Below, piece by piece: positions 1 through 64,000 of a stretch of DNA of 64,000 nucleotides. The position numbers and the translations under genes are program-made. This stretch comes from Bacteroidota bacterium (GTDB lineage: Bacteria; Bacteroidota; Bacteroidia; Chitinophagales; Chitinophagaceae): NCBI GenBank assembly GCA_013288945.1, contig JABDAZ010000004.1:20800-84799 (forward strand), given 5' to 3'. The notes beneath the pieces were generated by a model. The model was not told the origin of the DNA. It did no database searches and saw only the letters and a list, made by a program, of their open reading frames with translations. Positions within the stretch are counted from its first letter, which is position 1; every line of letters starts with the position of its first letter.

Positions 1-751
1 AAAAATCGTAAGTGGCTTTATCAATATTACAAAACTTTACTGTGGCAGTATCGCCGTGATGAAAAAAAGAATAGTTTGTAAGATCAATATTTTGATTGCG
101 GTTTACGCCGTTTTCAATTTGAATATTATATGTTGTGCCATCCGTTATCTGATCATCATACACAGAATTTAATGCAGGAAAAAGCTGGCCGCCATTTACA
201 CTTGTAAAATAGCGGATGTAATTTCCATAACCCGGCGGATCAGTAATTTTTGCCATTAATATCACTTCATTGGAATCATTATTATCAGGGCTTTTCATCC
301 ACCATAATGAATCTATTTTTTTTGCAAGAGAAGTAATAGCCGTTGTTGAAATATATTTTTTTCCATTTGATTGGATTGTTAATGTATAATTTTTATTAAA
401 TTCTCCCTGAAAAAAAGTTTGCGGGCTCGAAGGATCGCTTGAATAATAATAAATGATATCGCCCAAACTATCTGCCGGCAAAGAAAATTCTTTTAATTGC
501 TGCGTTTTATTTCCGTTAGAAACTGTAACAATTGCATCATGCACAAACGAACTATCAAGAATCGCCGGAGAAATTTTACTGAAATAATTTAAACTGTTAG
601 AAAGCACAACAACAGGCGCTTTATCATTTTCAATAGAAGCATCAACAACCAACTGAGAAGGCGTTTGGTCCAATTTAAAATTGATCCCTTTTTCGCAGGA
701 CAAAAAGGAAATTATAGTTATTAATAAAATGAATAATTTTTTATCCGGCAT
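1..751 (-). CDS. DUF4249-type lipoprotein, 3' end beyond left edge
   Basis: This frame is open from an ATG at 751 to the window edge and is missing from the ORF track because it is truncated. The predicted protein begins with a short hydrophobic segment ending in a lipobox (FLSC, Cys about residue 19), followed by a beta-rich secreted region with segments such as FKLDQTPSQLVVDASIEN and VVLSNSLNYF. These resemble DUF4249, a Bacteroidota lipoprotein family often encoded beside TonB-dependent receptors. It is probably anchored in the outer membrane. About 250 residues are visible and the C-terminus is missing. No partner receptor gene is visible in the window. The molecular function of the family is not established. 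Confidence 0.75.
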   Translation of the reverse strand, partial: MPDKKLFILLITIISFLSCEKGINFKLDQTPSQLVVDASIENDKAPVVVLSNSLNYFSKISPAILDSSFVHDAIVTVSNGNKTQQLKEFSLPADSLGDIIYYYSSDPSSPQTFFQGEFNKNYTLTIQSNGKKYISTTAITSLAKKIDSLWWMKSPDNNDSNEVILMAKITDPPGYGNYIRYFTSVNGGQLFPALNSVYDDQITDGTTYNIQIENGVNRNQNIDLTNYSFFHHGDTATVKFCNIDKATYDF

Positions 752-965
752 ATTGTAAATTTAGAACAAGTTCATAGTTAAATGGTTCATTGTTTATGAA
801 AATTGGAATGTTGGTTTTTGAATGTTTTTATTAATGTTCATCATCGCATTTTATATTCAATAATTATCAATCAATATGCAACACATAAGTTTATTAATAA
901 AAGAATGATTTCGTTTTCAACAAAAATCTTGTGTGTAAAAAGCAGCTTACATAAATGATTTTATA

Positions 966-1826
966 CTAACTCAAGCTTAATGCAACGATGCCGCCAAGTA
1001 TTAATATACTCGCGACAAGCCGTCTTTTTCCATCTTCTTCTTTAAATACTTTTGAACCCATAAATACACCAAGCAAAATACTTGTTTCTCTTGCGGGCGC
1101 CACTACTGAAAGCGGTGCATATTTCAATGCTTCCAATACTAATATATACGCAGCCGGGCTTAATACTGCAACAGCAATAATCACCCATTTATGCATTTTT
1201 ATTTCTCTTTTTATTTCAGCTTTTTGCCGCAGCACAAATGGCAAAAGAAGTATGGTGCTAAAGAAATTTGTAGCGAGCGTTAATATTAATGGAGATATGC
1301 CATATCTTTTTACAGCAACTGCATCATTAAAACTATACAATGCAATAAATAAACCCGTTAACAATCCATAATTGATCCCAGTAATTATTTTGCTGTTGTT
1401 TTTATTAAAACTTAGACCGGTGATTATTAAAACGCCCGCGATTATTAATAACAACCCGGCGACAGAACTTACTTTCAATTGTTCGTGAAGAAATATAATG
1501 GCCGCAATAAATGAAATCAATGGCGCAGATCCTCTTGCAAGCGGATATACAACGGAAAGATCTGCGTTTCTATAACCTTTTTGAAGTATAGTAAAATATC
1601 CAAGATGAATTACCGCGCTGCTTAAAGAAAACATTAATAATGGCAATGAATTAAGATCATGCTTAAGGTTTGGTTGAAAGACCAAAAATGGCAAATACAA
1701 AAAATTACCTACTGCATATTGAAGCCAGATAAAAGGCGTTTTGCCTTTTGTTTTTTTTGCCAGTAAATTCCATGACGCATGAAGAACAGCGGCAGTAAGT
1801 ACTAAAACAAGAACGTATAAATTCAT
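966..1826 (-). CDS. EamA/DMT-family transporter
   Basis: A 286-residue protein made almost entirely of hydrophobic helices, consistent with the ten-helix drug/metabolite transporter architecture of two repeated EamA domains. The N-terminus (LHASWNLLAKK) and the mid-protein SVVYPLARGSAPLIS segment are typical of EamA permeases. The second half repeats the pattern with LSVVAPARETSILLG. It should sit in the inner membrane and export or exchange a small metabolite, but the substrate cannot be read from sequence. It stands alone, downstream of rpoD on the same strand but separated from it by a terminator-like hairpin. The overlapping plus-strand ORF at 988-1371 is an antisense shadow. Confidence 0.85.
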   Translation of the reverse strand: MNLYVLVLVLTAAVLHASWNLLAKKTKGKTPFIWLQYAVGNFLYLPFLVFQPNLKHDLNSLPLLMFSLSSAVIHLGYFTILQKGYRNADLSVVYPLARGSAPLISFIAAIIFLHEQLKVSSVAGLLLIIAGVLIITGLSFNKNNSKIITGINYGLLTGLFIALYSFNDAVAVKRYGISPLILTLATNFFSTILLLPFVLRQKAEIKREIKMHKWVIIAVAVLSPAAYILVLEALKYAPLSVVAPARETSILLGVFMGSKVFKEEDGKRRLVASILILGGIVALSLS

Positions 1827-1940
1827 GTTGATTTAATATCAAACGCAATATAGTATAGCGTTGCAAAATAAATTATAATGGAATAAATTGGTTGCGCTTT
1901 TACTAAATGAACTATCAAACTGAACTGTAATCAATCAATA

Positions 1941-1970
1941 AAAAAAACCCCGGTAAAAACCAGGGCTTTT
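1941..1970 (-). terminator. Rho-independent terminator after rpoD
   Basis: On the minus strand a GCCCTGG / CCGGGG stem (one mismatch) with a TTTTTA loop is followed by a run of T. It lies just past the rpoD stop codon and separates rpoD from the EamA gene. Confidence 0.75.
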
Positions 1971-1992
1971 ATAAAAATTATACAAGGAGTTA

Positions 1993-2850
1993 TTATCCTA
2001 AATATGCTTTTAAAGCATTGCTATACCGTGCTTTTTGCAAACGCTTAATCGCTCTTTCTTTAATCTGGCGAATGCGTTCTTTTGTCAAATCATACTTCTG
2101 TCCAATTTGTTCAATCGTTACACCATTTTCGCCATCAAGGCCAAAATATGCATTTACGATTTCAGCTTCGCGCGGGCTTAATGATTTCAACACGCGGCGT
2201 ATTTCAGCACGCAGTGAATCTTTCATTACATCATCATCCGTGTCGTCGCCGCCCTGCAGCAAATCGCCCATGGCCACATCTTCCGCTTCGTGAACCGGAG
2301 CATCCAATGAACTGTGGCGCGTGTTGCTTTGGAAAATGTTGTTAATTTCTGTTTCACTCATTTCGAGCAATTCAGCCAATTCTTCTGTACTTGGTTCGCG
2401 TTCATGCTCTTGTTCAAAAGCCATGTACGCTTTGTTTGCTTTGTTGTAGGTGCCAATTTTGTTTTGAGGCAGGCGGACTAATCTGCCCTGCTCTGCCAAC
2501 GCTTGTAAAATGGACTGGCGAATCCACCACACAGCGTAAGAGATAAACTTGAAACCTTTGGTTTCATCGAAGCGTTGTGCCGCTTTAATTAAGCCGAGGT
2601 TGCCCTCGTTAATAAGATCACTGAGTGATAAACCCTGGTGCTGATATTGTTTTGCCACAGAAACCACGAAACGTAAATTCGCCTGTACCAATTTGTCCAA
2701 TGCACGCTGGTCGCTCATCTTAATTCGCTGAGCTAAAACGGTCTCCTCTTCAGGAGTAATCATTGGAATCTTGGAGATTTCCTGTAAATACTTCTCAACC
2801 GCCTGGGAATCACGGTTAGTAATTTGCGTCGCAATTTTGAGTTGCCTCAT
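1993..2850 (-). CDS. rpoD: RNA polymerase primary sigma factor (sigma-70/SigA type)
   Basis: I place the start at the internal ATG at 2850 (MRQLKIATQIT), giving 285 residues. The ORF track adds 64 upstream residues of low-complexity, non-homologous sequence. The protein has region 1.2 (AVEKYLQEISKIPMITPEEE), a complete region 2 with the core-binding and -10 recognition helices (LVQANLRFVVSVAKQY through YAVWWIRQSI), region 3, and region 4 with a helix-turn-helix (LTKERIRQIKERAIKRLQ). It lacks region 1.1, as is usual for the short primary sigma factor of Bacteroidota. That factor reads -33 TTTG / -7 TAnnTTTG promoters, and several such sites are visible in this window. It is a monocistronic gene with a terminator downstream. 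Confidence 0.95.
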   Translation of the reverse strand: MRQLKIATQITNRDSQAVEKYLQEISKIPMITPEEETVLAQRIKMSDQRALDKLVQANLRFVVSVAKQYQHQGLSLSDLINEGNLGLIKAAQRFDETKGFKFISYAVWWIRQSILQALAEQGRLVRLPQNKIGTYNKANKAYMAFEQEHEREPSTEELAELLEMSETEINNIFQSNTRHSSLDAPVHEAEDVAMGDLLQGGDDTDDDVMKDSLRAEIRRVLKSLSPREAEIVNAYFGLDGENGVTIEQIGQKYDLTKERIRQIKERAIKRLQKARYSNALKAYLG

Positions 2851-3185
2851 ATTAATGTATAAAAAGATGACAAAATAATGTCGGGTACAGGGATCAAACA
2901 ACAATAAACTGAGAGAGTTCAGGGGAAGTGCAAAAAAGTATGTTATTAAATGTACAATCCGTCCAGAACCATATACAAAAATACGTTGCAATACTGGAAA
3001 TTCATAGCCCTTTTTGAAAAAAATCAAATAAAATATTCTCAATTAATTATTTACATCACCATGCAATCGTTTGTTTTGTCGCAGCAATTTCGCTGAAAAC
3101 CGCTGCCAGCTTTATTATCCCATTTTTTTCTTTATTAATAAAAAATTTTTTAACAATTTTTCACTTATAAAAAATGAATAAAAAT

Positions 3186-3215
3186 TTTGTAACTAAAAAA
3201 ATAGTTATAGATTTG
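3186..3215 (+). promoter_or_regulatory. Promoter of the blaI-type operon
   Basis: A -33 TTTG at 3186-3189 is followed after 18 bases by TAGATTTG at 3208-3215, an exact TAnnTTTG -7 box. The start codon is 22 bases further on. Operator 1 occupies the spacer between the two boxes, which predicts direct repression. Confidence 0.75.
3190..3207. promoter_or_regulatory. Operator 1, BlaI-type palindrome
   Basis: Perfect inverted repeat TAACTA-N6-TAGTTA between the -33 and -7 boxes. The half-site AACTA resembles the dyads bound by BlaI/MecI-family winged-helix repressors, and the first gene downstream encodes one. Autoregulation is inferred. Confidence 0.7.
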
Positions 3216-3221
3216 TTTTAC

Positions 3222-3237
3222 AACTAAAAAATTAGTT
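3222..3237. promoter_or_regulatory. Operator 2, BlaI-type palindrome abutting the start codon
   Basis: Perfect inverted repeat AACTAA-AAAA-TTAGTT ending directly before the ATG at 3238. It shares its half-site with operator 1; the dyad centres are about 31 bases apart, roughly three helical turns, so two dimers could bind the same face. Confidence 0.7.
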
Positions 3238-3612
3238 ATGCCAAAACAACTTACAAAAGCAGAAGAACAATTGATGCAACTTTTATGGAAACTGGAAAAA
3301 GGTTTTTTAAAAGATATTATCGATTCTTTTCCCGAACCAAAACCGCACCCAAATACTGTTGCAACTATTTTAAAAATTTTGATAGAAAAAGGATTTGTGA
3401 ATTATGAAGTGCAGGGCCGCAATAATTTATATAAAATAAAAATAAGCAAAGCAGATTATGGAAAGAAAACGATTAACCAACTCGTAAAAGGTTATTTCGA
3501 AAATTCGCCGGCAAAACTGGTTTCGCAATTTGTAAGCGATAATAAATTGAGCCAGCAGGAACTGGAAGATTTACTACAACAAATTAAATCAGCCAAAAAC
3601 AATCAGCAATGA
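3238..3612 (+). CDS. BlaI/MecI/CopY-family transcriptional repressor
   Basis: A 124-residue protein of normal family length. The N-terminal winged helix is recognisable: TKAEEQLMQLLWKLEKGFLKDI, then HPNTVATILKILIEKGFV, the usual recognition-helix region, then a basic wing. The C-terminal helical part should be the dimerisation region. Such repressors bind dyads like the two found just upstream and are relieved when a partner M56 (BlaR1/MecR1-like) membrane protease is activated. The next gene encodes that partner and overlaps this one by four bases (ATGA), implying translational coupling. No beta-lactamase gene is adjacent, so the regulon is probably the operon itself plus unknown targets. 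Confidence 0.93.
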   Translation: MPKQLTKAEEQLMQLLWKLEKGFLKDIIDSFPEPKPHPNTVATILKILIEKGFVNYEVQGRNNLYKIKISKADYGKKTINQLVKGYFENSPAKLVSQFVSDNKLSQQELEDLLQQIKSAKNNQQ

Positions 3613-5522
3613 CAATGTTTATTTATCTCTTTAAAACAATAATAATAAGTGGATTGCTTTACGCCTATTATTTAATCTTTTTGCGCAACAAACAATTTCA
3701 TCAATACAATAGGTTTTATTTATTAAGCATTCCTGTCATTTCATTATTGCTTCCATTATTTAATATTCCATTTCCGGGTTTATCACAATCAAACCCAAAC
3801 GCTGGATTAAAAATTTTAAAAGTAATAACCATTAATGATTGGGAACCGGAAGTTGTGATAACAGCAACCACCAATTGGGCACATTCCATTTTCAACCTTC
3901 AGAATATACTACTCGCAATTTATTTCATCGTGTCATTGCTTCTTTTTTATTTATTAATGAAGTCATTCTTTTACATAATCAGGTTAAGCAAAAAATATAA
4001 ATATGAAAAAATAGAAGGCATAAAATTTTTTCAAACAACGGAAAACGGAACGCCATTTTCTTTTTTTAAAAATATTTTCTGGAACCATGAAATAGCCATG
4101 AACACAAAAAAAGGCGAACAGGTTTTTCGGCACGAATTATTTCATGTAAAACAAAAACATACGGAAGATATTTTATTAATAGAAATTATAACAATCGTTT
4201 GCTGGTTCAATCCTTTCTTTCATTTTATTAAAAAAGAAATAAAAGTTATCCATGAATTTCTTGCAGATCAATATGCAGCATCATCAACTGACAAATATGA
4301 TTATTCTGAATTATTAGTTTTTCAATCTGCTTCAACCAAACAAATAAATATCACCAATTATTTTTTCCACAACGAAATAAAACGCCGCATTATGATGATT
4401 ACAAAATTCAAAAACCCGCGATACGGCTACATCAGCCGCATTATGGCTTTGCCATTATTATTTATTATTTTTTGTGCATTTGCATTTAAGGCCGGCAATA
4501 AAAAAATAAATCCCATTCATTCAAACAAAAAAATAACCATTGTAATTGATGCTGGCCACGGCGGAGTTGATAATGGCGTTTATACCAATGCAGGTTTTTT
4601 AGAAAAAAACATAACGTTATCGCTGGCAAAAAAAATTGAAGCGCTAAGTAAAAATTATAATGTTGATGTTATAATGACAAGAGAAACTGATATGCTTCCC
4701 GGCAATGCAACTACTATAAAAGATGGTTTAATAAACAGGGTTAATATTGCTGAAAAAAATAACGCATCAATGTTTATTTCCATCCACATGGATGCGGCTA
4801 TTAATAACAAACCTGAAAGTGGTTTTTCCATTTATGTTTCCAACAAAAATTCAAACTATCAAAAAAGCATTCAGTTAGGATCTGCGTTAACAGCAGAAAT
4901 AAAAAAAACATATTCTGTGTCTCCTGATTTAAAAGAAAGGCAAAAAGGAATTCTTGTTTTACAATCGCCTTCCATGCCGGCATTAATGATTCAATGTGGT
5001 TATATGACCAATAAAAAAGATCTCAATTTTATTATTGATGAAAAAAACCAGGAACAAATTGCAAAAGATATTTTGGAAGGCGTTGTAAAATTTGCTGATA
5101 ATGCAAACAATAATTCAGCAGGTTTGCCAGATAAAAATAACAGTACAACAATGTTATTAATGCAGCGACAAAATGATTTTATTAATGACACTTCTTCAAA
5201 AAAAATATATTCAAAAGTTGAAGTTGAAGCTGTTTTTCCCGGCGGGCAAAAAGGTTGGTCAAACTATTTAATGACGCATTTAAAATACCCGGAAGAAGCA
5301 CAAAAAAAAGAAATCCAGGGATTGGTTGTTGCGCAATTTGTGGTAAACACAAACGGCGCATTGAGTGATATAAAAATTATCAAAAGCCCAAGCAAAATTT
5401 TGAGCGATGAAACATTACGCATTATAAAAAATAGCGGAAAATGGATACCTGCATCCAACAATGGAGAAATAGTAAAATCATATAAAAGACAACCAATTCA
5501 TTTTGTGCTTGCGCCCAAATAA
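3609..5522 (+). CDS. BlaR1-like M56 sensor protease fused to an amidase_3-like domain and a TonB C-terminal domain
   Basis: 637 residues in three parts. Residues 1 to about 310 form a BlaR1/MecR1-like membrane module with several hydrophobic helices and an HELFH zinc motif at 175-179, facing the cytoplasm in this family. Residues about 310-495 resemble N-acetylmuramoyl-L-alanine amidase (amidase_3): DAGHGG with His317, Glu332, and SIHMDA with His393 supply the expected zinc ligands. The position that is normally the catalytic Glu (LVExGF-like) reads MIQCGY, Gln462. Residues about 540-635 form a TonB C-terminal domain (FPGGQKGW, KYPEEAQ, GLVVAQFVV). M56-TonB fusions are common in Bacteroidota; the amidase insert is unusual. 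Inference: the degenerate amidase binds muropeptides or peptidoglycan in the periplasm and signals through M56 to the repressor encoded upstream. Residual catalysis cannot be excluded. Confidence 0.88.
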   Translation: MTMFIYLFKTIIISGLLYAYYLIFLRNKQFHQYNRFYLLSIPVISLLLPLFNIPFPGLSQSNPNAGLKILKVITINDWEPEVVITATTNWAHSIFNLQNILLAIYFIVSLLLFYLLMKSFFYIIRLSKKYKYEKIEGIKFFQTTENGTPFSFFKNIFWNHEIAMNTKKGEQVFRHELFHVKQKHTEDILLIEIITIVCWFNPFFHFIKKEIKVIHEFLADQYAASSTDKYDYSELLVFQSASTKQINITNYFFHNEIKRRIMMITKFKNPRYGYISRIMALPLLFIIFCAFAFKAGNKKINPIHSNKKITIVIDAGHGGVDNGVYTNAGFLEKNITLSLAKKIEALSKNYNVDVIMTRETDMLPGNATTIKDGLINRVNIAEKNNASMFISIHMDAAINNKPESGFSIYVSNKNSNYQKSIQLGSALTAEIKKTYSVSPDLKERQKGILVLQSPSMPALMIQCGYMTNKKDLNFIIDEKNQEQIAKDILEGVVKFADNANNNSAGLPDKNNSTTMLLMQRQNDFINDTSSKKIYSKVEVEAVFPGGQKGWSNYLMTHLKYPEEAQKKEIQGLVVAQFVVNTNGALSDIKIIKSPSKILSDETLRIIKNSGKWIPASNNGEIVKSYKRQPIHFVLAPK

Positions 5523-5536
5523 ATAACATCCTTCTT

Positions 5537-6688
5537 ATGAAAAGAAATCTTTTTTATTTTTTAATTTTTACTTTTTGTTTTAATAAACTCAACGCTCAAT
5601 CCATCACGCTAGATAAAAATAAAGTGATGGATTTTTTTCAAAACCAACAGTTTGACGAAGCTGTCAATTATCTGTCGCCGATTGTTATTAATGATTCTAC
5701 AAATATTCAGGCGCTTAGTTTTTTGGCTTACGCAAATTATATGAATGACAATATAAAAACGGCTGAAAAATATTACCTGAAAATTTTTTCTATCGATTCA
5801 AACAACATTAATGCGCTTAATTATTTATCTGTCATTAAAAGTTTTTCAAAGCCGGAAGAAGCGCAACAGTACACGTTGCGGCTTATTAATCTTCAACCAA
5901 ACAAAGCGTTGCATTATAGAAATATGGGCAGCTTTTTTAATAGAAAAAATCAAAAAGATTCTGCGTTGATTTTTTATAAAACAGCTTATCAACTTGCGCC
6001 TGATGATTATAAAAACGGAACAGGCTTCGCAGAAATTTTAATTGATACAAAAAATTTTATTAATGCAGACAGCATTATAAACAAAGGATTAATAAAAGAT
6101 TCGTTGAATATTTTTTATTTAAAATTGAAAATACGTTCTGCTTATGAACAAAAAAATTATCAGAATGCGCTGGTAGCAGGCGAAAAATTAATTCAATTGG
6201 AAGATATTTCTTTAACCGCCTTAACCCAGCTTTCATTAAGCTATTATTATTTAAAAATGTACAGCGACTGTATTCGTGTTTGCGAATATTTAGATGATCA
6301 CGAAATTGCTGGCGAATCCATTTATTTTTATGAAGCAAAATCGCTTGCAAAGTTGAAAGATTATAAAAAGAGCAATGAATTATATCAAAAATGTATTGCG
6401 TTTGCTATTTCAAAAACGGCGGAAAATTATTATTATAACCTTGGTGAAAATTATGAAGCATTAAAAGAATATAAACAAGCCGTTGCGAACTATGATACTG
6501 CATTTTATCTTTTTAAAAACCCGGTAATGCTGTATGAATGCGGGAGGATTTATGAAAGCAATTTTAATAATATAAAACTTGCGCAAAAATATTATGCAAA
6601 ATATTTATCAGTTGCAAAGCCAGAAACGCCCGATGAAAAAAAGGCATATGCATATGTAAAATCAAAACAAAAAAAGAAAGCGAAATAA
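5537..6688 (+). CDS. Secreted tetratricopeptide-repeat protein
   Basis: 383 residues with an N-terminal signal peptide (FYFLIFTFCFNKLNAQ) and then helical TPR repeats across nearly the whole length. TPR signatures include ALSFLAYANYMNDNIKTAEKYY, YRNMGSFFNRKNQKDSALIFY and YNLGENYEALKEYKQAVANYD. The tail is very lysine-rich (KSKQKKKAK). It begins 14 bases after the sensor gene and is almost certainly co-transcribed with it. TPR proteins scaffold protein interactions, so a periplasmic partner for the amidase-like or TonB-C domain is a reasonable guess, but nothing in the sequence identifies a ligand. No enzymatic motif is visible. Confidence 0.85.
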   Translation: MKRNLFYFLIFTFCFNKLNAQSITLDKNKVMDFFQNQQFDEAVNYLSPIVINDSTNIQALSFLAYANYMNDNIKTAEKYYLKIFSIDSNNINALNYLSVIKSFSKPEEAQQYTLRLINLQPNKALHYRNMGSFFNRKNQKDSALIFYKTAYQLAPDDYKNGTGFAEILIDTKNFINADSIINKGLIKDSLNIFYLKLKIRSAYEQKNYQNALVAGEKLIQLEDISLTALTQLSLSYYYLKMYSDCIRVCEYLDDHEIAGESIYFYEAKSLAKLKDYKKSNELYQKCIAFAISKTAENYYYNLGENYEALKEYKQAVANYDTAFYLFKNPVMLYECGRIYESNFNNIKLAQKYYAKYLSVAKPETPDEKKAYAYVKSKQKKKAK

Positions 6689-6710
6689 TTAAACGGCGAA
6701 TAAATTTTTA

Positions 6711-7880
6711 TTAATAAACAATCTCTTCGTCGCCAACTTTTAATAGCAATTCTTTTTTATTATTTGCTTCTACCCTGCCAACAATTTTTGCATCGATATT
6801 AAATTGTTTGGAAACATTAATAATACTTTCTGCATCTTTTTCATTGGTAAAAATTTCCATCCGATGGCCCATATTAAAAACCTGGTACATTTCGCGGTTA
6901 TCGGATTTGGAAGCTTTTTGAATGAGTTTAAAAATTACTGGGGGTTCAAATAAATTGTCTTTTATAATTTTAAAATCGTGCGGCAAATATTTCATGCATT
7001 TGGTTTGGCCGCCACCGCTGCAATGTATTAATCCGTTTATTTTATCAAAATGTTGTTCCAACAAAATTTTCATAATTGGCGCATATGTTCTTGTGGGGCT
7101 AAGTAATAAATTGCCAATTGTCAATTGCAAATTGTCAACTTTTATTTCATCCGTCATTTTATGCGGGCCAATGTACACAACATGATCATCTAAAGAAGTA
7201 TCAAACGATTCATGAAAACGTGCACCATAAGTTTTATGCAACACATCATGCCGCGCACTTGTTAATCCATTGCTTCCAATTCCGCTATTATAAGTTGTTT
7301 CATACGTTGATTGTCCATAACTCGCCAAACCAACAATCACATTGCCGGCACCGATTTTTTCATTCGTTATTAATTTATTTTTTGGCCAGCGCGCAGTCAT
7401 TGTTCCATTTACTGCAATGGTTCTTACCACATCGCCAACATCAGCAGTTTCGCCGCCGAGGTATTGAATGTTCACGCCAAACCTTTTCATGTCATCGAAA
7501 AAATCTTGCGTGCCATTGATAATCGTTTCTAAAATTTCTCCCGGAATATTTTTTTTATTTCTATCAATCGTTGATGAAAACAACAAATTGTCATAAATGC
7601 CCACGCACAATAAATCATCCAAATTCATTGCGACTGCATCCTGCGCAATGCCGCGCCACACGCTGGTATCGCCGGTTTCTTTCCAATATAAATAAGCCAA
7701 AATACTTTTTGTGCCTGCACCATCTGCGTGCATAATATTTATTTGATTTTCATCGCCGCCTAAATAATCTGCATACATTTTACAAAATGCAAAAGGATAT
7801 AAACCTTTATCCAGTTTTTCTGTTGCTTTATGAACTTCTTCTTTTTGCGCCGAAACACCGCGTTGGGAATACAAAGACAT
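6711..7880 (-). CDS. purM: Phosphoribosylformylglycinamidine cyclo-ligase (AIR synthase)
   Basis: 389 residues, in the usual range for the Bacteroidota enzyme. It catalyses ATP-dependent ring closure of FGAM to aminoimidazole ribonucleotide, step five of purine biosynthesis, in the cytoplasm. Recognisable segments are YSQRGVSAQKEEVHKA at the N-terminus, HADGAGTKSILAYLY, AMNLDDLLCVG, LGGETADV and LLSPTRTYAPI, matching the AIRS N- and C-domain layout. It stands alone, convergent with the TPR gene. Around residues 244-256 the DNA consists of near-repeats of TTGACAATT/TTGGCAATT, like the intergenic words of this window, but the encoded segment (VDNLQLTIGNLLL) still aligns with what the family usually has there. 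Confidence 0.93.
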   Translation of the reverse strand: MSLYSQRGVSAQKEEVHKATEKLDKGLYPFAFCKMYADYLGGDENQINIMHADGAGTKSILAYLYWKETGDTSVWRGIAQDAVAMNLDDLLCVGIYDNLLFSSTIDRNKKNIPGEILETIINGTQDFFDDMKRFGVNIQYLGGETADVGDVVRTIAVNGTMTARWPKNKLITNEKIGAGNVIVGLASYGQSTYETTYNSGIGSNGLTSARHDVLHKTYGARFHESFDTSLDDHVVYIGPHKMTDEIKVDNLQLTIGNLLLSPTRTYAPIMKILLEQHFDKINGLIHCSGGGQTKCMKYLPHDFKIIKDNLFEPPVIFKLIQKASKSDNREMYQVFNMGHRMEIFTNEKDAESIINVSKQFNIDAKIVGRVEANNKKELLLKVGDEEIVY

Positions 7881-8060
7881 TTGTGATGTATGATTTTAGA
7901 TGTGTGTTGTTAGATGTTGCGCGAAATTAAATGATTATGTTGATTTTATTTTAGCAGACAACTTTATCGCGTAAATCCTGCGCCTTTAGCGATGTTTCAT
8001 AAAACTTGATTCTTGTTTCTTGAAACTTGTTATTGTATTTTCGCAGCACTTTTTTAAACC

Positions 8061-9047
8061 ATGACTGTACATTATCAACTGGAAAACCTGCCCGATTTTA
8101 TTAATGCCGTAATTACTATCGGTACTTTTGATGGCGTTCACACCGGCCATCAGCAAATTATTAAGCAATTAATTGAAGAAGCAAAAAATGTAAATGGAGA
8201 AAGTATTATTATCACTTTTCATCCGCATCCAAGAAAAATTTTAGGCGCTTCTAAAGAAATAAAACTCATTAATACCATTGAAGAAAAAATAGAATTGCTC
8301 GCTGCAAAAGGTATTGATCATCTTGTTGTCATTCCGTTTACTGAAAAATTTTCGCAACAAACTGCTGAAGAATATATTAATGATTTTCTCGTCGCAAAAT
8401 TTCATCCACACACAATTATTATTGGGTATGATCATCGTTTCGGGCAAGGCCGAAAAGGCGATTATCATTTGATGGAAGATTTTTGTGAACGTTGCAATTA
8501 TCGTTTGCTCGAAATTCCCGCGCATGTTTTAAACGCTGTGTCAGTAAGCTCTACACGCATTCGCGAAGCAATTATTAATGCAGATATTTCAACTGCAAAT
8601 ACATTGCTTGGTTACGATTTTTTCTTTGAAGGATTAATAGTTGAAGGCAAAAAACTCGGCAGAACAATTGGTTACCCAACAGCCAATTTAAAAATTATTA
8701 ATGAAGAAAAATTGGTGCCGGGAAATGGCGTTTACGCAGTTGAACTTTTTATTGTGAATGGTGAATTGTCACTGATGAATAAAGAAAATGTTGGCATTAA
8801 TAATTCGCAATCGATCTTTTACAAGGCAATGATGAATATCGGTAACCGCCCGACTGTTAATGGAACATCAACAACAATTGAAGTAAATATTTTTGATTTT
8901 AATGAAGACATTTACGGAAAAACAATTCGTGTGTTTATAAAAAAACATTTGCGTGCAGAACAAAAATTTAACGGACTTGATGCTTTGAAAGAACAATTGG
9001 CAAAAGATAAATTAAATGCAATCGAATCGTTGACCGATGGCCTATAA
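8061..9047 (+). CDS. ribF: Bifunctional riboflavin kinase / FAD synthetase with a repeat-derived insertion
   Basis: 328 residues. It phosphorylates riboflavin to FMN and adenylates FMN to FAD. The N-terminal FAD synthetase half carries GTFDGVHTGH (residues 21-30) and TFHPHP; the C-terminal flavokinase half carries GRTIGYPTANL from about residue 200 and MMNIGNRPTVNG. Between GVYAVELF and YKAMMNIGNRP, where the family normally has a short beta hairpin of a few residues, there are about 20 extra residues (from about 231). The underlying DNA starts with the intergenic word TGTGAATGGTGAATTGTCA. The insertion keeps the frame and the flanking motifs, so the enzyme is probably active. The gene is convergent with holA. 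Confidence 0.95.
   Translation: MTVHYQLENLPDFINAVITIGTFDGVHTGHQQIIKQLIEEAKNVNGESIIITFHPHPRKILGASKEIKLINTIEEKIELLAAKGIDHLVVIPFTEKFSQQTAEEYINDFLVAKFHPHTIIIGYDHRFGQGRKGDYHLMEDFCERCNYRLLEIPAHVLNAVSVSSTRIREAIINADISTANTLLGYDFFFEGLIVEGKKLGRTIGYPTANLKIINEEKLVPGNGVYAVELFIVNGELSLMNKENVGINNSQSIFYKAMMNIGNRPTVNGTSTTIEVNIFDFNEDIYGKTIRVFIKKHLRAEQKFNGLDALKEQLAKDKLNAIESLTDGL
8751..8816 (+). repeat. Family-A repeat word inside ribF
   Basis: Begins ATTGTGAATGGTGAATTG, the same word as the hairpins at 31208 and 62731. A weak inverted partner (ATTCGCAAT) follows about 40 bases on, as expected for a decayed hairpin. It encodes the extra residues of RibF. Confidence 0.6.
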
Positions 9048-9069
9048 TAAAAATAATTTCAAAAAATAA

Positions 9070-9108
9070 TAAACGGCCAACTGCCATCAATCAACGATCA
9101 TCGTTTCT
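9070..9108. repeat. Family-C intergenic repeat word between ribF and holA
   Basis: ACGGCCAACTGCCATCAATC followed by AACGATCATCGTT, which is itself a palindrome. The word recurs at 19320-19408 and, in the other sense, at 61005-61045. It sits between two convergent genes and may end both transcripts. Confidence 0.55.
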
Positions 9109-9111
9109 CAC

Positions 9112-10116
9112 TCACACCATCATTTTCAAAACCATTTCTTTCAGCAACGAACCATCTTCTGTATTAATACTGTTTACGCCAACGCTTTTTAAATTGTATT
9201 CGTGCAGCAATAATAGAATGCTTTCCACGCCTTCATATTTATAATTATTTGCCGCAGCTTTATAATCTTTTATAAAAAATGGATTAACGCCAATTGCCGC
9301 AGCCATTGCTTTTTCATCGTTTGATGATTGTCCGAAAAGCATATATGTTTTACTAAAAAAATTATACAGCGCAGGCAAAATAAGCTGTATGGGCGCGGCT
9401 TTCGGGTTGCTTTCAAAATATTGAATAATGCGTATTGCTTTTGATAAATTCTTTTTTGTAAGCGCATCCTGCAATTCAAAAACATTATATTCTTTGCTTA
9501 CGCCAACATATTTTTCTATATCATCTTCATTAATACTTTTTCTTTCTGCAAGGTTTACCAAAACTTTTTCTACTTCATTATTAATGCGGCTTAAATCGTT
9601 TCCAATATGTTCTGCCAACAACATCACGGCCTTTTGAGAAATGCTGAAACCTTTATTTTCAACCAGTTCATTTATCCATTCCGGCAACTGGTTATCGTAC
9701 ATTTTTTTTGTGGTAAAAACTTCGGCTTTGTCTTTATCCTTAAGCAGCTTCGCGAGTTTGCTTCGTCCGTCAACTTTTTTTTCTTTATAAGAAACTACTA
9801 AAACTGTTGATGAGAGCGGGTTTTCGATGTAAGCTTCCAGCTTGTCGATGTCGCGCATTTGCTGCGCTTCTTTTAATATTACAACCTGCCTTTCTGCAAA
9901 CATCGGGTAGCGCCGGCATGCATTTATTAATGCAGCCCAATCAGCATCTTTTCCATAAAAAACGGTGAGGTTAAATGCCGCTTCACTTTCCGGAAGTATG
10001 TTGTGCTCGGCATAATCGATGAGCTTATCTATATAAAATTCTTCTTCACCTTCCAACCAGTAAACGGGTTTGAAATTCTTTTTTTTCCAACTGCTTAAAA
10101 TTTTTTCAACCGACAC
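9112..10116 (-). CDS. holA: DNA polymerase III delta subunit
   Basis: 334 residues, the normal length for HolA. The delta subunit is part of the clamp loader and opens the sliding clamp during replication. The N-terminal domain shows the family pattern PVYWLEGEEEFYIDKLIDY and later RRYPMFAERQVVILKEAQ. The middle contains NPLSSTVLVVSYKEKKVDGRSKLAKLLK, and the C-terminal collar region has AAPIQLILPALYNFFSKTYML. As usual for delta it has an AAA-like fold without a functional Walker A. The start codon is GTG at 10116. It is a single gene, convergent with ribF and divergent from the next gene. Confidence 0.9.
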   Translation of the reverse strand: MSVEKILSSWKKKNFKPVYWLEGEEEFYIDKLIDYAEHNILPESEAAFNLTVFYGKDADWAALINACRRYPMFAERQVVILKEAQQMRDIDKLEAYIENPLSSTVLVVSYKEKKVDGRSKLAKLLKDKDKAEVFTTKKMYDNQLPEWINELVENKGFSISQKAVMLLAEHIGNDLSRINNEVEKVLVNLAERKSINEDDIEKYVGVSKEYNVFELQDALTKKNLSKAIRIIQYFESNPKAAPIQLILPALYNFFSKTYMLFGQSSNDEKAMAAAIGVNPFFIKDYKAAANNYKYEGVESILLLLHEYNLKSVGVNSINTEDGSLLKEMVLKMMV

Positions 10117-10330
10117 GGTAATTTGTTTGAGTGCTGCAATATTACAGAAATCCGGCTTGCTGAAAGCTTAAAAAATTGCCGAATTTTAGTTAAAAAATCA
10201 GGTAACTGCTTTTATTATAGGCGTTTATATAGATTATATAAAATTTGGCACGGTTTTAGACAAAAGGTGAATTGAAACTTTAAAACCATCTTCAAGTTTC
10301 AAAAATCATAAACTTCAAACTTACAAAAAC

Positions 10331-11308
10331 ATGAGTACTACCAACTATCCATCCGCTACACCACAAAGCCAACCCCCAAGAAAAGATTATAAAAATCTTG
10401 TTATAGGTTTATTGGCTGCAGGTTTCTTAGGAACTTGGGGTTATTTGTTGTATAACAACAACAAACAAGAACAAGTTCAGCAAACTCAGCAAACACAGAT
10501 TGCTAAAGTAACTGACGAGAAAGGCCAGATTCAAAAAAACTTTGATGATGCATTGGTAAGATTAGATTCTTTAACAGGAACTAACAACAAATTACAAGCT
10601 TCATTAAATGCAAGTAATTCAGACATTGCAAAAAAGAAAACTGAAATCCGCAGCATTTTAAATAAAAAGAATGCAACTGCTGCTGAATTAAGCAAAGCAA
10701 AACAATTGATTACTGATTTGAATGGTAAAATTTCTGACCTTGAAAAACAAGTAACAGAATTAACTTCTCAAAATACACAGTTGACTGCTGATAAAACTCA
10801 GTTGACTCAGGACAAAGAAAAATTGACTACAGACTTACAAACTACAACTTCTGCAAAACAGGATTTGGAAAAGAAAGTTGATGTAGCTTCTACTTTAAAT
10901 GCAAACAACATTACCATTACTCCGGTTCATGATAAAAAGAACGGTAAAGAAAAAATAACTACAACTGCAAAAAGAGTTGATAAATTGGTTATCTCTTTCG
11001 ATGTTAATAATCGCATTGCACAAGCAGGACAAACTGATGTTTATGTATCTATTATCGGACCCGACGGACAGCCAATATCTGTTCCAGCTTTAGGTTCTGG
11101 CACATTTACAACACGTGAAGAAGGCGATAAAATTTACACTGCAAAAGTTGCTGTAGATATCGAAGCTGGCAAAACTAAACCAGTTCAGTTTGCATGGAAA
11201 CAAAATTCTGATTTCCAGAAAGGTGTTTATAAAATTTCTATCTATCATAATGGTTTCAAAATTGGTGAAGGAAGCAAAGAGTTGAAGAAAGGTGGCTTAT
11301 TTAGCTAG
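10331..11308 (+). CDS. Membrane-anchored coiled-coil protein of unknown function
   Basis: 325 residues. A proline-rich N-terminus is followed by one hydrophobic helix (residues about 24-42, LVIGLLAAGFLGTWGYLLY), then a long coiled coil of about 130 residues rich in Gln, Thr, Lys and Leu with QLT-type repeats. A C-terminal globular beta domain of about 110 residues follows (VDKLVISFDVNNRIAQAG, GVYKISIYHNGFKIGEG). The layout suggests an inner-membrane anchor with a periplasmic or cytoplasmic stalk. I do not recognise a named family with certainty; similar proteins occur across Chitinophagaceae. It is monocistronic, with a strong terminator after it. Codon use is more balanced than in its neighbours, which may mean high expression. 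Confidence 0.75.
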   Translation: MSTTNYPSATPQSQPPRKDYKNLVIGLLAAGFLGTWGYLLYNNNKQEQVQQTQQTQIAKVTDEKGQIQKNFDDALVRLDSLTGTNNKLQASLNASNSDIAKKKTEIRSILNKKNATAAELSKAKQLITDLNGKISDLEKQVTELTSQNTQLTADKTQLTQDKEKLTTDLQTTTSAKQDLEKKVDVASTLNANNITITPVHDKKNGKEKITTTAKRVDKLVISFDVNNRIAQAGQTDVYVSIIGPDGQPISVPALGSGTFTTREEGDKIYTAKVAVDIEAGKTKPVQFAWKQNSDFQKGVYKISIYHNGFKIGEGSKELKKGGLFS

Positions 11309-11361
11309 TCAATTTTTGACTACAACACAGGAGTCTCTGAAAAACCTGATATATTAATTAC

Positions 11362-11392
11362 AGCCGGTTAACAAAAGTTGACCGGCTTTTTT
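11362..11392 (+). terminator. Strong rho-independent terminator
   Basis: Stem AGCCGGTTAAC / GTTGACCGGCT (one mismatch) with an AAAA loop, followed by TTTTTT. It ends the coiled-coil gene at 11308. Confidence 0.88.
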
Positions 11393-11407
11393 ATGCGAAT
11401 ACTTTTT

Positions 11408-14400
11408 TTATAGCAATGCTCTTAATGAAGCACGTCCTGTATTAATGATTCTTCCCTGTCCGGGTTGTCGGCCTTCGTATTGAAGGTTCAATTCTAAATT
11501 GCCACCTAATTTTTTGGTTAAATCAAGGTTCCATAAAAAATTCTTTCCCGGTAATAATCCATTTAAAATAATATATCCTACGGGAGAATTTACGGCTGCT
11601 GTTGTTAATGAAGGATCTTTTCCGGCAAAAGAAATATTGTTGTAGGTAAATTTCGCTTGTATAGAAGTGCTTTGCAAAATATTATATTTCACTTCTGCAT
11701 TAATAGAACTTGACGTAGATAAAATATAACCAAAATGCGGATCATTCTTTTTTGTTTCAATTTTATAACCGATTAAAATCCTCAGGTTGGAACCATGCGT
11801 GTATGTTAAATCTGGCTCAAGCGAATATTGTTTAAGGCTGTAATCGCTGCTGTCTATATCTGTGCTTGAACTAAACAATTGATTGCGTCCTGTTTTAAAA
11901 ATACCACTCAAAGCAATGGAACGAGAAAAATTCATGCGCGAGCGAAACGTCCATTCATTAAGGCTTCTGCTTTCATAACCGTAAGTCAATAAAGTTTTAC
12001 TGGTGTTTTGTGAATTATTAATATCAAAACCCCATTTAGGACTGGATTTATTATACGAAAATGTATTTGTAAAAACAGACGCGCGCGTTATTAATGAAGT
12101 ATCTGTTAATGAAACTTTTTTAAGCGGGTTCAATTGTACAAAACCGGTTGCCTGCACTTTTTGATTTAATTGTAAAGAAGATTGCAGCGTAACATTTCCA
12201 ATAACTTTTATTGCGCCTTTACTCTTTAATGGATTAATAAGTGTGCGCGGATTAATGCTAAAGCTATAATTGAAAGTATTGTAATTGGCTTTTATATAAT
12301 CATCGGTTGGTGTGTAAACGCGTATGAACAGGGCCTGGTCAGGATATTGGGCGAGCACAAATTCATTCAACTGCTGAATGCCATCGTTGTTTAAATCTAT
12401 CCAGGCATATTGCCCTGTGCCTGCAGGCACTTGCAAATAAGTATATGTTTTCTTTTGTTCCTGCCCGGAGCCAACTTCAAACAAAGCATTTCCGGTAAGC
12501 AAACCTTTCCATTCATTAATAACATATTCTGCACGGCCAAGCAAACTTTTATCAGGCGTTTGCGCAGTTACTTTTGTATTTATAATTTGAAGGTCGCGGT
12601 ACGTTGCATTAAATCTTAACTGGTGATGTTTACTTCGCAGAATATTTATAAACACATTAATGCTGTTGCTTCTGTCGCCTTTTTCCAATTGCTTTCCATA
12701 AGGATAGGCATTATCGCGCGCAATAAAAGTGGCGCCCCATTGATTATGATTTTTTTCCGGCGATTTAAAATATGCCTGGAAAATTTCGTAGGAAAAACTG
12801 TTTGCAAATAAACTATCGCCAACTTTATCCCTGCTTTCATTTCTTTCAACAGAATAATTTACGCCCACCAAATAATCGGCAAACTTTGTAAATTTTTTGG
12901 AAACATCAACCGAAGGTTTAAAATAATAACCGCTTGTTGTTGTGCCGTTACTATTTACCAAACTAACCTGGTCAGTAATATGCCAGCCGGCAATTTCCTG
13001 TGTATTAAAAATGCTGTTTCGTATTCCATTGAAACTGCTTCCGCGATTGTATCCTGCAAAATCATAGCGGAAGGTATTTTTCTTTTTATCTGTCAATTCA
13101 AAACTTGTATTGTATAAAGTTTCGTTTGCCGGCGCAACGATTAATGGCAAACCCCAATCTCTTGTAAACTCAACGGTGCGCAATGGTTCCAATGGCGCAA
13201 AGGTTGATTGCACATGTTCATAATTTGCAGTGGTTGTAAGTTGCAAACCTCTTTTTGATTTTGAAAAAGGATAAATATTTTTAAACTGAAACTTTGTAGC
13301 ATAACCATCATCATTTGCTTTATCTATTAATGAAAGTGTATTTACATCATAATGGCTCGATGCAATTTCGCCGCTTAATGTTGTTCTTTTATTAAGAATA
13401 TAGTCTGCACCAAATGTAATAATGCGTTGCGTTTTTGGTGTTACTAAAAATTGCGCGGCTTCAAATTGCCCTTGTTTTACGCCATTAACAGGCGCTACCC
13501 AAATGTAAACGCTTCCATTAACGCCATTGAGATTTGGTACATAATCTCCTTTGCCAGCGCCAACATCTGCAAAAGATAAATTGTATAAATTAACGTTTGG
13601 GTTTACTGAATAAACATAAATAGAATCATGAAAAACCAAACCGTTTGCTGCAATATATGTTGTATCAATTTTTTGATACAACACTTTGCCAGCGCCAAGT
13701 GTATCCAACGGCGCAACAGGATAAAATGCATTATTAATGCTATCTCCCAAACCATTTAAAAACTTTTTTTGATTTGCATCCAGCGTTTGATTAATAGGAG
13801 AATTTCTTGAATCACTGTTATTGAAAACACCAAGCCGCAACTTCAACCTGTTATTAATATTTGCTTCATCATACAAATACAAATTCACGTTTAAATAATT
13901 TTGATCTGAATATTCAAACTCAACCTGTATCCTGGAATCCTGCGTTATCATGCGCTTCGGCATAAACGTAATTTCTGCAGTGTTATAATTTATTACATAA
14001 TCCTGGTCGGCTCCGCGTTGCAGCATTTGCCCGTCGATATAAACTTTTTCTGTTCCTGCAAGCACAACAAAATACAATTCATTATTAGCGCCAGTTAATC
14101 GGTATGGTCCTTGGTTTCCTTCTTGTCCCTGAAAAATATTCCGGTTGAATTTTCCTTTTGCAATGGCGCCGCTTATTAATGTTTTATTGGTTACATTTTT
14201 CGAAACCTGATCGGTTGTTTCAAACGATGCGCCTTCTAATCTTTTATAAAAACTTAAAAAATAATTCTGGTTTTGGCGCAGGTCAATATCGCCCATACTC
14301 AACGCCCATGTTTTCTTTTTAAACTGTAAAAATATTTTATCAAAATCACTCAGTTGCGCAGTAGTTCCATCTGGTTGAATGGGAATATTGTTATCTGTTA

Positions 14401-14983
14401 ATGCCGCCGTTATTTGAATGCTATCAGCAAGATATCCGCTGATTTGTAAATTAAGGTTGGATGTTACGACCGCGTCCTGGCTGTTGCCAAAAGAAATGGC
14501 ACGGCCAAAACTTCCGTTGTAAGTTATATTTCCAAAATTAAAAAAGTTGTCGCTGCTTTGCCCGCGGCCTGTGATGGTTGATTGCTGCACCATAAAATTA
14601 TCGCGGATACTGTCATAATTTAACCGTTTAACAACTGCATTTAATTTATAAGGAAAAGTTCTGTAAGCGATATAAACACTGTCGACTGCTGGCTTTTTTT
14701 TCCAGGAAATAGTTGCATTAATATAATCCAAAGTGTAAGAAGAATCTGTAAAACCAAGAATAGAAAAAGTTTCCGGAATAATGCTTAATGAATCAAAAGG
14801 AATTTTTGAATTGCTGATTCGGATAAATTTTTTGTGCAGGTTAGAAACAGGAATTTTTGGTAGAACGGGACCAGTTTTTGACTGCGGCCGCTGCGCCATT
14901 ATTACGGAGTGAAAACCGCATAAAATAATAAGAAATATAAGCAGCTTCCTGGTAAACAAAAAATGGTTTTTATAAGAATGCAA
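11408..14983 (-). CDS. Large Bacteroidota cell-surface / outer-membrane protein
   Basis: 1191 residues with a hydrophobic signal segment (LLIFLIILCGFHSVIMAQ). The remainder is rich in beta strands with alternating aromatic and polar residues, asparagine and threonine, as in outer-membrane barrels. Conserved-looking parts are the ISFGNSQDAVV and WALSMGDIDLR region, a LYFVVLAGTEKVYIDGQ segment, and near residues 860-872 an EF-hand-like loop (DLNNDGIQQLNEF) followed by ALFIRVYTPT. This combination is found in large uncharacterised Bacteroidota surface proteins. It is too short to be SprA and lacks an obvious T9SS C-terminal domain. The gene is a single unit on the minus strand, and the role is unknown. 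Confidence 0.75.
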   Translation of the reverse strand: MHSYKNHFLFTRKLLIFLIILCGFHSVIMAQRPQSKTGPVLPKIPVSNLHKKFIRISNSKIPFDSLSIIPETFSILGFTDSSYTLDYINATISWKKKPAVDSVYIAYRTFPYKLNAVVKRLNYDSIRDNFMVQQSTITGRGQSSDNFFNFGNITYNGSFGRAISFGNSQDAVVTSNLNLQISGYLADSIQITAALTDNNIPIQPDGTTAQLSDFDKIFLQFKKKTWALSMGDIDLRQNQNYFLSFYKRLEGASFETTDQVSKNVTNKTLISGAIAKGKFNRNIFQGQEGNQGPYRLTGANNELYFVVLAGTEKVYIDGQMLQRGADQDYVINYNTAEITFMPKRMITQDSRIQVEFEYSDQNYLNVNLYLYDEANINNRLKLRLGVFNNSDSRNSPINQTLDANQKKFLNGLGDSINNAFYPVAPLDTLGAGKVLYQKIDTTYIAANGLVFHDSIYVYSVNPNVNLYNLSFADVGAGKGDYVPNLNGVNGSVYIWVAPVNGVKQGQFEAAQFLVTPKTQRIITFGADYILNKRTTLSGEIASSHYDVNTLSLIDKANDDGYATKFQFKNIYPFSKSKRGLQLTTTANYEHVQSTFAPLEPLRTVEFTRDWGLPLIVAPANETLYNTSFELTDKKKNTFRYDFAGYNRGSSFNGIRNSIFNTQEIAGWHITDQVSLVNSNGTTTSGYYFKPSVDVSKKFTKFADYLVGVNYSVERNESRDKVGDSLFANSFSYEIFQAYFKSPEKNHNQWGATFIARDNAYPYGKQLEKGDRSNSINVFINILRSKHHQLRFNATYRDLQIINTKVTAQTPDKSLLGRAEYVINEWKGLLTGNALFEVGSGQEQKKTYTYLQVPAGTGQYAWIDLNNDGIQQLNEFVLAQYPDQALFIRVYTPTDDYIKANYNTFNYSFSINPRTLINPLKSKGAIKVIGNVTLQSSLQLNQKVQATGFVQLNPLKKVSLTDTSLITRASVFTNTFSYNKSSPKWGFDINNSQNTSKTLLTYGYESRSLNEWTFRSRMNFSRSIALSGIFKTGRNQLFSSSTDIDSSDYSLKQYSLEPDLTYTHGSNLRILIGYKIETKKNDPHFGYILSTSSSINAEVKYNILQSTSIQAKFTYNNISFAGKDPSLTTAAVNSPVGYIILNGLLPGKNFLWNLDLTKKLGGNLELNLQYEGRQPGQGRIINTGRASLRALL

Positions 14984-15189
14984 AAACCGCGATTTTATTG
15001 TGTTAATGCTGACAAAATCAGTTAGTTATGTTGCATTTGTGGAATACTTTTTTTAAAACACAAATTTTAAAGCAAATTGAATGAAAGATAATATCACTAA
15101 AGAAAATTTTAACAAGTGGATTGCAGCATAGCATGAATAAGTTTTGTCAAACTGTTAACTCTTTAACCTGAAACACCTAAACTGCTTTT

Positions 15190-15984
15190 ATGAAAAAAAC
15201 GCAATGCTGCCTGCTAGTTTTAATTGTATGTATTATCCAAAGTTGCGGCACAAATTATCCCAACTATGTAAGCCCACTCGAAAGCACTGCATTTCATTAT
15301 TATGATATTCCTTTACAAACAGATTCAATAAAAACGGCAACATACATCAGCGGTACTATTTCTCTTGGAAGCAGTTTGGAGTCAAATGATTTTATTTATT
15401 CTTTCCAGGCAAATATTCACAGAAGCCATAACCTTGGCATGATACAAACTTATTATGGCGCCGGCATTACGGCAGGTTCGTTCCGCTTCGATCAGTTTGA
15501 TTCTTATATTCCATATCCATCTACCAATTATCATGGAATACCGCCAAAATTTTTTGGAGCTTACGGTATTAATGGCGGAATAAATGTTGTATTCAATTTC
15601 GGTTCTTTTGAATGGCGTGCAATTGGTATTGAAGGCGCTGCGTACAATGAGTTTGGCGGATATTTGAATTATAGAAAATCTGCGCCCGACTCCACTTCAA
15701 GCGTGCGCGAAACAAACAGTTTTACAAAATCAGTTGGTGGAACCACGGATCTTTTATGGAAAAAAAGACGCGGAACTGTCTTCGGTTATAAAATGGCAAT
15801 TGGCGGATTTTTTATTGCAGATAAAAATTTTAATGGCATTGAAAATTATCAAAGGCCCATGTATTTTTCCAACACATTGCATCTTACAAAAGGAAATATT
15901 ACTGCATTCTGGCAATTCAATATCGGCTCATATACAAGCGCATTTCAAATGGGCATTAATTATAAGTTGGGAACAAAAAAGTAA
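15190..15984 (+). CDS. Lipoprotein, first of two tandem paralogs
   Basis: 264 residues starting with a signal peptide and lipobox (CIIQSCGTN, Cys near residue 19). The mature part is beta-rich and ends in a strand pattern like an outer-membrane barrel (FQMGINYKLGTKK). It shares with the next gene the blocks YYDIPLQTDSIKTATYISG versus YHAIPLQSDSLKGATYASG, NIHRSHNLG versus RIHRSNNFG, YGINGGINVV versus YGFNGGINVV, and EWRAIGIE. The two are clearly paralogs from a tandem duplication, 41 bases apart and probably co-transcribed. No enzymatic motif is visible and the function is unknown. The likely location is the outer membrane. Confidence 0.82.
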   Translation: MKKTQCCLLVLIVCIIQSCGTNYPNYVSPLESTAFHYYDIPLQTDSIKTATYISGTISLGSSLESNDFIYSFQANIHRSHNLGMIQTYYGAGITAGSFRFDQFDSYIPYPSTNYHGIPPKFFGAYGINGGINVVFNFGSFEWRAIGIEGAAYNEFGGYLNYRKSAPDSTSSVRETNSFTKSVGGTTDLLWKKRRGTVFGYKMAIGGFFIADKNFNGIENYQRPMYFSNTLHLTKGNITAFWQFNIGSYTSAFQMGINYKLGTKK

Positions 15985-16025
15985 ATCATCCAATGCTTAT
16001 TAATAAATAAAACGCTCACCGATTT

Positions 16026-16856
16026 ATGAAAAAAAATTATACCTTTTTATTGTTGATTGTTTCTATTGTAGTTTTTTTTAGCAGCTGTTCGTCAAGTGCA
16101 TATTTTTATAGCCCGTCAAACGCAACTTCTGTTCCTTATCATGCAATTCCTTTGCAGTCGGATTCACTAAAAGGTGCAACTTATGCAAGCGGAATTTTTA
16201 ATGTAGGCGGCGCCAACCAGGATTGGCGCGATTGTGTTTTTGGATTCCAGGGGCGCATTCACCGGAGCAATAATTTTGGAAATTTCCAAACTTTTTATGG
16301 CGCTAATATTTCTGTTGGCAGTTATCATATTGCCGAATTCTACGATGTTGATCACGTTAATTATTATCCTTACGACACGACTGTTTATCACAATTATGCT
16401 GAGAATACTTTTTATGGCTCTTATGGATTTAATGGCGGCATTAATGTAGTTGTTCCAACAAGGCATGGCGGTGAATGGAGAGCGATTGGCATTGAAACAT
16501 CTTTGCAAAAAGAGTTTGGCAATTATTATACTTTCAGAAAAAATTTAGGAGACTCTTCGGCTACTGTTATTTTCAGAAAAAACGTAACGGGAACTGTTGG
16601 TTTGTATACGGATATTATCGCCAAATCCAGGCACGGCGCGGAGTTTGGCTATAAAATGTCGTGGGGTTTTATGCTGAACCCGGAATCAGATTATTCACAT
16701 ATTTACAGCAAGAATTCGATTAATCCTGTTGCTTACTTTTCAAATACTTTTCATTTTACTAAAGAAAAAGTGACCGGATTTGTTCAAATCAATTTGAGCA
16801 ATAGCTATGCTGGTAATATACAATTTGGAGTGAATTATAAATTGGGAAAGAAATAA
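16026..16856 (+). CDS. Lipoprotein, second of two tandem paralogs
   Basis: 276 residues with a signal peptide and lipobox (VVFFSSCSSS). It aligns along its length with the preceding protein, keeping the PLQSDSLKGATYASG, HRSNNFG, FYGSYGFNGGINVV, EWRAIGIE and C-terminal FGVNYKLGKK blocks, while the loops differ. Divergence is substantial, so the duplication is not recent. The last strands alternate hydrophobic and polar residues, as expected for an eight- to twelve-strand barrel. It is expected to be co-transcribed with its paralog. I cannot assign a function. Confidence 0.82.
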   Translation: MKKNYTFLLLIVSIVVFFSSCSSSAYFYSPSNATSVPYHAIPLQSDSLKGATYASGIFNVGGANQDWRDCVFGFQGRIHRSNNFGNFQTFYGANISVGSYHIAEFYDVDHVNYYPYDTTVYHNYAENTFYGSYGFNGGINVVVPTRHGGEWRAIGIETSLQKEFGNYYTFRKNLGDSSATVIFRKNVTGTVGLYTDIIAKSRHGAEFGYKMSWGFMLNPESDYSHIYSKNSINPVAYFSNTFHFTKEKVTGFVQINLSNSYAGNIQFGVNYKLGKK

Positions 16857-16954
16857 AACGACATTTTATTTTTCCAATTCATTTGCATTAATAAAAAAGT
16901 TTGCGAAAATAATTGAGTGATTGATTATAAAACGCAGATGAATAAAGAACTAAA

Positions 16955-16984
16955 GTACAAGTGTGCGACGCAACTGAAGATGAT
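16955..16984 (+). repeat. Dispersed repeat D, copy 1
   Basis: GTACAAGTGTGCGACGCAAC followed by TGAAGATGA. The same word occurs at 47871 (reverse), 49895 and 55621, each time in noncoding DNA and preceded in three copies by AAAGAA. Confidence 0.8.
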
Positions 16985-17079
16985 TAATGAACAAATGTTC
17001 AGTAAAAAATTTTTTATTAATGAAGATCTATTAATACGTTTTTATTATTTGAAAAATATAACTCATAACTTATAATCCA

Positions 17080-17568
17080 TCACGTATTTATTTGCGCAAG
17101 CAAATCTTCCAAATCCAAGCGCTCGGTGAACATTTGCAAATTTCCGGCAGCATCAAAAGGCCATAATTCTTTTGGCCTGTCCCAATACAATTCAACGCCA
17201 TTTCCATCGGGATCGTTTAAATAAATCGCTTCGGAAACGCCATGATCAGAAGCGCCGGTTATTGGATATTTTGCGTCGATTAATCTTTGCAATGCAATGG
17301 CTAAATCTTTTCTTGTTGGATAAACAATGGCTGTATGAAATAAACCAACCGCGTTAGATGCAGGCTGGGGGCCGTTTTTGCTGTACCAAGTATTTAAACC
17401 AATGTGATGATGATAACCGCCGGCAGAAATAAAAACGGCGCTTTCACCATAACGCGCCATGATTTCAAAGCCGAGCAAATCTTTATAAAAAGCAAGCGCT
17501 TTATTAATGTCTGAAACTTTCAAATGAACGTGGCCGATATGCGTTTGATCAGGAATTTTGTAGCTCAT
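17080..17568 (-). CDS. VOC-family (glyoxalase/extradiol dioxygenase-like) protein
   Basis: 162 residues carrying one vicinal-oxygen-chelate domain: HVHLKVSDINKALAFYKDLLGFE at the N-terminus, GGYHHHIGLNTW in the middle, and LNDPDGNGVELYWDRP near the end. The His near residue 13, the central His cluster and the Glu of GVELY are the usual metal ligands. It resembles the CatE-like catechol 2,3-dioxygenase group, but VOC substrates cannot be assigned from sequence; lactoylglutathione-lyase-like or resistance functions are alternatives. It lies three bases after the ABC-F gene on the same strand, so the two are co-transcribed. Confidence 0.85.
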   Translation of the reverse strand: MSYKIPDQTHIGHVHLKVSDINKALAFYKDLLGFEIMARYGESAVFISAGGYHHHIGLNTWYSKNGPQPASNAVGLFHTAIVYPTRKDLAIALQRLIDAKYPITGASDHGVSEAIYLNDPDGNGVELYWDRPKELWPFDAAGNLQMFTERLDLEDLLAQINT

Positions 17569-17571
17569 AAA

Positions 17572-19408
<1,837 letters not shown>

Positions 19409-19427
19409 ATTTCCCTAATCTCAACTC

Positions 19428-20621
19428 CTAAATATAACTCAGCCACCAATGCTGGTGCGTGCTTTTGTATTTATTATACCATTTGCATAATGGATATAAA
19501 GTGAGGATTACAAATATCCAAATCAGGTAAACAATTTTTAATGAATAACCAAATGTTGCGGGACGAAATAAGAATGGAATATTTGGTGAAACAATATCTT
19601 TTGATCCATATCCTGAAATATAAAATCCGATTACAGTTAATCCATGAATTAAAAACAAATGAAGGATATAATAAAAAAAAGGAACGCGCCCAAACACGGT
19701 GAAAAAATCTGAGACTTTATTTTTTACATTTTCGAATAATGCAAGTGCGATTAATGCAGGCCCAATTATCATGCTGATATACATTAATGATGGCGGATAT
19801 TTTGTAACATTAATAAAAGAAAGAAATGTAAATACGGAATTTTTCTGAACACTCCACGGCGCTGGATCTCCATAAAGATTAATAAATCTTATTGCAATAA
19901 AAAACAAAATGGTAAGCGAACCAAGCATTAATAATTTTTTTCTTCTTTGCTCAACAGTAATATTTGGATCAAAGAATTTTCCTAAACAATATCCAAGGCA
20001 CATTAATCCAGTCCACGGAACAAACGCGTATAATATCAATGCAAAATGGTTTGGAAAAATTTCATAAATAGAAAAACGCGCATGATGTAAAAAATTCCAC
20101 CAAAAACCAACCTGCTGGTTGCGCGCGGCTTCCGGATAATCCAATAAATTATGACAGAATACAATCAACAAACCTGTTATTAATATCACACTAAAAGATG
20201 TGCGTATTAATAAACCAATAATAACCATGCTGATTCCGATTGCCCAAATAACTTGTATAAATAATAAATTATAAAGCGGGTTAAAAGTCCAGCCAAGTGT
20301 AAGGATTGTTATCTCTGCTAAAATGAGCCACAGCCCGCGTTTGATAAGAAAGATGCTGAGTTCTTTTTTTGTTTTTCTCAACCCTTGCAAATAAATGGAA
20401 GTGCCTGAAAGAAAAACAAAAATGGGCGCGCAATAATGTGTTATCCATCTTGTAAAAAAAAGTTGCGGCGTTGTTGTTTGCAAATTGGTTGCATCGCCCG
20501 TCATCGCTTGCACGTGAAAAAAATCACGCACATGATCAAGCGCCATGATGACCATAATAATTCCGCGCAATAAATCGATAGAAGTAATTCTTTTTTTAGG
20601 AGAAGCAATCAGCGTGTTCAT
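19428..20621 (-). CDS. DUF1624 / HGSNAT-type membrane acyltransferase-like protein
   Basis: 397 residues with about ten hydrophobic helices. The N-terminus RITSIDLLRGIIMVIMALDHVRDFF is the hallmark of the DUF1624 / heparan-alpha-glucosaminide N-acetyltransferase-like group, related to the acyltransferase-3 superfamily. It is followed by TRWITHYCAPIFVFLSGTSIYL, typical of these proteins. The conserved His in LDHVRDF is a candidate catalytic residue. It is probably an inner-membrane protein that moves an acyl group across the membrane or onto an envelope glycan. The substrate is unknown. The gene stands alone with repeat words at its 3' side. Confidence 0.82.
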   Translation of the reverse strand: MNTLIASPKKRITSIDLLRGIIMVIMALDHVRDFFHVQAMTGDATNLQTTTPQLFFTRWITHYCAPIFVFLSGTSIYLQGLRKTKKELSIFLIKRGLWLILAEITILTLGWTFNPLYNLLFIQVIWAIGISMVIIGLLIRTSFSVILITGLLIVFCHNLLDYPEAARNQQVGFWWNFLHHARFSIYEIFPNHFALILYAFVPWTGLMCLGYCLGKFFDPNITVEQRRKKLLMLGSLTILFFIAIRFINLYGDPAPWSVQKNSVFTFLSFINVTKYPPSLMYISMIIGPALIALALFENVKNKVSDFFTVFGRVPFFYYILHLFLIHGLTVIGFYISGYGSKDIVSPNIPFLFRPATFGYSLKIVYLIWIFVILTLYPLCKWYNKYKSTHQHWWLSYI

Positions 20622-20724
20622 GCAGTTTAGTTTTGTAATAAGGGATTACAAATTACTAATCTTGCAAATTATTACCAATAAAGAATGATTAACGGTTGAT
20701 ATCTTATTTATTACTAAAATAAAA

Positions 20725-22557
20725 CTACTCAAGGTTCCATTCCATTTGAAGCTTGTTCAAATTTTTATACAAACCTTCATCAAGATTAATAAGCTGCTGA
20801 TGTGTTCCGCTTTCTTTTACAATTCCTTTTTCCAAAACAATTATTTGATCGGCAGTTCTTATTGTTGATAAACGATGTGCAATTATAAATGATGTTCTGT
20901 TCTTCATTAAATTTTCCAGCGCTTCCTGCACCAACGATTCAGATGCAGAATCAAGTGCGCTTGTTGCTTCATCAAGTATTAATAAAACAGGATCTTTTAA
21001 AATTGCGCGTGCAATCGCGATGCGCTGCCTTTGCCCGCCAGATAATTTTATTCCGCGTTCACCAACAATCGTATCATAACCTTCGGGAAAACTATTAATA
21101 AATTCATGTGCGTGCGCTTGCTTTGCTGCAGATTCAATGTCAGCCTGCGTTGCGCCAGGTTTTCCATAGGCAATATTTTCGCGGATGGTTCCGCCAAATA
21201 ATAAAACATCTTGTGGCACCAGCGCCATTTGTTTTCTTAATTGTGATAAAGGAATTTGTGTTCCGTCTTTTCCATCGAATAATAATTTTCCATTTTGTGG
21301 TTCATAAAAACGCAATAATAAAGATGCGATGGTTGTTTTGCCTGCACCACTTGGCCCAACGATTGCAATGCGTTGCCCGGATTTTGCTTCAATGCTTACA
21401 TCTTTTAATACACTCAATTCCGGCCGCGAAGGATAACTGAATGCGATGTTTTGCAAACTTACATTTCCTTTCAATTTATATTTTTCTTCAACTGGTTCAT
21501 CGTTAATAACCACATCTTCAGGAATTGATACCAACAGTTCGCGCACACGTTGCGTTGCACCTAAAGTTTTTTGTAATTGGCTATATAAATCTGCGAAGCC
21601 AGCCATTGTTCCGCCTACAAATGCAGTGTATAAAACAAATGCAGTTAAACTACCGAAAGATAATTTTCCTGCCTGCATCATTCCTGTTCCATACCACACA
21701 ACTAATACGATTGCACCAAACGTACTGAACAATAAAAATGAAACAAACAAGCCGCGGTACTTTCCATTTTTTACTGCAAGCTTCACCACTTCCTGCAAAC
21801 TTTTTTTATAACGGCTTATCTCATACCATTCATTTGAAAATGCTTTTACGTTTGTAATTCCCTGCAAAGTTTCCTGCACAATAATGTTTGAATCTGCAAG
21901 CTGGTCCTGCGTTTGCTTGGCTGCTTTGCGAATGTATTTGCTGAACACAACTGCAATCACAACAATTATCGGAACAACTGCAAGCATTAATAAAGTTAAT
22001 TTTGGAGAAATATAAAAGATGAGGATGATGCCGATTATTAATGTAAGAAAGCCGCGCAAAATTTCTGCAAGCGTTGTACTTACTGCGTCCTGAATCTGCG
22101 ATAAATCAGCGCTGATGCGGCTTGACAACTCTCCTACTCTTCGTTGCGCAAAAAATTCCATCGGCATCGTTATCATTTTTTGATACACATCTTTGCGCAT
22201 ATCTGCCAATGCCATTTCACCAACGGAAGTAAAAAGATAGATGCGCATAAATGAAAAAATCATTTGCACGCCAAGTACAGACATCATTATTATTGCAATA
22301 TTTCCCGGAGTAAAATCAACCGGCGTTTTTATAATATTTGCATTCGCGCTGTCAATTAATTTTTTTAATAAATAAGGAAAAGACATCCCCGACAAAGCGG
22401 ACAATGCAATGAATAATAAACCGCTTGCAAACTGCCAGCGATAAGGTTTTACATACCGGAATATTAATAACGCCTGCTTTAAATTTTCCTTTGTAAATTT
22501 TGCTTTTGGCAAATCAGGTTTTGCAGTACCATTGCTGTTGTTGTTATTTCTCGCCAT
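20725..22557 (-). CDS. ABC exporter, MsbA-like half transporter
   Basis: 610 residues: an N-terminal type-IV exporter membrane domain with six helices (residues about 40-330) and a C-terminal nucleotide-binding domain. The latter has Walker A GPSGAGKTT (about 400-408), Q-loop ALVPQDVLLFGG, signature LSGGQRQRIAIARA, Walker B VLLILDEATSALD and the H-loop IIAHRLST. All key residues are intact. It should work as a homodimer in the inner membrane. MsbA-type lipid A flipping is one possibility; lipid, peptide or drug export are others. It is preceded by glk on the same strand with a gap of 92 bases. Confidence 0.9.
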   Translation of the reverse strand: MARNNNNSNGTAKPDLPKAKFTKENLKQALLIFRYVKPYRWQFASGLLFIALSALSGMSFPYLLKKLIDSANANIIKTPVDFTPGNIAIIMMSVLGVQMIFSFMRIYLFTSVGEMALADMRKDVYQKMITMPMEFFAQRRVGELSSRISADLSQIQDAVSTTLAEILRGFLTLIIGIILIFYISPKLTLLMLAVVPIIVVIAVVFSKYIRKAAKQTQDQLADSNIIVQETLQGITNVKAFSNEWYEISRYKKSLQEVVKLAVKNGKYRGLFVSFLLFSTFGAIVLVVWYGTGMMQAGKLSFGSLTAFVLYTAFVGGTMAGFADLYSQLQKTLGATQRVRELLVSIPEDVVINDEPVEEKYKLKGNVSLQNIAFSYPSRPELSVLKDVSIEAKSGQRIAIVGPSGAGKTTIASLLLRFYEPQNGKLLFDGKDGTQIPLSQLRKQMALVPQDVLLFGGTIRENIAYGKPGATQADIESAAKQAHAHEFINSFPEGYDTIVGERGIKLSGGQRQRIAIARAILKDPVLLILDEATSALDSASESLVQEALENLMKNRTSFIIAHRLSTIRTADQIIVLEKGIVKESGTHQQLINLDEGLYKNLNKLQMEWNLE

Positions 22558-22649
22558 TTATTTTTATTAATAAAATGCAGATTTTTTGCCGCATCATTTT
22601 ACATGCAGACGAACAAGAAGACAGAATATTTTACTTGACAATAATATTA

Positions 22650-23702
22650 TTAAACCTGCGCGCCGTAAGCACCATAATATGCTGCGCCAAGCAAAGCAGT
22701 TTTATCTTGTGTGATGATATGTAACGGCGCATTTTTTAATAAATCTTCCATGCGATCACAATCAAAATAGTTGGTGAGAAAAATTTCTTTTTGTAATAAC
22801 GGAGCAATCTTTGGCGGAATGCCGCCACCTAAAAATAGGCCGCCGGTTGCTTTCATTTTTAAAACAAGATTAGAAGATTCACGCGCGAGGTAACGAACAA
22901 AATGTTCCATTGCTTCCACGCAAATTTCATCTTTATTATCAACGGCGGCTTTGCTTATCACTGCCGAAGGATCATCTTTTGCAAGTTCTTCAGTTAACCA
23001 TTGCGGTTCTTTTTTATTTCTTAACGAACGGACAAATAAATAAATATCATGAATGCCCGGACCTGCAACTAATTTTTCCCAACTAACAATGCCATATTTT
23101 TTTTGTAAGAAATGAAAGATATCAATATCAAAATCTGTACGCGGAGAAAAATCGCAATGGCCACCTTCAGTTGGAAATGGAAAATAATTTTTTCCATCCC
23201 AATATAAACCAGCTTCGCCCAAACCCGTGCCTGGCGCAATTATCGCCATGTTTCCTTTTGTATCAGGATTGCCATTGTGCAAAGTAATAATGTCTTCTTT
23301 TTTTAACGCAGCCAAACCGTATGCAGTTACTTCCAAGTCATTTAATAATGAAACTTCTTGAGCGCCAATTGAGCTTTTAATTTCCGCCGCATCCATTTCT
23401 TCTTCCAGGTTTGTAATTTTTACTTTGCCATGAAACACAGGGCCGGCAACGCCTGCGCAAATACGATCAGGCGTTTCTAATTTATTTTCTTTCAAAAATT
23501 TTTGAATCACTTCTGTAAATGAATGATGTTCTGCTGACTGATATTTTGCTTCCTTAATCAACTCAACATTATTTTGCGTAGCATTATACAACGCCATATT
23601 TATTTTTGTTCCGCCAACATCACCTGCAAGAATTTTAATTCCTTTCTCTGGAACCTGCGACTGGCGCGGAAAAAACAATGGTATTTGCAATTCGTTGTTC
23701 AT
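22650..23702 (-). CDS. glk: Glucokinase
   Basis: 350 residues. The phosphate-binding motif ILAGDVGGTKINMALYN lies near residue 24, followed by ICAGVAGPV, SLLNDLEVTAYGL, the ATP site IAPGTGLGEAGL, the sugar-binding EGGHCDFSP and the C-terminal GGLFLGGGIPPKI. This is the Glk-type glucokinase that converts glucose to glucose-6-phosphate with ATP in the cytoplasm. About 20 residues precede the first motif, somewhat longer than in E. coli Glk. Next upstream on the same strand is a gluconokinase gene, so the two sugar kinases may share a transcript, although a -7 box also precedes glk. Confidence 0.9.
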   Translation of the reverse strand: MNNELQIPLFFPRQSQVPEKGIKILAGDVGGTKINMALYNATQNNVELIKEAKYQSAEHHSFTEVIQKFLKENKLETPDRICAGVAGPVFHGKVKITNLEEEMDAAEIKSSIGAQEVSLLNDLEVTAYGLAALKKEDIITLHNGNPDTKGNMAIIAPGTGLGEAGLYWDGKNYFPFPTEGGHCDFSPRTDFDIDIFHFLQKKYGIVSWEKLVAGPGIHDIYLFVRSLRNKKEPQWLTEELAKDDPSAVISKAAVDNKDEICVEAMEHFVRYLARESSNLVLKMKATGGLFLGGGIPPKIAPLLQKEIFLTNYFDCDRMEDLLKNAPLHIITQDKTALLGAAYYGAYGAQV

Positions 23703-23721
23703 ATAAATAATTAAATAAAAA

Positions 23722-23729
23722 CAAAATTA
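23722..23729 (-). promoter_or_regulatory. -7 box upstream of glk
   Basis: TAATTTTG on the minus strand matches TAnnTTTG and lies 19 bases before the glk start codon. No good -33 element is visible, so this is a weak call. Confidence 0.4.
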
Positions 23730-23755
23730 GTGAAAGCTTATTAAGCCATTTGTTA

Positions 23756-25276
23756 TTAAACAATGTTTGTTTGTAACTGAAGATTATTTAAAGTCGTAAA
23801 CTCATCTTTCAGTTTATCATACAAAGAAATAAATATGGAATAATATTTTTGATAAATTTTATGCTCATTAATATTTGGTTCGAAAGTTTTATTAATAAAA
23901 ATTATTTTTTTTTCTTCTTCCAAATTTTTTATTAATCCCGTAGCTAAAAAACCTATGAAAGCCGCGCCAATGGCGGAAGCATCAGCGCTGTTGGTTATAT
24001 ATACTTTTTTATTAAACATGTCTGCAATCATCTGCAACCAAAATTCAGATTGAATAAATCCGCCACTCACATAAATATTATTAATCGCACCAATTGTTTC
24101 TTCAAGCGAAGTGCCAACTTGTAGCAATGAAAAAGATATGCCTTCAACAACAGCGCGCGTGAAATGTTGTTGGGTATGTTTTGTATTAATACCAAAAAAA
24201 ACACCGCGTGCATCTTCATTCCAAATCGGCGCGCGTTCTCCTAATAAATAAGGAAGAAATAATAAACCTTCCGAACCTGCAGGAATTGTTTTTGCTTCAT
24301 CAATAATTTCAGAAAAATTTCTGTTGCAGTTTGAAGATTTATTAATAAAATTTTCGACAAACCATTGCAACACAACTGCGCCATTATTAACCGCGCCGCC
24401 GGAAACGTACCTATTTTCTGTAAGGATATAATTAAAAATGCGTTGCTTCACATCATGTTTTGGTTTTGCAGAGATCATCCGCAAAGCCGCGCTGGTACCG
24501 ATTGTTAACGATGCATCGCCTTCGCTAACGGCATTGCTTCCAAGGTTTGCAAGGCAGCCGTCGCTTGCGCCAATAATAAAAGGAATATTATTAGGTAGAT
24601 TTAATTGTGACTGAATTTTTTTATTAATACTCGTTTCAAAATATGTTGCTTGTTTTGGTTCTGATAAATAATTAGCATTAATATTTGCAAGTGCGAGCGA
24701 TTGATCAAACCAATTAAAATTATAAATATCAAACAAACCAGTTGCAGATGCGATTGAATAATCAATTTCATATTTATTAAAAAATTGAAACCAGATATAT
24801 TCTTTTATTCCAATAAATTTTTTTGTTTTTGAAAAAATCTGCGGTTCATTTTCTTTCAACCAAATTATTTTACACAACGGCGACATGGAATGAATGGGCG
24901 TTCCCGTATGTTCATAAATTTTATTTCCAACCGATGTATTTTTTATTCTTGCTGCAATATTTTTACTTCTTGTATCGGCCCATGTAATTGCATTTGTTAT
25001 TGGCAAATCATTTTTATCAACTGCAATCAAACTATGCATTGCACAACTGAAACTTATGCCAGACAAGCCTTCTGTTGATTTTGTTTTTTCTAAAATTTCT
25101 TTTAATGTATTAGTAACAGCTTGCAATAATGTTGCAGGATCGAGTTCGTGAAAACCTGTTTTTGTTATTAATGGAGAATAAGAAATATGTGCGCTTACAA
25201 TTACTTTTCCGGTTAATGAAAATGCAACTGCCTTTGTTCCAGATGTGCCAATATCAACTCCGATGATATATTTCAT
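23756..25276 (-). CDS. gntK: FGGY-family carbohydrate kinase, probably gluconokinase
   Basis: 506 residues with the two-domain FGGY kinase fold. The N-terminus IGVDIGTSGTKAVAF is the phosphate-1 motif, the C-terminal NNIYVSGGFIQSEFW is the adenosine motif, and ADASAIGAAFIGF follows. The segment SFSCAMHSLIAVDKN and the stretch GTPIHSMSPLCKIIWLKE point to the gluconokinase branch over xylulokinase or glycerol kinase. It would convert gluconate to 6-phosphogluconate and feed the pentose phosphate pathway, which agrees with the adjacent glucokinase. Xylulokinase is the main alternative. The gene lies 53 bases upstream of glk on the same strand. Confidence 0.82.
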   Translation of the reverse strand: MKYIIGVDIGTSGTKAVAFSLTGKVIVSAHISYSPLITKTGFHELDPATLLQAVTNTLKEILEKTKSTEGLSGISFSCAMHSLIAVDKNDLPITNAITWADTRSKNIAARIKNTSVGNKIYEHTGTPIHSMSPLCKIIWLKENEPQIFSKTKKFIGIKEYIWFQFFNKYEIDYSIASATGLFDIYNFNWFDQSLALANINANYLSEPKQATYFETSINKKIQSQLNLPNNIPFIIGASDGCLANLGSNAVSEGDASLTIGTSAALRMISAKPKHDVKQRIFNYILTENRYVSGGAVNNGAVVLQWFVENFINKSSNCNRNFSEIIDEAKTIPAGSEGLLFLPYLLGERAPIWNEDARGVFFGINTKHTQQHFTRAVVEGISFSLLQVGTSLEETIGAINNIYVSGGFIQSEFWLQMIADMFNKKVYITNSADASAIGAAFIGFLATGLIKNLEEEKKIIFINKTFEPNINEHKIYQKYYSIFISLYDKLKDEFTTLNNLQLQTNIV

Positions 25277-25374
25277 TTGTGAAGATGCAGATGAAAAACT
25301 AAAGTAGTATTAATTTATGGAATGAAATATTTGCAGCAATAAATGAAACTTTGAAAATATTTTATTAATAATTA

Positions 25375-26502
25375 TTAAATAAAATCTTTCAGTTTTTCTA
25401 CAACCAAATCTACTTCTTTTTTTGTGTTGTGTTTACTAAAAGAAAAACGAACCGTTATTAAATTTGGATTATTAGTAATAGTGCGAATTACATGAGAACC
25501 TTGCTCAACGCCGCTTGTACAGGCACTTCCGCCAGATGCGCAAATATTATTAATATCGAGGTTAAACAAAATCATTTCAGATTTTTCTGACTTTGGAAAT
25601 GAAACACTCAGTACCGTATACAAACTTTTTCCAAGCGTATCGCCATTAAAAGATATGCCTTTTATATTTTTTTCGAGTTGTTCTTTCATGTACAGTTTAA
25701 GGCTCTTGATATATGCACTGTCTTTTTCATGATTTGCCGTGGCGAGTTCAAGGGCTTTTGCAAAGCCAGCAATGCCATACACATTTTCAGTTCCTGCGCG
25801 CATATTTCTTTCCTGCGAACCGCCGTGTATGTATGGATTTATTTTTACGTTTTCATTAATGTATAAAATGCCAACGCCTTTTGGCCCGTGAAATTTATGG
25901 CTCGCGCCTGTTATAAAATGCACCGGCGTATTTCTTAAATCAAATGGAAAGTGGCCAACAGTTTGCACGGTATCGGAATGAAAAATGGCGTTGTATTTTT
26001 TACATAAATTTCCAACGGCATTAATGTCGAGAATATTTCCGATTTCATTATTTGCGTGCATTAATGTTACCAAACATTTTTCTTCACTTTCAGAAACGAG
26101 TTTTTCCAAATCTTCCATATCAATATGTCCGTTTGGCAACACCTTTACGTGGCTTAATTTTATTTCATCTTTGCTATGTAAATAATCTGTGCAATGCAGC
26201 GTGGCGTGGTGCTCCAGCGGAGACGTGATGATATGTTTACAACCTAAATCTTTTATCGCCGCATTAATAGCTGTGTTAGAACTTTCGGTTCCGCCGGATG
26301 TAAAAAATATTTCTGCGGGATGCGCATTTAAAATTTTTGCAACAGATTTTCTCGCGGTTTCAATTGCCATGCGGCTTTCTCTTCCGTAAGAATATATTGA
26401 TGATGGATTCCCAAATTTTTCTGTGAGATAAGGCATCATTATTTCCAGCACTTCAGGATCGAGTGAAGTTGTTGCAGCATTATCGAAATAAATTCTTTGC
26501 AT
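25375..26502 (-). CDS. Cysteine desulfurase, NifS/IscS type
   Basis: 375 residues from the ATG at 26502 (MQRIYFDNAATTSLDP). The earlier ATG at 26523 in the ORF track lies inside a TAnnTTTG promoter box and is rejected. PLP-enzyme motifs are clear: FTSGGTESSNTAI, SPLEHHATLHC, HSDTVQTVGHFPF and the lysine in GASHKFHGPKGVG. The active-site Cys lies in ASGGSACTSG and the GGSQERNMRAGTENV block is intact. It removes sulfur from cysteine for Fe-S clusters or tRNA thiolation. No isc or suf scaffold gene is adjacent, so its client pathway is open. A long palindromic repeat lies directly upstream. Confidence 0.92.
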   Translation of the reverse strand: MQRIYFDNAATTSLDPEVLEIMMPYLTEKFGNPSSIYSYGRESRMAIETARKSVAKILNAHPAEIFFTSGGTESSNTAINAAIKDLGCKHIITSPLEHHATLHCTDYLHSKDEIKLSHVKVLPNGHIDMEDLEKLVSESEEKCLVTLMHANNEIGNILDINAVGNLCKKYNAIFHSDTVQTVGHFPFDLRNTPVHFITGASHKFHGPKGVGILYINENVKINPYIHGGSQERNMRAGTENVYGIAGFAKALELATANHEKDSAYIKSLKLYMKEQLEKNIKGISFNGDTLGKSLYTVLSVSFPKSEKSEMILFNLDINNICASGGSACTSGVEQGSHVIRTITNNPNLITVRFSFSKHNTKKEVDLVVEKLKDFI

Positions 26503-26520
26503 AATAAGTTGTAAAAAATG

Positions 26521-26528
26521 CAAAGATA
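26521..26528 (-). promoter_or_regulatory. -7 box deciding the cysteine desulfurase start
   Basis: TATCTTTG on the minus strand, exact TAnnTTTG, 18 bases before the ATG at 26502. It overlaps the alternative start at 26523, which argues for the shorter protein. Confidence 0.55.
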
Positions 26529-26535
26529 TTAAAAA

Positions 26536-26656
26536 GTTGACGGTTGACAGATGACAGTTGACAGAAAAAAAATGGCTAATAGCAGGTAGCTATTAGCCGA
26601 TTATTTTCTATATTTTATTATCAAATTCCGTCAACAGTCATCTGTCCACCGTCAAC
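26536..26656. repeat. Nested palindromic repeat, family B
   Basis: Outer arms of 29 bases (GTTGACGGTTGACAGATGAC... and its near-complement at 26628-26656, with only a few mismatches) enclose a perfect inner hairpin GGCTAATAGC / GCTATTAGCC at 26574-26598. It fills the gap between glmM and the cysteine desulfurase promoter and could terminate glmM transcription or act as a mobile palindrome. Confidence 0.8.
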
Positions 26657-26673
26657 TAAATTTAATTATAAGG

Positions 26674-28053
26674 CTAAATAAATTCCTTAATATCCTGCAT
26701 TAATCTTAATGCAATATTATTTGCTGTTGTGGCAAAATTGCTTTCTGCATAAATGCGTATAATTGGTTCTGTGTTGGATGTGCGGAGATGAACCCAATCG
26801 CTGTCGAATTCTATTTTCAAACCATCATCTGTATTTAATGGCTGGTTTTTATATTTCTTTTTTATTTTATCAAAAATTCCGTTCACGTCAATTCCGTTTT
26901 GTAATTCAATTTTATTTTTAGAAATAAAATAGTCAGGATATTTTGCGCGGAAAGATTTGATGCCATTTTTATGATATGACAATGCACTTAAAAAAAGCCC
27001 GATGCCGATTAATGCATCGCGTCCATAATGCAAATCCGGAACAATAATACCGCCATTTCCTTCGCCGCCAATTACGGCGTTTACTTCTTTCATTTTATTA
27101 ACCACATTCACTTCGCCAACTGCAGAAGGAAAATATTGGCCGCCGCGTTTTATCGTAATATCTTTCAAAGCTTTTGTGCTGCTCATGTTGCTCACCGTGT
27201 TGCCCGGTTTTTTGCTCAGCACATAATCTGCAACAGCAACCAAAGTATATTCTTCGCCAAACATACTTCCGTCTTCATTTACAAAACATAAACGATCAAC
27301 ATCCGGATCAACTGCAATTCCCAAACTTGCTTTTTGTTTTAAAACAGTTGAACTTAATCCCGCTAAATTTTCCGGCAATGGTTCAGGATTGTGCGCAAAT
27401 TTTCCATTTACTTCTTCATTCAAAACAATTACTTCTTCAACACCCAACGCTTTTAATAATGGCGGAATAAAAGTGGCGCCGGTTGAGTTTACGGCATCCA
27501 AAACTATTTTATAATTTTTCTGCCTTATCGATTCAACATCAACCAACGGATGATTGATAACAGCGTCAATATGTTTTTGTAAATAAGAATTATTAATAGA
27601 ATAAGTTCCCAATTTATCAACCGGAGAAAAAGTGAAATCTTCTTTTTTTGCTTTTTCTAAAATCGTTAATCCGTCATCTGCATTGATAAATTCTCCGAGA
27701 TGGTTTAATAATTTCAATGCATTCCATTCGCGCGGGTTGTGGCTTGCAGTAATAATAATTCCACCGGCAGCTTTTTCCCAAATTACCGCCAGCTCTACAG
27801 TTGGCGTGGTTGATAAACCAAGATCAACAACATCCAAACCCAAACCGTTTAACGTGCTTACAACAAGGTCGCAAACCATTTTGCCACTGATGCGTGCATC
27901 GCGGCCGATTATAATTTTTTTACCAATATTTTTTTCTTTAATCCAACTGCCGTATGCGGCAGCAAATTTTACAATGTCTAACGGAGAAAGATTTTCGCCC
28001 GGTTTTCCGCCAATTGTTCCCCTGATTCCTGAAATGCTCTTTATCAATGCCAC
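26674..28053 (-). CDS. glmM: Phosphoglucosamine mutase / phosphomannomutase
   Basis: 459 residues of the alpha-D-phosphohexomutase family. The start is GTG at 28053. The N-terminus SISGIRGTIGG, the catalytic serine loop GIIITASHNPREWNALK, the metal loop AVDPDVDRLCFV, the sugar-binding GGEGNGGIIV and the C-terminal phosphate-binding loop VHLRTSNTEPIIRIYAE are all present. GlmM converts glucosamine-6-phosphate to glucosamine-1-phosphate for UDP-GlcNAc and peptidoglycan synthesis; phosphomannomutase activity is possible. A promoter with both Bacteroidota boxes lies just upstream. It is a single gene, with a long palindrome after its stop codon. Confidence 0.88.
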   Translation of the reverse strand: MALIKSISGIRGTIGGKPGENLSPLDIVKFAAAYGSWIKEKNIGKKIIIGRDARISGKMVCDLVVSTLNGLGLDVVDLGLSTTPTVELAVIWEKAAGGIIITASHNPREWNALKLLNHLGEFINADDGLTILEKAKKEDFTFSPVDKLGTYSINNSYLQKHIDAVINHPLVDVESIRQKNYKIVLDAVNSTGATFIPPLLKALGVEEVIVLNEEVNGKFAHNPEPLPENLAGLSSTVLKQKASLGIAVDPDVDRLCFVNEDGSMFGEEYTLVAVADYVLSKKPGNTVSNMSSTKALKDITIKRGGQYFPSAVGEVNVVNKMKEVNAVIGGEGNGGIIVPDLHYGRDALIGIGLFLSALSYHKNGIKSFRAKYPDYFISKNKIELQNGIDVNGIFDKIKKKYKNQPLNTDDGLKIEFDSDWVHLRTSNTEPIIRIYAESNFATTANNIALRLMQDIKEFI

Positions 28054-28077
28054 GTTATTGCTCCGGTTTTAGATTAA

Positions 28078-28106
28078 CAAAAATAAGGGTTTTAAGAAAT
28101 GCGCAA
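28078..28106 (-). promoter_or_regulatory. Promoter of glmM
   Basis: On the minus strand TTG (28106-28104), 18 bases, then TATTTTTG (28085-28078), an exact -7 box, 24 bases before the GTG start of glmM. Spacing and both elements fit the Bacteroidota sigma consensus. Confidence 0.65.
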
Positions 28107-28286
28107 TGCATCCTTTCGGGTATTTCACAGGATTTGAATTTTTACTAATAAAGGATGGGGAAAATTAAATATTTTACAGAGCCTTCAGCGCACATTATAC
28201 AGCAAGTAAAATACCAAATAACAAAATATAGCTTGCAAAATATACACAAAGCGCAAAGTATTATCCCCAAATAAAAAATCGCCGCC

Positions 28287-28294
28287 TATTTTTG
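28287..28294 (+). promoter_or_regulatory. -7 box of the methyltransferase gene
   Basis: TATTTTTG 15 bases before the ATG at 28310. It overlaps the upstream start offered in the ORF track (28292), favouring the shorter protein. Confidence 0.5.
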
Positions 28295-28309
28295 CTGAAA
28301 TATTTTTTT

Positions 28310-29056
28310 ATGCAAACTCCGGGAAACTGGTTCCAGGAATGGTTTAACTCGCCTTATTATCACAAATTATATCTGGATCGCGATGATAAAGAAGCGGCAG
28401 AATTTATTGAGCGCTTAATAAATTATTTGCAACCGCCGCAAAATTCATTAATGATTGATATTGGCTGCGGGCGCGGGCGACACGCTAAAATACTTGCCAG
28501 CAAAGAGTTTGACGTAACGGGAATTGATATTGCCCCGGATAATATTGAATATGCGCTTGCTTCAGAAAATGATCATTTGCATTTTTACCAGCATGATATG
28601 CGCATGCCTTTCTGGATAAATTATTTTGATTACGCGTTTAATTTTTTTACCAGCTTCGGATATTTTAAAACTGAACGCGAACATAATAATGCCATTCGAT
28701 CTATTTCACAATCATTAAAACATAATGGAATTTTTGTGCTTGATTATTTGAACGTGCAATTTGCAGATAATCATTTGGTGAATGAATCCATTAAACAAAT
28801 TGAAGGCACCACTTTTCATCTTACTAAATGGTTTGATGAAAATAATTTTTATAAAAAAATAATTATTGAAGACGAAGGCTTGCCAAACAATTTGGAGTTT
28901 ACCGAAAAAGTTGCGCGGTTTACATTAACAGATTTTGAAAAAATGTTTGCAGACCAGGGTTTTAAAATCCTGGAAGTTTTTGGCGATTACCAGTTGAATA
29001 AATATGATGAAAAAAAATCGCCTAGGTTATTAATGGTCGCGAAGAAAGAAATGTGA
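28310..29056 (+). CDS. Class I SAM-dependent methyltransferase
   Basis: 248 residues from the ATG at 28310 (MQTPGNWFQEWF). The SAM-binding motif I is LMIDIGCGRGRHAKILA, followed by motif II around VTGIDIAPDNIEYA and acidic loop HDMRMPFW. FNFFTSFGYF and GIFVLDYLNVQF complete the Rossmann-like fold. The substrate could be a small molecule, and methyltransferase_11/25-type domains rarely allow a prediction. It is a single gene between two terminator-like regions and shares the hairpin at 29073 with the convergent lipoprotein gene. Confidence 0.85.
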   Translation: MQTPGNWFQEWFNSPYYHKLYLDRDDKEAAEFIERLINYLQPPQNSLMIDIGCGRGRHAKILASKEFDVTGIDIAPDNIEYALASENDHLHFYQHDMRMPFWINYFDYAFNFFTSFGYFKTEREHNNAIRSISQSLKHNGIFVLDYLNVQFADNHLVNESIKQIEGTTFHLTKWFDENNFYKKIIIEDEGLPNNLEFTEKVARFTLTDFEKMFADQGFKILEVFGDYQLNKYDEKKSPRLLMVAKKEM

Positions 29057-29072
29057 TTTTTGCAATTAAATT

Positions 29073-29112
29073 AGCCGCTGATTTATAGATCTATTAATTT
29101 AATCTGCGGCTG
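29073..29112. terminator. Bidirectional terminator hairpin
   Basis: Stem AGCCGCTGATT / AATCTGCGGCT with one mismatch, between two convergent genes; a run of A/T on each side supports use in both directions. Confidence 0.65.
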
Positions 29113-29118
29113 AAAAAT

Positions 29119-31170
29119 TTATTTCTCCTTCACCAAAACCAACTTCGGTTTTTCTTCTACATTAATAACCACATTTCCATTCACGATTTTTTTATTAATA
29201 ACATTTCCTGCTTCTTTATTATCTGCAAAACTGATTTCATCCGCGTCTGTGTGTGTTGTGTTTCCAACGTTTAATGAATAGTTGTCAACCTTTGTTCCAT
29301 CATGAGTTGGAGAATAAATAAAGTACGCAACGGAATCTGGCGACAATTGATTTCTGTATTTATAAATCCAAACATTATTTTTTTCACTGATGATTTTATC
29401 GGGCGCATAATTGGCAAGCCTGTTTTCAAAAGCACTTACATAAAACCACGAAGCATAAGGTTTAATCGTTCCATCAGGCATTTGCCGCACGAGGCCGCTG
29501 GTTAAATAAATGCCTGCATTATCTTCTGCTTCTGTATCGCGAAGCCAATATAAAATGTAAGAATCAAATCCTGAAAACGCAGTAGCATTCATACAACGTA
29601 AAATAAAAACACCCTGGCATTCTGCATTCGAAAGCCCGGGCAATAATGGTGCAGCTTGCGTGGAACCTTGAAATTTATCATATCCATTTTCGCCAAGAAT
29701 ACATGGCACGCCGGGTTGTATGCGATCAGTAACTTTTTTTACTTCCGACAAACGCCATCTTAACGAATCTTCTTCCGGCGTAATGCCATGTTTATTTCTA
29801 TTGCAATAATGGTGGTATTGCACACCGCCGCTCCATAAAAAATATTTATCTTTTCGCAATGTATTGCATAAAAATTTATACACACGGATTCTGTTTGTAT
29901 CTAAATCTATTAATCCTGCAGTCATTAATGTGCTTGTATTGTCGGCGTTTTTTATACCACATTTATTTCCAAGTGCATTTTCGTTGCCATCATAATCGGC
30001 GCTACTTTGCGCGTAATATTCTACCGGGTTACAATACTTATCTCCAATCCATGTAGCATCATATTCATTGCCATTTTCATACACACTTAATGTACCACGG
30101 CCAGATTTTTTTGGGCTGTGAGAAAGCGACATTAAATTCGTATCCACTTTGGTGTTGCCAAAAAAAGCAGCCATGTTCCACATCATGTTTGCATTGCGCG
30201 CGTAACTCATTGGGTCTTCACTATCCAAACCCAATTTTGTAACCGGCCGTCCTTTCATGCCATTATCGCCTTTGCTCATCCAAAATGGTAAGCCATTCAT
30301 TGCATACCAAACTTTGTGGCCATACATTTTTTCAGCATCTTCCGGCATAAAATAATAATCATTAATGCCATTATTCCAGTACCCAAAACGCAGCATGTTA
30401 TATTGAACATTCGGATATTCGTGCACATCGTCATGATCAAAATCTCCTGTAAAAGCATACAAGCGATTATAATAAAAAGGCTTCGTCCACTTTGCTTCAA
30501 TGCCATTAAAATCATTAGCGCCTAAAAATTCTTTCATCATTTTTTTTGTAAACGGCGCATCGCCATTAATGTGTTTTTGTGCAGGCGGAATAGCTGATGG
30601 AGAACATCCGTATAAAACCATTTCAGTAATTTTTGTTTTATTACTGCTGAAACGGATCATTACATATTGTGCACTATCATTAATCGCAAACTTGCGCCAG
30701 CCCTCACTTCCACGGCTTTCGTTAGAAATGAAAGCAGCTTTTAATTTCCAGTTTTGCATAGTGCCTGTATAAATCCAAACGCTGTCACCATTGCGCGAAC
30801 AATCATACACATACACTTCTGCAATTTTATAATTCACCAGCAAATCGGTAACAATCCTGTTGCCTTTATTTGCAGGAAAATACATTGCCGGTTGAATTTG
30901 CGGTTGCGGATCAGTAACAGGAATATAGCCTGATGAATTTTTATCTTCCATCTTTGGATCTACAAATGCATTTTCATCAAACAAATTAAAAGGCCTTCCA
31001 CCGCCGCCATTTTCGTAACCACTCAGGTCGAAAACATTTTCTTTATAAATAATAATTTTTTGCGGCACCGGGCACGTTGTATTACTCACCGTAACGATTT
31101 GCGGCTTTGTGTTTTTACAACACAAACAAATTATTATTATTAAAAAAAACAAAGGAATATATTTTAGCAT
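29119..31170 (-). CDS. Secreted lipoprotein, probable glycoside hydrolase
   Basis: 683 residues. The N-terminus is a lipoprotein signal (FFLIIIICLCCKN). Residues about 100-190 look like a beta-sandwich, possibly carbohydrate-binding (VTDLLVNYKIAEVYVYDCS, QYVMIRFSSNKTKITEMVLYG). The remaining part suggests a TIM-barrel glycosidase: FTGDFDHDDVHEYPNVQYN, DKYFLWSGGVQYHHYCNRN, VPCILGENGYDKFQGS with a possible catalytic Glu in LGENGYD, and FSGFDSYILYWLRDTEAEDN. A C-terminal beta domain follows. I recognise the architecture but not the GH family with certainty. It would act on a polysaccharide at the cell surface. Standing alone, it is not part of a visible SusCD locus. Confidence 0.7.
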   Translation of the reverse strand: MLKYIPLFFLIIIICLCCKNTKPQIVTVSNTTCPVPQKIIIYKENVFDLSGYENGGGGRPFNLFDENAFVDPKMEDKNSSGYIPVTDPQPQIQPAMYFPANKGNRIVTDLLVNYKIAEVYVYDCSRNGDSVWIYTGTMQNWKLKAAFISNESRGSEGWRKFAINDSAQYVMIRFSSNKTKITEMVLYGCSPSAIPPAQKHINGDAPFTKKMMKEFLGANDFNGIEAKWTKPFYYNRLYAFTGDFDHDDVHEYPNVQYNMLRFGYWNNGINDYYFMPEDAEKMYGHKVWYAMNGLPFWMSKGDNGMKGRPVTKLGLDSEDPMSYARNANMMWNMAAFFGNTKVDTNLMSLSHSPKKSGRGTLSVYENGNEYDATWIGDKYCNPVEYYAQSSADYDGNENALGNKCGIKNADNTSTLMTAGLIDLDTNRIRVYKFLCNTLRKDKYFLWSGGVQYHHYCNRNKHGITPEEDSLRWRLSEVKKVTDRIQPGVPCILGENGYDKFQGSTQAAPLLPGLSNAECQGVFILRCMNATAFSGFDSYILYWLRDTEAEDNAGIYLTSGLVRQMPDGTIKPYASWFYVSAFENRLANYAPDKIISEKNNVWIYKYRNQLSPDSVAYFIYSPTHDGTKVDNYSLNVGNTTHTDADEISFADNKEAGNVINKKIVNGNVVINVEEKPKLVLVKEK

Positions 31171-31207
31171 AGCGTGAGGTTTGTAGTGAGTGGTGATTAG
31201 ATATTTC

Positions 31208-31318
31208 GTGAATGGTCAATGGTGAATGGTGAATATTATTAATGACAATTTAAAAACGAAATATTGAATCACATTTCATATTCATCATTCACAATTCGCC
31301 ATTCACCAATTCACCAAC
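31208..31318. repeat. Family-A intergenic inverted repeat
   Basis: Left arm GTGAATGGTCAATGGTGAAT plus GGTGAAT; right arm ATTCATCATTCACAATTCGC then CATTCACCAATTCACCAAC. The arms are complementary with mismatches over about 27-38 bases and the right arm abuts the stop codon of the LTA-synthase-like gene. Confidence 0.75.
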
Positions 31319-33319
31319 TCAATTCTTTTTTTTATTTGTTAATAAAAGATATTTCGCAGTTTCATAAATGCCGTCGGTTAATTGTTGCAATTCTTTTTCC
31401 TTTGCGCCATTTTTTATGCTGTCAGCAACCGGATTATTATTAATGATGGAAACAATTTCTTCATTGCCTGTTTTGGTTTGCTTGCGATAAAAATATCCGT
31501 CTTTAATCAAACCAATATAATATTGATCGGGATTGTAAATAAATGAAAATTCTTTATCAGCATATTTTGCGGAATCTAAAACATCTCTTCCAAGTGTTGA
31601 ATTTTTATATGAAATATTACACAAGCCTGCAAGCGTTGGCAACACGTCTACCTGCGAACACAGGCTGGTTATGCGTTTCGGCGAAATTAATTTTGGCGAA
31701 TAGATTAATAACGGCACATGTTCCATCGTTAATCTTTGATCTGTCCAGGCTTTTGGAAACATATTTTGTGCATCACCAAAAATTCCATGATCGCCAACAA
31801 ATAAAAAAATCGTGTTATTAAAATAGGGTTGTTGTTTCGCTGCTTCAATAAATTTTTCATAACCAAAATCTGTATAACGAAAGGCATTCATTTCATCGTT
31901 CGTCATAAAACCATACTTCGTTAATGAATCCTGCGGCAAATTAATTTTATGAAATGCATTCAAATCTTCCTGCGGAATTGAATATGGCCGATGGTTATCT
32001 GCAGTTTGTATTACAGCAAAAAAAGGTTTGTCTTGCTTTGCCAAAACTTTGTTTGCTTCTAAAAATAAATTTTTATCACTCACGCCCCACACATCAATTT
32101 TTGGCGCATCATAATCCTGCTGCTCATACAAATGCAAATCTTTAATGTTGTTTGTCAGCAACCCGCGAACGTTGGCCCAGCTTGTACTTCCGCCGATGAA
32201 ATAAAATTTATTATAGTTTGTAAAATCATTAATAATCGTATGCTGATCGACCGCCAAAGGATTTCTACTTGAAGTTGTTGTTGAAATTTCAACATCTGGC
32301 GTTCCTGTAATCACGGCCCATACTCCTCGCGCAGTTCCATAACTTGGCGTGAAACAATGATCGAAAAAAATTCCATTATCACACATCGTTTTAAAATACG
32401 GCGTTGTGTTTAATGGGTTTCCCCAAATCGAACTTTTATATGCACTGAAAGATTCACAAATTACAACAACAATATTTGGCGTTGTTGTTATCGCGCCGCT
32501 GCGCGGAGAAATATTTCTTTCTGTATTTATTTTACCTGAATCATTTTGTGTGAAACCATAATAAGGCGCGAGCAACGGAAAGGCTTTTTTAACTTTCGCT
32601 TCATCATAACTGCTGTGCAAAAATTTTAAACTACTTATAAAAGATTGAAAAGGGTTTAAAGAAATATTTGCTTTGTAATCATCACCCAAAGAAAATGCAT
32701 CGCTCCATCTTAATGGGAATTGCCCGGCTCTTCCGAAAATTGCTAAAGCAAATAATAAGAAGAAAATAATAAACCACGTGATGCGGTTTTTTTTTGCAAT
32801 TATTGCAGTTGAGTTTTGAATTTTTTTATATGATCTTTTTATTAATAAACGAATGAGCCATGTGCCAACGATTAATAAAATTATGATGCGGATGACAGGA
32901 TATGTTTGCCAAACCATGCGCGCAGAAATTGCCGCGTCCATTAAATAATTCAACACGCTTGCATTTAATCGTTGCGTTAAATAACTATAATGCGCAAAAT
33001 CTACAGCATAAAAAAATACGAGTAAAAAAGCAGCAAGTGTTATTAAAAAAAAAGCAATGCCTTTTCCAATTTTTGTTTGAAATGGATTTAATGCAGGGAA
33101 ACTTCCTAGTATCATTAATAGTAATGCGAGTATGCAAACATCTCGCAAATCATATCGCAAGCCGAGAACGAAAGCTGGCAGCACGTTTGAGAAATGATTT
33201 CCTTGTTTTCCGAAGGCGAAATACAAACCCAAACGAAGCAATGTCATTATCAACAAAAAAATAATACTGGTTGAAAAAATCCAACGGATCAATTTAGGTA
33301 TCTTTAACGCTGATATCAT
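31319..33319 (-). CDS. LTA-synthase-family phosphoglycerol transferase / sulfatase-fold membrane enzyme
   Basis: 666 residues. The N-terminal third holds about five hydrophobic helices (FSTSIIFLLIMTLLRLGLYF to IIILLIVGTWLIRLL). The C-terminal part is an alkaline-phosphatase-superfamily sulfatase domain: NIVVVICESFSAY with a metal-binding Glu, CFTPSYGTARGVWAVITG with the probable nucleophile Thr, TADNHRPYSIP, and FLFVGDHGIFG with metal-binding Asp and His. In Gram-negatives such proteins transfer phosphoglycerol or phosphoethanolamine from lipid donors to envelope glycans. It is probably an inner-membrane enzyme with a periplasmic active site. It is divergent from the PAP2 gene, which also processes phospho-lipids. 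Confidence 0.85.
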   Translation of the reverse strand: MISALKIPKLIRWIFSTSIIFLLIMTLLRLGLYFAFGKQGNHFSNVLPAFVLGLRYDLRDVCILALLLMILGSFPALNPFQTKIGKGIAFFLITLAAFLLVFFYAVDFAHYSYLTQRLNASVLNYLMDAAISARMVWQTYPVIRIIILLIVGTWLIRLLIKRSYKKIQNSTAIIAKKNRITWFIIFFLLFALAIFGRAGQFPLRWSDAFSLGDDYKANISLNPFQSFISSLKFLHSSYDEAKVKKAFPLLAPYYGFTQNDSGKINTERNISPRSGAITTTPNIVVVICESFSAYKSSIWGNPLNTTPYFKTMCDNGIFFDHCFTPSYGTARGVWAVITGTPDVEISTTTSSRNPLAVDQHTIINDFTNYNKFYFIGGSTSWANVRGLLTNNIKDLHLYEQQDYDAPKIDVWGVSDKNLFLEANKVLAKQDKPFFAVIQTADNHRPYSIPQEDLNAFHKINLPQDSLTKYGFMTNDEMNAFRYTDFGYEKFIEAAKQQPYFNNTIFLFVGDHGIFGDAQNMFPKAWTDQRLTMEHVPLLIYSPKLISPKRITSLCSQVDVLPTLAGLCNISYKNSTLGRDVLDSAKYADKEFSFIYNPDQYYIGLIKDGYFYRKQTKTGNEEIVSIINNNPVADSIKNGAKEKELQQLTDGIYETAKYLLLTNKKKN

Positions 33320-33330
33320 AGCTTTTAAAA

Positions 33331-33360
33331 TTGGTGATAAAATTATAGCAATTATTTTTG
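33331..33360 (+). promoter_or_regulatory. Promoter of the PAP2-corC operon
   Basis: TTGG at 33331, 18-19 bases, then TATTTTTG at 33353-33360. The start codon follows after only five bases, so the transcript would be leaderless or nearly so. Confidence 0.55.
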
Positions 33361-33365
33361 TAACA

Positions 33366-33974
33366 ATGATTTTACTCGACGCGCCAGCGCATTTAAGTTT
33401 TTTACAACATCTTCTTCATTTCGATTATTGGCTATTTCATAAAATAAACCAGCAATGGACAAATGGTTTGTTAGATACATTTTTGCCATTGGTTCGCGAA
33501 GGAGAAATATGGGCGCCATTTTATTTATTCCTTCTTTTTTATGCAACACTCAACTTCGGAAAAAGAGGCTGGTGGTGGTCTGGCGCAGTTATTATGACGG
33601 CAATCATCAGCGATTTGGTAAGCAGTGGTTATATAAAAAATACCATCATCAGGTTGCGCCCATGCCATGAACCATTAATGGCAGATACCGTGCGTTTGTT
33701 GGTTCCTTATTGTCCGGGGAGCAGCAGTTTTACATCATCGCATGCATGCAACCATTTTGCATTGGCTACATTTATTTTTCTTACCTTAAAAAATGTAAGT
33801 AAATGGTGGCGTTTAATATTTTTGTGGGCGGCTATAATTTGTTATGCGCAGGTTTATGTTGGCGTTCATTACCCGCTTGATATTTTGGGTGGCACCATTG
33901 TTGGTTGTTTTATTGGTTATATAATGAGTATTTTTTTTAATAAACAAATCGGATTGATTAGCTTACAACATTAG
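33366..33974 (+). CDS. PAP2-family membrane phosphatase
   Basis: 202 residues with about five hydrophobic helices. The three-part phosphatase signature is present: KNTIIRLRP (KxxxxxxRP), SSFTSSHACNHF (equivalent of PSGH) and VYVGVHYPLDILGG with the nucleophilic His. The Arg of the third motif is replaced by Gln (YAQVYVGVHY), a variation that I believe is common in Bacteroidota PAP2 proteins. It probably dephosphorylates a lipid such as undecaprenyl diphosphate or phosphatidylglycerol phosphate on the periplasmic face. The next gene starts nine bases later. The gene is divergent from the phosphoglycerol transferase gene. Confidence 0.88.
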   Translation: MILLDAPAHLSFLQHLLHFDYWLFHKINQQWTNGLLDTFLPLVREGEIWAPFYLFLLFYATLNFGKRGWWWSGAVIMTAIISDLVSSGYIKNTIIRLRPCHEPLMADTVRLLVPYCPGSSSFTSSHACNHFALATFIFLTLKNVSKWWRLIFLWAAIICYAQVYVGVHYPLDILGGTIVGCFIGYIMSIFFNKQIGLISLQH

Positions 33975-33983
33975 CATACATAA

Positions 33984-35291
33984 ATGATTGAATTTTTAAT
34001 TTTACTGTTACTGATTTTTTTGAACGGCTTATTTGTAATGACCGAAATCGCACTGGTTTCCGTGCGAAAAACGCGGTTGGAAAGCATGGCCGAAAAAGGC
34101 GACACGCGCGCAAAAGCAGCATTAAAACTGGCAGAAGATCCTGATTTATTTTTACCCGTTGCGCAACTCGGAATTACATTGGTTGCGATATTAACCGGTT
34201 ATTATTCGGGCGAAAAATTTAGCGGTTATTTAAAACCATGGATTGAAAAAATTGAAATTGCCAGGCCGTATGCTGCAAGCATTTCAACAGTATTAATCGT
34301 AATTTTTGTAACTTTTTTATCCATCATTTTTGGGGAATTAATTCCAAAAAGAATTGGGCTGAACCGTGCAGAAACAATTTCGCGCATTGCAGCAAGGCCG
34401 ATGAAATTCCTTGCAAAAATTGGCTATCCGATCGTATCCTTATTAAATTTTACAAGCAATTTATTTTTTAAAATATTTCCTGTAAAAGCTTCTGCAGAAA
34501 GCAATGTGACGGAAGACGAAATAAAAGCAATCATTAATGAAGGCACGGAACAGGGAACAATTGAAGAAGCAGAACAGGAAATTATTGAACGCGTTTTTCA
34601 TTTGGGCGACAGGAATATAACTTCATTAATGACGCACAGAAGTGATATTATCTGGTTCGATCAAAATGAAAATGAAGAAATTATTAAAGAAAAAATTATT
34701 AAAGAACCGCATTCAGTTTACCCAATTTGCGATGGCGAAATTGATAATATAAAAGGCGTTGTTTCTATTAAAGATTTATACGTTTCTGATGATACGGTTT
34801 TGTTTAAAGAATTGATGACACCTGCATTATTTGTTCCGGAAAATAATAGTGCTTATAAAATTTTAGAAACTTTCAAAGCTCAAAAAATACATTGCTGTTT
34901 TATTGTTGATGAATATGGAAGTTTGTTGGGCATGATAACTTTCAATGATATTCTCCAGGCAATTGTTGGTGAAATTCCACAACCCGACGTTCAGGATTAT
35001 GAAATTAAAGAACGTGAAGACGGAACTTTTTTGGTGGATGCACAAATTCCGTTTTATGATTTTCTTACGCACTTTGATAAAGCCGATTGGATGAATGAAG
35101 GCGCGCATGAATTTGATACGCTGGCTGGTTTTATCTTACATCAACTCGAACACATTCCCGAAACCGGTGAAACATTTAGCTGGAAAGATTTTAAGTTTGA
35201 AGTAATTGACATGGATGCACAACGCATCGATAAAGTGCTTGTAACACTTATTAATAAAGAATTGGAACCTGATGTTGATGGAGATGCGTAA
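33984..35291 (+). CDS. CNNM/CorC (HlyC)-type transporter with CBS domains
   Basis: 435 residues: an N-terminal DUF21/CNNM membrane domain with three to four helices (residues 1 to about 195), then paired CBS domains (LMTHRSDIIWFDQ, YPICDGEIDNIKGVVSIKDL, HCCFIVDEYGSLLGMITFNDI) and a C-terminal CorC_HlyC domain (DAQIPFYDFLTHF to FEVIDMDAQRIDKVLV). The family exports magnesium or cobalt and is gated by adenine nucleotides at the CBS pair; older literature called members hemolysins. The gene is translationally close to the PAP2 gene (nine bases) and ends ten bases from the convergent TPR gene. Confidence 0.9.
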   Translation: MIEFLILLLLIFLNGLFVMTEIALVSVRKTRLESMAEKGDTRAKAALKLAEDPDLFLPVAQLGITLVAILTGYYSGEKFSGYLKPWIEKIEIARPYAASISTVLIVIFVTFLSIIFGELIPKRIGLNRAETISRIAARPMKFLAKIGYPIVSLLNFTSNLFFKIFPVKASAESNVTEDEIKAIINEGTEQGTIEEAEQEIIERVFHLGDRNITSLMTHRSDIIWFDQNENEEIIKEKIIKEPHSVYPICDGEIDNIKGVVSIKDLYVSDDTVLFKELMTPALFVPENNSAYKILETFKAQKIHCCFIVDEYGSLLGMITFNDILQAIVGEIPQPDVQDYEIKEREDGTFLVDAQIPFYDFLTHFDKADWMNEGAHEFDTLAGFILHQLEHIPETGETFSWKDFKFEVIDMDAQRIDKVLVTLINKELEPDVDGDA

Positions 35292-35301
35292 GAAAATGTC
35301 T

Positions 35302-36567
35302 TTAATTTTTCCTGTTAAAAACATTAAACCAGGTATTCAACACAAAAAGAACAAGGAATAAAAATCCTGGAACAACGGCGTAAGATGGAGATATAAAGGC
35401 TGTTAAAATTGTTATCAGCGCTAGCGAAACTAATATTAATGAGATTTTATTTTTAATGCCATGCAGTTTCCAACTTAGCGGAAACTCAAGCTGGCCAAGC
35501 GGTACAGCCATTCCTAAAAATGCGATTCCGGAAATTAATAATGATTGATAAATGTGATAACGCGAAAAGATAAATCCAAAAGTCAATAGTAAGATCCCAA
35601 AACCAATTGATGAAACAGTTGTGATTGCAGACCATTTTTCTGAATTGTTTAATGCATATTTTCCATCTTTATAAAACAATAAAAAGAAATTTGCCAGCGG
35701 ATTAATAATCCATGTGGTGATTACAAATAAAAAATATAATCCAATAATAATTCCGCCCAAAATCATGGTTGTATTATTTGATGCAAGTGCGGAAGCTAAA
35801 ATGCGCACAACAACAAAAATCATTACCGGAAAAAAACGTGTGGTTCTTTTCCCTTTGTTATTAATCCAAAAACTATATTGAAGAATCCATCTGTATGGTG
35901 GAATTTTTGATTTCAATGCTTCCTTCAAACCTTCGCGCCCACTTTCACTTGTTGGATTGATGCGCAAGGCTTCGCGAAAATGTGTTGCTGCATCTTTGTG
36001 TTTTCCTTTCTCTAAATAATTCCATCCAACTGTTGCATGCGTGGCTTCGTTTTCAGGATCTTTTGCCAATGCATTTTGCATCGTTTCTATTGCAGCATCA
36101 GTTTGTTTTAATTTATTCAATGCAATTGATCGCGCATTTAAACAATTTATATTTTCTGCATCCAGCGCCAGCCCTTCATTTGCTTTTAATAATGCAGTTT
36201 GAAAATCTTTTTCCGCAATGTAAACATGCGATAACATGCCATAATACTCCGGCGTATATGGATTCATGCTGACTGCTTTATTAATGTTATTAATAGCAGC
36301 AGCGTGATTATTTTTTCTGTAATAACCAAAGCCAAGCAAATAAAAATAATAACTGTTTTCAGGATCAATTCTTATTGCCTGTAAAATGGTTTCGATGCCT
36401 TTATCAAAATCTTTTTTCTTAAAATAACAACGCGCGTAGATAGATAATGCATGATCGTTTTCTGGTTCTTGTTGCAAAAAAGTTTTTAATTCTTTTATTG
36501 CATCATTCACACGGCCTTGCTCAAGTAATAATGTTGCCCTTTCTATTTGTACGGAATTGCTGAACAC
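35302..36567 (-). CDS. TPR protein with C-terminal membrane domain, partner of the AAA ATPase
   Basis: 421 residues starting with GTG at 36567, whose G is also the last base of the upstream TAG stop, a one-base overlap implying translational coupling. Residues 1-220 are TPR repeats (AIKELKTFLQQEPENDHALSIYARCYF, ETMQNALAKDPENEATHATVGWNYL, KHKDAATHFREALRINPTSE). The rest has about five hydrophobic helices. The layout suggests a membrane receptor whose cytosolic TPR domain meets the TPR-AAA partner encoded just upstream. Function unknown; the pair may remodel or extract membrane protein complexes. Confidence 0.82.
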   Translation of the reverse strand: MFSNSVQIERATLLLEQGRVNDAIKELKTFLQQEPENDHALSIYARCYFKKKDFDKGIETILQAIRIDPENSYYFYLLGFGYYRKNNHAAAINNINKAVSMNPYTPEYYGMLSHVYIAEKDFQTALLKANEGLALDAENINCLNARSIALNKLKQTDAAIETMQNALAKDPENEATHATVGWNYLEKGKHKDAATHFREALRINPTSESGREGLKEALKSKIPPYRWILQYSFWINNKGKRTTRFFPVMIFVVVRILASALASNNTTMILGGIIIGLYFLFVITTWIINPLANFFLLFYKDGKYALNNSEKWSAITTVSSIGFGILLLTFGFIFSRYHIYQSLLISGIAFLGMAVPLGQLEFPLSWKLHGIKNKISLILVSLALITILTAFISPSYAVVPGFLFLVLFVLNTWFNVFNRKN

Positions 36568-37880
36568 TAACGTTTCATTTTTAAATACTTCAAAATATCA
36601 TCGTACAAACCAGATTCATTGGCATACAAAGCATAGTTGCGCGCGGAAGCAAACCACTCTGAAGTTGTGGACCGGTGCTGCTTTGCGGCGTTTAGTAAAT
36701 CTTTTGTATTAATAGGTTGAATAGATCCAGCCTTCATTGAATCACGCAATTTTTCTTCTGTTGCAATATCAATCACCGCTTTAATATCTGCGCCGGAATA
36801 TTCAGGAGTTGCTGCTGCAATTTTTTTTATATCAATTTCACCAACAGGTTTTTGAAGCAATTGCGATTTAATAATTTCCTGTCGTGCAACATCATCAGGT
36901 GGTTCAACAAAAACAATTCTATCAAACCTTCCCGGCCTTCTGAAAGCCGCATCAACACTCCATGGCGCGTTGGTGGCGGCAAGTATTAATACACCATCAT
37001 TATTGGATTCTGCGCCGTCAAGCTCTGCTAAAAATTGATTAATAACATGGCGCATGGCAGATTGTTTTACTTCGCTTCTGCTTGCGCCCATTGCATCTAC
37101 TTCATCAAAAAATAAAACGCACGGCGTGTTTCTTCTTGCAAGTTCAAAAATTTCGTGCAGGTTTTTTTCGCTGTTGCCAATCCACATATCTAAAATATCG
37201 TGCAGTCCGATATTAATAAACTTCGCATTTATTTCTCCGGCTGTTGCTTTCGCAATAAAAGTTTTTCCGCAACCCGGCGGGCCGTATAATAAAATGCCGC
37301 CGCCAATTTTTTTGCCGAAGGCTTTATATAAATCAGGATTTGTAAGTGGCTGAATTATTTTTATGGAAATTTCTTCTTTTACTTTTTGCATGCCGCCAAC
37401 ATCGCTGAATTTTATTGTTGGTTTTTCCATAAACCACGCGTTGTCGTCATTTAAAAATTCTTCTTCATTAAAACTTTCATTCATCGATGGCATGCGCAAT
37501 TGTGCATCAATTTCATCATCTTTAAAACCGGGTTGCATCACAATCAATTTCTGATATTCTTCAATCGCCTGCGGCATCGAATTTTCTTTTATTAATGATT
37601 TCACCAACCGAATACGATCTTCTGTTTTTAAATTATTTTGTAACTGTTCGTAAATAACAATTGCTGTAGAAAATTTTTGCTGGTTGAAATAACATTCCGC
37701 TAACCCAAGCTGGGCGGGGATATTGCCGTATTGTTGTTTCAGCACTTCGCCAAATTGCGTGGCAGCTTCATCGAACATTTTTTCTTGCAACATCATTGAT
37801 GCAACCTGCAAACGCAATGGAATATTTGTTGAAGACAATGCAAGCGCGTCCAGTAAATTATTAATAATATCTTTTTGCAT
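36567..37880 (-). CDS. TPR-fused classical AAA ATPase
   Basis: 437 residues. Residues 1-120 are TPR-like (MLQEKMFDEAATQFGEVLKQ, LGLAECYFNQQKFSTAIVIYEQ). Next comes a linker containing PTIKFSDVGGMQKVKEEI, the entry motif of classical AAA proteins, then one AAA module. That module has Walker A GPPGCGKT, pore-loop region INIGLHDILDMWIGNSEKNL, Walker B VLFFDEVDAMG, sensor 1 AATNAPWSVD and arginine fingers RRPGRFDR. The single AAA ring after an N-terminal interaction domain resembles Vps4, katanin or spastin in layout. It probably forms a hexamer that pulls substrates through its pore. It is translationally coupled to the TPR-membrane protein. Confidence 0.88.
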   Translation of the reverse strand: MQKDIINNLLDALALSSTNIPLRLQVASMMLQEKMFDEAATQFGEVLKQQYGNIPAQLGLAECYFNQQKFSTAIVIYEQLQNNLKTEDRIRLVKSLIKENSMPQAIEEYQKLIVMQPGFKDDEIDAQLRMPSMNESFNEEEFLNDDNAWFMEKPTIKFSDVGGMQKVKEEISIKIIQPLTNPDLYKAFGKKIGGGILLYGPPGCGKTFIAKATAGEINAKFINIGLHDILDMWIGNSEKNLHEIFELARRNTPCVLFFDEVDAMGASRSEVKQSAMRHVINQFLAELDGAESNNDGVLILAATNAPWSVDAAFRRPGRFDRIVFVEPPDDVARQEIIKSQLLQKPVGEIDIKKIAAATPEYSGADIKAVIDIATEEKLRDSMKAGSIQPINTKDLLNAAKQHRSTTSEWFASARNYALYANESGLYDDILKYLKMKR

Positions 37881-37971
37881 AATTTAAAAATAATACATCA
37901 AATCTGTTTTTCGCAATATAAAATGCTAAATAATAATTTGAAGTTTTGAATTGATTTTATTAATAAATAAA

Positions 37972-38511
37972 TCAGAATTCAAATGAAGCAGCCGTTGCAG
38001 GATAATCGAGCTTTGTACTTTTGCGGTTGCCGGAAACAGTTATATGAATGAGGTTGATCTCATTATTAAAAGATTCGTATAAGAGATTATTAATGATGTC
38101 AACTTTTTTTACCGAAGGCACATTATTAACCTGGAAATAAGTCCACGTTGCTTCTGTTTCTTTTTCTTTTTCGCTGCCAACAAACTGTAATGTAAGCGGC
38201 TTTCCGTCTACTTTAATTTGCAGGTGTTTTACAATATAATCGTTCACCAGTTTATCTGCTGCAACTTTATCTTTTGGCTCAGCTAAATCAACTTTTGTAT
38301 TCAATGTTTTTTCCAATGCGCCTTCAAAATCGTTTGTAAAAATTTTACAACTTACTTCCAGCGTTTTATCTTTTGCGTTGTGATTAATCTCCGTCACCGT
38401 TACGTACAACGGATGTTTCACTATATCTTCTTTTATAAAATTATTTTTCGTTCCATTGTATGAAAAAAGAAATGCATATACCGCGAACCATTTAAATAAA
38501 GATGCTGCCAT
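37972..38511 (-). CDS. DUF6702-family secreted protein
   Basis: 179 residues. A short N-terminal hydrophobic segment (LFKWFAVYAFLFSY) could be a signal peptide, with the mature part starting near KHPLYVTVTEINHNAKDKTLEVSCKIF. This beginning (HPLYVSVTEI-like) and the KVDGKPLTLQFVGSEKEKEATW region are typical of the Bacteroidota family DUF6702. The fold is predicted beta-rich and resembles the periplasmic part of HupE-type proteins. It is divergent from the HupE-like gene, and the set DUF6702, HupE-like and M1 peptidase appears to be a functional neighbourhood, perhaps in metal handling. No enzymatic motif is visible. Confidence 0.72.
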   Translation of the reverse strand: MAASLFKWFAVYAFLFSYNGTKNNFIKEDIVKHPLYVTVTEINHNAKDKTLEVSCKIFTNDFEGALEKTLNTKVDLAEPKDKVAADKLVNDYIVKHLQIKVDGKPLTLQFVGSEKEKETEATWTYFQVNNVPSVKKVDIINNLLYESFNNEINLIHITVSGNRKSTKLDYPATAASFEF

Positions 38512-38546
38512 TTAACAATTAAATTTTACTGCTGCAAAAGTCTGAA

Positions 38547-38554
38547 TAAATTTG
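38547..38554 (+). promoter_or_regulatory. -7 box of the HupE-M1 operon
   Basis: TAAATTTG, exact TAnnTTTG, 31 bases before the ATG at 38586. The -33 region reads TTTTAC, a poor match. Confidence 0.45.
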
Positions 38555-38585
38555 ATTAATCTGATTTTTGATTTTCAAAATTAAC

Positions 38586-39203
38586 ATGCAGGATTTTAAA
38601 CTTTACTTTCAACTTGGCACCGAACATATCCTTACCTGGGAAGCGCTGGATCATATTTTATTTGTAACTGCATTGTGCCTTAGGTATTTAATTAAAGACT
38701 GGAAAAAAGTGGTCATCTTAGTAACTGCATTTACCATCGGCCACTCTGTAACGCTTGCCCTGAGCGCGTTTCAGCTTGTTCACTTTTCTACAAAATGGAT
38801 TGAATTTTTAATTCCAATTACAATTGTTGCAACGGCTATTAATAATTTAATTCAAAAAAATGCAGACGTTAACCAGCCAACAAAACTTCCTTTAATATAT
38901 TTTTTCGCATTATTTTTTGGGTTGATTCACGGGCTTGCTTACGCGAACACTTTTTTAAGTTTAGAAGGAAGTGAAGGCCTTGTAGCACATTTGCTCGCGT
39001 TTAATGTTGGCATAGAAGTAGCGCAATTATTAGTGGTTGCCATCATACTCACAATTTCATTTATATTCGTACAGCTTTTAAAACTGCCGAAACTTTGGTG
39101 GGTTCGCATTGCATCAATCCTTATCCTCGTTGCATCTGTAAAAATGGCTATTGAAAGATTTCCTGTAAATAAAAAAACAACAAACCAAACTACACAACAA
39201 TGA
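38586..39203 (+). CDS. HupE/UreJ-like membrane protein
   Basis: 205 residues starting at the ATG at 38586 (MQDFKLYFQLGTEHILTWEALDHILFV). The six-helix layout and the histidine-bearing motifs GTEHILTWEALDHILF, FTIGHSVTLAL and FGLIHGLAYA match HupE/UreJ-2 proteins, which are linked to nickel or other metal import in some organisms; in Bacteroidota the family is widespread without urease or hydrogenase. The histidines on helices 1, 3 and 5 could bind a metal. The stop codon overlaps the start of the M1 peptidase gene (ATGA), so the two are translationally coupled. Confidence 0.85.
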   Translation: MQDFKLYFQLGTEHILTWEALDHILFVTALCLRYLIKDWKKVVILVTAFTIGHSVTLALSAFQLVHFSTKWIEFLIPITIVATAINNLIQKNADVNQPTKLPLIYFFALFFGLIHGLAYANTFLSLEGSEGLVAHLLAFNVGIEVAQLLVVAIILTISFIFVQLLKLPKLWWVRIASILILVASVKMAIERFPVNKKTTNQTTQQ

Positions 39204-41581
39204 GACAATTACTTTTTATCTTTTTGTGTTTTTGTGCAACTACATTAATAGCACAAAATATTCAAAACAATCCCGGTTCCAATCATGGTAATAAGTTTGA
39301 AGCGCTTGGTGCAATTTTGCCAACGCCAAATGAATACCGCACTGCAAGCGGCGCGCCCGGCCCGAAGTACTGGCAGCAGCGTTGCGATTATGATATCAAA
39401 GCGAACCTTGACGAAGACAAACAAATTTTAACCGGAAGCGAAACGATTAAATACTTCAACAACTCGCCGAATGAGTTAACGTATTTGTGGTTGCAGCTGG
39501 ATGAGAATGAACACAACACAAAAAATAATGCGAACTATCAGGATGGTGGAACGATGCAAAAAATTGTAAGTGATCAAACTATTGATCGCATGGATAGAAT
39601 GCAACAGCCAAACGATTATGGTGATAATATTTTAAAGATTACAGATTCATCTGGCAAGGCTTTAAAATACACCATTAATAAAACGATGATGCGTGTTGAA
39701 TTACCAACTGTTTTAAAACCGGGACAAAAATTTGTTTTTAAAATTGACTGGAACTACCATATTTCTGATCGCATGAAATTTGGCGGCCGTGGCGGTTATG
39801 AATATTTTCCGGAAGATGGTAATTATTTATTCACCATCACGCAATGGTACCCGCGCTTGTGCGTGTACAGCGATTTTCAGGGATGGCAAAATAACCAGTT
39901 CACTGGCCGTGGAGAATTTGCATTAACCTTCGGAAATTTTAAAGTTCAAATGACAGTGCCTGCAGACCATGTGATTGGCGCAACAGGCGAATGCCAGAAT
40001 TATAAAGAAGTATTAACGCCAGCGCAATATGCACGCTGGCAGCAGGCGCAAACTTCAAAAGAGCCTGTTGAAATAGTAACGCTTGATGAAGCAAATGCAA
40101 GATTGAAAACAAAAAGCAAAGAAAAGAAAACATGGATTTTTAAAGCTGATAATGTGCGCGACTTTGCATGGGGATCATCACGGAGATTTGTGTGGGATGG
40201 AATGCCAGCTTATGTGGAAGGAAAAAAAGTGATGTGCATGAGTTATTATGGAAAAGAAGCATATCCGGTTTACAGAAAATTTTCTACCAAAGCAGTTGCA
40301 CATACTATTAAAACATATTCTCATTTCACTATTCCTTTTCCTTATCCTGTAGCGCAAAGTGTGGAAGCATCTAACGGAATGGAATACCCGATGATTTGTT
40401 TTAACTATGGCCGCGCAGAAAAAGATGGCAGCTACAGCGAAGCAACAAAATATGGAATGCTTGGTGTGGTGATACATGAGGTTGGCCACAACTTTTTCCC
40501 GATGATTATTAATAGTGATGAAAGACAATGGAGCTGGATGGATGAAGGCTTGAATTCTTTTGTTGAATATCTCACAGAAGAATTATGGGATAATAAATTT
40601 CCTGTTCGTGGCAAAGGGCCGGCTTGGGCAATAACAGATTATATGAAACTGCCGAAGAATGAACTGGAACCCATCATGACGAATTCTGAAAACATTATTG
40701 GCTTTGGGCCGAATGCTTATACAAAACCTGCAACTGGTTTAAATATTTTGCGCGAAACAATTATGGGCCGCGAATTATTTGATTATGCATTTAAAGAATA
40801 CGCGCGCCGCTGGGCTTTTAAACATCCAACGCCTGCAGATTTGTTCCGCACGATGAATGATGCAAGTGCTGAAAACCTCGACTGGTTCTGGCGCGGATGG
40901 TTTTACGGAACTGATGCTTGTGATATTTCTTTGGATAGTGTAAAACATTTTAGTGCAGATTTTGCAAACCCTCCTGCAAAAATTGATACTACGATAATGG
41001 CCAGCATTGCTAAACCAATGATGAGCAAATTTCCTGAAGATGTTTCTAAAGAAAAAAATAAAGCTGACAAGAGCATCACTTTTGCAACTGATGCAGATAC
41101 AACTTTGCGAGATTTTTATTGGAAATATGTGCGTGGAGAAGTTCCTTATGATACAACAAAATATGCCGTGCATAATGTTCAATATGATGAACCATTGGAT
41201 GAAGCAACAAAACAAAAAATTGCCGGAAAACAATTTTATGAATTACAATTTAGCAACAAAGGCGGCCTGGTAATGCCATTAATAATCGAGTGGACTTACA
41301 AAGACAGCACGAAAGAAATAGAAAAAATCCCGGCGCAGGTTTGGCGCAAAAATGAAGGCCACATTACCAAAGTATTTATGAAAGATAAAGAAGTGGCTTC
41401 AATAAGATTGGATCCAAACCGTGAAACTGCGGATATTGATGTAACAAATAACAGTTGGCCGAATGTAGCCGTTGAAAGCAAGTTCCAGGCGTTTAAAGCC
41501 AAACAACAATTGCTCCGCAGCATCCCGCAAAGCAACAACCCAATGCAAAAAGCAATGGAAAAAGACAAGAAAGCGTTTTAA
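39200..41581 (+). CDS. M1-family zinc metallopeptidase
   Basis: 793 residues with a signal peptide (QLLFIFLCFCATTLIAQ). The N-terminal beta domain is followed by the catalytic domain with HEVGH at 426-430 and the third zinc ligand Glu449 in WMDEGLN. The GxMEN-like exopeptidase loop reads SNGMEYPMICF. The protein is likely periplasmic or outer-membrane associated. M1 enzymes remove N-terminal residues from peptides; large bacterial secreted members may cut other substrates. The gene overlaps the HupE-like gene by four bases. A strong bidirectional terminator follows. The C-terminal 170 residues look like an added beta domain. Confidence 0.92.
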   Translation: MRQLLFIFLCFCATTLIAQNIQNNPGSNHGNKFEALGAILPTPNEYRTASGAPGPKYWQQRCDYDIKANLDEDKQILTGSETIKYFNNSPNELTYLWLQLDENEHNTKNNANYQDGGTMQKIVSDQTIDRMDRMQQPNDYGDNILKITDSSGKALKYTINKTMMRVELPTVLKPGQKFVFKIDWNYHISDRMKFGGRGGYEYFPEDGNYLFTITQWYPRLCVYSDFQGWQNNQFTGRGEFALTFGNFKVQMTVPADHVIGATGECQNYKEVLTPAQYARWQQAQTSKEPVEIVTLDEANARLKTKSKEKKTWIFKADNVRDFAWGSSRRFVWDGMPAYVEGKKVMCMSYYGKEAYPVYRKFSTKAVAHTIKTYSHFTIPFPYPVAQSVEASNGMEYPMICFNYGRAEKDGSYSEATKYGMLGVVIHEVGHNFFPMIINSDERQWSWMDEGLNSFVEYLTEELWDNKFPVRGKGPAWAITDYMKLPKNELEPIMTNSENIIGFGPNAYTKPATGLNILRETIMGRELFDYAFKEYARRWAFKHPTPADLFRTMNDASAENLDWFWRGWFYGTDACDISLDSVKHFSADFANPPAKIDTTIMASIAKPMMSKFPEDVSKEKNKADKSITFATDADTTLRDFYWKYVRGEVPYDTTKYAVHNVQYDEPLDEATKQKIAGKQFYELQFSNKGGLVMPLIIEWTYKDSTKEIEKIPAQVWRKNEGHITKVFMKDKEVASIRLDPNRETADIDVTNNSWPNVAVESKFQAFKAKQQLLRSIPQSNNPMQKAMEKDKKAF

Positions 41582-41603
41582 TAAAATATATTTTCTTATT
41601 AAT

Positions 41604-41635
41604 AAAAATGCCACGGATTTAATCGTGGCATTTTT
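41604..41635. terminator. Bidirectional terminator between M1 peptidase and SnoaL-like gene
   Basis: Perfect stem AAAAATGCCACG / CGTGGCATTTTT with a short A/T loop. It serves both convergent genes. Confidence 0.9.
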
Positions 41636-41674
41636 GTTATAATTTATTCTTATGACGTTAACGACAAATAAAAT

Positions 41675-42034
41675 TTAAACAATAAATTCTTCTGAAATTA
41701 TTTTTCCATCTTTTATTTTATACAAACAGATTTCTGACATTGTTGATCTGCCGCGTCCTTTCATCGTTACATCCATACTCATAGTAAGTGCAAATGAGTT
41801 TGGCGCAATTATCGGATCAGAAACTTCCATGCCGTGATATTCTTCAACCATACTATTCCATAAAGCTGACTTTTCTTTAATTGCCTTCAAACCTTTTACT
41901 TCTTTTTCAAAACCCATTCCTGCATAAGGTTCAATGCTTAATGCATCATCTGCATACAATTCTTTTTGTGCGGTTTCAAAATCGCCTTTTTTGCAAAGTT
42001 CAACAAGCCGGTGTGCAATTTCTTTAGTTGTCAT
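41675..42034 (-). CDS. SnoaL-like (NTF2-fold) protein
   Basis: 119 residues, a single NTF2-like domain. The N-terminus TTKEIAHRLVELCKKGDFETAQKELYADDALSIEP and the middle VKGLKAIKEKSALWNSMVEEYHG follow the SnoaL/DUF4440 pattern: two helices, then a curved sheet ending in ICLYKIKDGKIISEEFIV. Such small cone-shaped proteins bind hydrophobic ligands; many have no known reaction. The catalytic Asp/His set of true SnoaL cyclases is not obvious. It is probably cytoplasmic, with no signal peptide. A perfect 14-base palindrome lies 33 bases upstream of the start. Confidence 0.82.
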   Translation of the reverse strand: MTTKEIAHRLVELCKKGDFETAQKELYADDALSIEPYAGMGFEKEVKGLKAIKEKSALWNSMVEEYHGMEVSDPIIAPNSFALTMSMDVTMKGRGRSTMSEICLYKIKDGKIISEEFIV

Positions 42035-42066
42035 AACAAAATATTTTGGATGAATGAAAATTTTTG

Positions 42067-42080
42067 ATAAACCGGTTTAT
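42067..42080. promoter_or_regulatory. Operator-like palindrome ATAAACCGGTTTAT
   Basis: A perfect 14-base palindrome, 33 bases upstream of the SnoaL-like start. The size and dyad fit a TetR- or MarR-type operator, but no regulator gene lies nearby. Confidence 0.4.
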
Positions 42081-42243
42081 TAACAACAAAATAAATACCA
42101 ATAATAACTGTTTATGAATACGCAAAAAAGGTTTCTTGAAAAAGTAATCAATAAAAAAATAGAAAATTGATTTAATTATTTTTTATTCAATAAAAACCTG
42201 CGCAATTTTTAATTCATTAAGCTGCGCCGCTTATCTTATTAAT

Positions 42244-42275
42244 AAAAAAATGCCACGATAAAACCGTAGCATTTT
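42244..42275 (-). terminator. Terminator after the polysaccharide deacetylase
   Basis: On the minus strand AAAATGCTACG / CGTGGCATTTTTTT, one mismatch and a long T run. The stem sequence is close to the one at 41604, suggesting a shared origin. Confidence 0.78.
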
Positions 42276-42339
42276 CATTTTATATTATTAATAAAATGCG
42301 CAACTGAATGATTACACATTTTTATTCTTGCAAAATCAA

Positions 42340-43197
42340 TTACTGAAAATTTGTACTCATAGAATGGCTTAATGTTTTGTTGCTCCAGTAGCCGGGAACA
42401 ATCATTCTTCTGATTGTATAAAGAGGTTGGTTGTCGTCTCTTTTTGTTATTAATTGAAATGCGGCAGCGAAATTTCTTTTTTGCAATTCAGGTATTGCCT
42501 GCACATTCCACAAGCCAAACGGGTATGCAAAATAGCGGATGGGCTGGCCGGTTATGCTTTCCAATTGTTTGGTTGGTTTATCAATTTGTATCTGCCAATC
42601 TTTGCCCTGGTATTTTTTTACGTTGTGATGATCCCAAGTATGCGAACCAATTACATTTCCTGCATCTGCAATTTCTTTTACCTGCTCTTTGCTCATATAA
42701 TTCGGGCGGCCAAGTGAAACAGTCATAATAAAAAACAAGCCTTTGAAATTATATTTTTTCATTTCAGAAAAAGCAACCGTGTATTGTCCAAGATCTGTAT
42801 CGTCAAAAGTCAGCATTACCGGTTTTGATGGTAATGCTTTGTTTAATGTAAGATAATCATACAACTGATCGGGCGAAATCGTGTGGTAGCCGCTGTCTGC
42901 AAGCATTTTTAATTGTTGTTTAAAAACATCAACAGGCACAATATAATCTTTCGATCTTTTCGAATCAGTCGGTTTCCAATCGCGGATTTGATGATAACAA
43001 AGAATGGGAACCTGCTTGCGCGCAATTATTGCCGAAGGGCCATTAATAATTGTGGCATTATAATTTACATTGCTATTTACAGATGCAGTTCGCGCATCAA
43101 TTTTTTTAATGTCGGTATTTTTAAAAGAAGAAAAAAATGTGGCAGGCGCGAAAAAAAACAGCATTGCCGGAAGCAATAATAATAAAGGGTTTTTCAT
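42340..43197 (-). CDS. Polysaccharide deacetylase-family (NodB-homology) protein
   Basis: 285 residues with a signal segment (LLLLLPAMLFFFAPATFF). The NodB fold is shown by VPILCYHQIRDW at the start, the catalytic and metal Asp pair in PVMLTFDDTDLGQY, the His pair in GSHTWDHHNV and the YFAYPFGLWN motif 4. Members remove acetyl groups from chitin-like or peptidoglycan GlcNAc or from exopolysaccharides (PgaB type). It is exported, so it works in the periplasm or at the outer membrane. It is a single gene with its own terminator and a candidate -7 box 56 bases upstream. Confidence 0.9.
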   Translation of the reverse strand: MKNPLLLLLPAMLFFFAPATFFSSFKNTDIKKIDARTASVNSNVNYNATIINGPSAIIARKQVPILCYHQIRDWKPTDSKRSKDYIVPVDVFKQQLKMLADSGYHTISPDQLYDYLTLNKALPSKPVMLTFDDTDLGQYTVAFSEMKKYNFKGLFFIMTVSLGRPNYMSKEQVKEIADAGNVIGSHTWDHHNVKKYQGKDWQIQIDKPTKQLESITGQPIRYFAYPFGLWNVQAIPELQKRNFAAAFQLITKRDDNQPLYTIRRMIVPGYWSNKTLSHSMSTNFQ

Positions 43198-43253
43198 GTT
43201 CGGTCAGGGTAATTTTTATATTTTAAGGGTAATGATTTGTGATAAAAATAACG

Positions 43254-43261
43254 CAAAAATA
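43254..43261 (-). promoter_or_regulatory. -7 box upstream of the deacetylase gene
   Basis: TATTTTTG on the minus strand, 56 bases before the deacetylase start; no convincing -33 element. Confidence 0.35.
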
Positions 43262-43335
43262 AATTAAATACAATAACGTGTAATATCTTATTTTAATTAT
43301 CCGGTTTTGATAAGAATATTTTATTGCAATGAACT

Positions 43336-43343
43336 TAATTTTG
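43336..43343 (+). promoter_or_regulatory. -7 box of the J-domain gene
   Basis: TAATTTTG, exact TAnnTTTG, 13 bases before the ATG at 43357. The nearest TTTG upstream is 26 bases away, too far for the usual spacing. Confidence 0.4.
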
Positions 43344-43356
43344 GCCCTTATATTTT

Positions 43357-44010
43357 ATGCGCGTAAAAGATTATTATAAAATACTGGAAGTTTTGCCAAC
43401 CGCTTCATTGCAGGAAATAAAAAAATCGTACAGGAAGCTTGCGCATTTATATCATCCAGATAAAAACGCGGATAATCCTGCTGCTGAAGCATATTTTAAA
43501 GAAGTTATTGAAGCCTATCAAACGCTGTCAAATCCTGTACAGCGCGAAAGTTATAATTATGAAAGATGGAGTTTGCGGCGAACCGGGAAAAAATATACGA
43601 GCCCTGCATTCTCTCCGCAAACAATTTTGCAGGAAAGTATTTCCTTAAGAGATTATGTATCTAAAGTAGATATTTTCCGGATGAATGAAGAAGCGCTGAA
43701 TTATCAAATCATGCAAACTCTTTCTGATCATAATATTTCTATCCTGAAAAATTTTAATGATGTTATTATTAATAAAGCAATAATAAAAGAATTATTAACT
43801 GCGGCATTATTGCTGGATTTAAAATTTTCAGAATCATTAATAGAAAAATTATATCAGCTTACTGAAAATAATGATGAAGCGAAAGAACTCATTCAAAAAT
43901 TTATTTTAAAAAAAAAGCTTGCAGCAAAGTGGGAAAAGTATAAAATTTTATTAATCGTTTTGATAACTATTTTACTTTGTTGTTTAATTTATTTTTTGGG
44001 AAAACATTAA
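43357..44010 (+). CDS. Membrane-anchored J-domain protein
   Basis: 217 residues. The N-terminal J domain (residues 3-70) has the essential HPD (YHPDKN) and the usual helices ([39 protein letters not shown]). There is no G/F region, zinc finger or substrate-binding domain, so it is not DnaJ itself. Residues 80-190 are helical and unrecognised. The C-terminus is a single membrane helix ([19 protein letters not shown]), a tail anchor that places the J domain in the cytoplasm. It should recruit DnaK to the membrane. It is a single gene, with a bidirectional terminator after it. Confidence 0.88.
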
Positions 44011-44022
44011 TGCGCATAAAAT

Positions 44023-44051
44023 AAAAAACCGGAAAATCATTCCGGTTTTTT
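44023..44051. terminator. Bidirectional terminator
   Basis: AAAAAACCGGAA / TTCCGGTTTTTT, perfect stem with a short loop, between the convergent J-domain and S10 peptidase genes. Confidence 0.9.
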
Positions 44052-44073
44052 ATTAATGATTTATAAGAAAATT

Positions 44074-45594
44074 TTATTTGCTCGTCGACAAAATAAAATC
44101 TGCTACATTTTTTTTAAACAATATTAATGATGCAGGATTAACATACATCATGTGGCCGGCTTCAAAATATTTCATCGTAATATTTGATTTTATATTTTTT
44201 TCCAAACCTAAATGATCCATGGTATATTCTGTTGCAAAAAATGGCGTTGCCAAATCATAATAACCATTTAAAACTAAAATTTTAAGGTTTGGATTTTTTG
44301 ACATGGCATCAGCCATATCCACGCCAGTATTGGGTGTTGTGGGATCGCCGCCGCCGCCATGTCGTTTCCAATCCCAATCAAAACCTTCTGTGCTGTATGC
44401 AGAAATATGGTAATCATTTTTCTTATTCACTTTCAAATCGCCATAATAATAATTCATAAAACTTGCAATATAAGCCGGGCTAATTTGGCTACTTTGCGGA
44501 TCAAAATCAGAATTCTCACTTAATAAATTTTGATTAATACCTTTAAACCTTGCATCCAATCTTCCAACGGTTTGGTGTTCGTTGCGCAACAATTCCTGTG
44601 TGAATTGTGGTTCGTTTACACGCATGTTTGCTTTCATCAAATACTCTTTACTCAATCCTGTATATGCAACTAATTTATTAAGTACTTCTTCTTTTTCAGT
44701 TGCATCAATTTTATCACCTTTCATTAATGCATCAGCATATTTTCCGCCGGCAAACTCACGTACTTCTTTTAAAAATGCTTCGAGGTTAGTTGGTTTATTT
44801 GCCAATTTATTATGGAAATATGCAACCGCTGCATACGTTGGCAAATGCAGGACAAAAGAAATATCATCACCTTTTTGAAAAGTAAGCGTGCGCAAATCAA
44901 GCACTACAGAAACCAATATCACACCATTAACAGCCATGCCCATATTTTCCTGCAGATAGTCTACAACGCCCGCTGAGCGCATGGTTCCATAACTTTCTCC
45001 CAATAAATATTTAGGAGAATTCCAGCGATCGTTATCAGTAACATATTGCTTAATAAACTGGCTTACAGATTTTATATCCTGATCAACGCCCCAAAAATCT
45101 TTGTTCTTTGCTTTGCCAACGGCGTGGCTCAATCCCGTACCAACCGGATCTATCATTACAATATCTGAAACATCCAAAATTGAATTCGCGTTGTCTTCCA
45201 TTTTATATGGCGGTGGCGGCGTAATATCAGGATCATTTACAACAACACGGCGCGGGCCAACTGCACCAAGATGCAGCCACACAGAAGATGAACCCGGGCC
45301 GCCATTGTAAACAAATGTAACCGGCCTTTTTGTTGCATCATTTTCACCATCTTTTGTATACGCAGTAAAGCCATACAAAGCGATGGATTCATCTTTTTCA
45401 TTTTTTAATAAAATGGTTCCGGCAGTGGCTATATAATTAATAATTTTATCGCCGATTTTACTGCTGTGTTTGGAAATAAATTTTTCAGCTTTTGGAATTG
45501 TGTCCGTTGGAACAGTTGGCGGAGTTTGTGCATCAACATTAATAAACAAAAAAGTTACAAAAATTGCAAAAACATAATTTGACAAAAATTTCAT
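44074..45594 (-). CDS. S10-family serine carboxypeptidase-like protein
   Basis: 506 residues with a signal peptide (NYVFAIFVTFLFINVDAQ). The alpha/beta-hydrolase catalytic set of the S10 family is complete. The oxyanion segment is FVYNGGPGSSSVWLHLGAVGPR, the nucleophile Ser is in YLLGESYGTMR, the Asp is in LNGYYDLATPF and the His is in FEAGHMMYV. S10 enzymes cleave single C-terminal residues, often at acidic pH; bacterial members are secreted. The likely location is the periplasm or the outside. The single gene is convergent with the J-domain gene. Confidence 0.92.
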   Translation of the reverse strand: MKFLSNYVFAIFVTFLFINVDAQTPPTVPTDTIPKAEKFISKHSSKIGDKIINYIATAGTILLKNEKDESIALYGFTAYTKDGENDATKRPVTFVYNGGPGSSSVWLHLGAVGPRRVVVNDPDITPPPPYKMEDNANSILDVSDIVMIDPVGTGLSHAVGKAKNKDFWGVDQDIKSVSQFIKQYVTDNDRWNSPKYLLGESYGTMRSAGVVDYLQENMGMAVNGVILVSVVLDLRTLTFQKGDDISFVLHLPTYAAVAYFHNKLANKPTNLEAFLKEVREFAGGKYADALMKGDKIDATEKEEVLNKLVAYTGLSKEYLMKANMRVNEPQFTQELLRNEHQTVGRLDARFKGINQNLLSENSDFDPQSSQISPAYIASFMNYYYGDLKVNKKNDYHISAYSTEGFDWDWKRHGGGGDPTTPNTGVDMADAMSKNPNLKILVLNGYYDLATPFFATEYTMDHLGLEKNIKSNITMKYFEAGHMMYVNPASLILFKKNVADFILSTSK

Positions 45595-45663
45595 GGTTAG
45601 TTAGTTTTAGGTTGTAGTGAAAGATACAATCACACGCTTTAATAAACTATATTCAAATTAAAA

Positions 45664-46359
45664 TTATGCCTGCGTGGGCTGGTGAAGTATAAAAAAAAGA
45701 AGCTTTTGTAAATCCATCTCTTTATTATAATTTATCTTTTGAGATTTCAAGTACGTTTCAATTCTTTGTTTATCTTTTGGAAATAATTTAAAAAAATTCA
45801 ATTTAGTTGCTTTTATCATTTCGACATTGTTATGCAGTAAATAATAAGTAGTTTCCTTAGTAATATCAACATCTTCGTTCATTACAAGTTGTCTCAATCC
45901 TGATCCATCATCCAAGGAAGTATAACTTTGAATACCATTTGCGTGTGAAGCCAGTCCCATCGCTCCAATTTTAACAGCATCGTAACTTATATTTCTCAGT
46001 ATAGCGATATTGACAGAATCGCTTCCTCCCAATATTTGAACCCAGATTTTATTGTAAAAAAACAAGTTATTATGCAAATAGATTGTATCAATATCTTCAG
46101 GCTTTGAAACGCTTAATGTATCGCCAACAGGACTTATAAATTCCATTTTGCAAAGCAGCAAATTAAAATTCATTTTTATGAATGTATGCCTGCCATCTTT
46201 CAATTTTACATTGGCAGTATCAAATTTTGCAAAAAGATAAAAATTATACTCAGACAAAGTGTGGCCGGCTTCTATTATTTTTTTATCATAAACCTGGGCT
46301 ATTGATGAAAACTTATTCAGAACTAATATAACGATTAATAAAATAAAACGTCTACACAT
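45664..46359 (-). CDS. Secreted protein of unknown function
   Basis: 231 residues when started at the internal ATG at 46359 (MCRRFILLIVILVLNKFSSIAQ), which gives a clean signal peptide; the ORF track start adds 12 residues. The mature protein is predicted mixed alpha/beta with no motif I recognise. It contains segments such as YNFYLFAKFDTANVKLKDGRH and YLHNNLFFYNKIWVQILGG and no cysteine pairs or metal sites. It lies about 180 bases from the divergent cold-shock gene. Codon use differs slightly from its neighbours (more ATA and CTT), so recent acquisition is possible but unproven. Fairly confident it is a real gene; the function is open. Confidence 0.65.
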   Translation of the reverse strand: MCRRFILLIVILVLNKFSSIAQVYDKKIIEAGHTLSEYNFYLFAKFDTANVKLKDGRHTFIKMNFNLLLCKMEFISPVGDTLSVSKPEDIDTIYLHNNLFFYNKIWVQILGGSDSVNIAILRNISYDAVKIGAMGLASHANGIQSYTSLDDGSGLRQLVMNEDVDITKETTYYLLHNNVEMIKATKLNFFKLFPKDKQRIETYLKSQKINYNKEMDLQKLLFFILHQPTQA

Positions 46360-46539
46360 AAATATTATCAGATTATTTAGAATGGTTAAAAGCAATTAAA
46401 CTTCTTAACGTAAAACAGTAGTTACTAATTGTTAAAACAGAAACAGCAGAGCAAGGAACAATCTATTTCAAATAAAACAAAAATATAAACAAAATAGTAT
46501 AACTTGCACCATTATTTTATTATCAATACAATTTTCAAA

Positions 46540-46740
46540 ATGAGCACAAAAACAACAGGCACAGTAAAATTTTTTAACGCCGACAAAGGGTTTGGCTTCA
46601 TCAAACATGATGATTCCAACAAAGAAACTTTTGTACATGCAAGCGGATTGATTGACCAGGTTAAAGAAAATGACCATGTTGAATTCGATTTGCAAAACGG
46701 TAAAAAAGGCCTGAATGCAGTAAACGTTAAATTGATCTAA
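46540..46740 (+). CDS. Cold-shock domain protein
   Basis: 66 residues from the ATG at 46540 (MSTKTTGTVKFF), the normal length; the ORF track adds 12 residues upstream. RNP1 (KGFGFIKHD) and RNP2-like (ETFVHAS) motifs are intact. The protein binds single-stranded RNA and DNA and melts RNA structure, in cold adaptation or general growth. Codon choice is regular, as for a highly expressed gene. A perfect hairpin terminator follows. The leader upstream is AT-rich and may be long, as is usual for cold-shock mRNAs, but I see no clear cold-box. Confidence 0.95.
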   Translation: MSTKTTGTVKFFNADKGFGFIKHDDSNKETFVHASGLIDQVKENDHVEFDLQNGKKGLNAVNVKLI

Positions 46741-46772
46741 GTAGCTTATACATCGATCTGTTTACAACATCC

Positions 46773-46812
46773 TTAAGGGTTGTGCTTGAAAAAGCCAACC
46801 CTTAATTTTTTG
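46773..46812 (+). terminator. Terminator after the cold-shock gene
   Basis: TTAAGGGTTG / CAACCCTTAA, a perfect ten-base stem, followed by TTTTTT. Confidence 0.9.
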
Positions 46813-46866
46813 CATTTACTTTAATATTCAAAACTTGTTGCTATTTTTAAATGCAATTTTTTGTTT

Positions 46867-47760
46867 ATGAAAAAATATTCCGCATTAATAATTCTTATTC
46901 TTTTTTATTTTTCTTCTTTCAGCCAAAAAATTTCTATTGAACAATTAAAATTTAATATAGATACATTAATAAAAAATCAGCAGGGAAATTTTGCAGTTGC
47001 ATTTAAAGATGTACAAACCGGCAAAACAATTTTTATTAATGAACATGAAATTTTTCATGCAGCAAGTACCATGAAAACGCCGGTGCTTGTTGAAATTTAT
47101 AAACAGGCAAATGAAAAAAAATTTTCATTATCAGATTCATTAATAATAAAAAATGAATTTAAAAGTATTGTCGATAGCAGCTCTTTTAGTTTAAATCCTG
47201 ACGACGATAGCGAGCTGGATTTATATAAACATATCGGCGAAAAAAAATCCATTAATGACCTTACTTATTTGATGATTACGGTGAGCAGTAATTTATCAAC
47301 CAACTTATTAATTGAATTGGTAAATGCAAAAAATGTAACGCAAACAATGCAGCAATTGGGATTGAAAGATCTAAAAGTTTTGCGCGGTGTTGAAGATCAA
47401 AAAGCATATGATAAAGGTTTAAATAACGTTATTACCGCTTACGATCTTGCCTTACTATTTGAAAAAATCGCCAATGGAAAAGCTGTTAATAAAACATCAT
47501 GCGATGCAATGATAAAAATTTTATTGGATCAAAAGTATAATGAAATCATTCCTGCAAAATTAGCATCAACTGTAAAAGTTGCGCATAAAACCGGCTGGAT
47601 AAAAGGCATCAACCACGATTCAGGAATTGTTTTTTTACCAGATGGAAGAAAATATATTTTAGTACTGCTTTCCAAAAATACAACTGATGATAAAGCCTCC
47701 ATTGATGCAATGGCAAATATTTCGTTGATGATTTATAATTTTGTTTCAAGTAAAAATTAA
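46867..47760 (+). CDS. Class-A beta-lactamase-like serine hydrolase
   Basis: 297 residues from the ATG at 46867, with a signal peptide (LIILILFYFSSFSQ). The serine-beta-lactamase fold motifs are SxxK (STMK, Ser67 and Lys70), SSN at the usual SDN position and KTG in VAHKTGWI. In the omega-loop region VEDQKAYDKGLNN may supply the general base Glu. The group (beta-lactamase2) includes real class A enzymes and PBP-like or esterase relatives; without the SDN Asp and a classical ExxxN I would not call resistance. It is exported. It is far from the BlaI operon and shows no BlaI-type operator. Confidence 0.85.
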   Translation: MKKYSALIILILFYFSSFSQKISIEQLKFNIDTLIKNQQGNFAVAFKDVQTGKTIFINEHEIFHAASTMKTPVLVEIYKQANEKKFSLSDSLIIKNEFKSIVDSSSFSLNPDDDSELDLYKHIGEKKSINDLTYLMITVSSNLSTNLLIELVNAKNVTQTMQQLGLKDLKVLRGVEDQKAYDKGLNNVITAYDLALLFEKIANGKAVNKTSCDAMIKILLDQKYNEIIPAKLASTVKVAHKTGWIKGINHDSGIVFLPDGRKYILVLLSKNTTDDKASIDAMANISLMIYNFVSSKN

Positions 47761-47790
47761 AAAGTAAAAAGTAAAAAGTAAAAAATAAAA
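47757..47790 (+). repeat. AAAAAGT heptamer run
   Basis: About three tandem units AAAAAGT then AAAAAATAAAAAA. It begins right at the stop codon of the serine hydrolase gene. Related runs occur at 49836-49862 (reverse) and 55549-55565. Confidence 0.7.
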
Positions 47791-47823
47791 AAGGCTTGCA
47801 TGTTATCATGCAAACCTTTTTTA
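47787..47823. terminator. Terminator after the serine hydrolase
   Basis: AAAAAAGGCTTGCATG / CATGCAAACCTTTTTT, stem with one mismatch and a T run. Confidence 0.85.
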
Positions 47824-47870
47824 TAAATCTAAATATTATTGTTATTATTATTTACCAATCATTAGTACAA

Positions 47871-47910
47871 AATTCATCTTCATTGGCGTCGCACACTTGT
47901 GCTTCAGTTT
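47871..47910 (-). repeat. Dispersed repeat D, copy 2 (reverse orientation)
   Basis: On the minus strand GCACAAGTGTGCGACGCCAA then TGAAGATGAATT. It differs from copies 1 and 3 by single bases and lies between the terminator and the DUF6515 gene. Confidence 0.8.
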
Positions 47911-47956
47911 ATTAATGATCAAAAAAATATCAATTAATAAATTATCCATTAATAAA

Positions 47957-48796
47957 TTAATTCACCTGCACAACCTGGTAAGCATCTTGTCCATCTGCAG
48001 ACACAGGTTGATAATATGTATTATTATATACTAAATAATCCTGCCCGTTAATTTGCTGATCAACCGCACCATCAGGAATTTGCGAAACTACTGCACCAAC
48101 CGGCGCGGCCACAACCTGGTAACCACCATTTGGGCCATCAACATAAAAAGTTCCGCCATAGTAATAATAATTGCCATCGCCAAGCTGAACAGTTTCATAC
48201 CCATCCGGCAATGAATTTACAACAGCTCCCATCGGCGCTGCTACTGCTGTGTAGCCGCCATTGTAAGGTTCATAATAAACACCATCATCATAATAATAAC
48301 CCTGGTTTGCCAATGAAAAATAAAATGCATCAGCAGCTAATGAAGACAAGAAAAATCCCAGCGGATGCCAGCGCGGACCCCATGAATAAGGGCGATAAGG
48401 ATGTGCATGATATGCATACGCACGTCCACCACCTCTGCCACCATGATACACATTTACATTTGCATGAAAATCCGGGCGCGCACCATTAATATGCCCATTA
48501 TTATTTGGCCTGTTATTATTTACTGGCGGGCGATTTTCAACAGGACGATTATTTACCGGCGGCGTATTAACGCGTGCAGGCCCAGGCGCCGGGCGATTAA
48601 AATTATGGTTGCCCATATTTTGCGCGCCACCATTAATAGACGGCCTCATCGCTGGCATACCACCGCCGCCATGAAAGCCGCCACCACCGCCGCCTCCGTG
48701 ATTGAAGCGTTGTGCCATTATTTGTTGCGGCATTAATGCTCCAAGCATCAATGCGAAAAATGAAATTGATAATATTTTGTTTATTGAAATTTTCAT
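47957..48796 (-). CDS. DUF6515-family Gly/Asn-rich surface protein
   Basis: 279 residues. The signal peptide (ILSISFFALMLGALMPQQIMAQ) is followed by a low-complexity region rich in Gly, Asn, Pro and Arg (residues about 30-125) and a His/Tyr-rich strip. Next comes a two-fold repeat, GGYTAVAAPMGAVVNSLPDGY and GGYQVVAAPVGAVVSQIPDG, each followed by a YYYYGGTFY-like strand. The last part matches the Bacteroidota family DUF6515. It looks like a secreted structural protein with a disordered N-terminal half. The gene is 25 bases after DUF2092, presumably one operon. The function is unknown. Confidence 0.8.
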   Translation of the reverse strand: MKISINKILSISFFALMLGALMPQQIMAQRFNHGGGGGGGFHGGGGMPAMRPSINGGAQNMGNHNFNRPAPGPARVNTPPVNNRPVENRPPVNNNRPNNNGHINGARPDFHANVNVYHGGRGGGRAYAYHAHPYRPYSWGPRWHPLGFFLSSLAADAFYFSLANQGYYYDDGVYYEPYNGGYTAVAAPMGAVVNSLPDGYETVQLGDGNYYYYGGTFYVDGPNGGYQVVAAPVGAVVSQIPDGAVDQQINGQDYLVYNNTYYQPVSADGQDAYQVVQVN

Positions 48797-48821
48797 AAAA
48801 GTGAGTTATAGCGTAAATAAA

Positions 48822-49556
48822 TTATTTCTTAAAAGCCGTTGCAGCCAGTTTAATTTTTTTGGCTTTTGGCGGCGCGGTAAATTCAAAAACTGCATCTGGT
48901 AAACTTGGGTTTATCTGCCAGTTAGAAAGCGTTGCTTCAAACTGTGGGTTCATTTCTTTATTTGTATAAACGATTACGACTTTTGCCGGCAAATAATATG
49001 CGTCGTTTGAAATCCAAAATTGAAAAGTTTTATCATCTGCTTTTCCTGCAATGTGAAAACATTCTTTGCCATCAACGTTCGTTAGCCCGAGATAAACGAG
49101 CGATTTTGATTCTGCAATAATATCATCAACAAATGATGGATAAAAAAAATCTGCAACAGGAAATTCAATACCATAGATTTTATGAACGCTGTCAACCATT
49201 GCCATAATTGTTGCAGGCGTTTTTACCTGTGCAAAATGATTATTATCTCCTGAATAATAACTAAGCGTTTTGCCATTATAATAAAAATCGCGGCTGCCTT
49301 TATCGCCGTCTGATTTTATTAATAATTTATCCGGGCCATGCATATATACTTCTTCCTGATCAGCGTGTTTTATTAATCCGAGATGTTGGCTTGGCACATC
49401 GTAATTGGAATTTACATGCACCCTGCACGATCCCAAATCGCCGATTACAGCACTCATGTGATCAAGAATTGAAATGGCGACTGTGTCAATTTTTTGTGCG
49501 TGTAGTTGCGTTACTGAAATGCAGATTATAAAAGCTGCAAGTAATTTTTTGTTCAT
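48822..49556 (-). CDS. DUF2092 protein
   Basis: 244 residues with a signal peptide (KKLLAAFIICISVTQLHA). The mature part (ILDHMSAVIGDLGSCRVHVNSNYDV) and the core NGKTLSYYSGDNNHFAQVKTPATIMAMVDSVHKIYGIEFPVADFFY follow the DUF2092 pattern. DUF2092 is predicted to have a LolA/LolB-like half-barrel fold, and FWISNDAYYLPAKVVIVY suits such a fold. It is periplasmic and possibly binds a lipid or hydrophobic ligand. Next downstream in the same operon is DUF6515. The promoter has both Bacteroidota boxes. The pair is bracketed by inverted copies of two repeat families. Confidence 0.85.
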   Translation of the reverse strand: MNKKLLAAFIICISVTQLHAQKIDTVAISILDHMSAVIGDLGSCRVHVNSNYDVPSQHLGLIKHADQEEVYMHGPDKLLIKSDGDKGSRDFYYNGKTLSYYSGDNNHFAQVKTPATIMAMVDSVHKIYGIEFPVADFFYPSFVDDIIAESKSLVYLGLTNVDGKECFHIAGKADDKTFQFWISNDAYYLPAKVVIVYTNKEMNPQFEATLSNWQINPSLPDAVFEFTAPPKAKKIKLAATAFKK

Positions 49557-49588
49557 AGTAAATTAAGTTTTATAAAAAAATCTGAAGT

Positions 49589-49622
49589 CAAATTTATTTT
49601 TTATATCTCTATAAAATCAAAA
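49589..49622 (-). promoter_or_regulatory. Promoter of the DUF2092-DUF6515 operon
   Basis: On the minus strand TTTTG (49622-49618), 21 bases, then TAAATTTG (49596-49589), an exact -7 box, 33 bases before the DUF2092 start. Confidence 0.65.
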
Positions 49623-49835
49623 ACAATGCCTGCTTAACCCATTAATAACGTAGGGCATGTACGGTGTTTGATGTGGGATGTAAGATGTATTTGTGAAACA
49701 AGATTCAAGGCACAAGTTTGCAAGGATAATTATTAAACTATTAAAAGAACTTTATTTTTAATCATTAATAAATTTATCAAAATGCAATAGCAAAATATTT
49801 TATATGAGTATAATATTCCTCACGTTCGAAGTCAT

Positions 49836-49862
49836 TTTTTTTATTTTTTACTTTTTAATTGT
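49836..49862 (-). repeat. AAAAAGT-type run, reverse copy
   Basis: On the minus strand AATTAAAAAGTAAAAAATAA then AAAAAA, the same string as after the serine hydrolase stop codon at 47757. Confidence 0.65.
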
Positions 49863-49894
49863 GTAATCCAAAAAATTGTTCACAAAGAACCGCT

Positions 49895-49931
49895 GTACAA
49901 GTGTGCGACGCCAATGAAGATGAATAGAGAT
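49895..49931 (+). repeat. Dispersed repeat D, copy 3
   Basis: GTACAAGTGTGCGACGCCAA followed by TGAAGATGAATAGAGAT. Preceded by CACAAAGAAC, as in copy 1. Confidence 0.85.
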
Positions 49932-50030
49932 ATACTGCTTGGTTATTAATATTTCGTATAAAACTTCATTTAAAATAAAATTTCATTAACCTTATAAATC
50001 ACACAAATCCCAGTTCAAGTAAAGAATATT

Positions 50031-50038
50031 TATCTTTG
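50031..50038 (+). promoter_or_regulatory. -7 box of the thiolase gene
   Basis: TATCTTTG, exact TAnnTTTG, 21 bases before the ATG at 50060. It covers the TTG start used in the ORF track, favouring the ATG. Confidence 0.55.
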
Positions 50039-50059
50039 CTATCCTGTAAAAAAAGCTAT

Positions 50060-51238
50060 ATGAAAGAAGTATATATTATCTCCGCAGTGCGCACGCCGAT
50101 TGGAAGTTTTGGTGGTTCATTAAAAGATTTTTCGGCAACACAACTTGGCGCGATTGCTATTAAAGGCGCATTGCAAAAAGCAAATGTAAATCCTGAATTG
50201 GTTAATGATGTATTGATGGGCTGCGTGCTGCAAGCCGGGCTGGGACAAGCTCCTGCGCGACAAGCTGCAAAATTTGCGGGCTTGCCAAATTGTGTAAACT
50301 GTACAACTATTAATAAAGTTTGCGCCAGCGGAATGAAAGCGATTGCTCAAGCAGCGCAAAGTATTTTGTTGGGCGATGCGGATATTGTTGTTGCCGGCGG
50401 CATGGAAAGTATGAGCAACGTTCCTTATTATTCAAACAAAATGCGTTGGGGAAATAAGTATGGCGATGTAACGATGATTGATGGCCTGGCGAAAGATGGA
50501 TTGACAGATGTGTATGATGGAAAAGCTATGGGAAACGCTGCTGAATTGTGTGCAAAAGAATGTGGCATTTCTCGCAAAGAACAAGATGCATTTGCCATTG
50601 AAAGTTATAAGCGATCACAAGCTGCAATTAATGATGGAAAATTTATTAATGAAATTGTTCCTGTAGAAATTCCACAAAAAAAAGGTGATGCAATTTTGTT
50701 TTCAAAAGATGAAGAACCTTTCAATGTAAAGTTTGATAAAATACCAGATTTGAAATCTGCATTTCAAAAAGATGGATCAGTAACTGCTGCAAATGCAAGC
50801 ACCATGAATGATGGCGCTGCTGCACTTGTATTAATGAGCAAAGAAAAAGCAGATGAGCTTGGATTGAAACCGATTGCAAAAATTATATCCTACGCAGATG
50901 CAGAACAAGCGCCGGAATGGTTTACGACTTCGCCATCTATCGCAGTGCCGAAAGCTGTTGCCAAAGCAGGGTTGCAAATGGAAGACATTAATTATTGGGA
51001 ACTGAACGAAGCCTTTGCAGTTGTTGGAATTGAAAATTCAAAACGCATGAAACTTGATCCATCAAAAGTAAATGTGCATGGCGGCGCGGTTTCTTTTGGT
51101 CATCCATTGGGTTGCAGCGGCGCAAGAATTATTGTTACATTAATAAATGTGTTGCAACAAAACAATGCAAAATATGGCGCTGCAGGAATTTGCAATGGCG
51201 GCGGCGGCGCAAGTGCAATGGTGATAAGCCTTCCATAA
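50060..51238 (+). CDS. Acetyl-CoA C-acetyltransferase (thiolase)
   Basis: 392 residues from the ATG at 50060 (MKEVYIISAVRTPIGSFGG). The track start is a TTG inside the promoter. The catalytic Cys is in NKVCASGMKAI, followed by GGMESMSNVPYY, the ASTMNDGAAALVLMS segment and ELNEAFAVVGI. VHGGAVSFGHPLGCSGARI carries the active His, and ICNGGGGASAMVI ends the protein. It condenses two acetyl-CoA to acetoacetyl-CoA or works in reverse. A biosynthetic AtoB/PhaA-type enzyme is more likely than a beta-oxidation FadA, since no FadB homologue is nearby. The gene stands alone. Confidence 0.93.
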   Translation: MKEVYIISAVRTPIGSFGGSLKDFSATQLGAIAIKGALQKANVNPELVNDVLMGCVLQAGLGQAPARQAAKFAGLPNCVNCTTINKVCASGMKAIAQAAQSILLGDADIVVAGGMESMSNVPYYSNKMRWGNKYGDVTMIDGLAKDGLTDVYDGKAMGNAAELCAKECGISRKEQDAFAIESYKRSQAAINDGKFINEIVPVEIPQKKGDAILFSKDEEPFNVKFDKIPDLKSAFQKDGSVTAANASTMNDGAAALVLMSKEKADELGLKPIAKIISYADAEQAPEWFTTSPSIAVPKAVAKAGLQMEDINYWELNEAFAVVGIENSKRMKLDPSKVNVHGGAVSFGHPLGCSGARIIVTLINVLQQNNAKYGAAGICNGGGGASAMVISLP

Positions 51239-51338
51239 AACGATTAATGAGTATAAATAAAAGCTGTGGCAATTTGATTAATCGAAATGATTAATTATTT
51301 TGTTCAGCTTTTGGTATTTACTAACCCTAAACTTATTT

Positions 51339-51902
51339 ATGAAAAAAATTTTTCTTTCTGCGTTTTTAATTTTTTGTGTCAGCATTTGTTTTTCGCAACG
51401 GTTTATTAATGGAGTTGGTGTTTGTGGATTTTCTACAAGTGGCGCTGGTTATCCTTCGTTTGGTACGTTTGGTTTTACTTATTCGCCGCGCGTTAATGTG
51501 TATGAAAATGATAATTCATCTGTATCAATCGGTATTCCTTTCAGCCTTACAATTGGTTACACGCCGGATGGAGATTCGTACAGCAGTGTACGCGCAGCTT
51601 TCAATGTTCCGTTAATAATCAATTATAATTTTGGCTGCGGTTCTACAAAACATAATGAAAGCAGGGTTGGTTTTTTTGCAGGTGGCGGATTTGGCTATCA
51701 CAGTGCAGCGTATGAAAGTGTTGATACCTATGGCGATGATGGTGAGGTTCATATTGAATCTTATGGCCCTGTTGGTAATGTCGGTGTGCGTTTCGGCGTT
51801 GGCCGCCGCTCGCATAATATAGAAATTAAAGCTTCGTATATGAAAGGGCTTGATGATACAAAATCAGACATTGCCGGGCTCGCTGCAATTTTTAATTTTT
51901 AA
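51339..51902 (+). CDS. Small outer-membrane beta-barrel protein
   Basis: 187 residues from the ATG at 51339 (MKKIFLSAFLIFCVSICFSQ, signal peptide); the track adds 13 residues. The mature protein is beta-rich and glycine-rich with strand pairs such as SVSIGIPFSLTIGYTP and VGFFAGGGFGYHSAAYES, and ends with GLAAIFNF, a terminal Phe typical of outer-membrane barrels. It has eight to ten probable strands, OmpW/OmpX-like in size. Function unknown. It begins about 100 bases after the thiolase and ends in a terminator. Confidence 0.8.
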   Translation: MKKIFLSAFLIFCVSICFSQRFINGVGVCGFSTSGAGYPSFGTFGFTYSPRVNVYENDNSSVSIGIPFSLTIGYTPDGDSYSSVRAAFNVPLIINYNFGCGSTKHNESRVGFFAGGGFGYHSAAYESVDTYGDDGEVHIESYGPVGNVGVRFGVGRRSHNIEIKASYMKGLDDTKSDIAGLAAIFNF

Positions 51903-51928
51903 AAAAATTTATTTTAATAAAGAATAAG

Positions 51929-51953
51929 CTCTGCATTAATGCGGAGTTTTTTT
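51929..51953 (+). terminator. Terminator after the barrel gene
   Basis: CTCTGCAT / ATGCGGAG (one G-T pair) followed by a TTTTTTT run. Confidence 0.75.
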
Positions 51954-52020
51954 ATTTATATAATTGCATGAAATTTATTTTATAGTAATTTCATTTTTTT
52001 TAATTGAAAGAATATAGAAC

Positions 52021-52542
52021 ATGAATGAAATTGTTATTCGCTTCGCAGATAAAAATGATGCAGCATTAATCGCTGAAACCAGCCGCCAGAGCTTCTTTGA
52101 TACGTTTGCTTCTTTTAATACAAAAGAAAATATGGATAAATTTTTAAGCAAACAATTCACTGTAGAATCATTAATGAAAGAAGTGGGCATTGATGAAAAT
52201 ATTTTTTTGCTGGCTTATATAGAAAATGAATTGGCAGGTTACGCAATGATGCGCGAAACAAATAACGTGATTGAATTAAAAGATAAAAACGCCATAGAAA
52301 TTGTGCGTTTTTATGCAACAAAAAACAGCATTGGCAAAGGCGTTGGAAAAGCATTAATGCAAAAATGCTGTGATGTTGCTGTTGAAAAAAATAAAGAAAT
52401 AATCTGGCTCTGCGTGTGGGAACATAACCAGCGCGCTATTGATTTTTATAAAAAGAAAGGTTTTGAAAAATTCAGCGATCACGTTTTTATGCTTGGCGAT
52501 GATGTTCAAAACGACTGGAAAATGATGAAGAAATTATTATAA
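52021..52542 (+). CDS. GNAT-family N-acetyltransferase
   Basis: 173 residues with a standard GNAT domain. The N-terminus IVIRFADKNDAALIAETSRQSF and the acetyl-CoA loop IVRFYATKNSIGKGVGKALMQKCCDVA (Q/RxxGxG/A type) are clear, followed by LCVWEHNQRAIDFYKKKGFEKF, the motif-B tail. The SF-DTF segment resembles proteins acting on amino groups of small molecules. The substrate is unknown. It lies 36 bases upstream of an MFS transporter on the same strand; a GNAT-MFS pair could be a small-molecule resistance or export unit, but nothing proves this. Confidence 0.9.
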   Translation: MNEIVIRFADKNDAALIAETSRQSFFDTFASFNTKENMDKFLSKQFTVESLMKEVGIDENIFLLAYIENELAGYAMMRETNNVIELKDKNAIEIVRFYATKNSIGKGVGKALMQKCCDVAVEKNKEIIWLCVWEHNQRAIDFYKKKGFEKFSDHVFMLGDDVQNDWKMMKKLL

Positions 52543-52562
52543 CATTTCTGTTTCTATCTTTT

Positions 52563-52570
52563 TAATTTTG
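52563..52570 (+). promoter_or_regulatory. -7 box before the MFS gene
   Basis: TAATTTTG, exact TAnnTTTG, eight bases before the MFS ATG. It may give the transporter its own short-leader transcript in addition to read-through from the GNAT gene. Confidence 0.35.
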
Positions 52571-52578
52571 CAGCCAAT

Positions 52579-53769
52579 ATGCAAAATGAAAATGTTTACC
52601 TGCGCCGCCCGCAAATATTATTAATGGCTTTCTGCACGGGGTTGATTGTTGCAAATATTTATTATTGCCAGCCGCTTGTAGTTTTGATAAGCAAAAGTTT
52701 TCACGTTACAGAAGCGAGAGCCGGTGTTGTAACTTTTCTTACCCAATTTGGTTATGCACTTGGTTTATTATTTTTTGTTCCGCTCGGCGATAAACTCGAA
52801 CGCAAAAAACATATTTTATTTACAACGGGATTAACTGTTGCCGCATTAATAGCTGCAGCCATTTCACCATCATTATTAACCTTAGAAATCGCGAGCCTGT
52901 GTATCGGCGCATGTTCTATCGTTGCGCAATTAATTTTACCACTAAGCGCCCATCTGGCCGCGCCGGAAAAAAGAGGCAAAGTTATCGGCACAATCATGAG
53001 CGGTTTATTAATCGGCGTTTTATTATCACGCACATTAAGCGGCTTCATTGGTGCATGGCTTAGCTGGCGCGGAATGTACTGGGTTGCAGCAGGAATAAGT
53101 TTATCGTTGTTGTTATTAATGAGAATTGCATTGCCCGTTAGTAAACCACAATTTGCAGGCAGTTACAGTTCATTAATGAAATCTTTATTAACGTTATTTA
53201 TTAAACAACCTTTGCTGCGCGAAGCTGCTGCAATTAGTTTTTTTTCCTTTTCCGCATTTGGAATGTTTTGGACAACAATGGTGTTGCATTTTGCTGCGCC
53301 GCCATTTAATTTTCATAGTGATAAACTCGGTTTGTTTGGGCTGGCAGCGGTTTGTGGCGCATTGATTGCACCATTAATCGGCGGCTCTGCAGATAAAAAT
53401 AATCCGCGCATTGCTATTGGTTACGGCATTTGCGCGATGTTGTTTTCTTATTTATTATTCTATGTTTTCTCAATGTCAATTATCGGGTTTGTTATTGGAA
53501 TTATTTTGTTGGATCTCGGGCAGCAATCAATTCACGTATCAAACCAAAGCCGCGTTTTTACATTAATGCCCGAAGCAAGAAACCGTTTAAACACAGTTTA
53601 TATGACTATAAGTTTTATAGGCACTTCAATTGGCTCTGCAATTGGTTTGTTGGTTTGGGATAAATATTCCTGGACAGGAATTTGTGTTGCAGGAATTTTA
53701 TTAATGCTGTGTGCATTTAGTATTTACGCTTTTACTTTTAAAAAGAAAACGGCTGTATCTCCAATTTGA
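52579..53769 (+). CDS. MFS transporter (drug/metabolite efflux type)
   Basis: 396 residues with twelve predicted helices. The MFS loop motif between helices 2 and 3 reads PLGDKLERKKHIL (G-D-K-x-x-R-K-K). Helix 5 has the GVLLSRTLSGFIGAWLSWRGMYWVAA motif C-like region of antiporters. The short N-terminus and LRRPQILLMAFCTGLIVANIYYCQPL resemble the YgaY/arabinose-efflux-like group. It should export a drug or metabolite in exchange for protons across the inner membrane. The last codons form one arm of a perfect terminator hairpin. Confidence 0.88.
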   Translation: MQNENVYLRRPQILLMAFCTGLIVANIYYCQPLVVLISKSFHVTEARAGVVTFLTQFGYALGLLFFVPLGDKLERKKHILFTTGLTVAALIAAAISPSLLTLEIASLCIGACSIVAQLILPLSAHLAAPEKRGKVIGTIMSGLLIGVLLSRTLSGFIGAWLSWRGMYWVAAGISLSLLLLMRIALPVSKPQFAGSYSSLMKSLLTLFIKQPLLREAAAISFFSFSAFGMFWTTMVLHFAAPPFNFHSDKLGLFGLAAVCGALIAPLIGGSADKNNPRIAIGYGICAMLFSYLLFYVFSMSIIGFVIGIILLDLGQQSIHVSNQSRVFTLMPEARNRLNTVYMTISFIGTSIGSAIGLLVWDKYSWTGICVAGILLMLCAFSIYAFTFKKKTAVSPI

Positions 53770-53779
53770 TACAGCCGTT
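53748..53779. terminator. Terminator overlapping the MFS 3' end
   Basis: AACGGCTGTATC / GATACAGCCGTT, a perfect twelve-base stem. The left arm is inside the MFS coding sequence and the stop codon is in the loop/right arm. The T-rich tail is on the minus strand, so it mainly ends the SRPBCC-gene transcript. Confidence 0.8.
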
Positions 53780-53807
53780 AATTGCGAAGCTTTTTAATTC
53801 TAAAAAA

Positions 53808-54338
53808 TTATTTTTCTAAAATATTTTTTAATAACGCAAGCGATGTATCCATATCTTTCACAAGCATTTTTTCAATTGAAGAAATCATAATATTCATTGG
53901 GTATTTTATTTTGCCGGTGCTGCTCCAATCTACTTTTGTTTCGCCGGATGATATGGATGTTGTAATCATATTCATATTTGCAATGCCTTCATAAGGCCGA
54001 ACAAAGCGCACTTCAGATTCCATATTTTTTCCTTCATTAATCGTTGTTATTTCCTGTTCGCCGGAGCCAGCTTTTTTATTTCCATCCCATGCATAAATAA
54101 ATCCTCTAGTTCCATCTGTGCCGGTAAATATTTTCTTCATATTTGGATCCGCCATCACCCATTTGTTGTAATAATCCTGGTTTTTTAAATATTTTATGTA
54201 ATCAAAAACTTTTTCGCGCGGCGCATTAATAACAATATTTGCCTGCACATTATAAATTTTCCTGGAGAAAGATGCAACGACTAAAACGAGTGCAACAATG
54301 CATGCGATGACGATTAGGATGATAATGATAATGTTCAT
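53808..54338 (-). CDS. SRPBCC-fold protein with N-terminal membrane anchor
   Basis: 176 residues. A single N-terminal membrane helix (IIIILIVIACIVALVLVVASF) is followed by a START/Bet v1-like SRPBCC domain: NIVINAPREKVFDYIKYLKNQDYYNKWV at the start and a long C-terminal helix (MISSIEKMLVKDMDTSLALLKNIL). This is the polyketide cyclase/dehydrase-like group with a hydrophobic ligand cavity. Orientation and ligand are unknown. It is a single gene about 50 bases downstream of cvfB on the same strand; the two may be co-transcribed from cvfB (its start is at 55219). Confidence 0.82.
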   Translation of the reverse strand: MNIIIIILIVIACIVALVLVVASFSRKIYNVQANIVINAPREKVFDYIKYLKNQDYYNKWVMADPNMKKIFTGTDGTRGFIYAWDGNKKAGSGEQEITTINEGKNMESEVRFVRPYEGIANMNMITTSISSGETKVDWSSTGKIKYPMNIMISSIEKMLVKDMDTSLALLKNILEK

Positions 54339-54388
54339 AGTATTTTCAGTTTTGGAGTTTGTGAATTGAAAATACTGATTTTAATGAA

Positions 54389-55219
54389 TTATTCAATCAG
54401 CTTGATGCCGGTTTTTGTAAATTCTATTTTGTGTTGTTTGTATAAATTGCCTGTCGTCATTTTAAAAGTTTTTTTACTCATTGCAAAGAATGAATAAATA
54501 TCTTCCGGCGCAGATTTATCGTGGTAAGGCAAGTAACCATTATTTTCTTTTAATAAACGCATTACTTTTTCAGTTTCATCTTCAACGCGCTCGTAGCCTG
54601 GTTTTCCGGCGGCAACATCTATTTTATTTTCCGGTAATATTTTTTTTATAAATCCTTTAAAACGATCGCCGGGTTGTATGTTTCTGTAAATTTCATTGCT
54701 GTGCAAAACGCCTGTGTGCTGGTTATTAATGATGACAACATAACCGATATCGCTTCTTCGGTAAACGACCAAATCAACAATATCTTTTTCTTTAACGGTT
54801 AATGTTTCATTGCTTAAATAATATTCAATTTTTTCAGTGGCCGCAAGCCTTCCTGTTTGTTCATCCAAATAAATTTTTACGAGATAATCGCCGTTGGGCA
54901 TCATCTTCAATAATTGTTTTGATTTGGGCACAAAAATATCTTTCATTAATCCCCAGTCTAAAAAAGCGCCTTGCTCTGTAACGCTTACTGCGCGCAGTTT
55001 TACAATGTCTCCCAAAATTCCTTTTGGCTCCTGCGTTGTTGCAATTATACGGTCTTCGCCATCGTGGTATAAAAAAACTTTTAAGTCGTCGCCAATTTTT
55101 GCGCCTTGCGGAACAAAACGTTTTGGTAATAAAATGCCGTCTCTGCCGTCGTCTAAAATCAAACCGAACGCAAGTGATTTCATTACTTTTAATGTATTGT
55201 ATTCGCCGATTTTTACCAT
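54389..55219 (-). CDS. cvfB: S1-domain RNA-binding protein CvfB
   Basis: 276 residues from the ATG at 55219 (MVKIGEYNTLKVMKSLAFGLIL). The track start adds 94 residues read from repeat-rich noncoding DNA and is rejected. The three S1-like domains are visible: GLILDDGRDGILLPKRFVP, VTEQGAFLDWGLMKDIFVPKS and RRSDIGYVVIINNQHTGVLH. A winged helix follows (AMSKKTFKMTTGNLYKQHKI). CvfB/YitL proteins bind RNA; in Staphylococcus they affect virulence gene expression. The role here is inferred to be post-transcriptional. The C-terminal WH and S1 order is the normal family layout. Confidence 0.92.
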   Translation of the reverse strand: MVKIGEYNTLKVMKSLAFGLILDDGRDGILLPKRFVPQGAKIGDDLKVFLYHDGEDRIIATTQEPKGILGDIVKLRAVSVTEQGAFLDWGLMKDIFVPKSKQLLKMMPNGDYLVKIYLDEQTGRLAATEKIEYYLSNETLTVKEKDIVDLVVYRRSDIGYVVIINNQHTGVLHSNEIYRNIQPGDRFKGFIKKILPENKIDVAAGKPGYERVEDETEKVMRLLKENNGYLPYHDKSAPEDIYSFFAMSKKTFKMTTGNLYKQHKIEFTKTGIKLIE

Positions 55220-55381
55220 GAAATTTTTATTAATAATTTTCCGAAGGTAAACTATAAATGCAAGTGCGTTTCGATGGTTCTCTTTTTTCTCTGAGAAACT
55301 CTGTGATGATTTTTTCATGCATCTCATTAATGCGTTGCATTTTCTTTTTTTCTTGATAAAAAAAGAAACAAAAAAATCCAA

Positions 55382-55533
55382 GGCTGCGAAACAAAAGCTA
55401 AAAATTCTGTTGCCGGCCTGAACGCAAAGAACTCGCCGCAAAATGGTATTGTTATTAATCACGAATGGCTCAAACAACTTTGCGTTCTTAACGGCCAGCA
55501 ACAGAATTTTCTTAACGCTTTTGTTTCGAGGCC
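55382..55533. repeat. Large imperfect palindrome, possible MITE- or REP-like element
   Basis: The left arm GGCTGCGAAACAAAAGC, AAAATTCTGTTG, CGGCC, ACGCAAAG is matched by the right arm CTTTGCGT, CGGCC, CAACAGAATTTT, GCTTTTGTTTCG in reverse complement, with short insertions, over arms of about 48 and 55 bases. The centre is ACTCGCCGCAAAAT to ATGGCTCAAAC. Confidence 0.8.
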
Positions 55534-55620
55534 GGAAAAAATGATAATAAAAAAAGTAAAAAATATCTTAATATCCAATATCGCAATATCAAATCCTGAT
55601 TTGCTGAATAAAGAAAAAAT

Positions 55621-55660
55621 GTACAAGAGTGCGACGCCAATGCAGATGAGCAGAGATTTA
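55621..55660 (+). repeat. Dispersed repeat D, copy 4
   Basis: GTACAAGAGTGCGACGCCAA then TGCAGATGAGCAGAGAT. It keeps the layout of copies 1 and 3 with scattered changes and lies between the large palindrome and the pdhB promoter. Confidence 0.8.
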
Positions 55661-55706
55661 ATGTTTGGTAAAACCCTATTTTACACATACGAGGTATTTT
55701 TGCTGA

Positions 55707-55740
55707 TTTGGGGCTTTCACGATATTTTTGCCACCTATAA
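55707..55740 (+). promoter_or_regulatory. Promoter of pdhB
   Basis: TTTG (55707-55710), 22 bases, TATTTTTG (55733-55740), ten bases before the ATG at 55751. Another TATTTTTG lies at 55695-55702 and may be a second start site. Confidence 0.6.
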
Positions 55741-55750
55741 ATTTTTACGA

Positions 55751-56737
55751 ATGAGACAAATTGCTTTTAGGGAAGCTATACGCGAGGCGATGAACGAGGA
55801 AATGCGCCGCGATGATCGTGTTTTTTTAATGGGCGAAGAAGTGGCTGAATACAACGGCGCTTATAAAGTGAGCCAGGGAATGCTGGATGAATTTGGCCCG
55901 AAACGCGTGATTGATACGCCGATTTCTGAATTGGGTTTTACTGCAGTTGCGGTTGGCGCTGCGCAAAATGGATTGCGCCCGATTGTTGAATATATGACAT
56001 GGAATTTTGCCGTGCTTGCATTGGATCAGATTTTAAATACAGCTTCCAAAATGCTTGCGATGAGCGGCGGACAAGTTGGTTGCCCGATTGTTTTTCGCGG
56101 GCCAAATGGATCTGCGGGACAACTTGGTGCGCAACACTCAACTGCTTTTGAAAGTTATTATGCAAATATTCCAGGTATAAAAGTAGTTTCTCCGAGCAAT
56201 GGATATGATGCAAAAGGTTTGCTGAAACAAGCCATCCGTTATGAAGAAGATCCTGTAATTTTTATGGAAGGTGAAACGACTTATGGAGATAAAAGTGATG
56301 TGCCGGAAGAAGAATATTATATTGAATTGGGCAAAGCTGATGTGAAAAGGCAGGGAAAAGATGTAACGATTGTCTCTTATAATAAAATGATGAAAGTTGC
56401 GCTGGGCGCGGCTTCTGAGCTGGAGAAAGAAGGCATTAGTGCGGAAGTGATTGATTTAAGAACGATTCGTCCGCTGGATTGGAAAACAATTTTAGAAAGT
56501 GTAAAGAAAACAAACCGTTTGGTAATTGTTGAAGAACAATGGCCGTTTGCATCTGTATCTTCTGAAATAACTTACAACATTCAGAAAGAAGGGTTTGATT
56601 ATTTGGATGCACCGATTCATAGAATTACTTCTGCTGATGCGCCTTTGCATTATGCACCAAATTTGGTAGCGCTTGCATTGCCAGATGTTGCAAGAACTGT
56701 GAAGTTGGTGAAAGAAGTGATGTACTTGAAAAAATAG
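55751..56737 (+). CDS. pdhB: Pyruvate (or 2-oxo acid) dehydrogenase E1 component, beta subunit
   Basis: 328 residues from the ATG at 55751 (MRQIAFREAIREAMNEEM), typical for the E1-beta subunit; the track adds 70 residues of repeat DNA. Transketolase-type pyrimidine domain: RVFLMGEEVAEYNGAYKVSQG with the thiamine-activating Glu, then VGAAQNGLRPIVEYM, FRGPNGSAGQLGAQHS, and the C-terminal VTIVSYNKMMKVALGAASELEKEGISAEVIDLRTIRPLDW. It forms the E1 heterotetramer with PdhA and oxidatively decarboxylates pyruvate. The alpha subunit is not in the window, so the subunits are encoded apart. A branched-chain E1-beta is the alternative. Confidence 0.92.
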   Translation: MRQIAFREAIREAMNEEMRRDDRVFLMGEEVAEYNGAYKVSQGMLDEFGPKRVIDTPISELGFTAVAVGAAQNGLRPIVEYMTWNFAVLALDQILNTASKMLAMSGGQVGCPIVFRGPNGSAGQLGAQHSTAFESYYANIPGIKVVSPSNGYDAKGLLKQAIRYEEDPVIFMEGETTYGDKSDVPEEEYYIELGKADVKRQGKDVTIVSYNKMMKVALGAASELEKEGISAEVIDLRTIRPLDWKTILESVKKTNRLVIVEEQWPFASVSSEITYNIQKEGFDYLDAPIHRITSADAPLHYAPNLVALALPDVARTVKLVKEVMYLKK

Positions 56738-56767
56738 TTGACAGTTCACAGATGGCAGTTGACAGTT
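56737..56767. repeat. Family-B repeat word at the pdhB 3' end
   Basis: TTGACAGTTCACAGATGGCA then GTTGACAGTT, overlapping the pdhB stop codon region. It matches the words at 19279 and 26536 but has no inverted partner here. Confidence 0.6.
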
Positions 56768-56792
56768 ATTTATATTATTAAATTCCTTAAAA

Positions 56793-56832
56793 AATATTAA
56801 TCCCGAAGCTGTAAAACTTCGGGATTAATATT
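56793..56832. terminator. Bidirectional terminator between pdhB and the 125-residue gene
   Basis: Perfect sixteen-base stem AATATTAATCCCGAAG / CTTCGGGATTAATATT with a CTGTAAAA loop and T/A runs on both sides. Confidence 0.92.
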
Positions 56833-56856
56833 TTTAAAACGATAAAATCGAATCAT

Positions 56857-57234
56857 TTAATTACCTCGTGACCTAATAAAATACATAGCTCTTTCTCCAG
56901 CTATTAATTTTGTAACTACATCATCCATTTTTATTATAGTAAATTCTTGTGTTGTTCCATTATCATAATTCAATTTAATTTTATTACCTACTAAATTATA
57001 TGAGCCGTAGGTAGTATTCGACCTGCCGCCTGGACCACCTTCTATTGTATAACCAAATGTTCCATTGGTATGTAAAGAAATGTTTATCACACCTTTTTCT
57101 GTACCGTTATACCTCGTTATTTGATTGTTAACGACAGTACGAATAGCAGATAAAGTTAAAACTACAGGTGGATTCTCTTGAGAATAGGCGAAAGCAAAAA
57201 AGCTTAATAAAAAGCTAGTTAGAATTGTTTTCAT
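56857..57234 (-). CDS. Small secreted protein of unknown function
   Basis: 125 residues. The signal peptide TILTSFLLSFFAFAYSQ is convincing. The mature part of about 105 residues has no cysteines and looks like an all-beta small domain: VINISLHTNGTFGYTIEGG, TYGSYNLVGNKIKLNYDNGTT, then EFTIIKMDD. The alternation of strands resembles lipocalin-like or DUF-type periplasmic domains (NGTF-WSYDLKGNKI patterns), but I do not recognise a family. Codon usage is more even than in neighbouring genes. It is a single gene with a terminator at its 3' end. Real gene likely; no function can be given. Confidence 0.65.
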   Translation of the reverse strand: MKTILTSFLLSFFAFAYSQENPPVVLTLSAIRTVVNNQITRYNGTEKGVINISLHTNGTFGYTIEGGPGGRSNTTYGSYNLVGNKIKLNYDNGTTQEFTIIKMDDVVTKLIAGERAMYFIRSRGN

Positions 57235-57373
57235 TAATGTTGATTTAATAATTAAGAAATGAATTTGTTATAAAGTTAGTTGTAAAATAGATTGCGATAT
57301 GATTATTAATAACACACATTTTTTTAAAGTGCTTAATGAATTATCACTATCATTGTCTTTTAAAAAAAATGTT

Positions 57374-58705
57374 ATGAAAAAATATTTTTTTATACTTGCG
57401 TTTATATGTTCTTCATTTTTTCTTTTTTCCCAAACAAATTATACGCCTTCGGCAGAAAACTTACAAGCCCGCAAATGGTTTGACAGCGCGCGTTTCGGCA
57501 TGTTTATTCATTGGGGTGCATTCAGCGTTCCCGGCGATGGCGAATGGGTAATGCAAACCAGAAAAATTCGTGTGGAAGAATATAAAAGGTTGCAACATAT
57601 TTTTAACCCAGTAGATTTTGATGCAGCGAAATGGGTTGCTGCTGCAAAAACTGCGGGCATGCAATACATTACATTAATAACCCGCCATCATGATGGTTTT
57701 AGTGATTTTGATACCAAGCAATCCGACTGGAAAATTACCAACACGCATTGGGGAAAAGATGCTGTGAAATTAATTGCAGATGAGTGTCATAAGCAAGGTT
57801 TAAAATTGTTTGTTTATTATTCATTGCTCGATTGGTACCGCGAAGATTATCCGCATGAAACGGGCCGCACGGGGCAATATTCTGGCAGAAAAGGCCACGG
57901 CGATTATGCAAGCTATTTGCAGTTTATGAAAAATCAATTGACAGAATTATTAACGAACTATGGAGAAATTGCCGGCGTTTGGTTTGATGGTTATTGGGAC
58001 CAAACTGCACCGGAAGGAAGTGAAGACAGAAGCTCGCGTATTGACTGGAAGCTGAATGAAATTTATGCACTAATACACAAGTTGCAACCGCAGGCATTAA
58101 TCGGAAACAACCATCACATGGCACCATTTGCCGGCGAAGATTTTCAAATGTTTGAACAGGATTTACCGGGAGAAAATACGTCCGGCTTAACCTTCCAGGA
58201 AGTATCTACAAAAATGCCGTTGGAATCGTGCATCACCATAAATGGTTCATGGGGTTTTAATATTACAGACACAAGTTATAAACCTGTAAAAGACCTTATT
58301 CATTTATTAATAAAAGATGCTGGTTATGGTGCAAACCTTTTATTAAATATCGGGCCTTTGCCGAATGGAGAAATTCAACCGGAGTTTACAGAAAGATTAA
58401 AAGCAATGGGCGATTGGTTAAAGATTAATGGAGAAACAATTTATGGAACGCAAGGCGGATATATGAAACCTCAAAGCTGGGGCGCCATTACAGAAAAAGG
58501 AAATAAAATTTACCTGCATCTCTTTAATAAAAATGAAGAGAAATTATTAATAAAATTTCCATACAAAATAAAAGCTGCTAAATTATTTGCAACAAATAAT
58601 GCGGTTAAATACCAGTTGGTTGCAGATGGTTATGTATTGTTTGATGTAAAAAATATTAATAAAGATGCGATTGATACGATTATAGAAATCGAAACGATAA
58701 AATAA
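57374..58705 (+). CDS. GH29 alpha-L-fucosidase
   Basis: 443 residues from the ATG at 57374 (signal peptide YFFILAFICSSFFLFSQ); the track adds 25 residues. GH29 landmarks: FGMFIHWGAFSVPGDGEWVM, ITRHHDGFSDFDTKQSDW with the substrate-binding His pair, LKLFVYYSLLDWYREDYP, and GVWFDGYWDQ whose Asp is the probable nucleophile. The C-terminal NGETIYGTQGG segment and a beta domain follow. It releases fucose from glycans by a retaining mechanism in the periplasm or outside. No SusCD pair or fucose-utilisation genes are adjacent, so it acts as an orphan enzyme. The start gives a good signal peptide. Confidence 0.92.
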   Translation: MKKYFFILAFICSSFFLFSQTNYTPSAENLQARKWFDSARFGMFIHWGAFSVPGDGEWVMQTRKIRVEEYKRLQHIFNPVDFDAAKWVAAAKTAGMQYITLITRHHDGFSDFDTKQSDWKITNTHWGKDAVKLIADECHKQGLKLFVYYSLLDWYREDYPHETGRTGQYSGRKGHGDYASYLQFMKNQLTELLTNYGEIAGVWFDGYWDQTAPEGSEDRSSRIDWKLNEIYALIHKLQPQALIGNNHHMAPFAGEDFQMFEQDLPGENTSGLTFQEVSTKMPLESCITINGSWGFNITDTSYKPVKDLIHLLIKDAGYGANLLLNIGPLPNGEIQPEFTERLKAMGDWLKINGETIYGTQGGYMKPQSWGAITEKGNKIYLHLFNKNEEKLLIKFPYKIKAAKLFATNNAVKYQLVADGYVLFDVKNINKDAIDTIIEIETIK

Positions 58706-58728
58706 TTTTTGATATAAAAATAAAAACA

Positions 58729-58761
58729 AAAAAATCCCGGTTTTTACGCCGGGATTTTTTT
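58729..58761. terminator. Terminator after the fucosidase gene
   Basis: AAAAAAATCCCGG / CCGGGATTTTTTTT, perfect stem with a TTTTTACG loop. It can act for the fucosidase and for the convergent small ORF. Confidence 0.9.
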
Positions 58762-58790
58762 TGATCAATGTTCATATACTACCAAGATTT

Positions 58791-58928
58791 TTATAGAAAT
58801 ACTTTTACTGCTGTATTAAATAATATCAAAAACACATAAACAAAACCCAACAAAAAACAGCCGAAAATGATTAACTTAAAAAACAATTTGCGTGGCGCAT
58901 GAAAGTGGATTGGAGGGTTGGTTTTCAT
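58791..58928 (-). CDS. Predicted 45-residue single-helix membrane peptide
   Basis: An ORF below the track length limit: MKTNPPIHFHAPRKLFFKLI followed by a strongly hydrophobic stretch (IIFGCFLLGFVYVFLILF) and a short tail. A basic, proline-containing N-terminus before one membrane helix suits a small inner-membrane protein. The gene points toward the terminator at 58729. A possible promoter is TTTG, 20 bases, TATTTTG about 70 bases upstream on the same strand, one base short of the consensus -7 box. It could also be chance: AT-rich DNA easily codes for hydrophobic runs. I see no homologous family. Confidence 0.45.
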   Translation of the reverse strand: MKTNPPIHFHAPRKLFFKLIIFGCFLLGFVYVFLILFNTAVKVFL

Positions 58929-59117
58929 AAAGGGTAATTTGGATTATAAACATGGGTTTCTGAAATACGATTAACAAAATTTCTGATTAACACCTACAAA
59001 ATACTTCATCGTTTTTTTATTTGCAAAGCAATTTTACTAAGGGATTGTACTCTTTTTTTTTAAGATAATTTTTTGATGTTTTTATAATTGCTTCTATGAG
59101 GTTCGGTTTCATATTGT

Positions 59118-59125
59118 TATTTTTG
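59118..59125 (+). promoter_or_regulatory. -7 box of the response-regulator operon
   Basis: TATTTTTG, exact TAnnTTTG, 59 bases before the ATG at 59185. No clean -33 match. Confidence 0.4.
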
Positions 59126-59184
59126 AAGATTAATCAGAAAGATTCCTTTCTGTTTTTATTCCTTATTAAATATTGTTAAAGCAC

Positions 59185-60348
59185 ATGTCGAGCATTTTAA
59201 TTATTGATGATGAAAAAGCAATCCGCAAAACCCTTGGCGAAATTTTATCTTACGAAGGTTATAAAATGGAAGAGGCTTCTGACGGCGAAGAAGGATTGAA
59301 AAAATTTAAAGACAAAGAATACGATGTTGTTTTGTGTGATATCAAAATGCCAAAAATGGATGGCATTGAGTTTTTAGAAAAAGCAAAAGAAATAAATCCG
59401 GACATTCCCATCATTATGATTTCCGGCCACGGCACAATAGAAACCGCTGTGGAAGCCGTGAAAAAAGGTGCGTACGATTATATTTCAAAACCGCCGGATT
59501 TAAACCGTTTATTAATAACAATCAGAAACGCAACAGATAAAACTTCTTTGGTTGCAGAAACAAAAGTGCTTAAAAGGCGCGTTGCAAAAACGCAGGAAAT
59601 GGTTGGCGCATCTGCCGGTATTTTAAAAATTAAAGAAACGATTGAAAAAGTTGCACCAACAGATGCACGCATTTTAGTAACGGGTGAAAATGGTGTCGGC
59701 AAAGAATTGGTGGCAAGATGGGTGCATGAAAAAAGCAATCGCGTTACCGCGCCATTAATAGAAGTAAATTGCGCAGCCATACCAAGTGAATTGATAGAAA
59801 GCGAATTGTTTGGCCATGAAAAAGGATCGTTTACATCTGCATTAAAACAACGCATCGGAAAATTTGAGCAGGCAAATGGCGGCACATTATTTTTAGATGA
59901 AATCGGCGACATGAGCCTGAGTGCGCAGGCAAAAGTTTTGCGTGCATTGCAGGAAGGAAAAATTACGCGCGTTGGCGGCGATAAGGATATAAGTGTGGAT
60001 GTGCGCGTGATTGCTGCAACCAATAAAGATTTATTAAAAGAAGTAGAAGAAAAAAATTTCCGGCTCGATTTATACCATCGTTTAAGTGTGATTATTATTC
60101 ACGTTCCTTCATTAAATGAACGCAATGATGATATTCCATTGTTGGTAGATAAATTTTTATCAGACATCTGCAGCGATTATGGTACGTCAAAAAAAGCTAT
60201 TGATGATGATGCAATAAAGGCTTTGCAAAAACATAACTGGACGGGCAACATCCGCGAACTGAGAAATGTTGTTGAACGATTAATCATTCTCTCTGGCAAA
60301 ATTATTAATAAAAATGATGTTGAAAATTATGTGCTTCCGCAAAAATAA
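59185..60348 (+). CDS. NtrC-type response regulator (receiver-AAA) without DNA-binding domain
   Basis: 387 residues from the ATG at 59185. The receiver domain (1-118) has the acidic pair DDE, the phospho-acceptor Asp52 in LCDIKMP, and the Lys of ISKPPD. The sigma-54-activator AAA domain has Walker A GENGVGKE, GHEKGSFTSALKQRIGKFEQANGG, Walker B GTLFLDEIGDMS and R-finger region RLDLYHRLSV. The loop that is GAFTGA in true activators reads GSFTSA (214-219), and the protein ends soon after WTGNIRELRNVVERLI, with no Fis-type helix-turn-helix. This form appears to be conserved in Bacteroidota. It may act through a partner or without sigma-54. No histidine kinase is adjacent. Confidence 0.9.
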   Translation: MSSILIIDDEKAIRKTLGEILSYEGYKMEEASDGEEGLKKFKDKEYDVVLCDIKMPKMDGIEFLEKAKEINPDIPIIMISGHGTIETAVEAVKKGAYDYISKPPDLNRLLITIRNATDKTSLVAETKVLKRRVAKTQEMVGASAGILKIKETIEKVAPTDARILVTGENGVGKELVARWVHEKSNRVTAPLIEVNCAAIPSELIESELFGHEKGSFTSALKQRIGKFEQANGGTLFLDEIGDMSLSAQAKVLRALQEGKITRVGGDKDISVDVRVIAATNKDLLKEVEEKNFRLDLYHRLSVIIIHVPSLNERNDDIPLLVDKFLSDICSDYGTSKKAIDDDAIKALQKHNWTGNIRELRNVVERLIILSGKIINKNDVENYVLPQK

Positions 60349-60359
60349 TTTGATAAATA

Positions 60360-61022
60360 ATGAAGCGGATTTATTGCATAAGTGGTTTAGGCGCAGATGA
60401 AAGAATTTTTTCAAAATTAAAAATTGCTGGAGTTGAATTAAAATACTTGCAATGGTTTACACCGGAAAAAAATGAAAGCATTGATTCTTATGCAAAAAGA
60501 ATGAGTTTGCAGATAGATGATGAAAACCCTGTATTAATGGGCGTTTCATTTGGTGGCATGATGGCTGTAGAAATTGCAAAACATATCCCGGCACAAAAAA
60601 TTATTTTATTATCAAGTATAAAATCACACAAAGAAATGCCGCGGTGGATGAAACTTTGCGGCCAGCTAAAATTGAATAAAATTGCTCCCGCAAGAAGGCC
60701 GTTTAAATGGATGGCAGGTTTTGAAAATAATTTTTTAGGAACGCAAAGCAAAGAAGAAGAAAACCTCGCAAACGAATTTCGGCAAACAATAGATCCTATT
60801 TATTTGCATTGGGCAATCGCCACCATTATCAATTGGAAAAATGAAATCGTTCCTTCCAACATATTTCAAATACATGGAACAAACGATAAAACATTTCCCA
60901 TAAAAAATATTCGCCCAACACACATCATTTATAACGCCGGCCATTTTATGGTAATGAACCGCGCGGATGAAATTAGTTTGCTGATTGGTGAAATCATTAA
61001 TTCGTTTGCCAATGGCCGATGA
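60360..61022 (+). CDS. Alpha/beta hydrolase
   Basis: 220 residues. The nucleophile elbow GVSFGGMMAVEIAKH carries the catalytic Ser; IFQIHGTNDKTFP supplies the acid Asp and YNAGHFMVMNRA the His. The N-terminus MKRIYCISGLGADERIF is a typical short alpha/beta-hydrolase start with an oxyanion-hole SGLG. It is cytoplasmic, and the substrate is unknown (esterase, lipase or peptidase are possible). It lies 11 bases after the response-regulator gene, so the two are one operon. The last codons (NSFANGR) and the stop fall inside a family-C repeat word, GCCAATGGCCGATGATCGTT, so the natural C-terminus may have been changed by that repeat. Confidence 0.88.
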   Translation: MKRIYCISGLGADERIFSKLKIAGVELKYLQWFTPEKNESIDSYAKRMSLQIDDENPVLMGVSFGGMMAVEIAKHIPAQKIILLSSIKSHKEMPRWMKLCGQLKLNKIAPARRPFKWMAGFENNFLGTQSKEEENLANEFRQTIDPIYLHWAIATIINWKNEIVPSNIFQIHGTNDKTFPIKNIRPTHIIYNAGHFMVMNRADEISLLIGEIINSFANGR

Positions 61023-61045
61023 TCGTTGGCCGAATATAATTTTGT
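61005..61045. repeat. Family-C repeat word at the hydrolase 3' end
   Basis: GCCAATGGCCGATGATCGTT then GGCCGAA; supplies the last codons and the TGA stop of the preceding gene. Related words are at 9070 and 19320. Confidence 0.6.
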
Positions 61046-61112
61046 CAATGAACACCAGCCAACGTTTAACGTACATCAATTTTAATCTTCACTCATCCGC
61101 TTTTAGCAAAAC

Positions 61113-61140
61113 TTTCGCCGCTAATATTTTGGTGGCGAAA
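61113..61140. promoter_or_regulatory. Inverted repeat across the -33 region of lepB
   Basis: TTTCGCCGCTAA / TTGGTGGCGAAA: perfect seven-base ends TTTCGCC / GGCGAAA within a 28-base dyad with mismatches near the centre. It overlaps the -33 TTTG, so a protein bound here would control lepB. Confidence 0.45.
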
Positions 61141-61157
61141 TTATTATGGTATTTTTG
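61128..61157 (+). promoter_or_regulatory. Promoter of lepB
   Basis: TTTG at 61128-61131, 18 bases, TATTTTTG at 61150-61157. The start ATG at 61182 lies 24 bases on; the earlier ATG at 61146 falls upstream of the -7 box and cannot be used by this transcript. Confidence 0.7.
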
Positions 61158-61181
61158 CCCGGATTTAAAAAAAATTTATTA

Positions 61182-62723
61182 ATGACCCATCATGAATTGT
61201 TGACAGTAATCCTTATCGGGTTGCTGTTAGTTATACTTCCTTCAATCGGTTTATATGGAATGTTTCGCAAAGCCGGCGTTCCTGCATGGAAAGGCCTTGT
61301 TCCATATTATAATTTCTGGACGATGCTCGAAATTGCAAAACGCCCAAAATATTGGTTTTTATTAATGCTCATCCCGGTAGTTGGCTGGTTTATCGCTCTT
61401 GGAATTTGCGTGGAATTTGTAAAAACATTCAACAAATTTAAATTGTACCAGCATGCACTTACGGTGTTTGCGGGCATGTTTTATTTTCCATATATCGGTT
61501 TTAATAAAAAAGACAAATTCGTTGGAACTGATGTTGTAAAAAAACATAAAAAATCCGGCGCACGCGAGTGGATTGATGCTGGTGTTTTCGCAATAGTTGC
61601 AGCTACATTAATACGCACATTTGTTTTTGAAGCATATGTTATTCCAACTGGTTCTATGGAAAAAACATTGTTGGTTAATGATTTTTTATTTGTAAGCAAA
61701 TTCAGTTACGGCCCGCGTATTCCAAATACTCCGCTGGCAATTCCGTTTGTTCACCATGCATTGCCATTTTCAAATGCGCCATCTTATTTGGAGTGGATTA
61801 AAATCCCTTACACGCGCTGGTTTCCAAGTGCTGTGAAAAGAAATGATGTGGTTGTTTTCAATTTTCCCGCAGGCGATACGATTATTAATAAAGATGAATA
61901 TCAATCTGCACATCCATATTACGATGTGGCGCGCGAATTAGGAAATGGAAATATTGATATCGGCAGAAAAGTTATTTTAAACGATCCTGATCAATATCCA
62001 TTAATCGTTTACCCGGTTGATAAACAGGAAAATTATATTAAACGTTGTGTTGGCGCACCCGGCGACACGATTGAAATTAAAGAAGATGTTGTTTATATAA
62101 ATAGTTTAATGCAGGAACCGCCGCCTTTTTCGCAATTGCATTATATAGTTACCACCGGCGGCCAGCAATTGGATGCGGACGTGATGAAAGAAGAATATGA
62201 TTTGGATGCCGACAAAGGTGAATACGCAACTGAAATGGGCAACCAGAATTTATTTTCTATGGCATTAACGCCGACTTCAAAAAATAAAATGATTAAGGCC
62301 GGCATTATAAAAAATATTAAAGTAGATCATAGTTATAATGGCGGCGGCGGATCTGTTTTTCCTTATGATGATTTGCACAAATGGACGCGTGAAAATCTTG
62401 GCCCGGTTTGGATACCAAAAAAGGGTTCGATCATTACATTAACGCCGCAAAATTTTAGTATTTATGAACGCGCAATCCGCAGGTATGAAGGCAATACTTT
62501 AGAAGAAAAAAATGGTAGTTATTTCATTAATAATAAACAAACAAACCAGTACACTTTTAAAATGGATTATTTCTGGATGATGGGCGATAACCGCCAGGAT
62601 TCGCAGGATTCACGCTATTGGGGATTTGTTCCCGAAGATCATATTGTTGGCGAAGCTTCTTTAATATGGATGAGCTACGACAAAGGTTTGCGCTGGAGCA
62701 GGATATTTAAAAAGATTAAGTAA
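61182..62723 (+). CDS. lepB: Signal peptidase I with extra N-terminal membrane segments
   Basis: 513 residues from the ATG at 61182 (MTHHELLTVILIG); the longer start is excluded by the promoter position. Type I signal peptidase removes signal peptides at the outer face of the inner membrane. The Ser nucleophile is Ser158 in PTGSMEKTL, and the Lys general base lies in the region of ENYIKRCVGAPGD. The last box is MMGDNRQDSQDSRYWG. About 120 N-terminal residues with three hydrophobic helices precede the usual anchor. A large insertion between boxes C and D (residues about 300-440) makes it longer than E. coli LepB. Bacteroidota enzymes are often long. Confidence 0.92.
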   Translation: MTHHELLTVILIGLLLVILPSIGLYGMFRKAGVPAWKGLVPYYNFWTMLEIAKRPKYWFLLMLIPVVGWFIALGICVEFVKTFNKFKLYQHALTVFAGMFYFPYIGFNKKDKFVGTDVVKKHKKSGAREWIDAGVFAIVAATLIRTFVFEAYVIPTGSMEKTLLVNDFLFVSKFSYGPRIPNTPLAIPFVHHALPFSNAPSYLEWIKIPYTRWFPSAVKRNDVVVFNFPAGDTIINKDEYQSAHPYYDVARELGNGNIDIGRKVILNDPDQYPLIVYPVDKQENYIKRCVGAPGDTIEIKEDVVYINSLMQEPPPFSQLHYIVTTGGQQLDADVMKEEYDLDADKGEYATEMGNQNLFSMALTPTSKNKMIKAGIIKNIKVDHSYNGGGGSVFPYDDLHKWTRENLGPVWIPKKGSIITLTPQNFSIYERAIRRYEGNTLEEKNGSYFINNKQTNQYTFKMDYFWMMGDNRQDSQDSRYWGFVPEDHIVGEASLIWMSYDKGLRWSRIFKKIK

Positions 62724-62730
62724 TCTTCTG

Positions 62731-62776
62731 AATTGTGAATGGTGAATTTTCTATTCACGATTCACCATTCACCATT
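62731..62776. repeat. Family-A hairpin between lepB and cdd
   Basis: AATTGTGAATGGTGAAT, a TTTCT loop, then ATTCACGATTCACCATTCAC; the arms match as GTGAAT units. The same word as at 31208 and inside ribF. The ORF-track start of cdd is within it. Confidence 0.75.
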
Positions 62777-62788
62777 GACAATACACTT

Positions 62789-63265
62789 ATGGAAAAATCG
62801 CAACAAAGTTTTTCATTCGACATATTTGATTCTGCTGAAGAATTAAACAAGGAAGATATTTTATTATTGAATGAAGCAAGAAAGGCTACAACGCTGGCTT
62901 ACGCGCCTTACTCACAATTTCGTGTAAGTGCTGTTGCGCGATTGATTAACGGAAAAATAATTACAGGAACCAACCAGGAAAACGCATCTTATCCTGTTGG
63001 CATTTGTGCAGAAAGGGTTTTATTATCAGTTGCATCATCATTATACCCAACCATTGCGATTGATACAATGGCAGTTACTTATTTTAATGAAAACGGAAAA
63101 AGTGATGAGCCAATTTCTCCCTGTGGAATTTGCCGACAATCATTGCACGAATACGAACAACGCCTGAAACACCCCATCCGCCTCATTCTCAGCGGCAGCA
63201 AAGGAAAAGTGTATGTTATTAATAAAGCAAGTTTCTTATTGCCGATGGCGTTTAGCTTTTTGTAA
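62789..63265 (+). CDS. cdd: Cytidine deaminase
   Basis: 158 residues from the ATG at 62789 (MEKSQQSFSFDIFDSAEEL); the track start at 62735 lies inside a hairpin repeat and is rejected. The zinc-dependent deaminase motifs are GTNQENASYPVGICAERVLL (CAE with the proton-shuttling Glu) and ISPCGICRQSLHEYE (PCxxC zinc ligands). It deaminates cytidine and deoxycytidine to uridine in pyrimidine salvage. The length and motifs fit the small tetrameric type. A family-A hairpin separates it from lepB; both could be on one transcript. Confidence 0.93.
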   Translation: MEKSQQSFSFDIFDSAEELNKEDILLLNEARKATTLAYAPYSQFRVSAVARLINGKIITGTNQENASYPVGICAERVLLSVASSLYPTIAIDTMAVTYFNENGKSDEPISPCGICRQSLHEYEQRLKHPIRLILSGSKGKVYVINKASFLLPMAFSFL

Positions 63266-63276
63266 AATAAGAATTG

Positions 63277-63432
63277 ATAAGTTTGAGTTATAAAGTATAA
63301 GATATAAAATATAGTTTATGAAATTGGCAAAAAGTTAATCAGGCAAAAAACTGGTATCATTCATACTTAATAGTTTATAGCTCATATTTCATACTTGAAG
63401 AATACTTCTTGCGCCTTGTCCCTTGAATCTTG
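63277..63432. repeat. Intergenic repeat words between cdd and ogt
   Basis: AGTTTGAGTTATAAAGTATA near the left and CATACTTAATAGTTTATAGC then CATATTTCATACTTGAAG near the right form a loose inverted pair; CTTGCGCCTTGTCCCTTGAA then TCTTG follows. Similar CTTGAAT/CTTGTTTC words occur at 8007 and 49695. Confidence 0.5.
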
Positions 63433-63437
63433 ATTTT

Positions 63438-63935
63438 TTAAAAAAGTGTTTGCACGCCATACATAATTTTCGCTTCATGTTCGAGCAGCCATCTTTTTCT
63501 CCATAAGCCACCGGCGTAGCCAACCAAATCATTTTTTGATCCGATAACGCGGTGGCATGGAACAACGATGGCTAAGTTATTTTTTCCATTGGCAGAAGCC
63601 GCTGCGCGGATCGCTTTTGTATCGCCAAGCCGTCGAGACAATTCTAAATAACTGATTGTTTTTCCATAATTAATTCCGCTGAGTTCTGTCCACACTCTTT
63701 TCTGAAATGCAGTGCCATCCTGGTTTATAACGAAATCGAAAACCCTTCTTTCACCATTAAAATATTGAATGAGCTGTTCAATGCACTGAATAATGCTTTC
63801 GGATAATTCTTTATTAATAACGACTGATTCATCAATATGATCAGCAAAATTTATTTCATTAATAAAATAATCATTGCCTGAAATTTTCAGCATCCCCAAT
63901 GGCGATTTATAATATGTTGAAATTATTTCTGACAA
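63438..63935 (-). CDS. ogt: Methylated-DNA-protein-cysteine methyltransferase
   Basis: 165 residues. The active-site motif is VVPCHRVIGSKNDLVGYAGG, whose Cys accepts the methyl group from O6-methylguanine or O4-methylthymine. A preceding DNA-binding block (FQKRVWTELSGINYGKTISYLELSRRLGDTKAIRAAASANGKN) contains the helix-turn-helix and the asparagine hinge. The N-terminal half (YYKSPLGMLKISGNDYFINEI) is the short Ogt/AGT-type domain without an Ada zinc site. It is a single-turnover DNA repair protein. The start at 63935 lies 65 bases from the window edge. Confidence 0.95.
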   Translation of the reverse strand: MSEIISTYYKSPLGMLKISGNDYFINEINFADHIDESVVINKELSESIIQCIEQLIQYFNGERRVFDFVINQDGTAFQKRVWTELSGINYGKTISYLELSRRLGDTKAIRAAASANGKNNLAIVVPCHRVIGSKNDLVGYAGGLWRKRWLLEHEAKIMYGVQTLF

Positions 63936-64000
63936 TTAATTTTGTATTAATTTTTATTATAAAATTTTTATCAACCAACCTTCCATCCATTTTCAACTTG

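Follow-up and report, generated by a model that had tools for sequence, protein, structure and literature searches.

A candidate BlaR1-like receptor with a putative amidase-fold sensor in Chitinophagaceae

The BlaR1/MecR1 receptors of Staphylococcus aureus and Bacillus licheniformis, together with the BlaI/MecI repressors, are the closest described systems to the locus analysed here. BlaR1 is the textbook example of a transmembrane sensor built on a hydrolase-like fold. Its sensor domain resembles a class D β-lactamase and has a very slow turnover (PMC7593790). In B. licheniformis, repressors of the BlaI/MecI type respond to a peptidoglycan fragment (PMC3305447). The M56-TonB_C proteins encoded beside BlaI in Bacteroidota (e.g. 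at loci L036, L044, L035 and L037) share the M56 half, the BlaI partner and the TonB_C end with the protein described below but lack its amidase domain. The N-acetylmuramoyl-L-alanine amidases of the Amidase_3 family (CwlD, CwlV, AmiA/B/C) have the same fold and zinc ligands as that domain, which differs from them in having Gln for the catalytic Glu and in being fused to a membrane protease. In animals, some peptidoglycan recognition proteins are amidase folds that have become peptidoglycan receptors; these have the Amidase_2 fold, use unrelated signalling and lose a zinc ligand, not the Glu, whereas the bacterial fusions are of the Amidase_3 type and keep the zinc ligands. A search of the open-access literature (M56/BlaR1 with amidase, BlaI, TonB and sensor), with subscription papers and preprints outside its scope, found no description of an M56-Amidase_3 receptor; this absence is not proof of novelty.

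The analysed window is a stretch of 64,000 nucleotides from a draft genome of a Bacteroidota bacterium of the family Chitinophagaceae. A single open reading frame on its forward strand (3609..5522, 637 aa), whose start overlaps the end of blaI by 4 bases, encodes the M56, Amidase_3 and TonB_C parts, and the order proposed in the earlier note, a BlaI-type repressor followed by M56, amidase and TonB domains in one protein, is borne out by this frame and by Pfam. The M56 membrane protease part (residues 1-296, 3609..4496) contains the motifs H175ExxH179 and E216xxxD220 and the invariant F252 and R260; the Peptidase_M56 match of Pfam covers residues 24-264 (E 2.6e-12). The Amidase_3 domain (residues 311-492, 4539..5084; Pfam E 1.8e-42) includes the segment 4548-5060 (residues 314-484) first singled out, and in Foldseek it matches CwlV, CwlD, AmiA and AmiC2 with E from 1e-11 to 5e-14. 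The TonB_C domain (residues 557-634, 5277..5510; Pfam E 4.7e-16) matches the TonB C-terminal domains 6i97, 6sly and 5lw8 in Foldseek. In a structure model built from 16 sequences (mean pLDDT 75, pTM 0.43, the relative placement of domains being unreliable), the M56 part has predicted helices at residues 2-25, 28-50, 97-129 and 280-296, followed by the amidase fold and then by the TonB fold. The last predicted membrane helix, 280-296, precedes the Amidase_3 domain, which puts the domain where BlaR1 has its sensor. It is expected to be periplasmic and to take the place of the penicillin sensor.

The similarity of the M56 half to BlaR1 is distant. A profile of 14 fusions finds the BlaR1 structure 8exp with E 2e-8 over 270 positions (hmmsearch), at just about 37 bits, and Foldseek matches the same structure with E 2.4e-7 and a weak TM-score. 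The HExxH, ExxxD and KRR motifs align with those of BlaR1 and are conserved across the fusions. In the profile alignment, the invariant Phe pair F252/F253 falls on F284 of BlaR1, the P1' residue of its autocleavage site, and K258-R260 falls on R293/R294 (BlaR1 topology and motifs from PMC9834060). Common to the window locus and to the BlaR1/MecR1 and BlaI/MecI systems are the M56 gluzincin motifs HExxH and ExxxD, similarity in sequence and fold, the KRR and the predicted autocleavage-site Phe, a sensor domain that follows the final membrane helix, an adjacent BlaI-type repressor with a cleavage-site Phe, and dyad operators over their own promoter. The differences are a zinc amidase fold instead of the penicillin-binding domain, the TonB_C end, and an operon without a β-lactamase or PBP gene. 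Since the C-terminal penicillin-binding sensor is absent, and Pfam finds only Amidase_3 and TonB_C past the M56 part, the window protein is not a BlaR1; by analogy, it may work like one.

The layout, implied by the earlier note to be rare, turned out to be common: we collected 91 distinct M56-Amidase_3 fusions from fetched loci, nearly all of them in the same family. Relatives of the amidase domain were found in 69 of 200 Chitinophagaceae genomes, mostly as fusions. Profile searches of 396 genomes of the phylum and 395 of the class found fusions in four genomes only outside the family (G447, G730, G899 and G902), all with an intact Glu. The M56-Amidase_3 layout is mainly a trait of the family Chitinophagaceae. 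The same M56-amidase order beside blaI-type genes, proposed earlier as a search, was indeed found in other genomes, with BlaI adjoining 80 of the 81 fusions that have enough upstream sequence. An assembly chimera is ruled out by the recurrence of the fusion in many independent assemblies with the same neighbours. Of the proposed three-part layout, TonB_C, found by BLAST in about 35 of 91 fusions, is optional. The window belongs to this fusion family, with M56 and Amidase_3 in one open reading frame that adjoins blaI and its twin AACTA-N6-TAGTT dyads, and it shares the order sigma factor, blaI, sensor and purM-like gene with 12 other genomes of the genus. A split version was seen in genome G014 (L307, 2023-5157), where a separate Amidase_3 gene with the Glu intact (L032) stands directly upstream of the twin dyads, followed by blaI and a gene for an M56 protein that has Plug-like repeats but lacks the amidase. 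A functional link between the amidase and M56 domains is supported by this locus.

The repressor adjoining the receptor, correctly recognised at the outset as BlaI-type, has 124 aa (3238..3612, forward strand; Pfam Penicillinase_R, E 3.1e-27). When it is aligned to MecI (1sd6/1okr), its Q97-F98 falls on N101-F102, the cleavage site of MecI. Two operator-like dyads were read from the sequence upstream of the gene. The first, AACTAAAAAAATAGTT (3191..3206), lies between likely -33 and -7 elements, and the second, AACTAAAAAATTAGTT (3222..3237), abuts the blaI start codon. The likely -33 element TTTTG (3185-3189) and the likely -7 element TAGATTTG (3208-3215) resemble the -33 and -7 boxes of the Bacteroidetes promoter consensus. 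At most fusion loci the dyad pattern AACTA-N6-TAGTT occurs in two copies over the blaI promoter: with the blaI start codon assumed, two perfect dyads were counted in 64 of 80 promoters, three in 2, one in 7 and none in 7.

The window's own genome has five dyad sites in all, with the twin dyad occurring once, and a reversed control gave none. The other three sites are on contigs C18, C36 and C96. A wider regulon in this genome, judged from the C18 site, was rejected, as the dyad there falls within the reading frame for a PKD-like protein. Genus-wide, 33 of 35 twin dyads are no more than about 1.6 kb from an M56 match, their positions being read against the M56 matches; of the remaining two, one (in G206) belongs to a blaI-M56 pair truncated where the contig ends and the other is upstream of a dipeptidyl-peptidase gene (G217). 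This placement near M56 genes makes the blaI-receptor switch look local and self-regulating. M56 proteins without the amidase in genomes of the genus (e.g. L249-L251) have the same dyads in a shorter repeat, with a span of 41 bp against 47-48 bp, which perhaps keeps two BlaI paralogues apart.

A gene for a TPR protein of 383 aa with a signal-peptide-like start (5537..6688, forward strand) begins 15 bp downstream of the receptor gene and is probably in the same transcript. It had been listed as the third gene of the layout, and it is present at the window locus; beside the receptor it is conserved in G217 only (53% identity), which rules it out as a defining partner. Other than the TPR gene, no target genes of the switch were found. 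The G217 twin dyad (L278, G217:C7, about 2846-2893) lies directly upstream of its dipeptidyl-peptidase (S9-like) gene, a possible extra target. As a conserved target it was rejected: a strong homologue is present in only four genomes of the genus including G217, and the twin site was unseen at the other three. At L035, L039, L054 and L065, genes for OMP_b-brl_3 outer-membrane proteins 14-139 bp 3' of the fusion are possible regulated targets.

The amidase domain has its three zinc ligands intact, His317 (4557..4559), Glu332 (4602..4604) and His393 (4785..4787), all on the forward strand and invariant across the fusions. On the same strand, codon 462 (4992..4994) is CAA, and alignments to solved amidases and to the other fusions place this Gln in the column of the catalytic Glu. 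In HMMER alignments, Q462 pairs with the Glu of SILVETGY in 5emi and of SVLIECGF in 7rag (Clostridioides difficile CwlD); with chain 7rag numbered via His49 and Glu65, the column is that of CwlD Glu199. The E199A mutant of CwlD did not complement, and Glu199 was needed for function but, unlike the zinc ligands, not for the levels of CwlD or GerS in spores (PMC8496864). Loss of function with no lower protein level makes Glu199 a catalytic rather than a structural residue. The domain of the window protein thus has the fold and the His, Glu and His ligands of an active Amidase_3 enzyme and lacks its catalytic Glu. A displaced Glu is ruled out by sequence and alignment, since the strand around residue 462 contains none. 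The earlier note was right about all four residue numbers, the intact zinc site and the assignment of Gln462 to the catalytic column.

The Gln462 call rests on a single base in one draft genome that is about 73% complete, CAA being one base from GAA, and the nearest relatives of the window protein have Glu. A sequencing or assembly error hiding a true Glu nevertheless seems highly improbable to us, as twelve other fusions are without the Glu and three of them (L013, L064 and L099) likewise have Gln.

Loss of the Glu is not a defining trait of the fusions. While the zinc ligands are invariant in 91 of 91, the catalytic column, covered by 90 fusions, has Glu in 77 and another residue in 13 (Q in 4, S in 3, L in 3, and H, G and A in one each). 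Glu is also kept by positional orthologues in the same genus and, in the tree, by the window's nearest relatives G219, G217 and G216. As the 12 genomes with the window synteny include the Glu-less members L111, L119 and L121, the Glu is kept or lost at one orthologous locus. Unlike the window domain, the stand-alone Amidase_3 proteins of the genus all keep the Glu, with H, E, H and E in every one of 73 ORFs, which represent about 71 distinct genes since two occur in overlapping loci; as these controls form two conserved groups of orthologues, the contrast is suggestive and not a clean rate test. A Fisher test of Glu-less members, 13 of 90 fusions against 0 of 71 stand-alone genes, gives p 0.0006 with relatedness ignored, and for this reason we prefer the count on the tree. 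On a quick-search maximum-likelihood tree of 87 fusions, the Glu-less state takes 9 changes, eight of them forced by well-supported branches, which puts the number at about 8-9.

The domain otherwise appears to be maintained after the loss. The 12 Glu-less members analysed retain D314, H317, G318, G319, G323, E332, R358, H393 and G464 throughout; the exception among the pocket residues is S391, with 58% in the Glu-less members versus 95% in the others. Measured as similarity of the amidase domain to the nearest Glu-keeping relative and set against the M56 half, divergence in Glu-less members was not faster than expected (Mann-Whitney p 0.38). If the domain were dispensable in some lineages and Q462 a neutral step of its decay, replacement of the Glu by residues as different as Q, S, L, H, G and A would be accounted for; we find this very unlikely, with a zinc ligand lost in none of the 13 Glu-less members, D314, G318, R358 and G464 also retained, no faster divergence and an open reading frame. 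The pattern fits a domain in which the metal site matters and hydrolysis is dispensable. Repeated loss of the Glu with a metal site that is always kept suggests that an enzyme has become a cell-wall sensor and, set against the stand-alone amidases of the same genomes, gives the receptor idea indirect support.

The best explanation, which we hold with modest confidence, is a BlaR1-type receptor whose amidase-fold sensor binds peptidoglycan or a muropeptide and frees its own operon from BlaI. The Amidase_3 fold would take the place of the penicillin sensor in the transmembrane receptor, and its periplasmic, zinc-bearing cleft would bind the ligand. The last membrane helix would relay binding to the M56 protease, which would face the cytoplasm and, once activated, would cleave BlaI, and probably itself, and so derepress the blaI-sensor-TPR operon. 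As the catalytic Glu is Gln in the window protein, its domain should hold the ligand rather than hydrolyse it, and it may be likened to the BlaR1 sensor, also a hydrolase-like fold, with very slow turnover. An amidase version of the receptor would read peptidoglycan directly. Topology, ligand, signal transfer, BlaI cleavage and lack of hydrolysis are what we infer.

An intact active site is kept by most relatives, so that across the system as a whole the amidase domain could be enzymatically active. The main rival, unlikely in our judgement but kept alive by these intact sites, makes the amidase the output: a membrane-anchored cell-wall hydrolase controlling itself via M56 and BlaI, with another part doing the sensing (e.g. 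TonB_C or the loop that joins membrane helices 2 and 3) and with the window copy enzymatically inactive. All four active-site residues are kept in 77 of 90 fusions; most fusion loci have no close co-directional downstream gene, so that the sensor gene is the main regulated product; and the twin operator occurs once in the window's own genome. If hydrolysis were the purpose, one would not expect the Glu to be lost repeatedly while the zinc ligands stay invariant and divergence does not speed up; the domain also sits in the sensor position of BlaR1. A self-limiting sensor, binding and also hydrolysing its ligand in most members, with Glu loss merely lengthening the signal, would explain why the Glu is commonly present and yet repeatedly lost, and resembles the slow-turnover logic of BlaR1 (PMC7593790). 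Sequence cannot tell it apart from the receptor reading that we prefer, and we consider it rather improbable.

More tentatively, the fusions might form a widespread, hitherto undescribed receptor class of Bacteroidota in which a peptidoglycan amidase was taken over as the sensor of a BlaR1/BlaI-type proteolytic switch, has become a zinc-dependent pseudoenzyme receptor at least eight independent times and provides these bacteria with a direct transmembrane readout of cell-wall fragments. A second cell-wall enzyme fold, unrelated to that of BlaR1, occupies the same position in dozens of species. The fusion receptor is a candidate for the direct sensing of peptidoglycan fragments in Bacteroidota. 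At one and the same locus on the chromosome, natural variants with and without the catalytic Glu offer a natural experiment on the conversion of an enzyme into a receptor.

Several variant architectures were observed among the collected loci. Tandem blaI-M56 pairs occur at L035, L037 and L045, the first M56 protein being without the amidase (M56-TonB_C at L035 and L037); at L035 and L037 the second pair contains the M56-amidase fusion. Two small stand-alone Amidase_3 genes lie in tandem at L048 (Chitinophagaceae IBVUCB1, 3920-5253), one of them with Tyr in the column of the catalytic Glu. Longer fusions at L026, L058, L076, L050, L030 and L018 continue past the amidase into C-terminal Por_Secre_tail, GldM_3rd or TonB-receptor Plug domains. 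Por_Secre_tail is a type IX secretion sorting domain, and tails of these kinds are odd for a membrane sensor.

Follow-up and report, generated by a model that had tools for sequence, protein, structure and literature searches.

How does a word that builds intergenic hairpins come to stand in frame inside an essential enzyme, and is such an entry exceptional? The question is raised by ribF in a 64-kb stretch, here called the window, of a genome (G000; 3.03 Mb in 116 contigs, 73% complete) from the Chitinophagaceae, a large family of free-living soil and water bacteria. The gene (8061-9047, + strand) encodes a bifunctional riboflavin kinase/FAD synthetase of 328 aa (Pfam FAD_syn 2.4e-48, Flavokinase 2.9e-40), which is intact and scores above the cut-off of the NCBIfam model ribF TIGR00083, in agreement with the first-pass annotation, where an in-frame repeat without frame damage had been noted. 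The repeat word TGTGAATGGTGAATTGTCA is present exactly and in frame at 8753-8771. The forward arm to which it belongs extends further than first described, comprising four units (GTGAATG, GTGAATT, GTCACTG and ATGAATA; 8754-8781, + strand) that encode VNGELSLMN and match (GTGAATG)4 at 23 of 28 positions, while a third-order Markov null of equal size yielded no 28-mer at 22/28 or better. A decayed inverted partner had also been suggested, and is found as CATTAATAATTCGCAATCGATCTTTTAC at 8795-8822 (+ strand), although its 18/28 match to (CATTCAC)4 is weak on its own, being equalled by 0.5% of random 65-nt windows. No hairpin remains, the single-strand fold of the insert having z = +0.59, as compared to -3.23 and -4.10 for two intergenic hairpins of the same heptad family. 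These were earlier placed at 31208 and 62731 and occupy 31206-31308, with GGTGAAT/ATTCACC arms, and 62726-62781, just upstream of the next gene, respectively. A start called upstream of the ATG of that gene would add residues encoded by the repeat at 62735-62776 (VNGEFSIHDSPFTID).

The insert lengthens a surface that appears to tolerate it. The segment from NGVYAV to MMNIGN has 41 aa in the window RibF and 23-26 aa in most relatives, i.e. 15-18 extra residues rather than the approximately 20 previously estimated. In an AlphaFold2 model, residues 232-253 (8754-8819, + strand) form a loop that joins the beta strands 223-232 and 254-265 and is predicted to be disordered, with pLDDT below 50 at residues 236-245 and a mean of 86 overall. 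The loop is variable in length across the family, since Corynebacterium RibF (chains of 4uzf/2x0k) also has a naturally longer loop at the corresponding place. On the best explanation, the loop itself serves no purpose and is simply tolerated.

Among the tandem repeats of this genome, heptad arrays predominate. A tandem-period scan of 432 kb detected 39 strong arrays of period 7, as compared to 0, 0, 1, 6, 0, 0, 0, 1 and 1 arrays of periods 4, 5, 6, 8, 9, 10, 11, 12 and 13, respectively. Allowing up to three mismatches, TGTGAATGGTGAATTGTCA has 34 copies in the genome versus 2 for a reversed control, and occurs at five places in the window versus 0.10 expected from shuffling; genome counts here and below are based on pattern searches and sampled stretches, and the surveyed genomes are mostly MAGs. 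The arrays are intergenic in 33 of 39 cases and genic in six, with non-coding sequence making up 13% of the DNA. Their unit words are many (GTGAATG, TTGACAG, GGCCGAT, TTATGAG, GTATGAA, AGCTAAC, GATTTCT and others), and many arrays have an inverted-pair arrangement, the usual form being an intergenic hairpin with inverted arms. The 64-kb window has no Rfam hit that reaches the gathering score. Other Chitinophagaceae have heptad arrays too, each with its own words, and none was detected in four genomes of the order from outside the family, in small samples that together cover about 94 kb. The window also carries a separate dispersed repeat, GTACAAGTGTGCGACGC(CAATGAAGATGA), which is not heptad-like and has four copies in the 64 kb (16939-17007, 49879-49947 and 55605-55673 on the + strand, and 47886 on the - strand).

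The RibF loop is a recurrent site for such arrays. In an alignment of 118 different RibF proteins, collected from the same genus, the family and named genome records, 13 have a strong heptad array between NGVYAV and MMNIGN, as determined with thresholds of our own choosing that miss decayed arrays, including that of the window. Elsewhere in these genes a single array was found, and, as the loop represents 9.7% of the gene, the concentration has p ~1e-12; periods other than 7 gave one array within the loop and one outside. At least ten different unit words are represented: GTCAATG with ATTCACC arms, GGAATTG, CCACTCG, GTTTCCA, AAATGGC, GGGAGTC with AACATTC, GGCAATA, ATCGGCA, AATCAGC and CCATCAC. 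On a RibF tree calculated without the loop columns, the state with or without a heptad changes at least 11 times. Two close relatives capture one such difference, as L024 and L099 have a GGGAGTC arm in common and are set apart by 51 bases (17 codons) that supply a further arm, of the AACATTC family. Further inserts (L002, L092 and L026) carry inverted arms of array families, and L024 and L023 combine arms from two different families.

Adjacent to ribF, a purM-like gene (6711-7880, - strand) holds a second in-frame array, CAATTTGCAATTGACAATTGGCAATT (DNLQLTIGN; 7109-7134, - strand), in a loop of 28 aa. Six of 75 such genes, including that of the window, have a heptad array in this loop, which precedes LLLSPTRT, and none has one elsewhere (p 2e-7). 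The loop measures 28 aa in the window and in most of the 75 relatives; the array has therefore replaced sequence and not been added to it. A comparable case is ArgH, where G000 and G026 (two of 38) have ATTCACCATTCACAATTCACCATT in a loop of constant length across the 38 relatives, the G000 array being near-perfect (ATTCACC) and in frame at L183:10842-10870 (contig C7). These length-neutral arrays indicate that overwriting happens beside insertion. Thus, the tolerant loops of RibF, PurM and ArgH have been entered repeatedly in different lineages, and the ribF case, earlier regarded as a rare event, is no one-off, given the 13 RibF loops and the PurM arrays. Additional genes show arrays as well: an N-acetylornithine carbamoyltransferase-like gene of G000 has an AAAAAGT array in frame (EKVKSKKEKLKI) before LTWAPH (L183:8249-8282), and GGAAACT arrays in G046 lie, apparently in frame, in the tail of a putative UvrD/PcrA-like helicase and in another putative conserved gene (L282 and L283).

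The reading frame constrains which arrays can persist in genes. Because 7 and 3 have no common factor, 21 bases of a pure heptad array pass through all three frames, and what can survive in a gene is consequently a unit or orientation without stops, or an array whose stop has been lost by mutation. A pure GTGAATG array meets TGA in every frame; in the window ribF, TTG TCA stands at the third unit in place of the TGG TGA of a pure array. Coding arrays are in a stop-free orientation in 20 of 22 cases, versus 46% of intergenic orientations, a difference that is largely forced by position in an open frame and hence is not independent evidence.

When did the insert arise? The first 24 bases of the insert (ATTGTGAATGGTGAATTGTCACTG) agree with the corresponding sequence of G025 (ATAGTGAAAGATGAATTGTCGTTG) at 19 positions, the whole genes being 70% identical, and this correspondence shows an insert that, as judged from the two sequences, was already in place before G000 and G025 diverged. 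It is probably also older than the divergence of G010, where MVNGQGS with inverted arms is found at the corresponding place (fold z -1.5). By these comparisons, the insert of the window was inherited and later decayed, and the idea of a fresh insertion does not hold. In sister genomes, as placed on the RibF tree, the insert is absent or other words stand in its place. The alignment of relatives that the first-pass annotation had recommended accordingly reveals an insert that is present in some, variable, and partly lost or replaced. Relatives carry related heptad DNA, and not the same residues on unrelated DNA; the other objection raised at the outset, that the loop might be an ordinary ancestral part of the family, applies to the hairpin loop itself, which is ancestral and length-variable, but not to its heptad filling, which is not general.

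We propose that one of the genome's heptad hairpins was copied into ribF long ago, and that this copy has been inherited and has partly decayed. Such copies probably reach loops that tolerate them through slippage and template switching rather than transposition. Arrays would grow by slippage in 7-base steps, and the two arms would copy one another through template switching. Array tracts may then seed or overwrite new sites via short homology, in a copying process resembling gene conversion, and selection would remove all insertions except those in loops that keep the frame and the enzyme function; a transposase would be unnecessary. In G021, ten other loci have 16-24 array bases in common with the RibF insert (GGAATTG family) and unrelated flanks; the arrays therefore lack fixed ends. 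In a large hairpin of G054 (L214:9562-9780), the unit word changes gradually along each arm, and the order on one arm mirrors that on the other, with 53 of 62 positions agreeing in register versus at most 0.80 in other registers, which is suggestive as a possible trace of arm-to-arm copying; the mirror-order test in general is likewise no more than suggestive, as ten hairpins were usable and one of them gave a clear result. Two observations run counter to the simplest version of this scheme, namely that arms from two families (L024 and L023) are not predicted by simple arm-to-arm copying, and that the length-neutral arrays of PurM in the window and of ArgH require overwriting, not plain insertion. 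Template switching and slippage are what we infer from sequence patterns.

The strongest competing explanation is local birth, i.e. that 7-base tandem repeats arise on the spot through polymerase slippage in a loop drifting free of constraint, with no donor elsewhere in the genome. Many bacteria have an excess of heptanucleotide repeats, and one proposal is that the polymerase slips over a footprint of 7 bases (PMC4679880, PMC4692102). The RibF loop varies in length anyway, and one insert speaks for this explanation: the AAATGGC unit of G070 is mostly restricted to its own ribF, with six places in that genome, three of them within ribF itself, nine related places in a single G026 array, and no clear enrichment at home. 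Most tested insert units are, however, abundant in their own genome and scarce in sister genomes. The sequence GGAATTGGGAATTGGGAATTAGG, from the RibF insert of G021, occurs at 90 places in G021 versus 0-1 in nine other genomes; GTTTCCA arrays number 18 in G046 versus 0-2 elsewhere, and AACATTC counts 18 in G057 versus 0-9 elsewhere, with reversed-pattern controls near zero. Other units are more widely distributed, ATTCACC being present in nine of ten genomes (with a maximum of 282 places, in G035) and GGGAGTC in four of ten. Since unit counts are high in the own genome and low in sisters, RibF inserts generally use words that are current in their own genome. The inverted arms of array families within the inserts of L002, L092 and L026 likewise argue against an origin on the spot, which we therefore consider unlikely.

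Alternatively, the arrays may be mobile elements resembling MITEs or REPs, with a transposase, for example a Y1 (RAYT) protein, responsible for their movement. The copies are dispersed and hairpin-forming, and G000 has two Y1_Tnp genes, each lying a few hundred bases or less from heptad-like sequence, but heptads are common enough for chance proximity to any gene. Constant ends, length and flanks are all absent among the copies, and G025 and G008 (each 99% complete) lack a Y1_Tnp match yet have heptad arrays, G025 even having the ribF insert. The earlier proposition that the family moves or is copied is thus upheld as far as spread within the genome is concerned, but not as a transposing element, as common ends and flanks are missing and a Y1 transposase is dispensable. 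Transposition of this type is accordingly improbable. A Y1/RAYT transposase as the driver was looked for with PF01797 in 60 relatives and rejected, arrays being present without it. That the insert is kept for a function, whether as a hairpin that regulates the ribF message or as a loop of use to the protein, is the least credible explanation and hardly to be expected, the similar amino acids of G000 (IVNGELSL) and G025 (IVKDELSL) being outweighed by the lost hairpin fold, the predicted disorder of the loop, and sister genomes with other words or no insert.

Returning to the copying of arrays by slippage and template switching, we tentatively extend it to a family-wide process, a speculation that we regard as possible yet rather doubtful: in Chitinophagaceae, a transposase-free process may keep writing the dominant seven-base words into tolerant sites, including length-neutral overwriting of essential-enzyme loops, with the words turning over together in concerted evolution. 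If words turn over together within a genome, enzyme loops would record the history of its repeats. The RibF and PurM loops, with many independent entries and host-matched words, represent a replicated natural experiment on noncoding repeats entering proteins, and the spread of seven-base arrays in the absence of an evident transposase becomes a directly testable question. For annotators, loop peptides such as HSPFTIHHS, VNGQWSM and SRESGV are repeat DNA, not protein signal.

How do these arrays compare to known systems? Searches of the open-access literature turned up no account of Bacteroidota protein loops that carry heptad arrays, and heptad arrays that refill the same loops of conserved enzymes are, as a combination, apparently not described there before. 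REP/RAYT systems are expected to have the Y1 (RAYT) transposase in carrier genomes, while heptad-bearing G025 and G008 gave no PF01797 match. For a comparison with MITEs, which have terminal inverted repeats and target-site duplications, the observations are that inverted arms exist and that the ends vary. The TAACTGA direct repeats known from Beggiatoaceae, Cyanobacteria and some Bacteroidetes are also seven-base tandem units, sporadic in Bacteroidetes (PMC4679880); unlike the Chitinophagaceae arrays, they consist of one fixed word, lie mostly upstream of start codons, and always contain stops in the forward array. Heptamer arrays of Xanthomonas and Nostoc (GGGAATC / GGGGA(C/T)T) are genome-specific, vary extensively in length and are mostly near but outside genes, according to the available text of PMC4692102, where they are studied as G-quadruplex formers and where in-frame use of enzyme loops of the RibF/PurM type is not described; most of the Chitinophagaceae arrays are not rich in G, and they form hairpins.

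Closer in one respect are the Rickettsia palindromic elements, which are common to intergenic regions and conserved protein genes, where they are in frame and tolerated, with 19 genes affected and Gmk still active (PMC2229807). The same in-frame insertion into conserved protein genes is seen here in RibF, PurM and ArgH. Those elements are, however, palindromes of 105-146 bp with terminal inverted repeats, whereas the Chitinophagaceae arrays have 7-base units and are constant neither in length nor at their ends. 'Selfish DNA in protein genes', known mainly from Rickettsia, hereby becomes countable in a large free-living family. The closest likeness is to the STRR repeats of cyanobacteria, which are dispersed and mostly intergenic. 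One example is the tRNA-Leu(UAA) intron of Nostoc, whose P6b stem has a site where heptanucleotide repeats of one class are repeatedly exchanged for those of another (PMC4476775). Both systems have seven-base tandem units, in the P6b case on both arms of the stem, and a permissive site that is repeatedly refilled by another repeat class, but the described STRR host sites are RNA stems and spacers, whereas those of Chitinophagaceae are conserved-protein loops, entered in frame. With their excess of period 7, dispersed and mostly intergenic distribution and strain-specific words, the Chitinophagaceae arrays fit an STRR-like kind, the likeness being one of kind and not of descent, with no sequence kinship expected.
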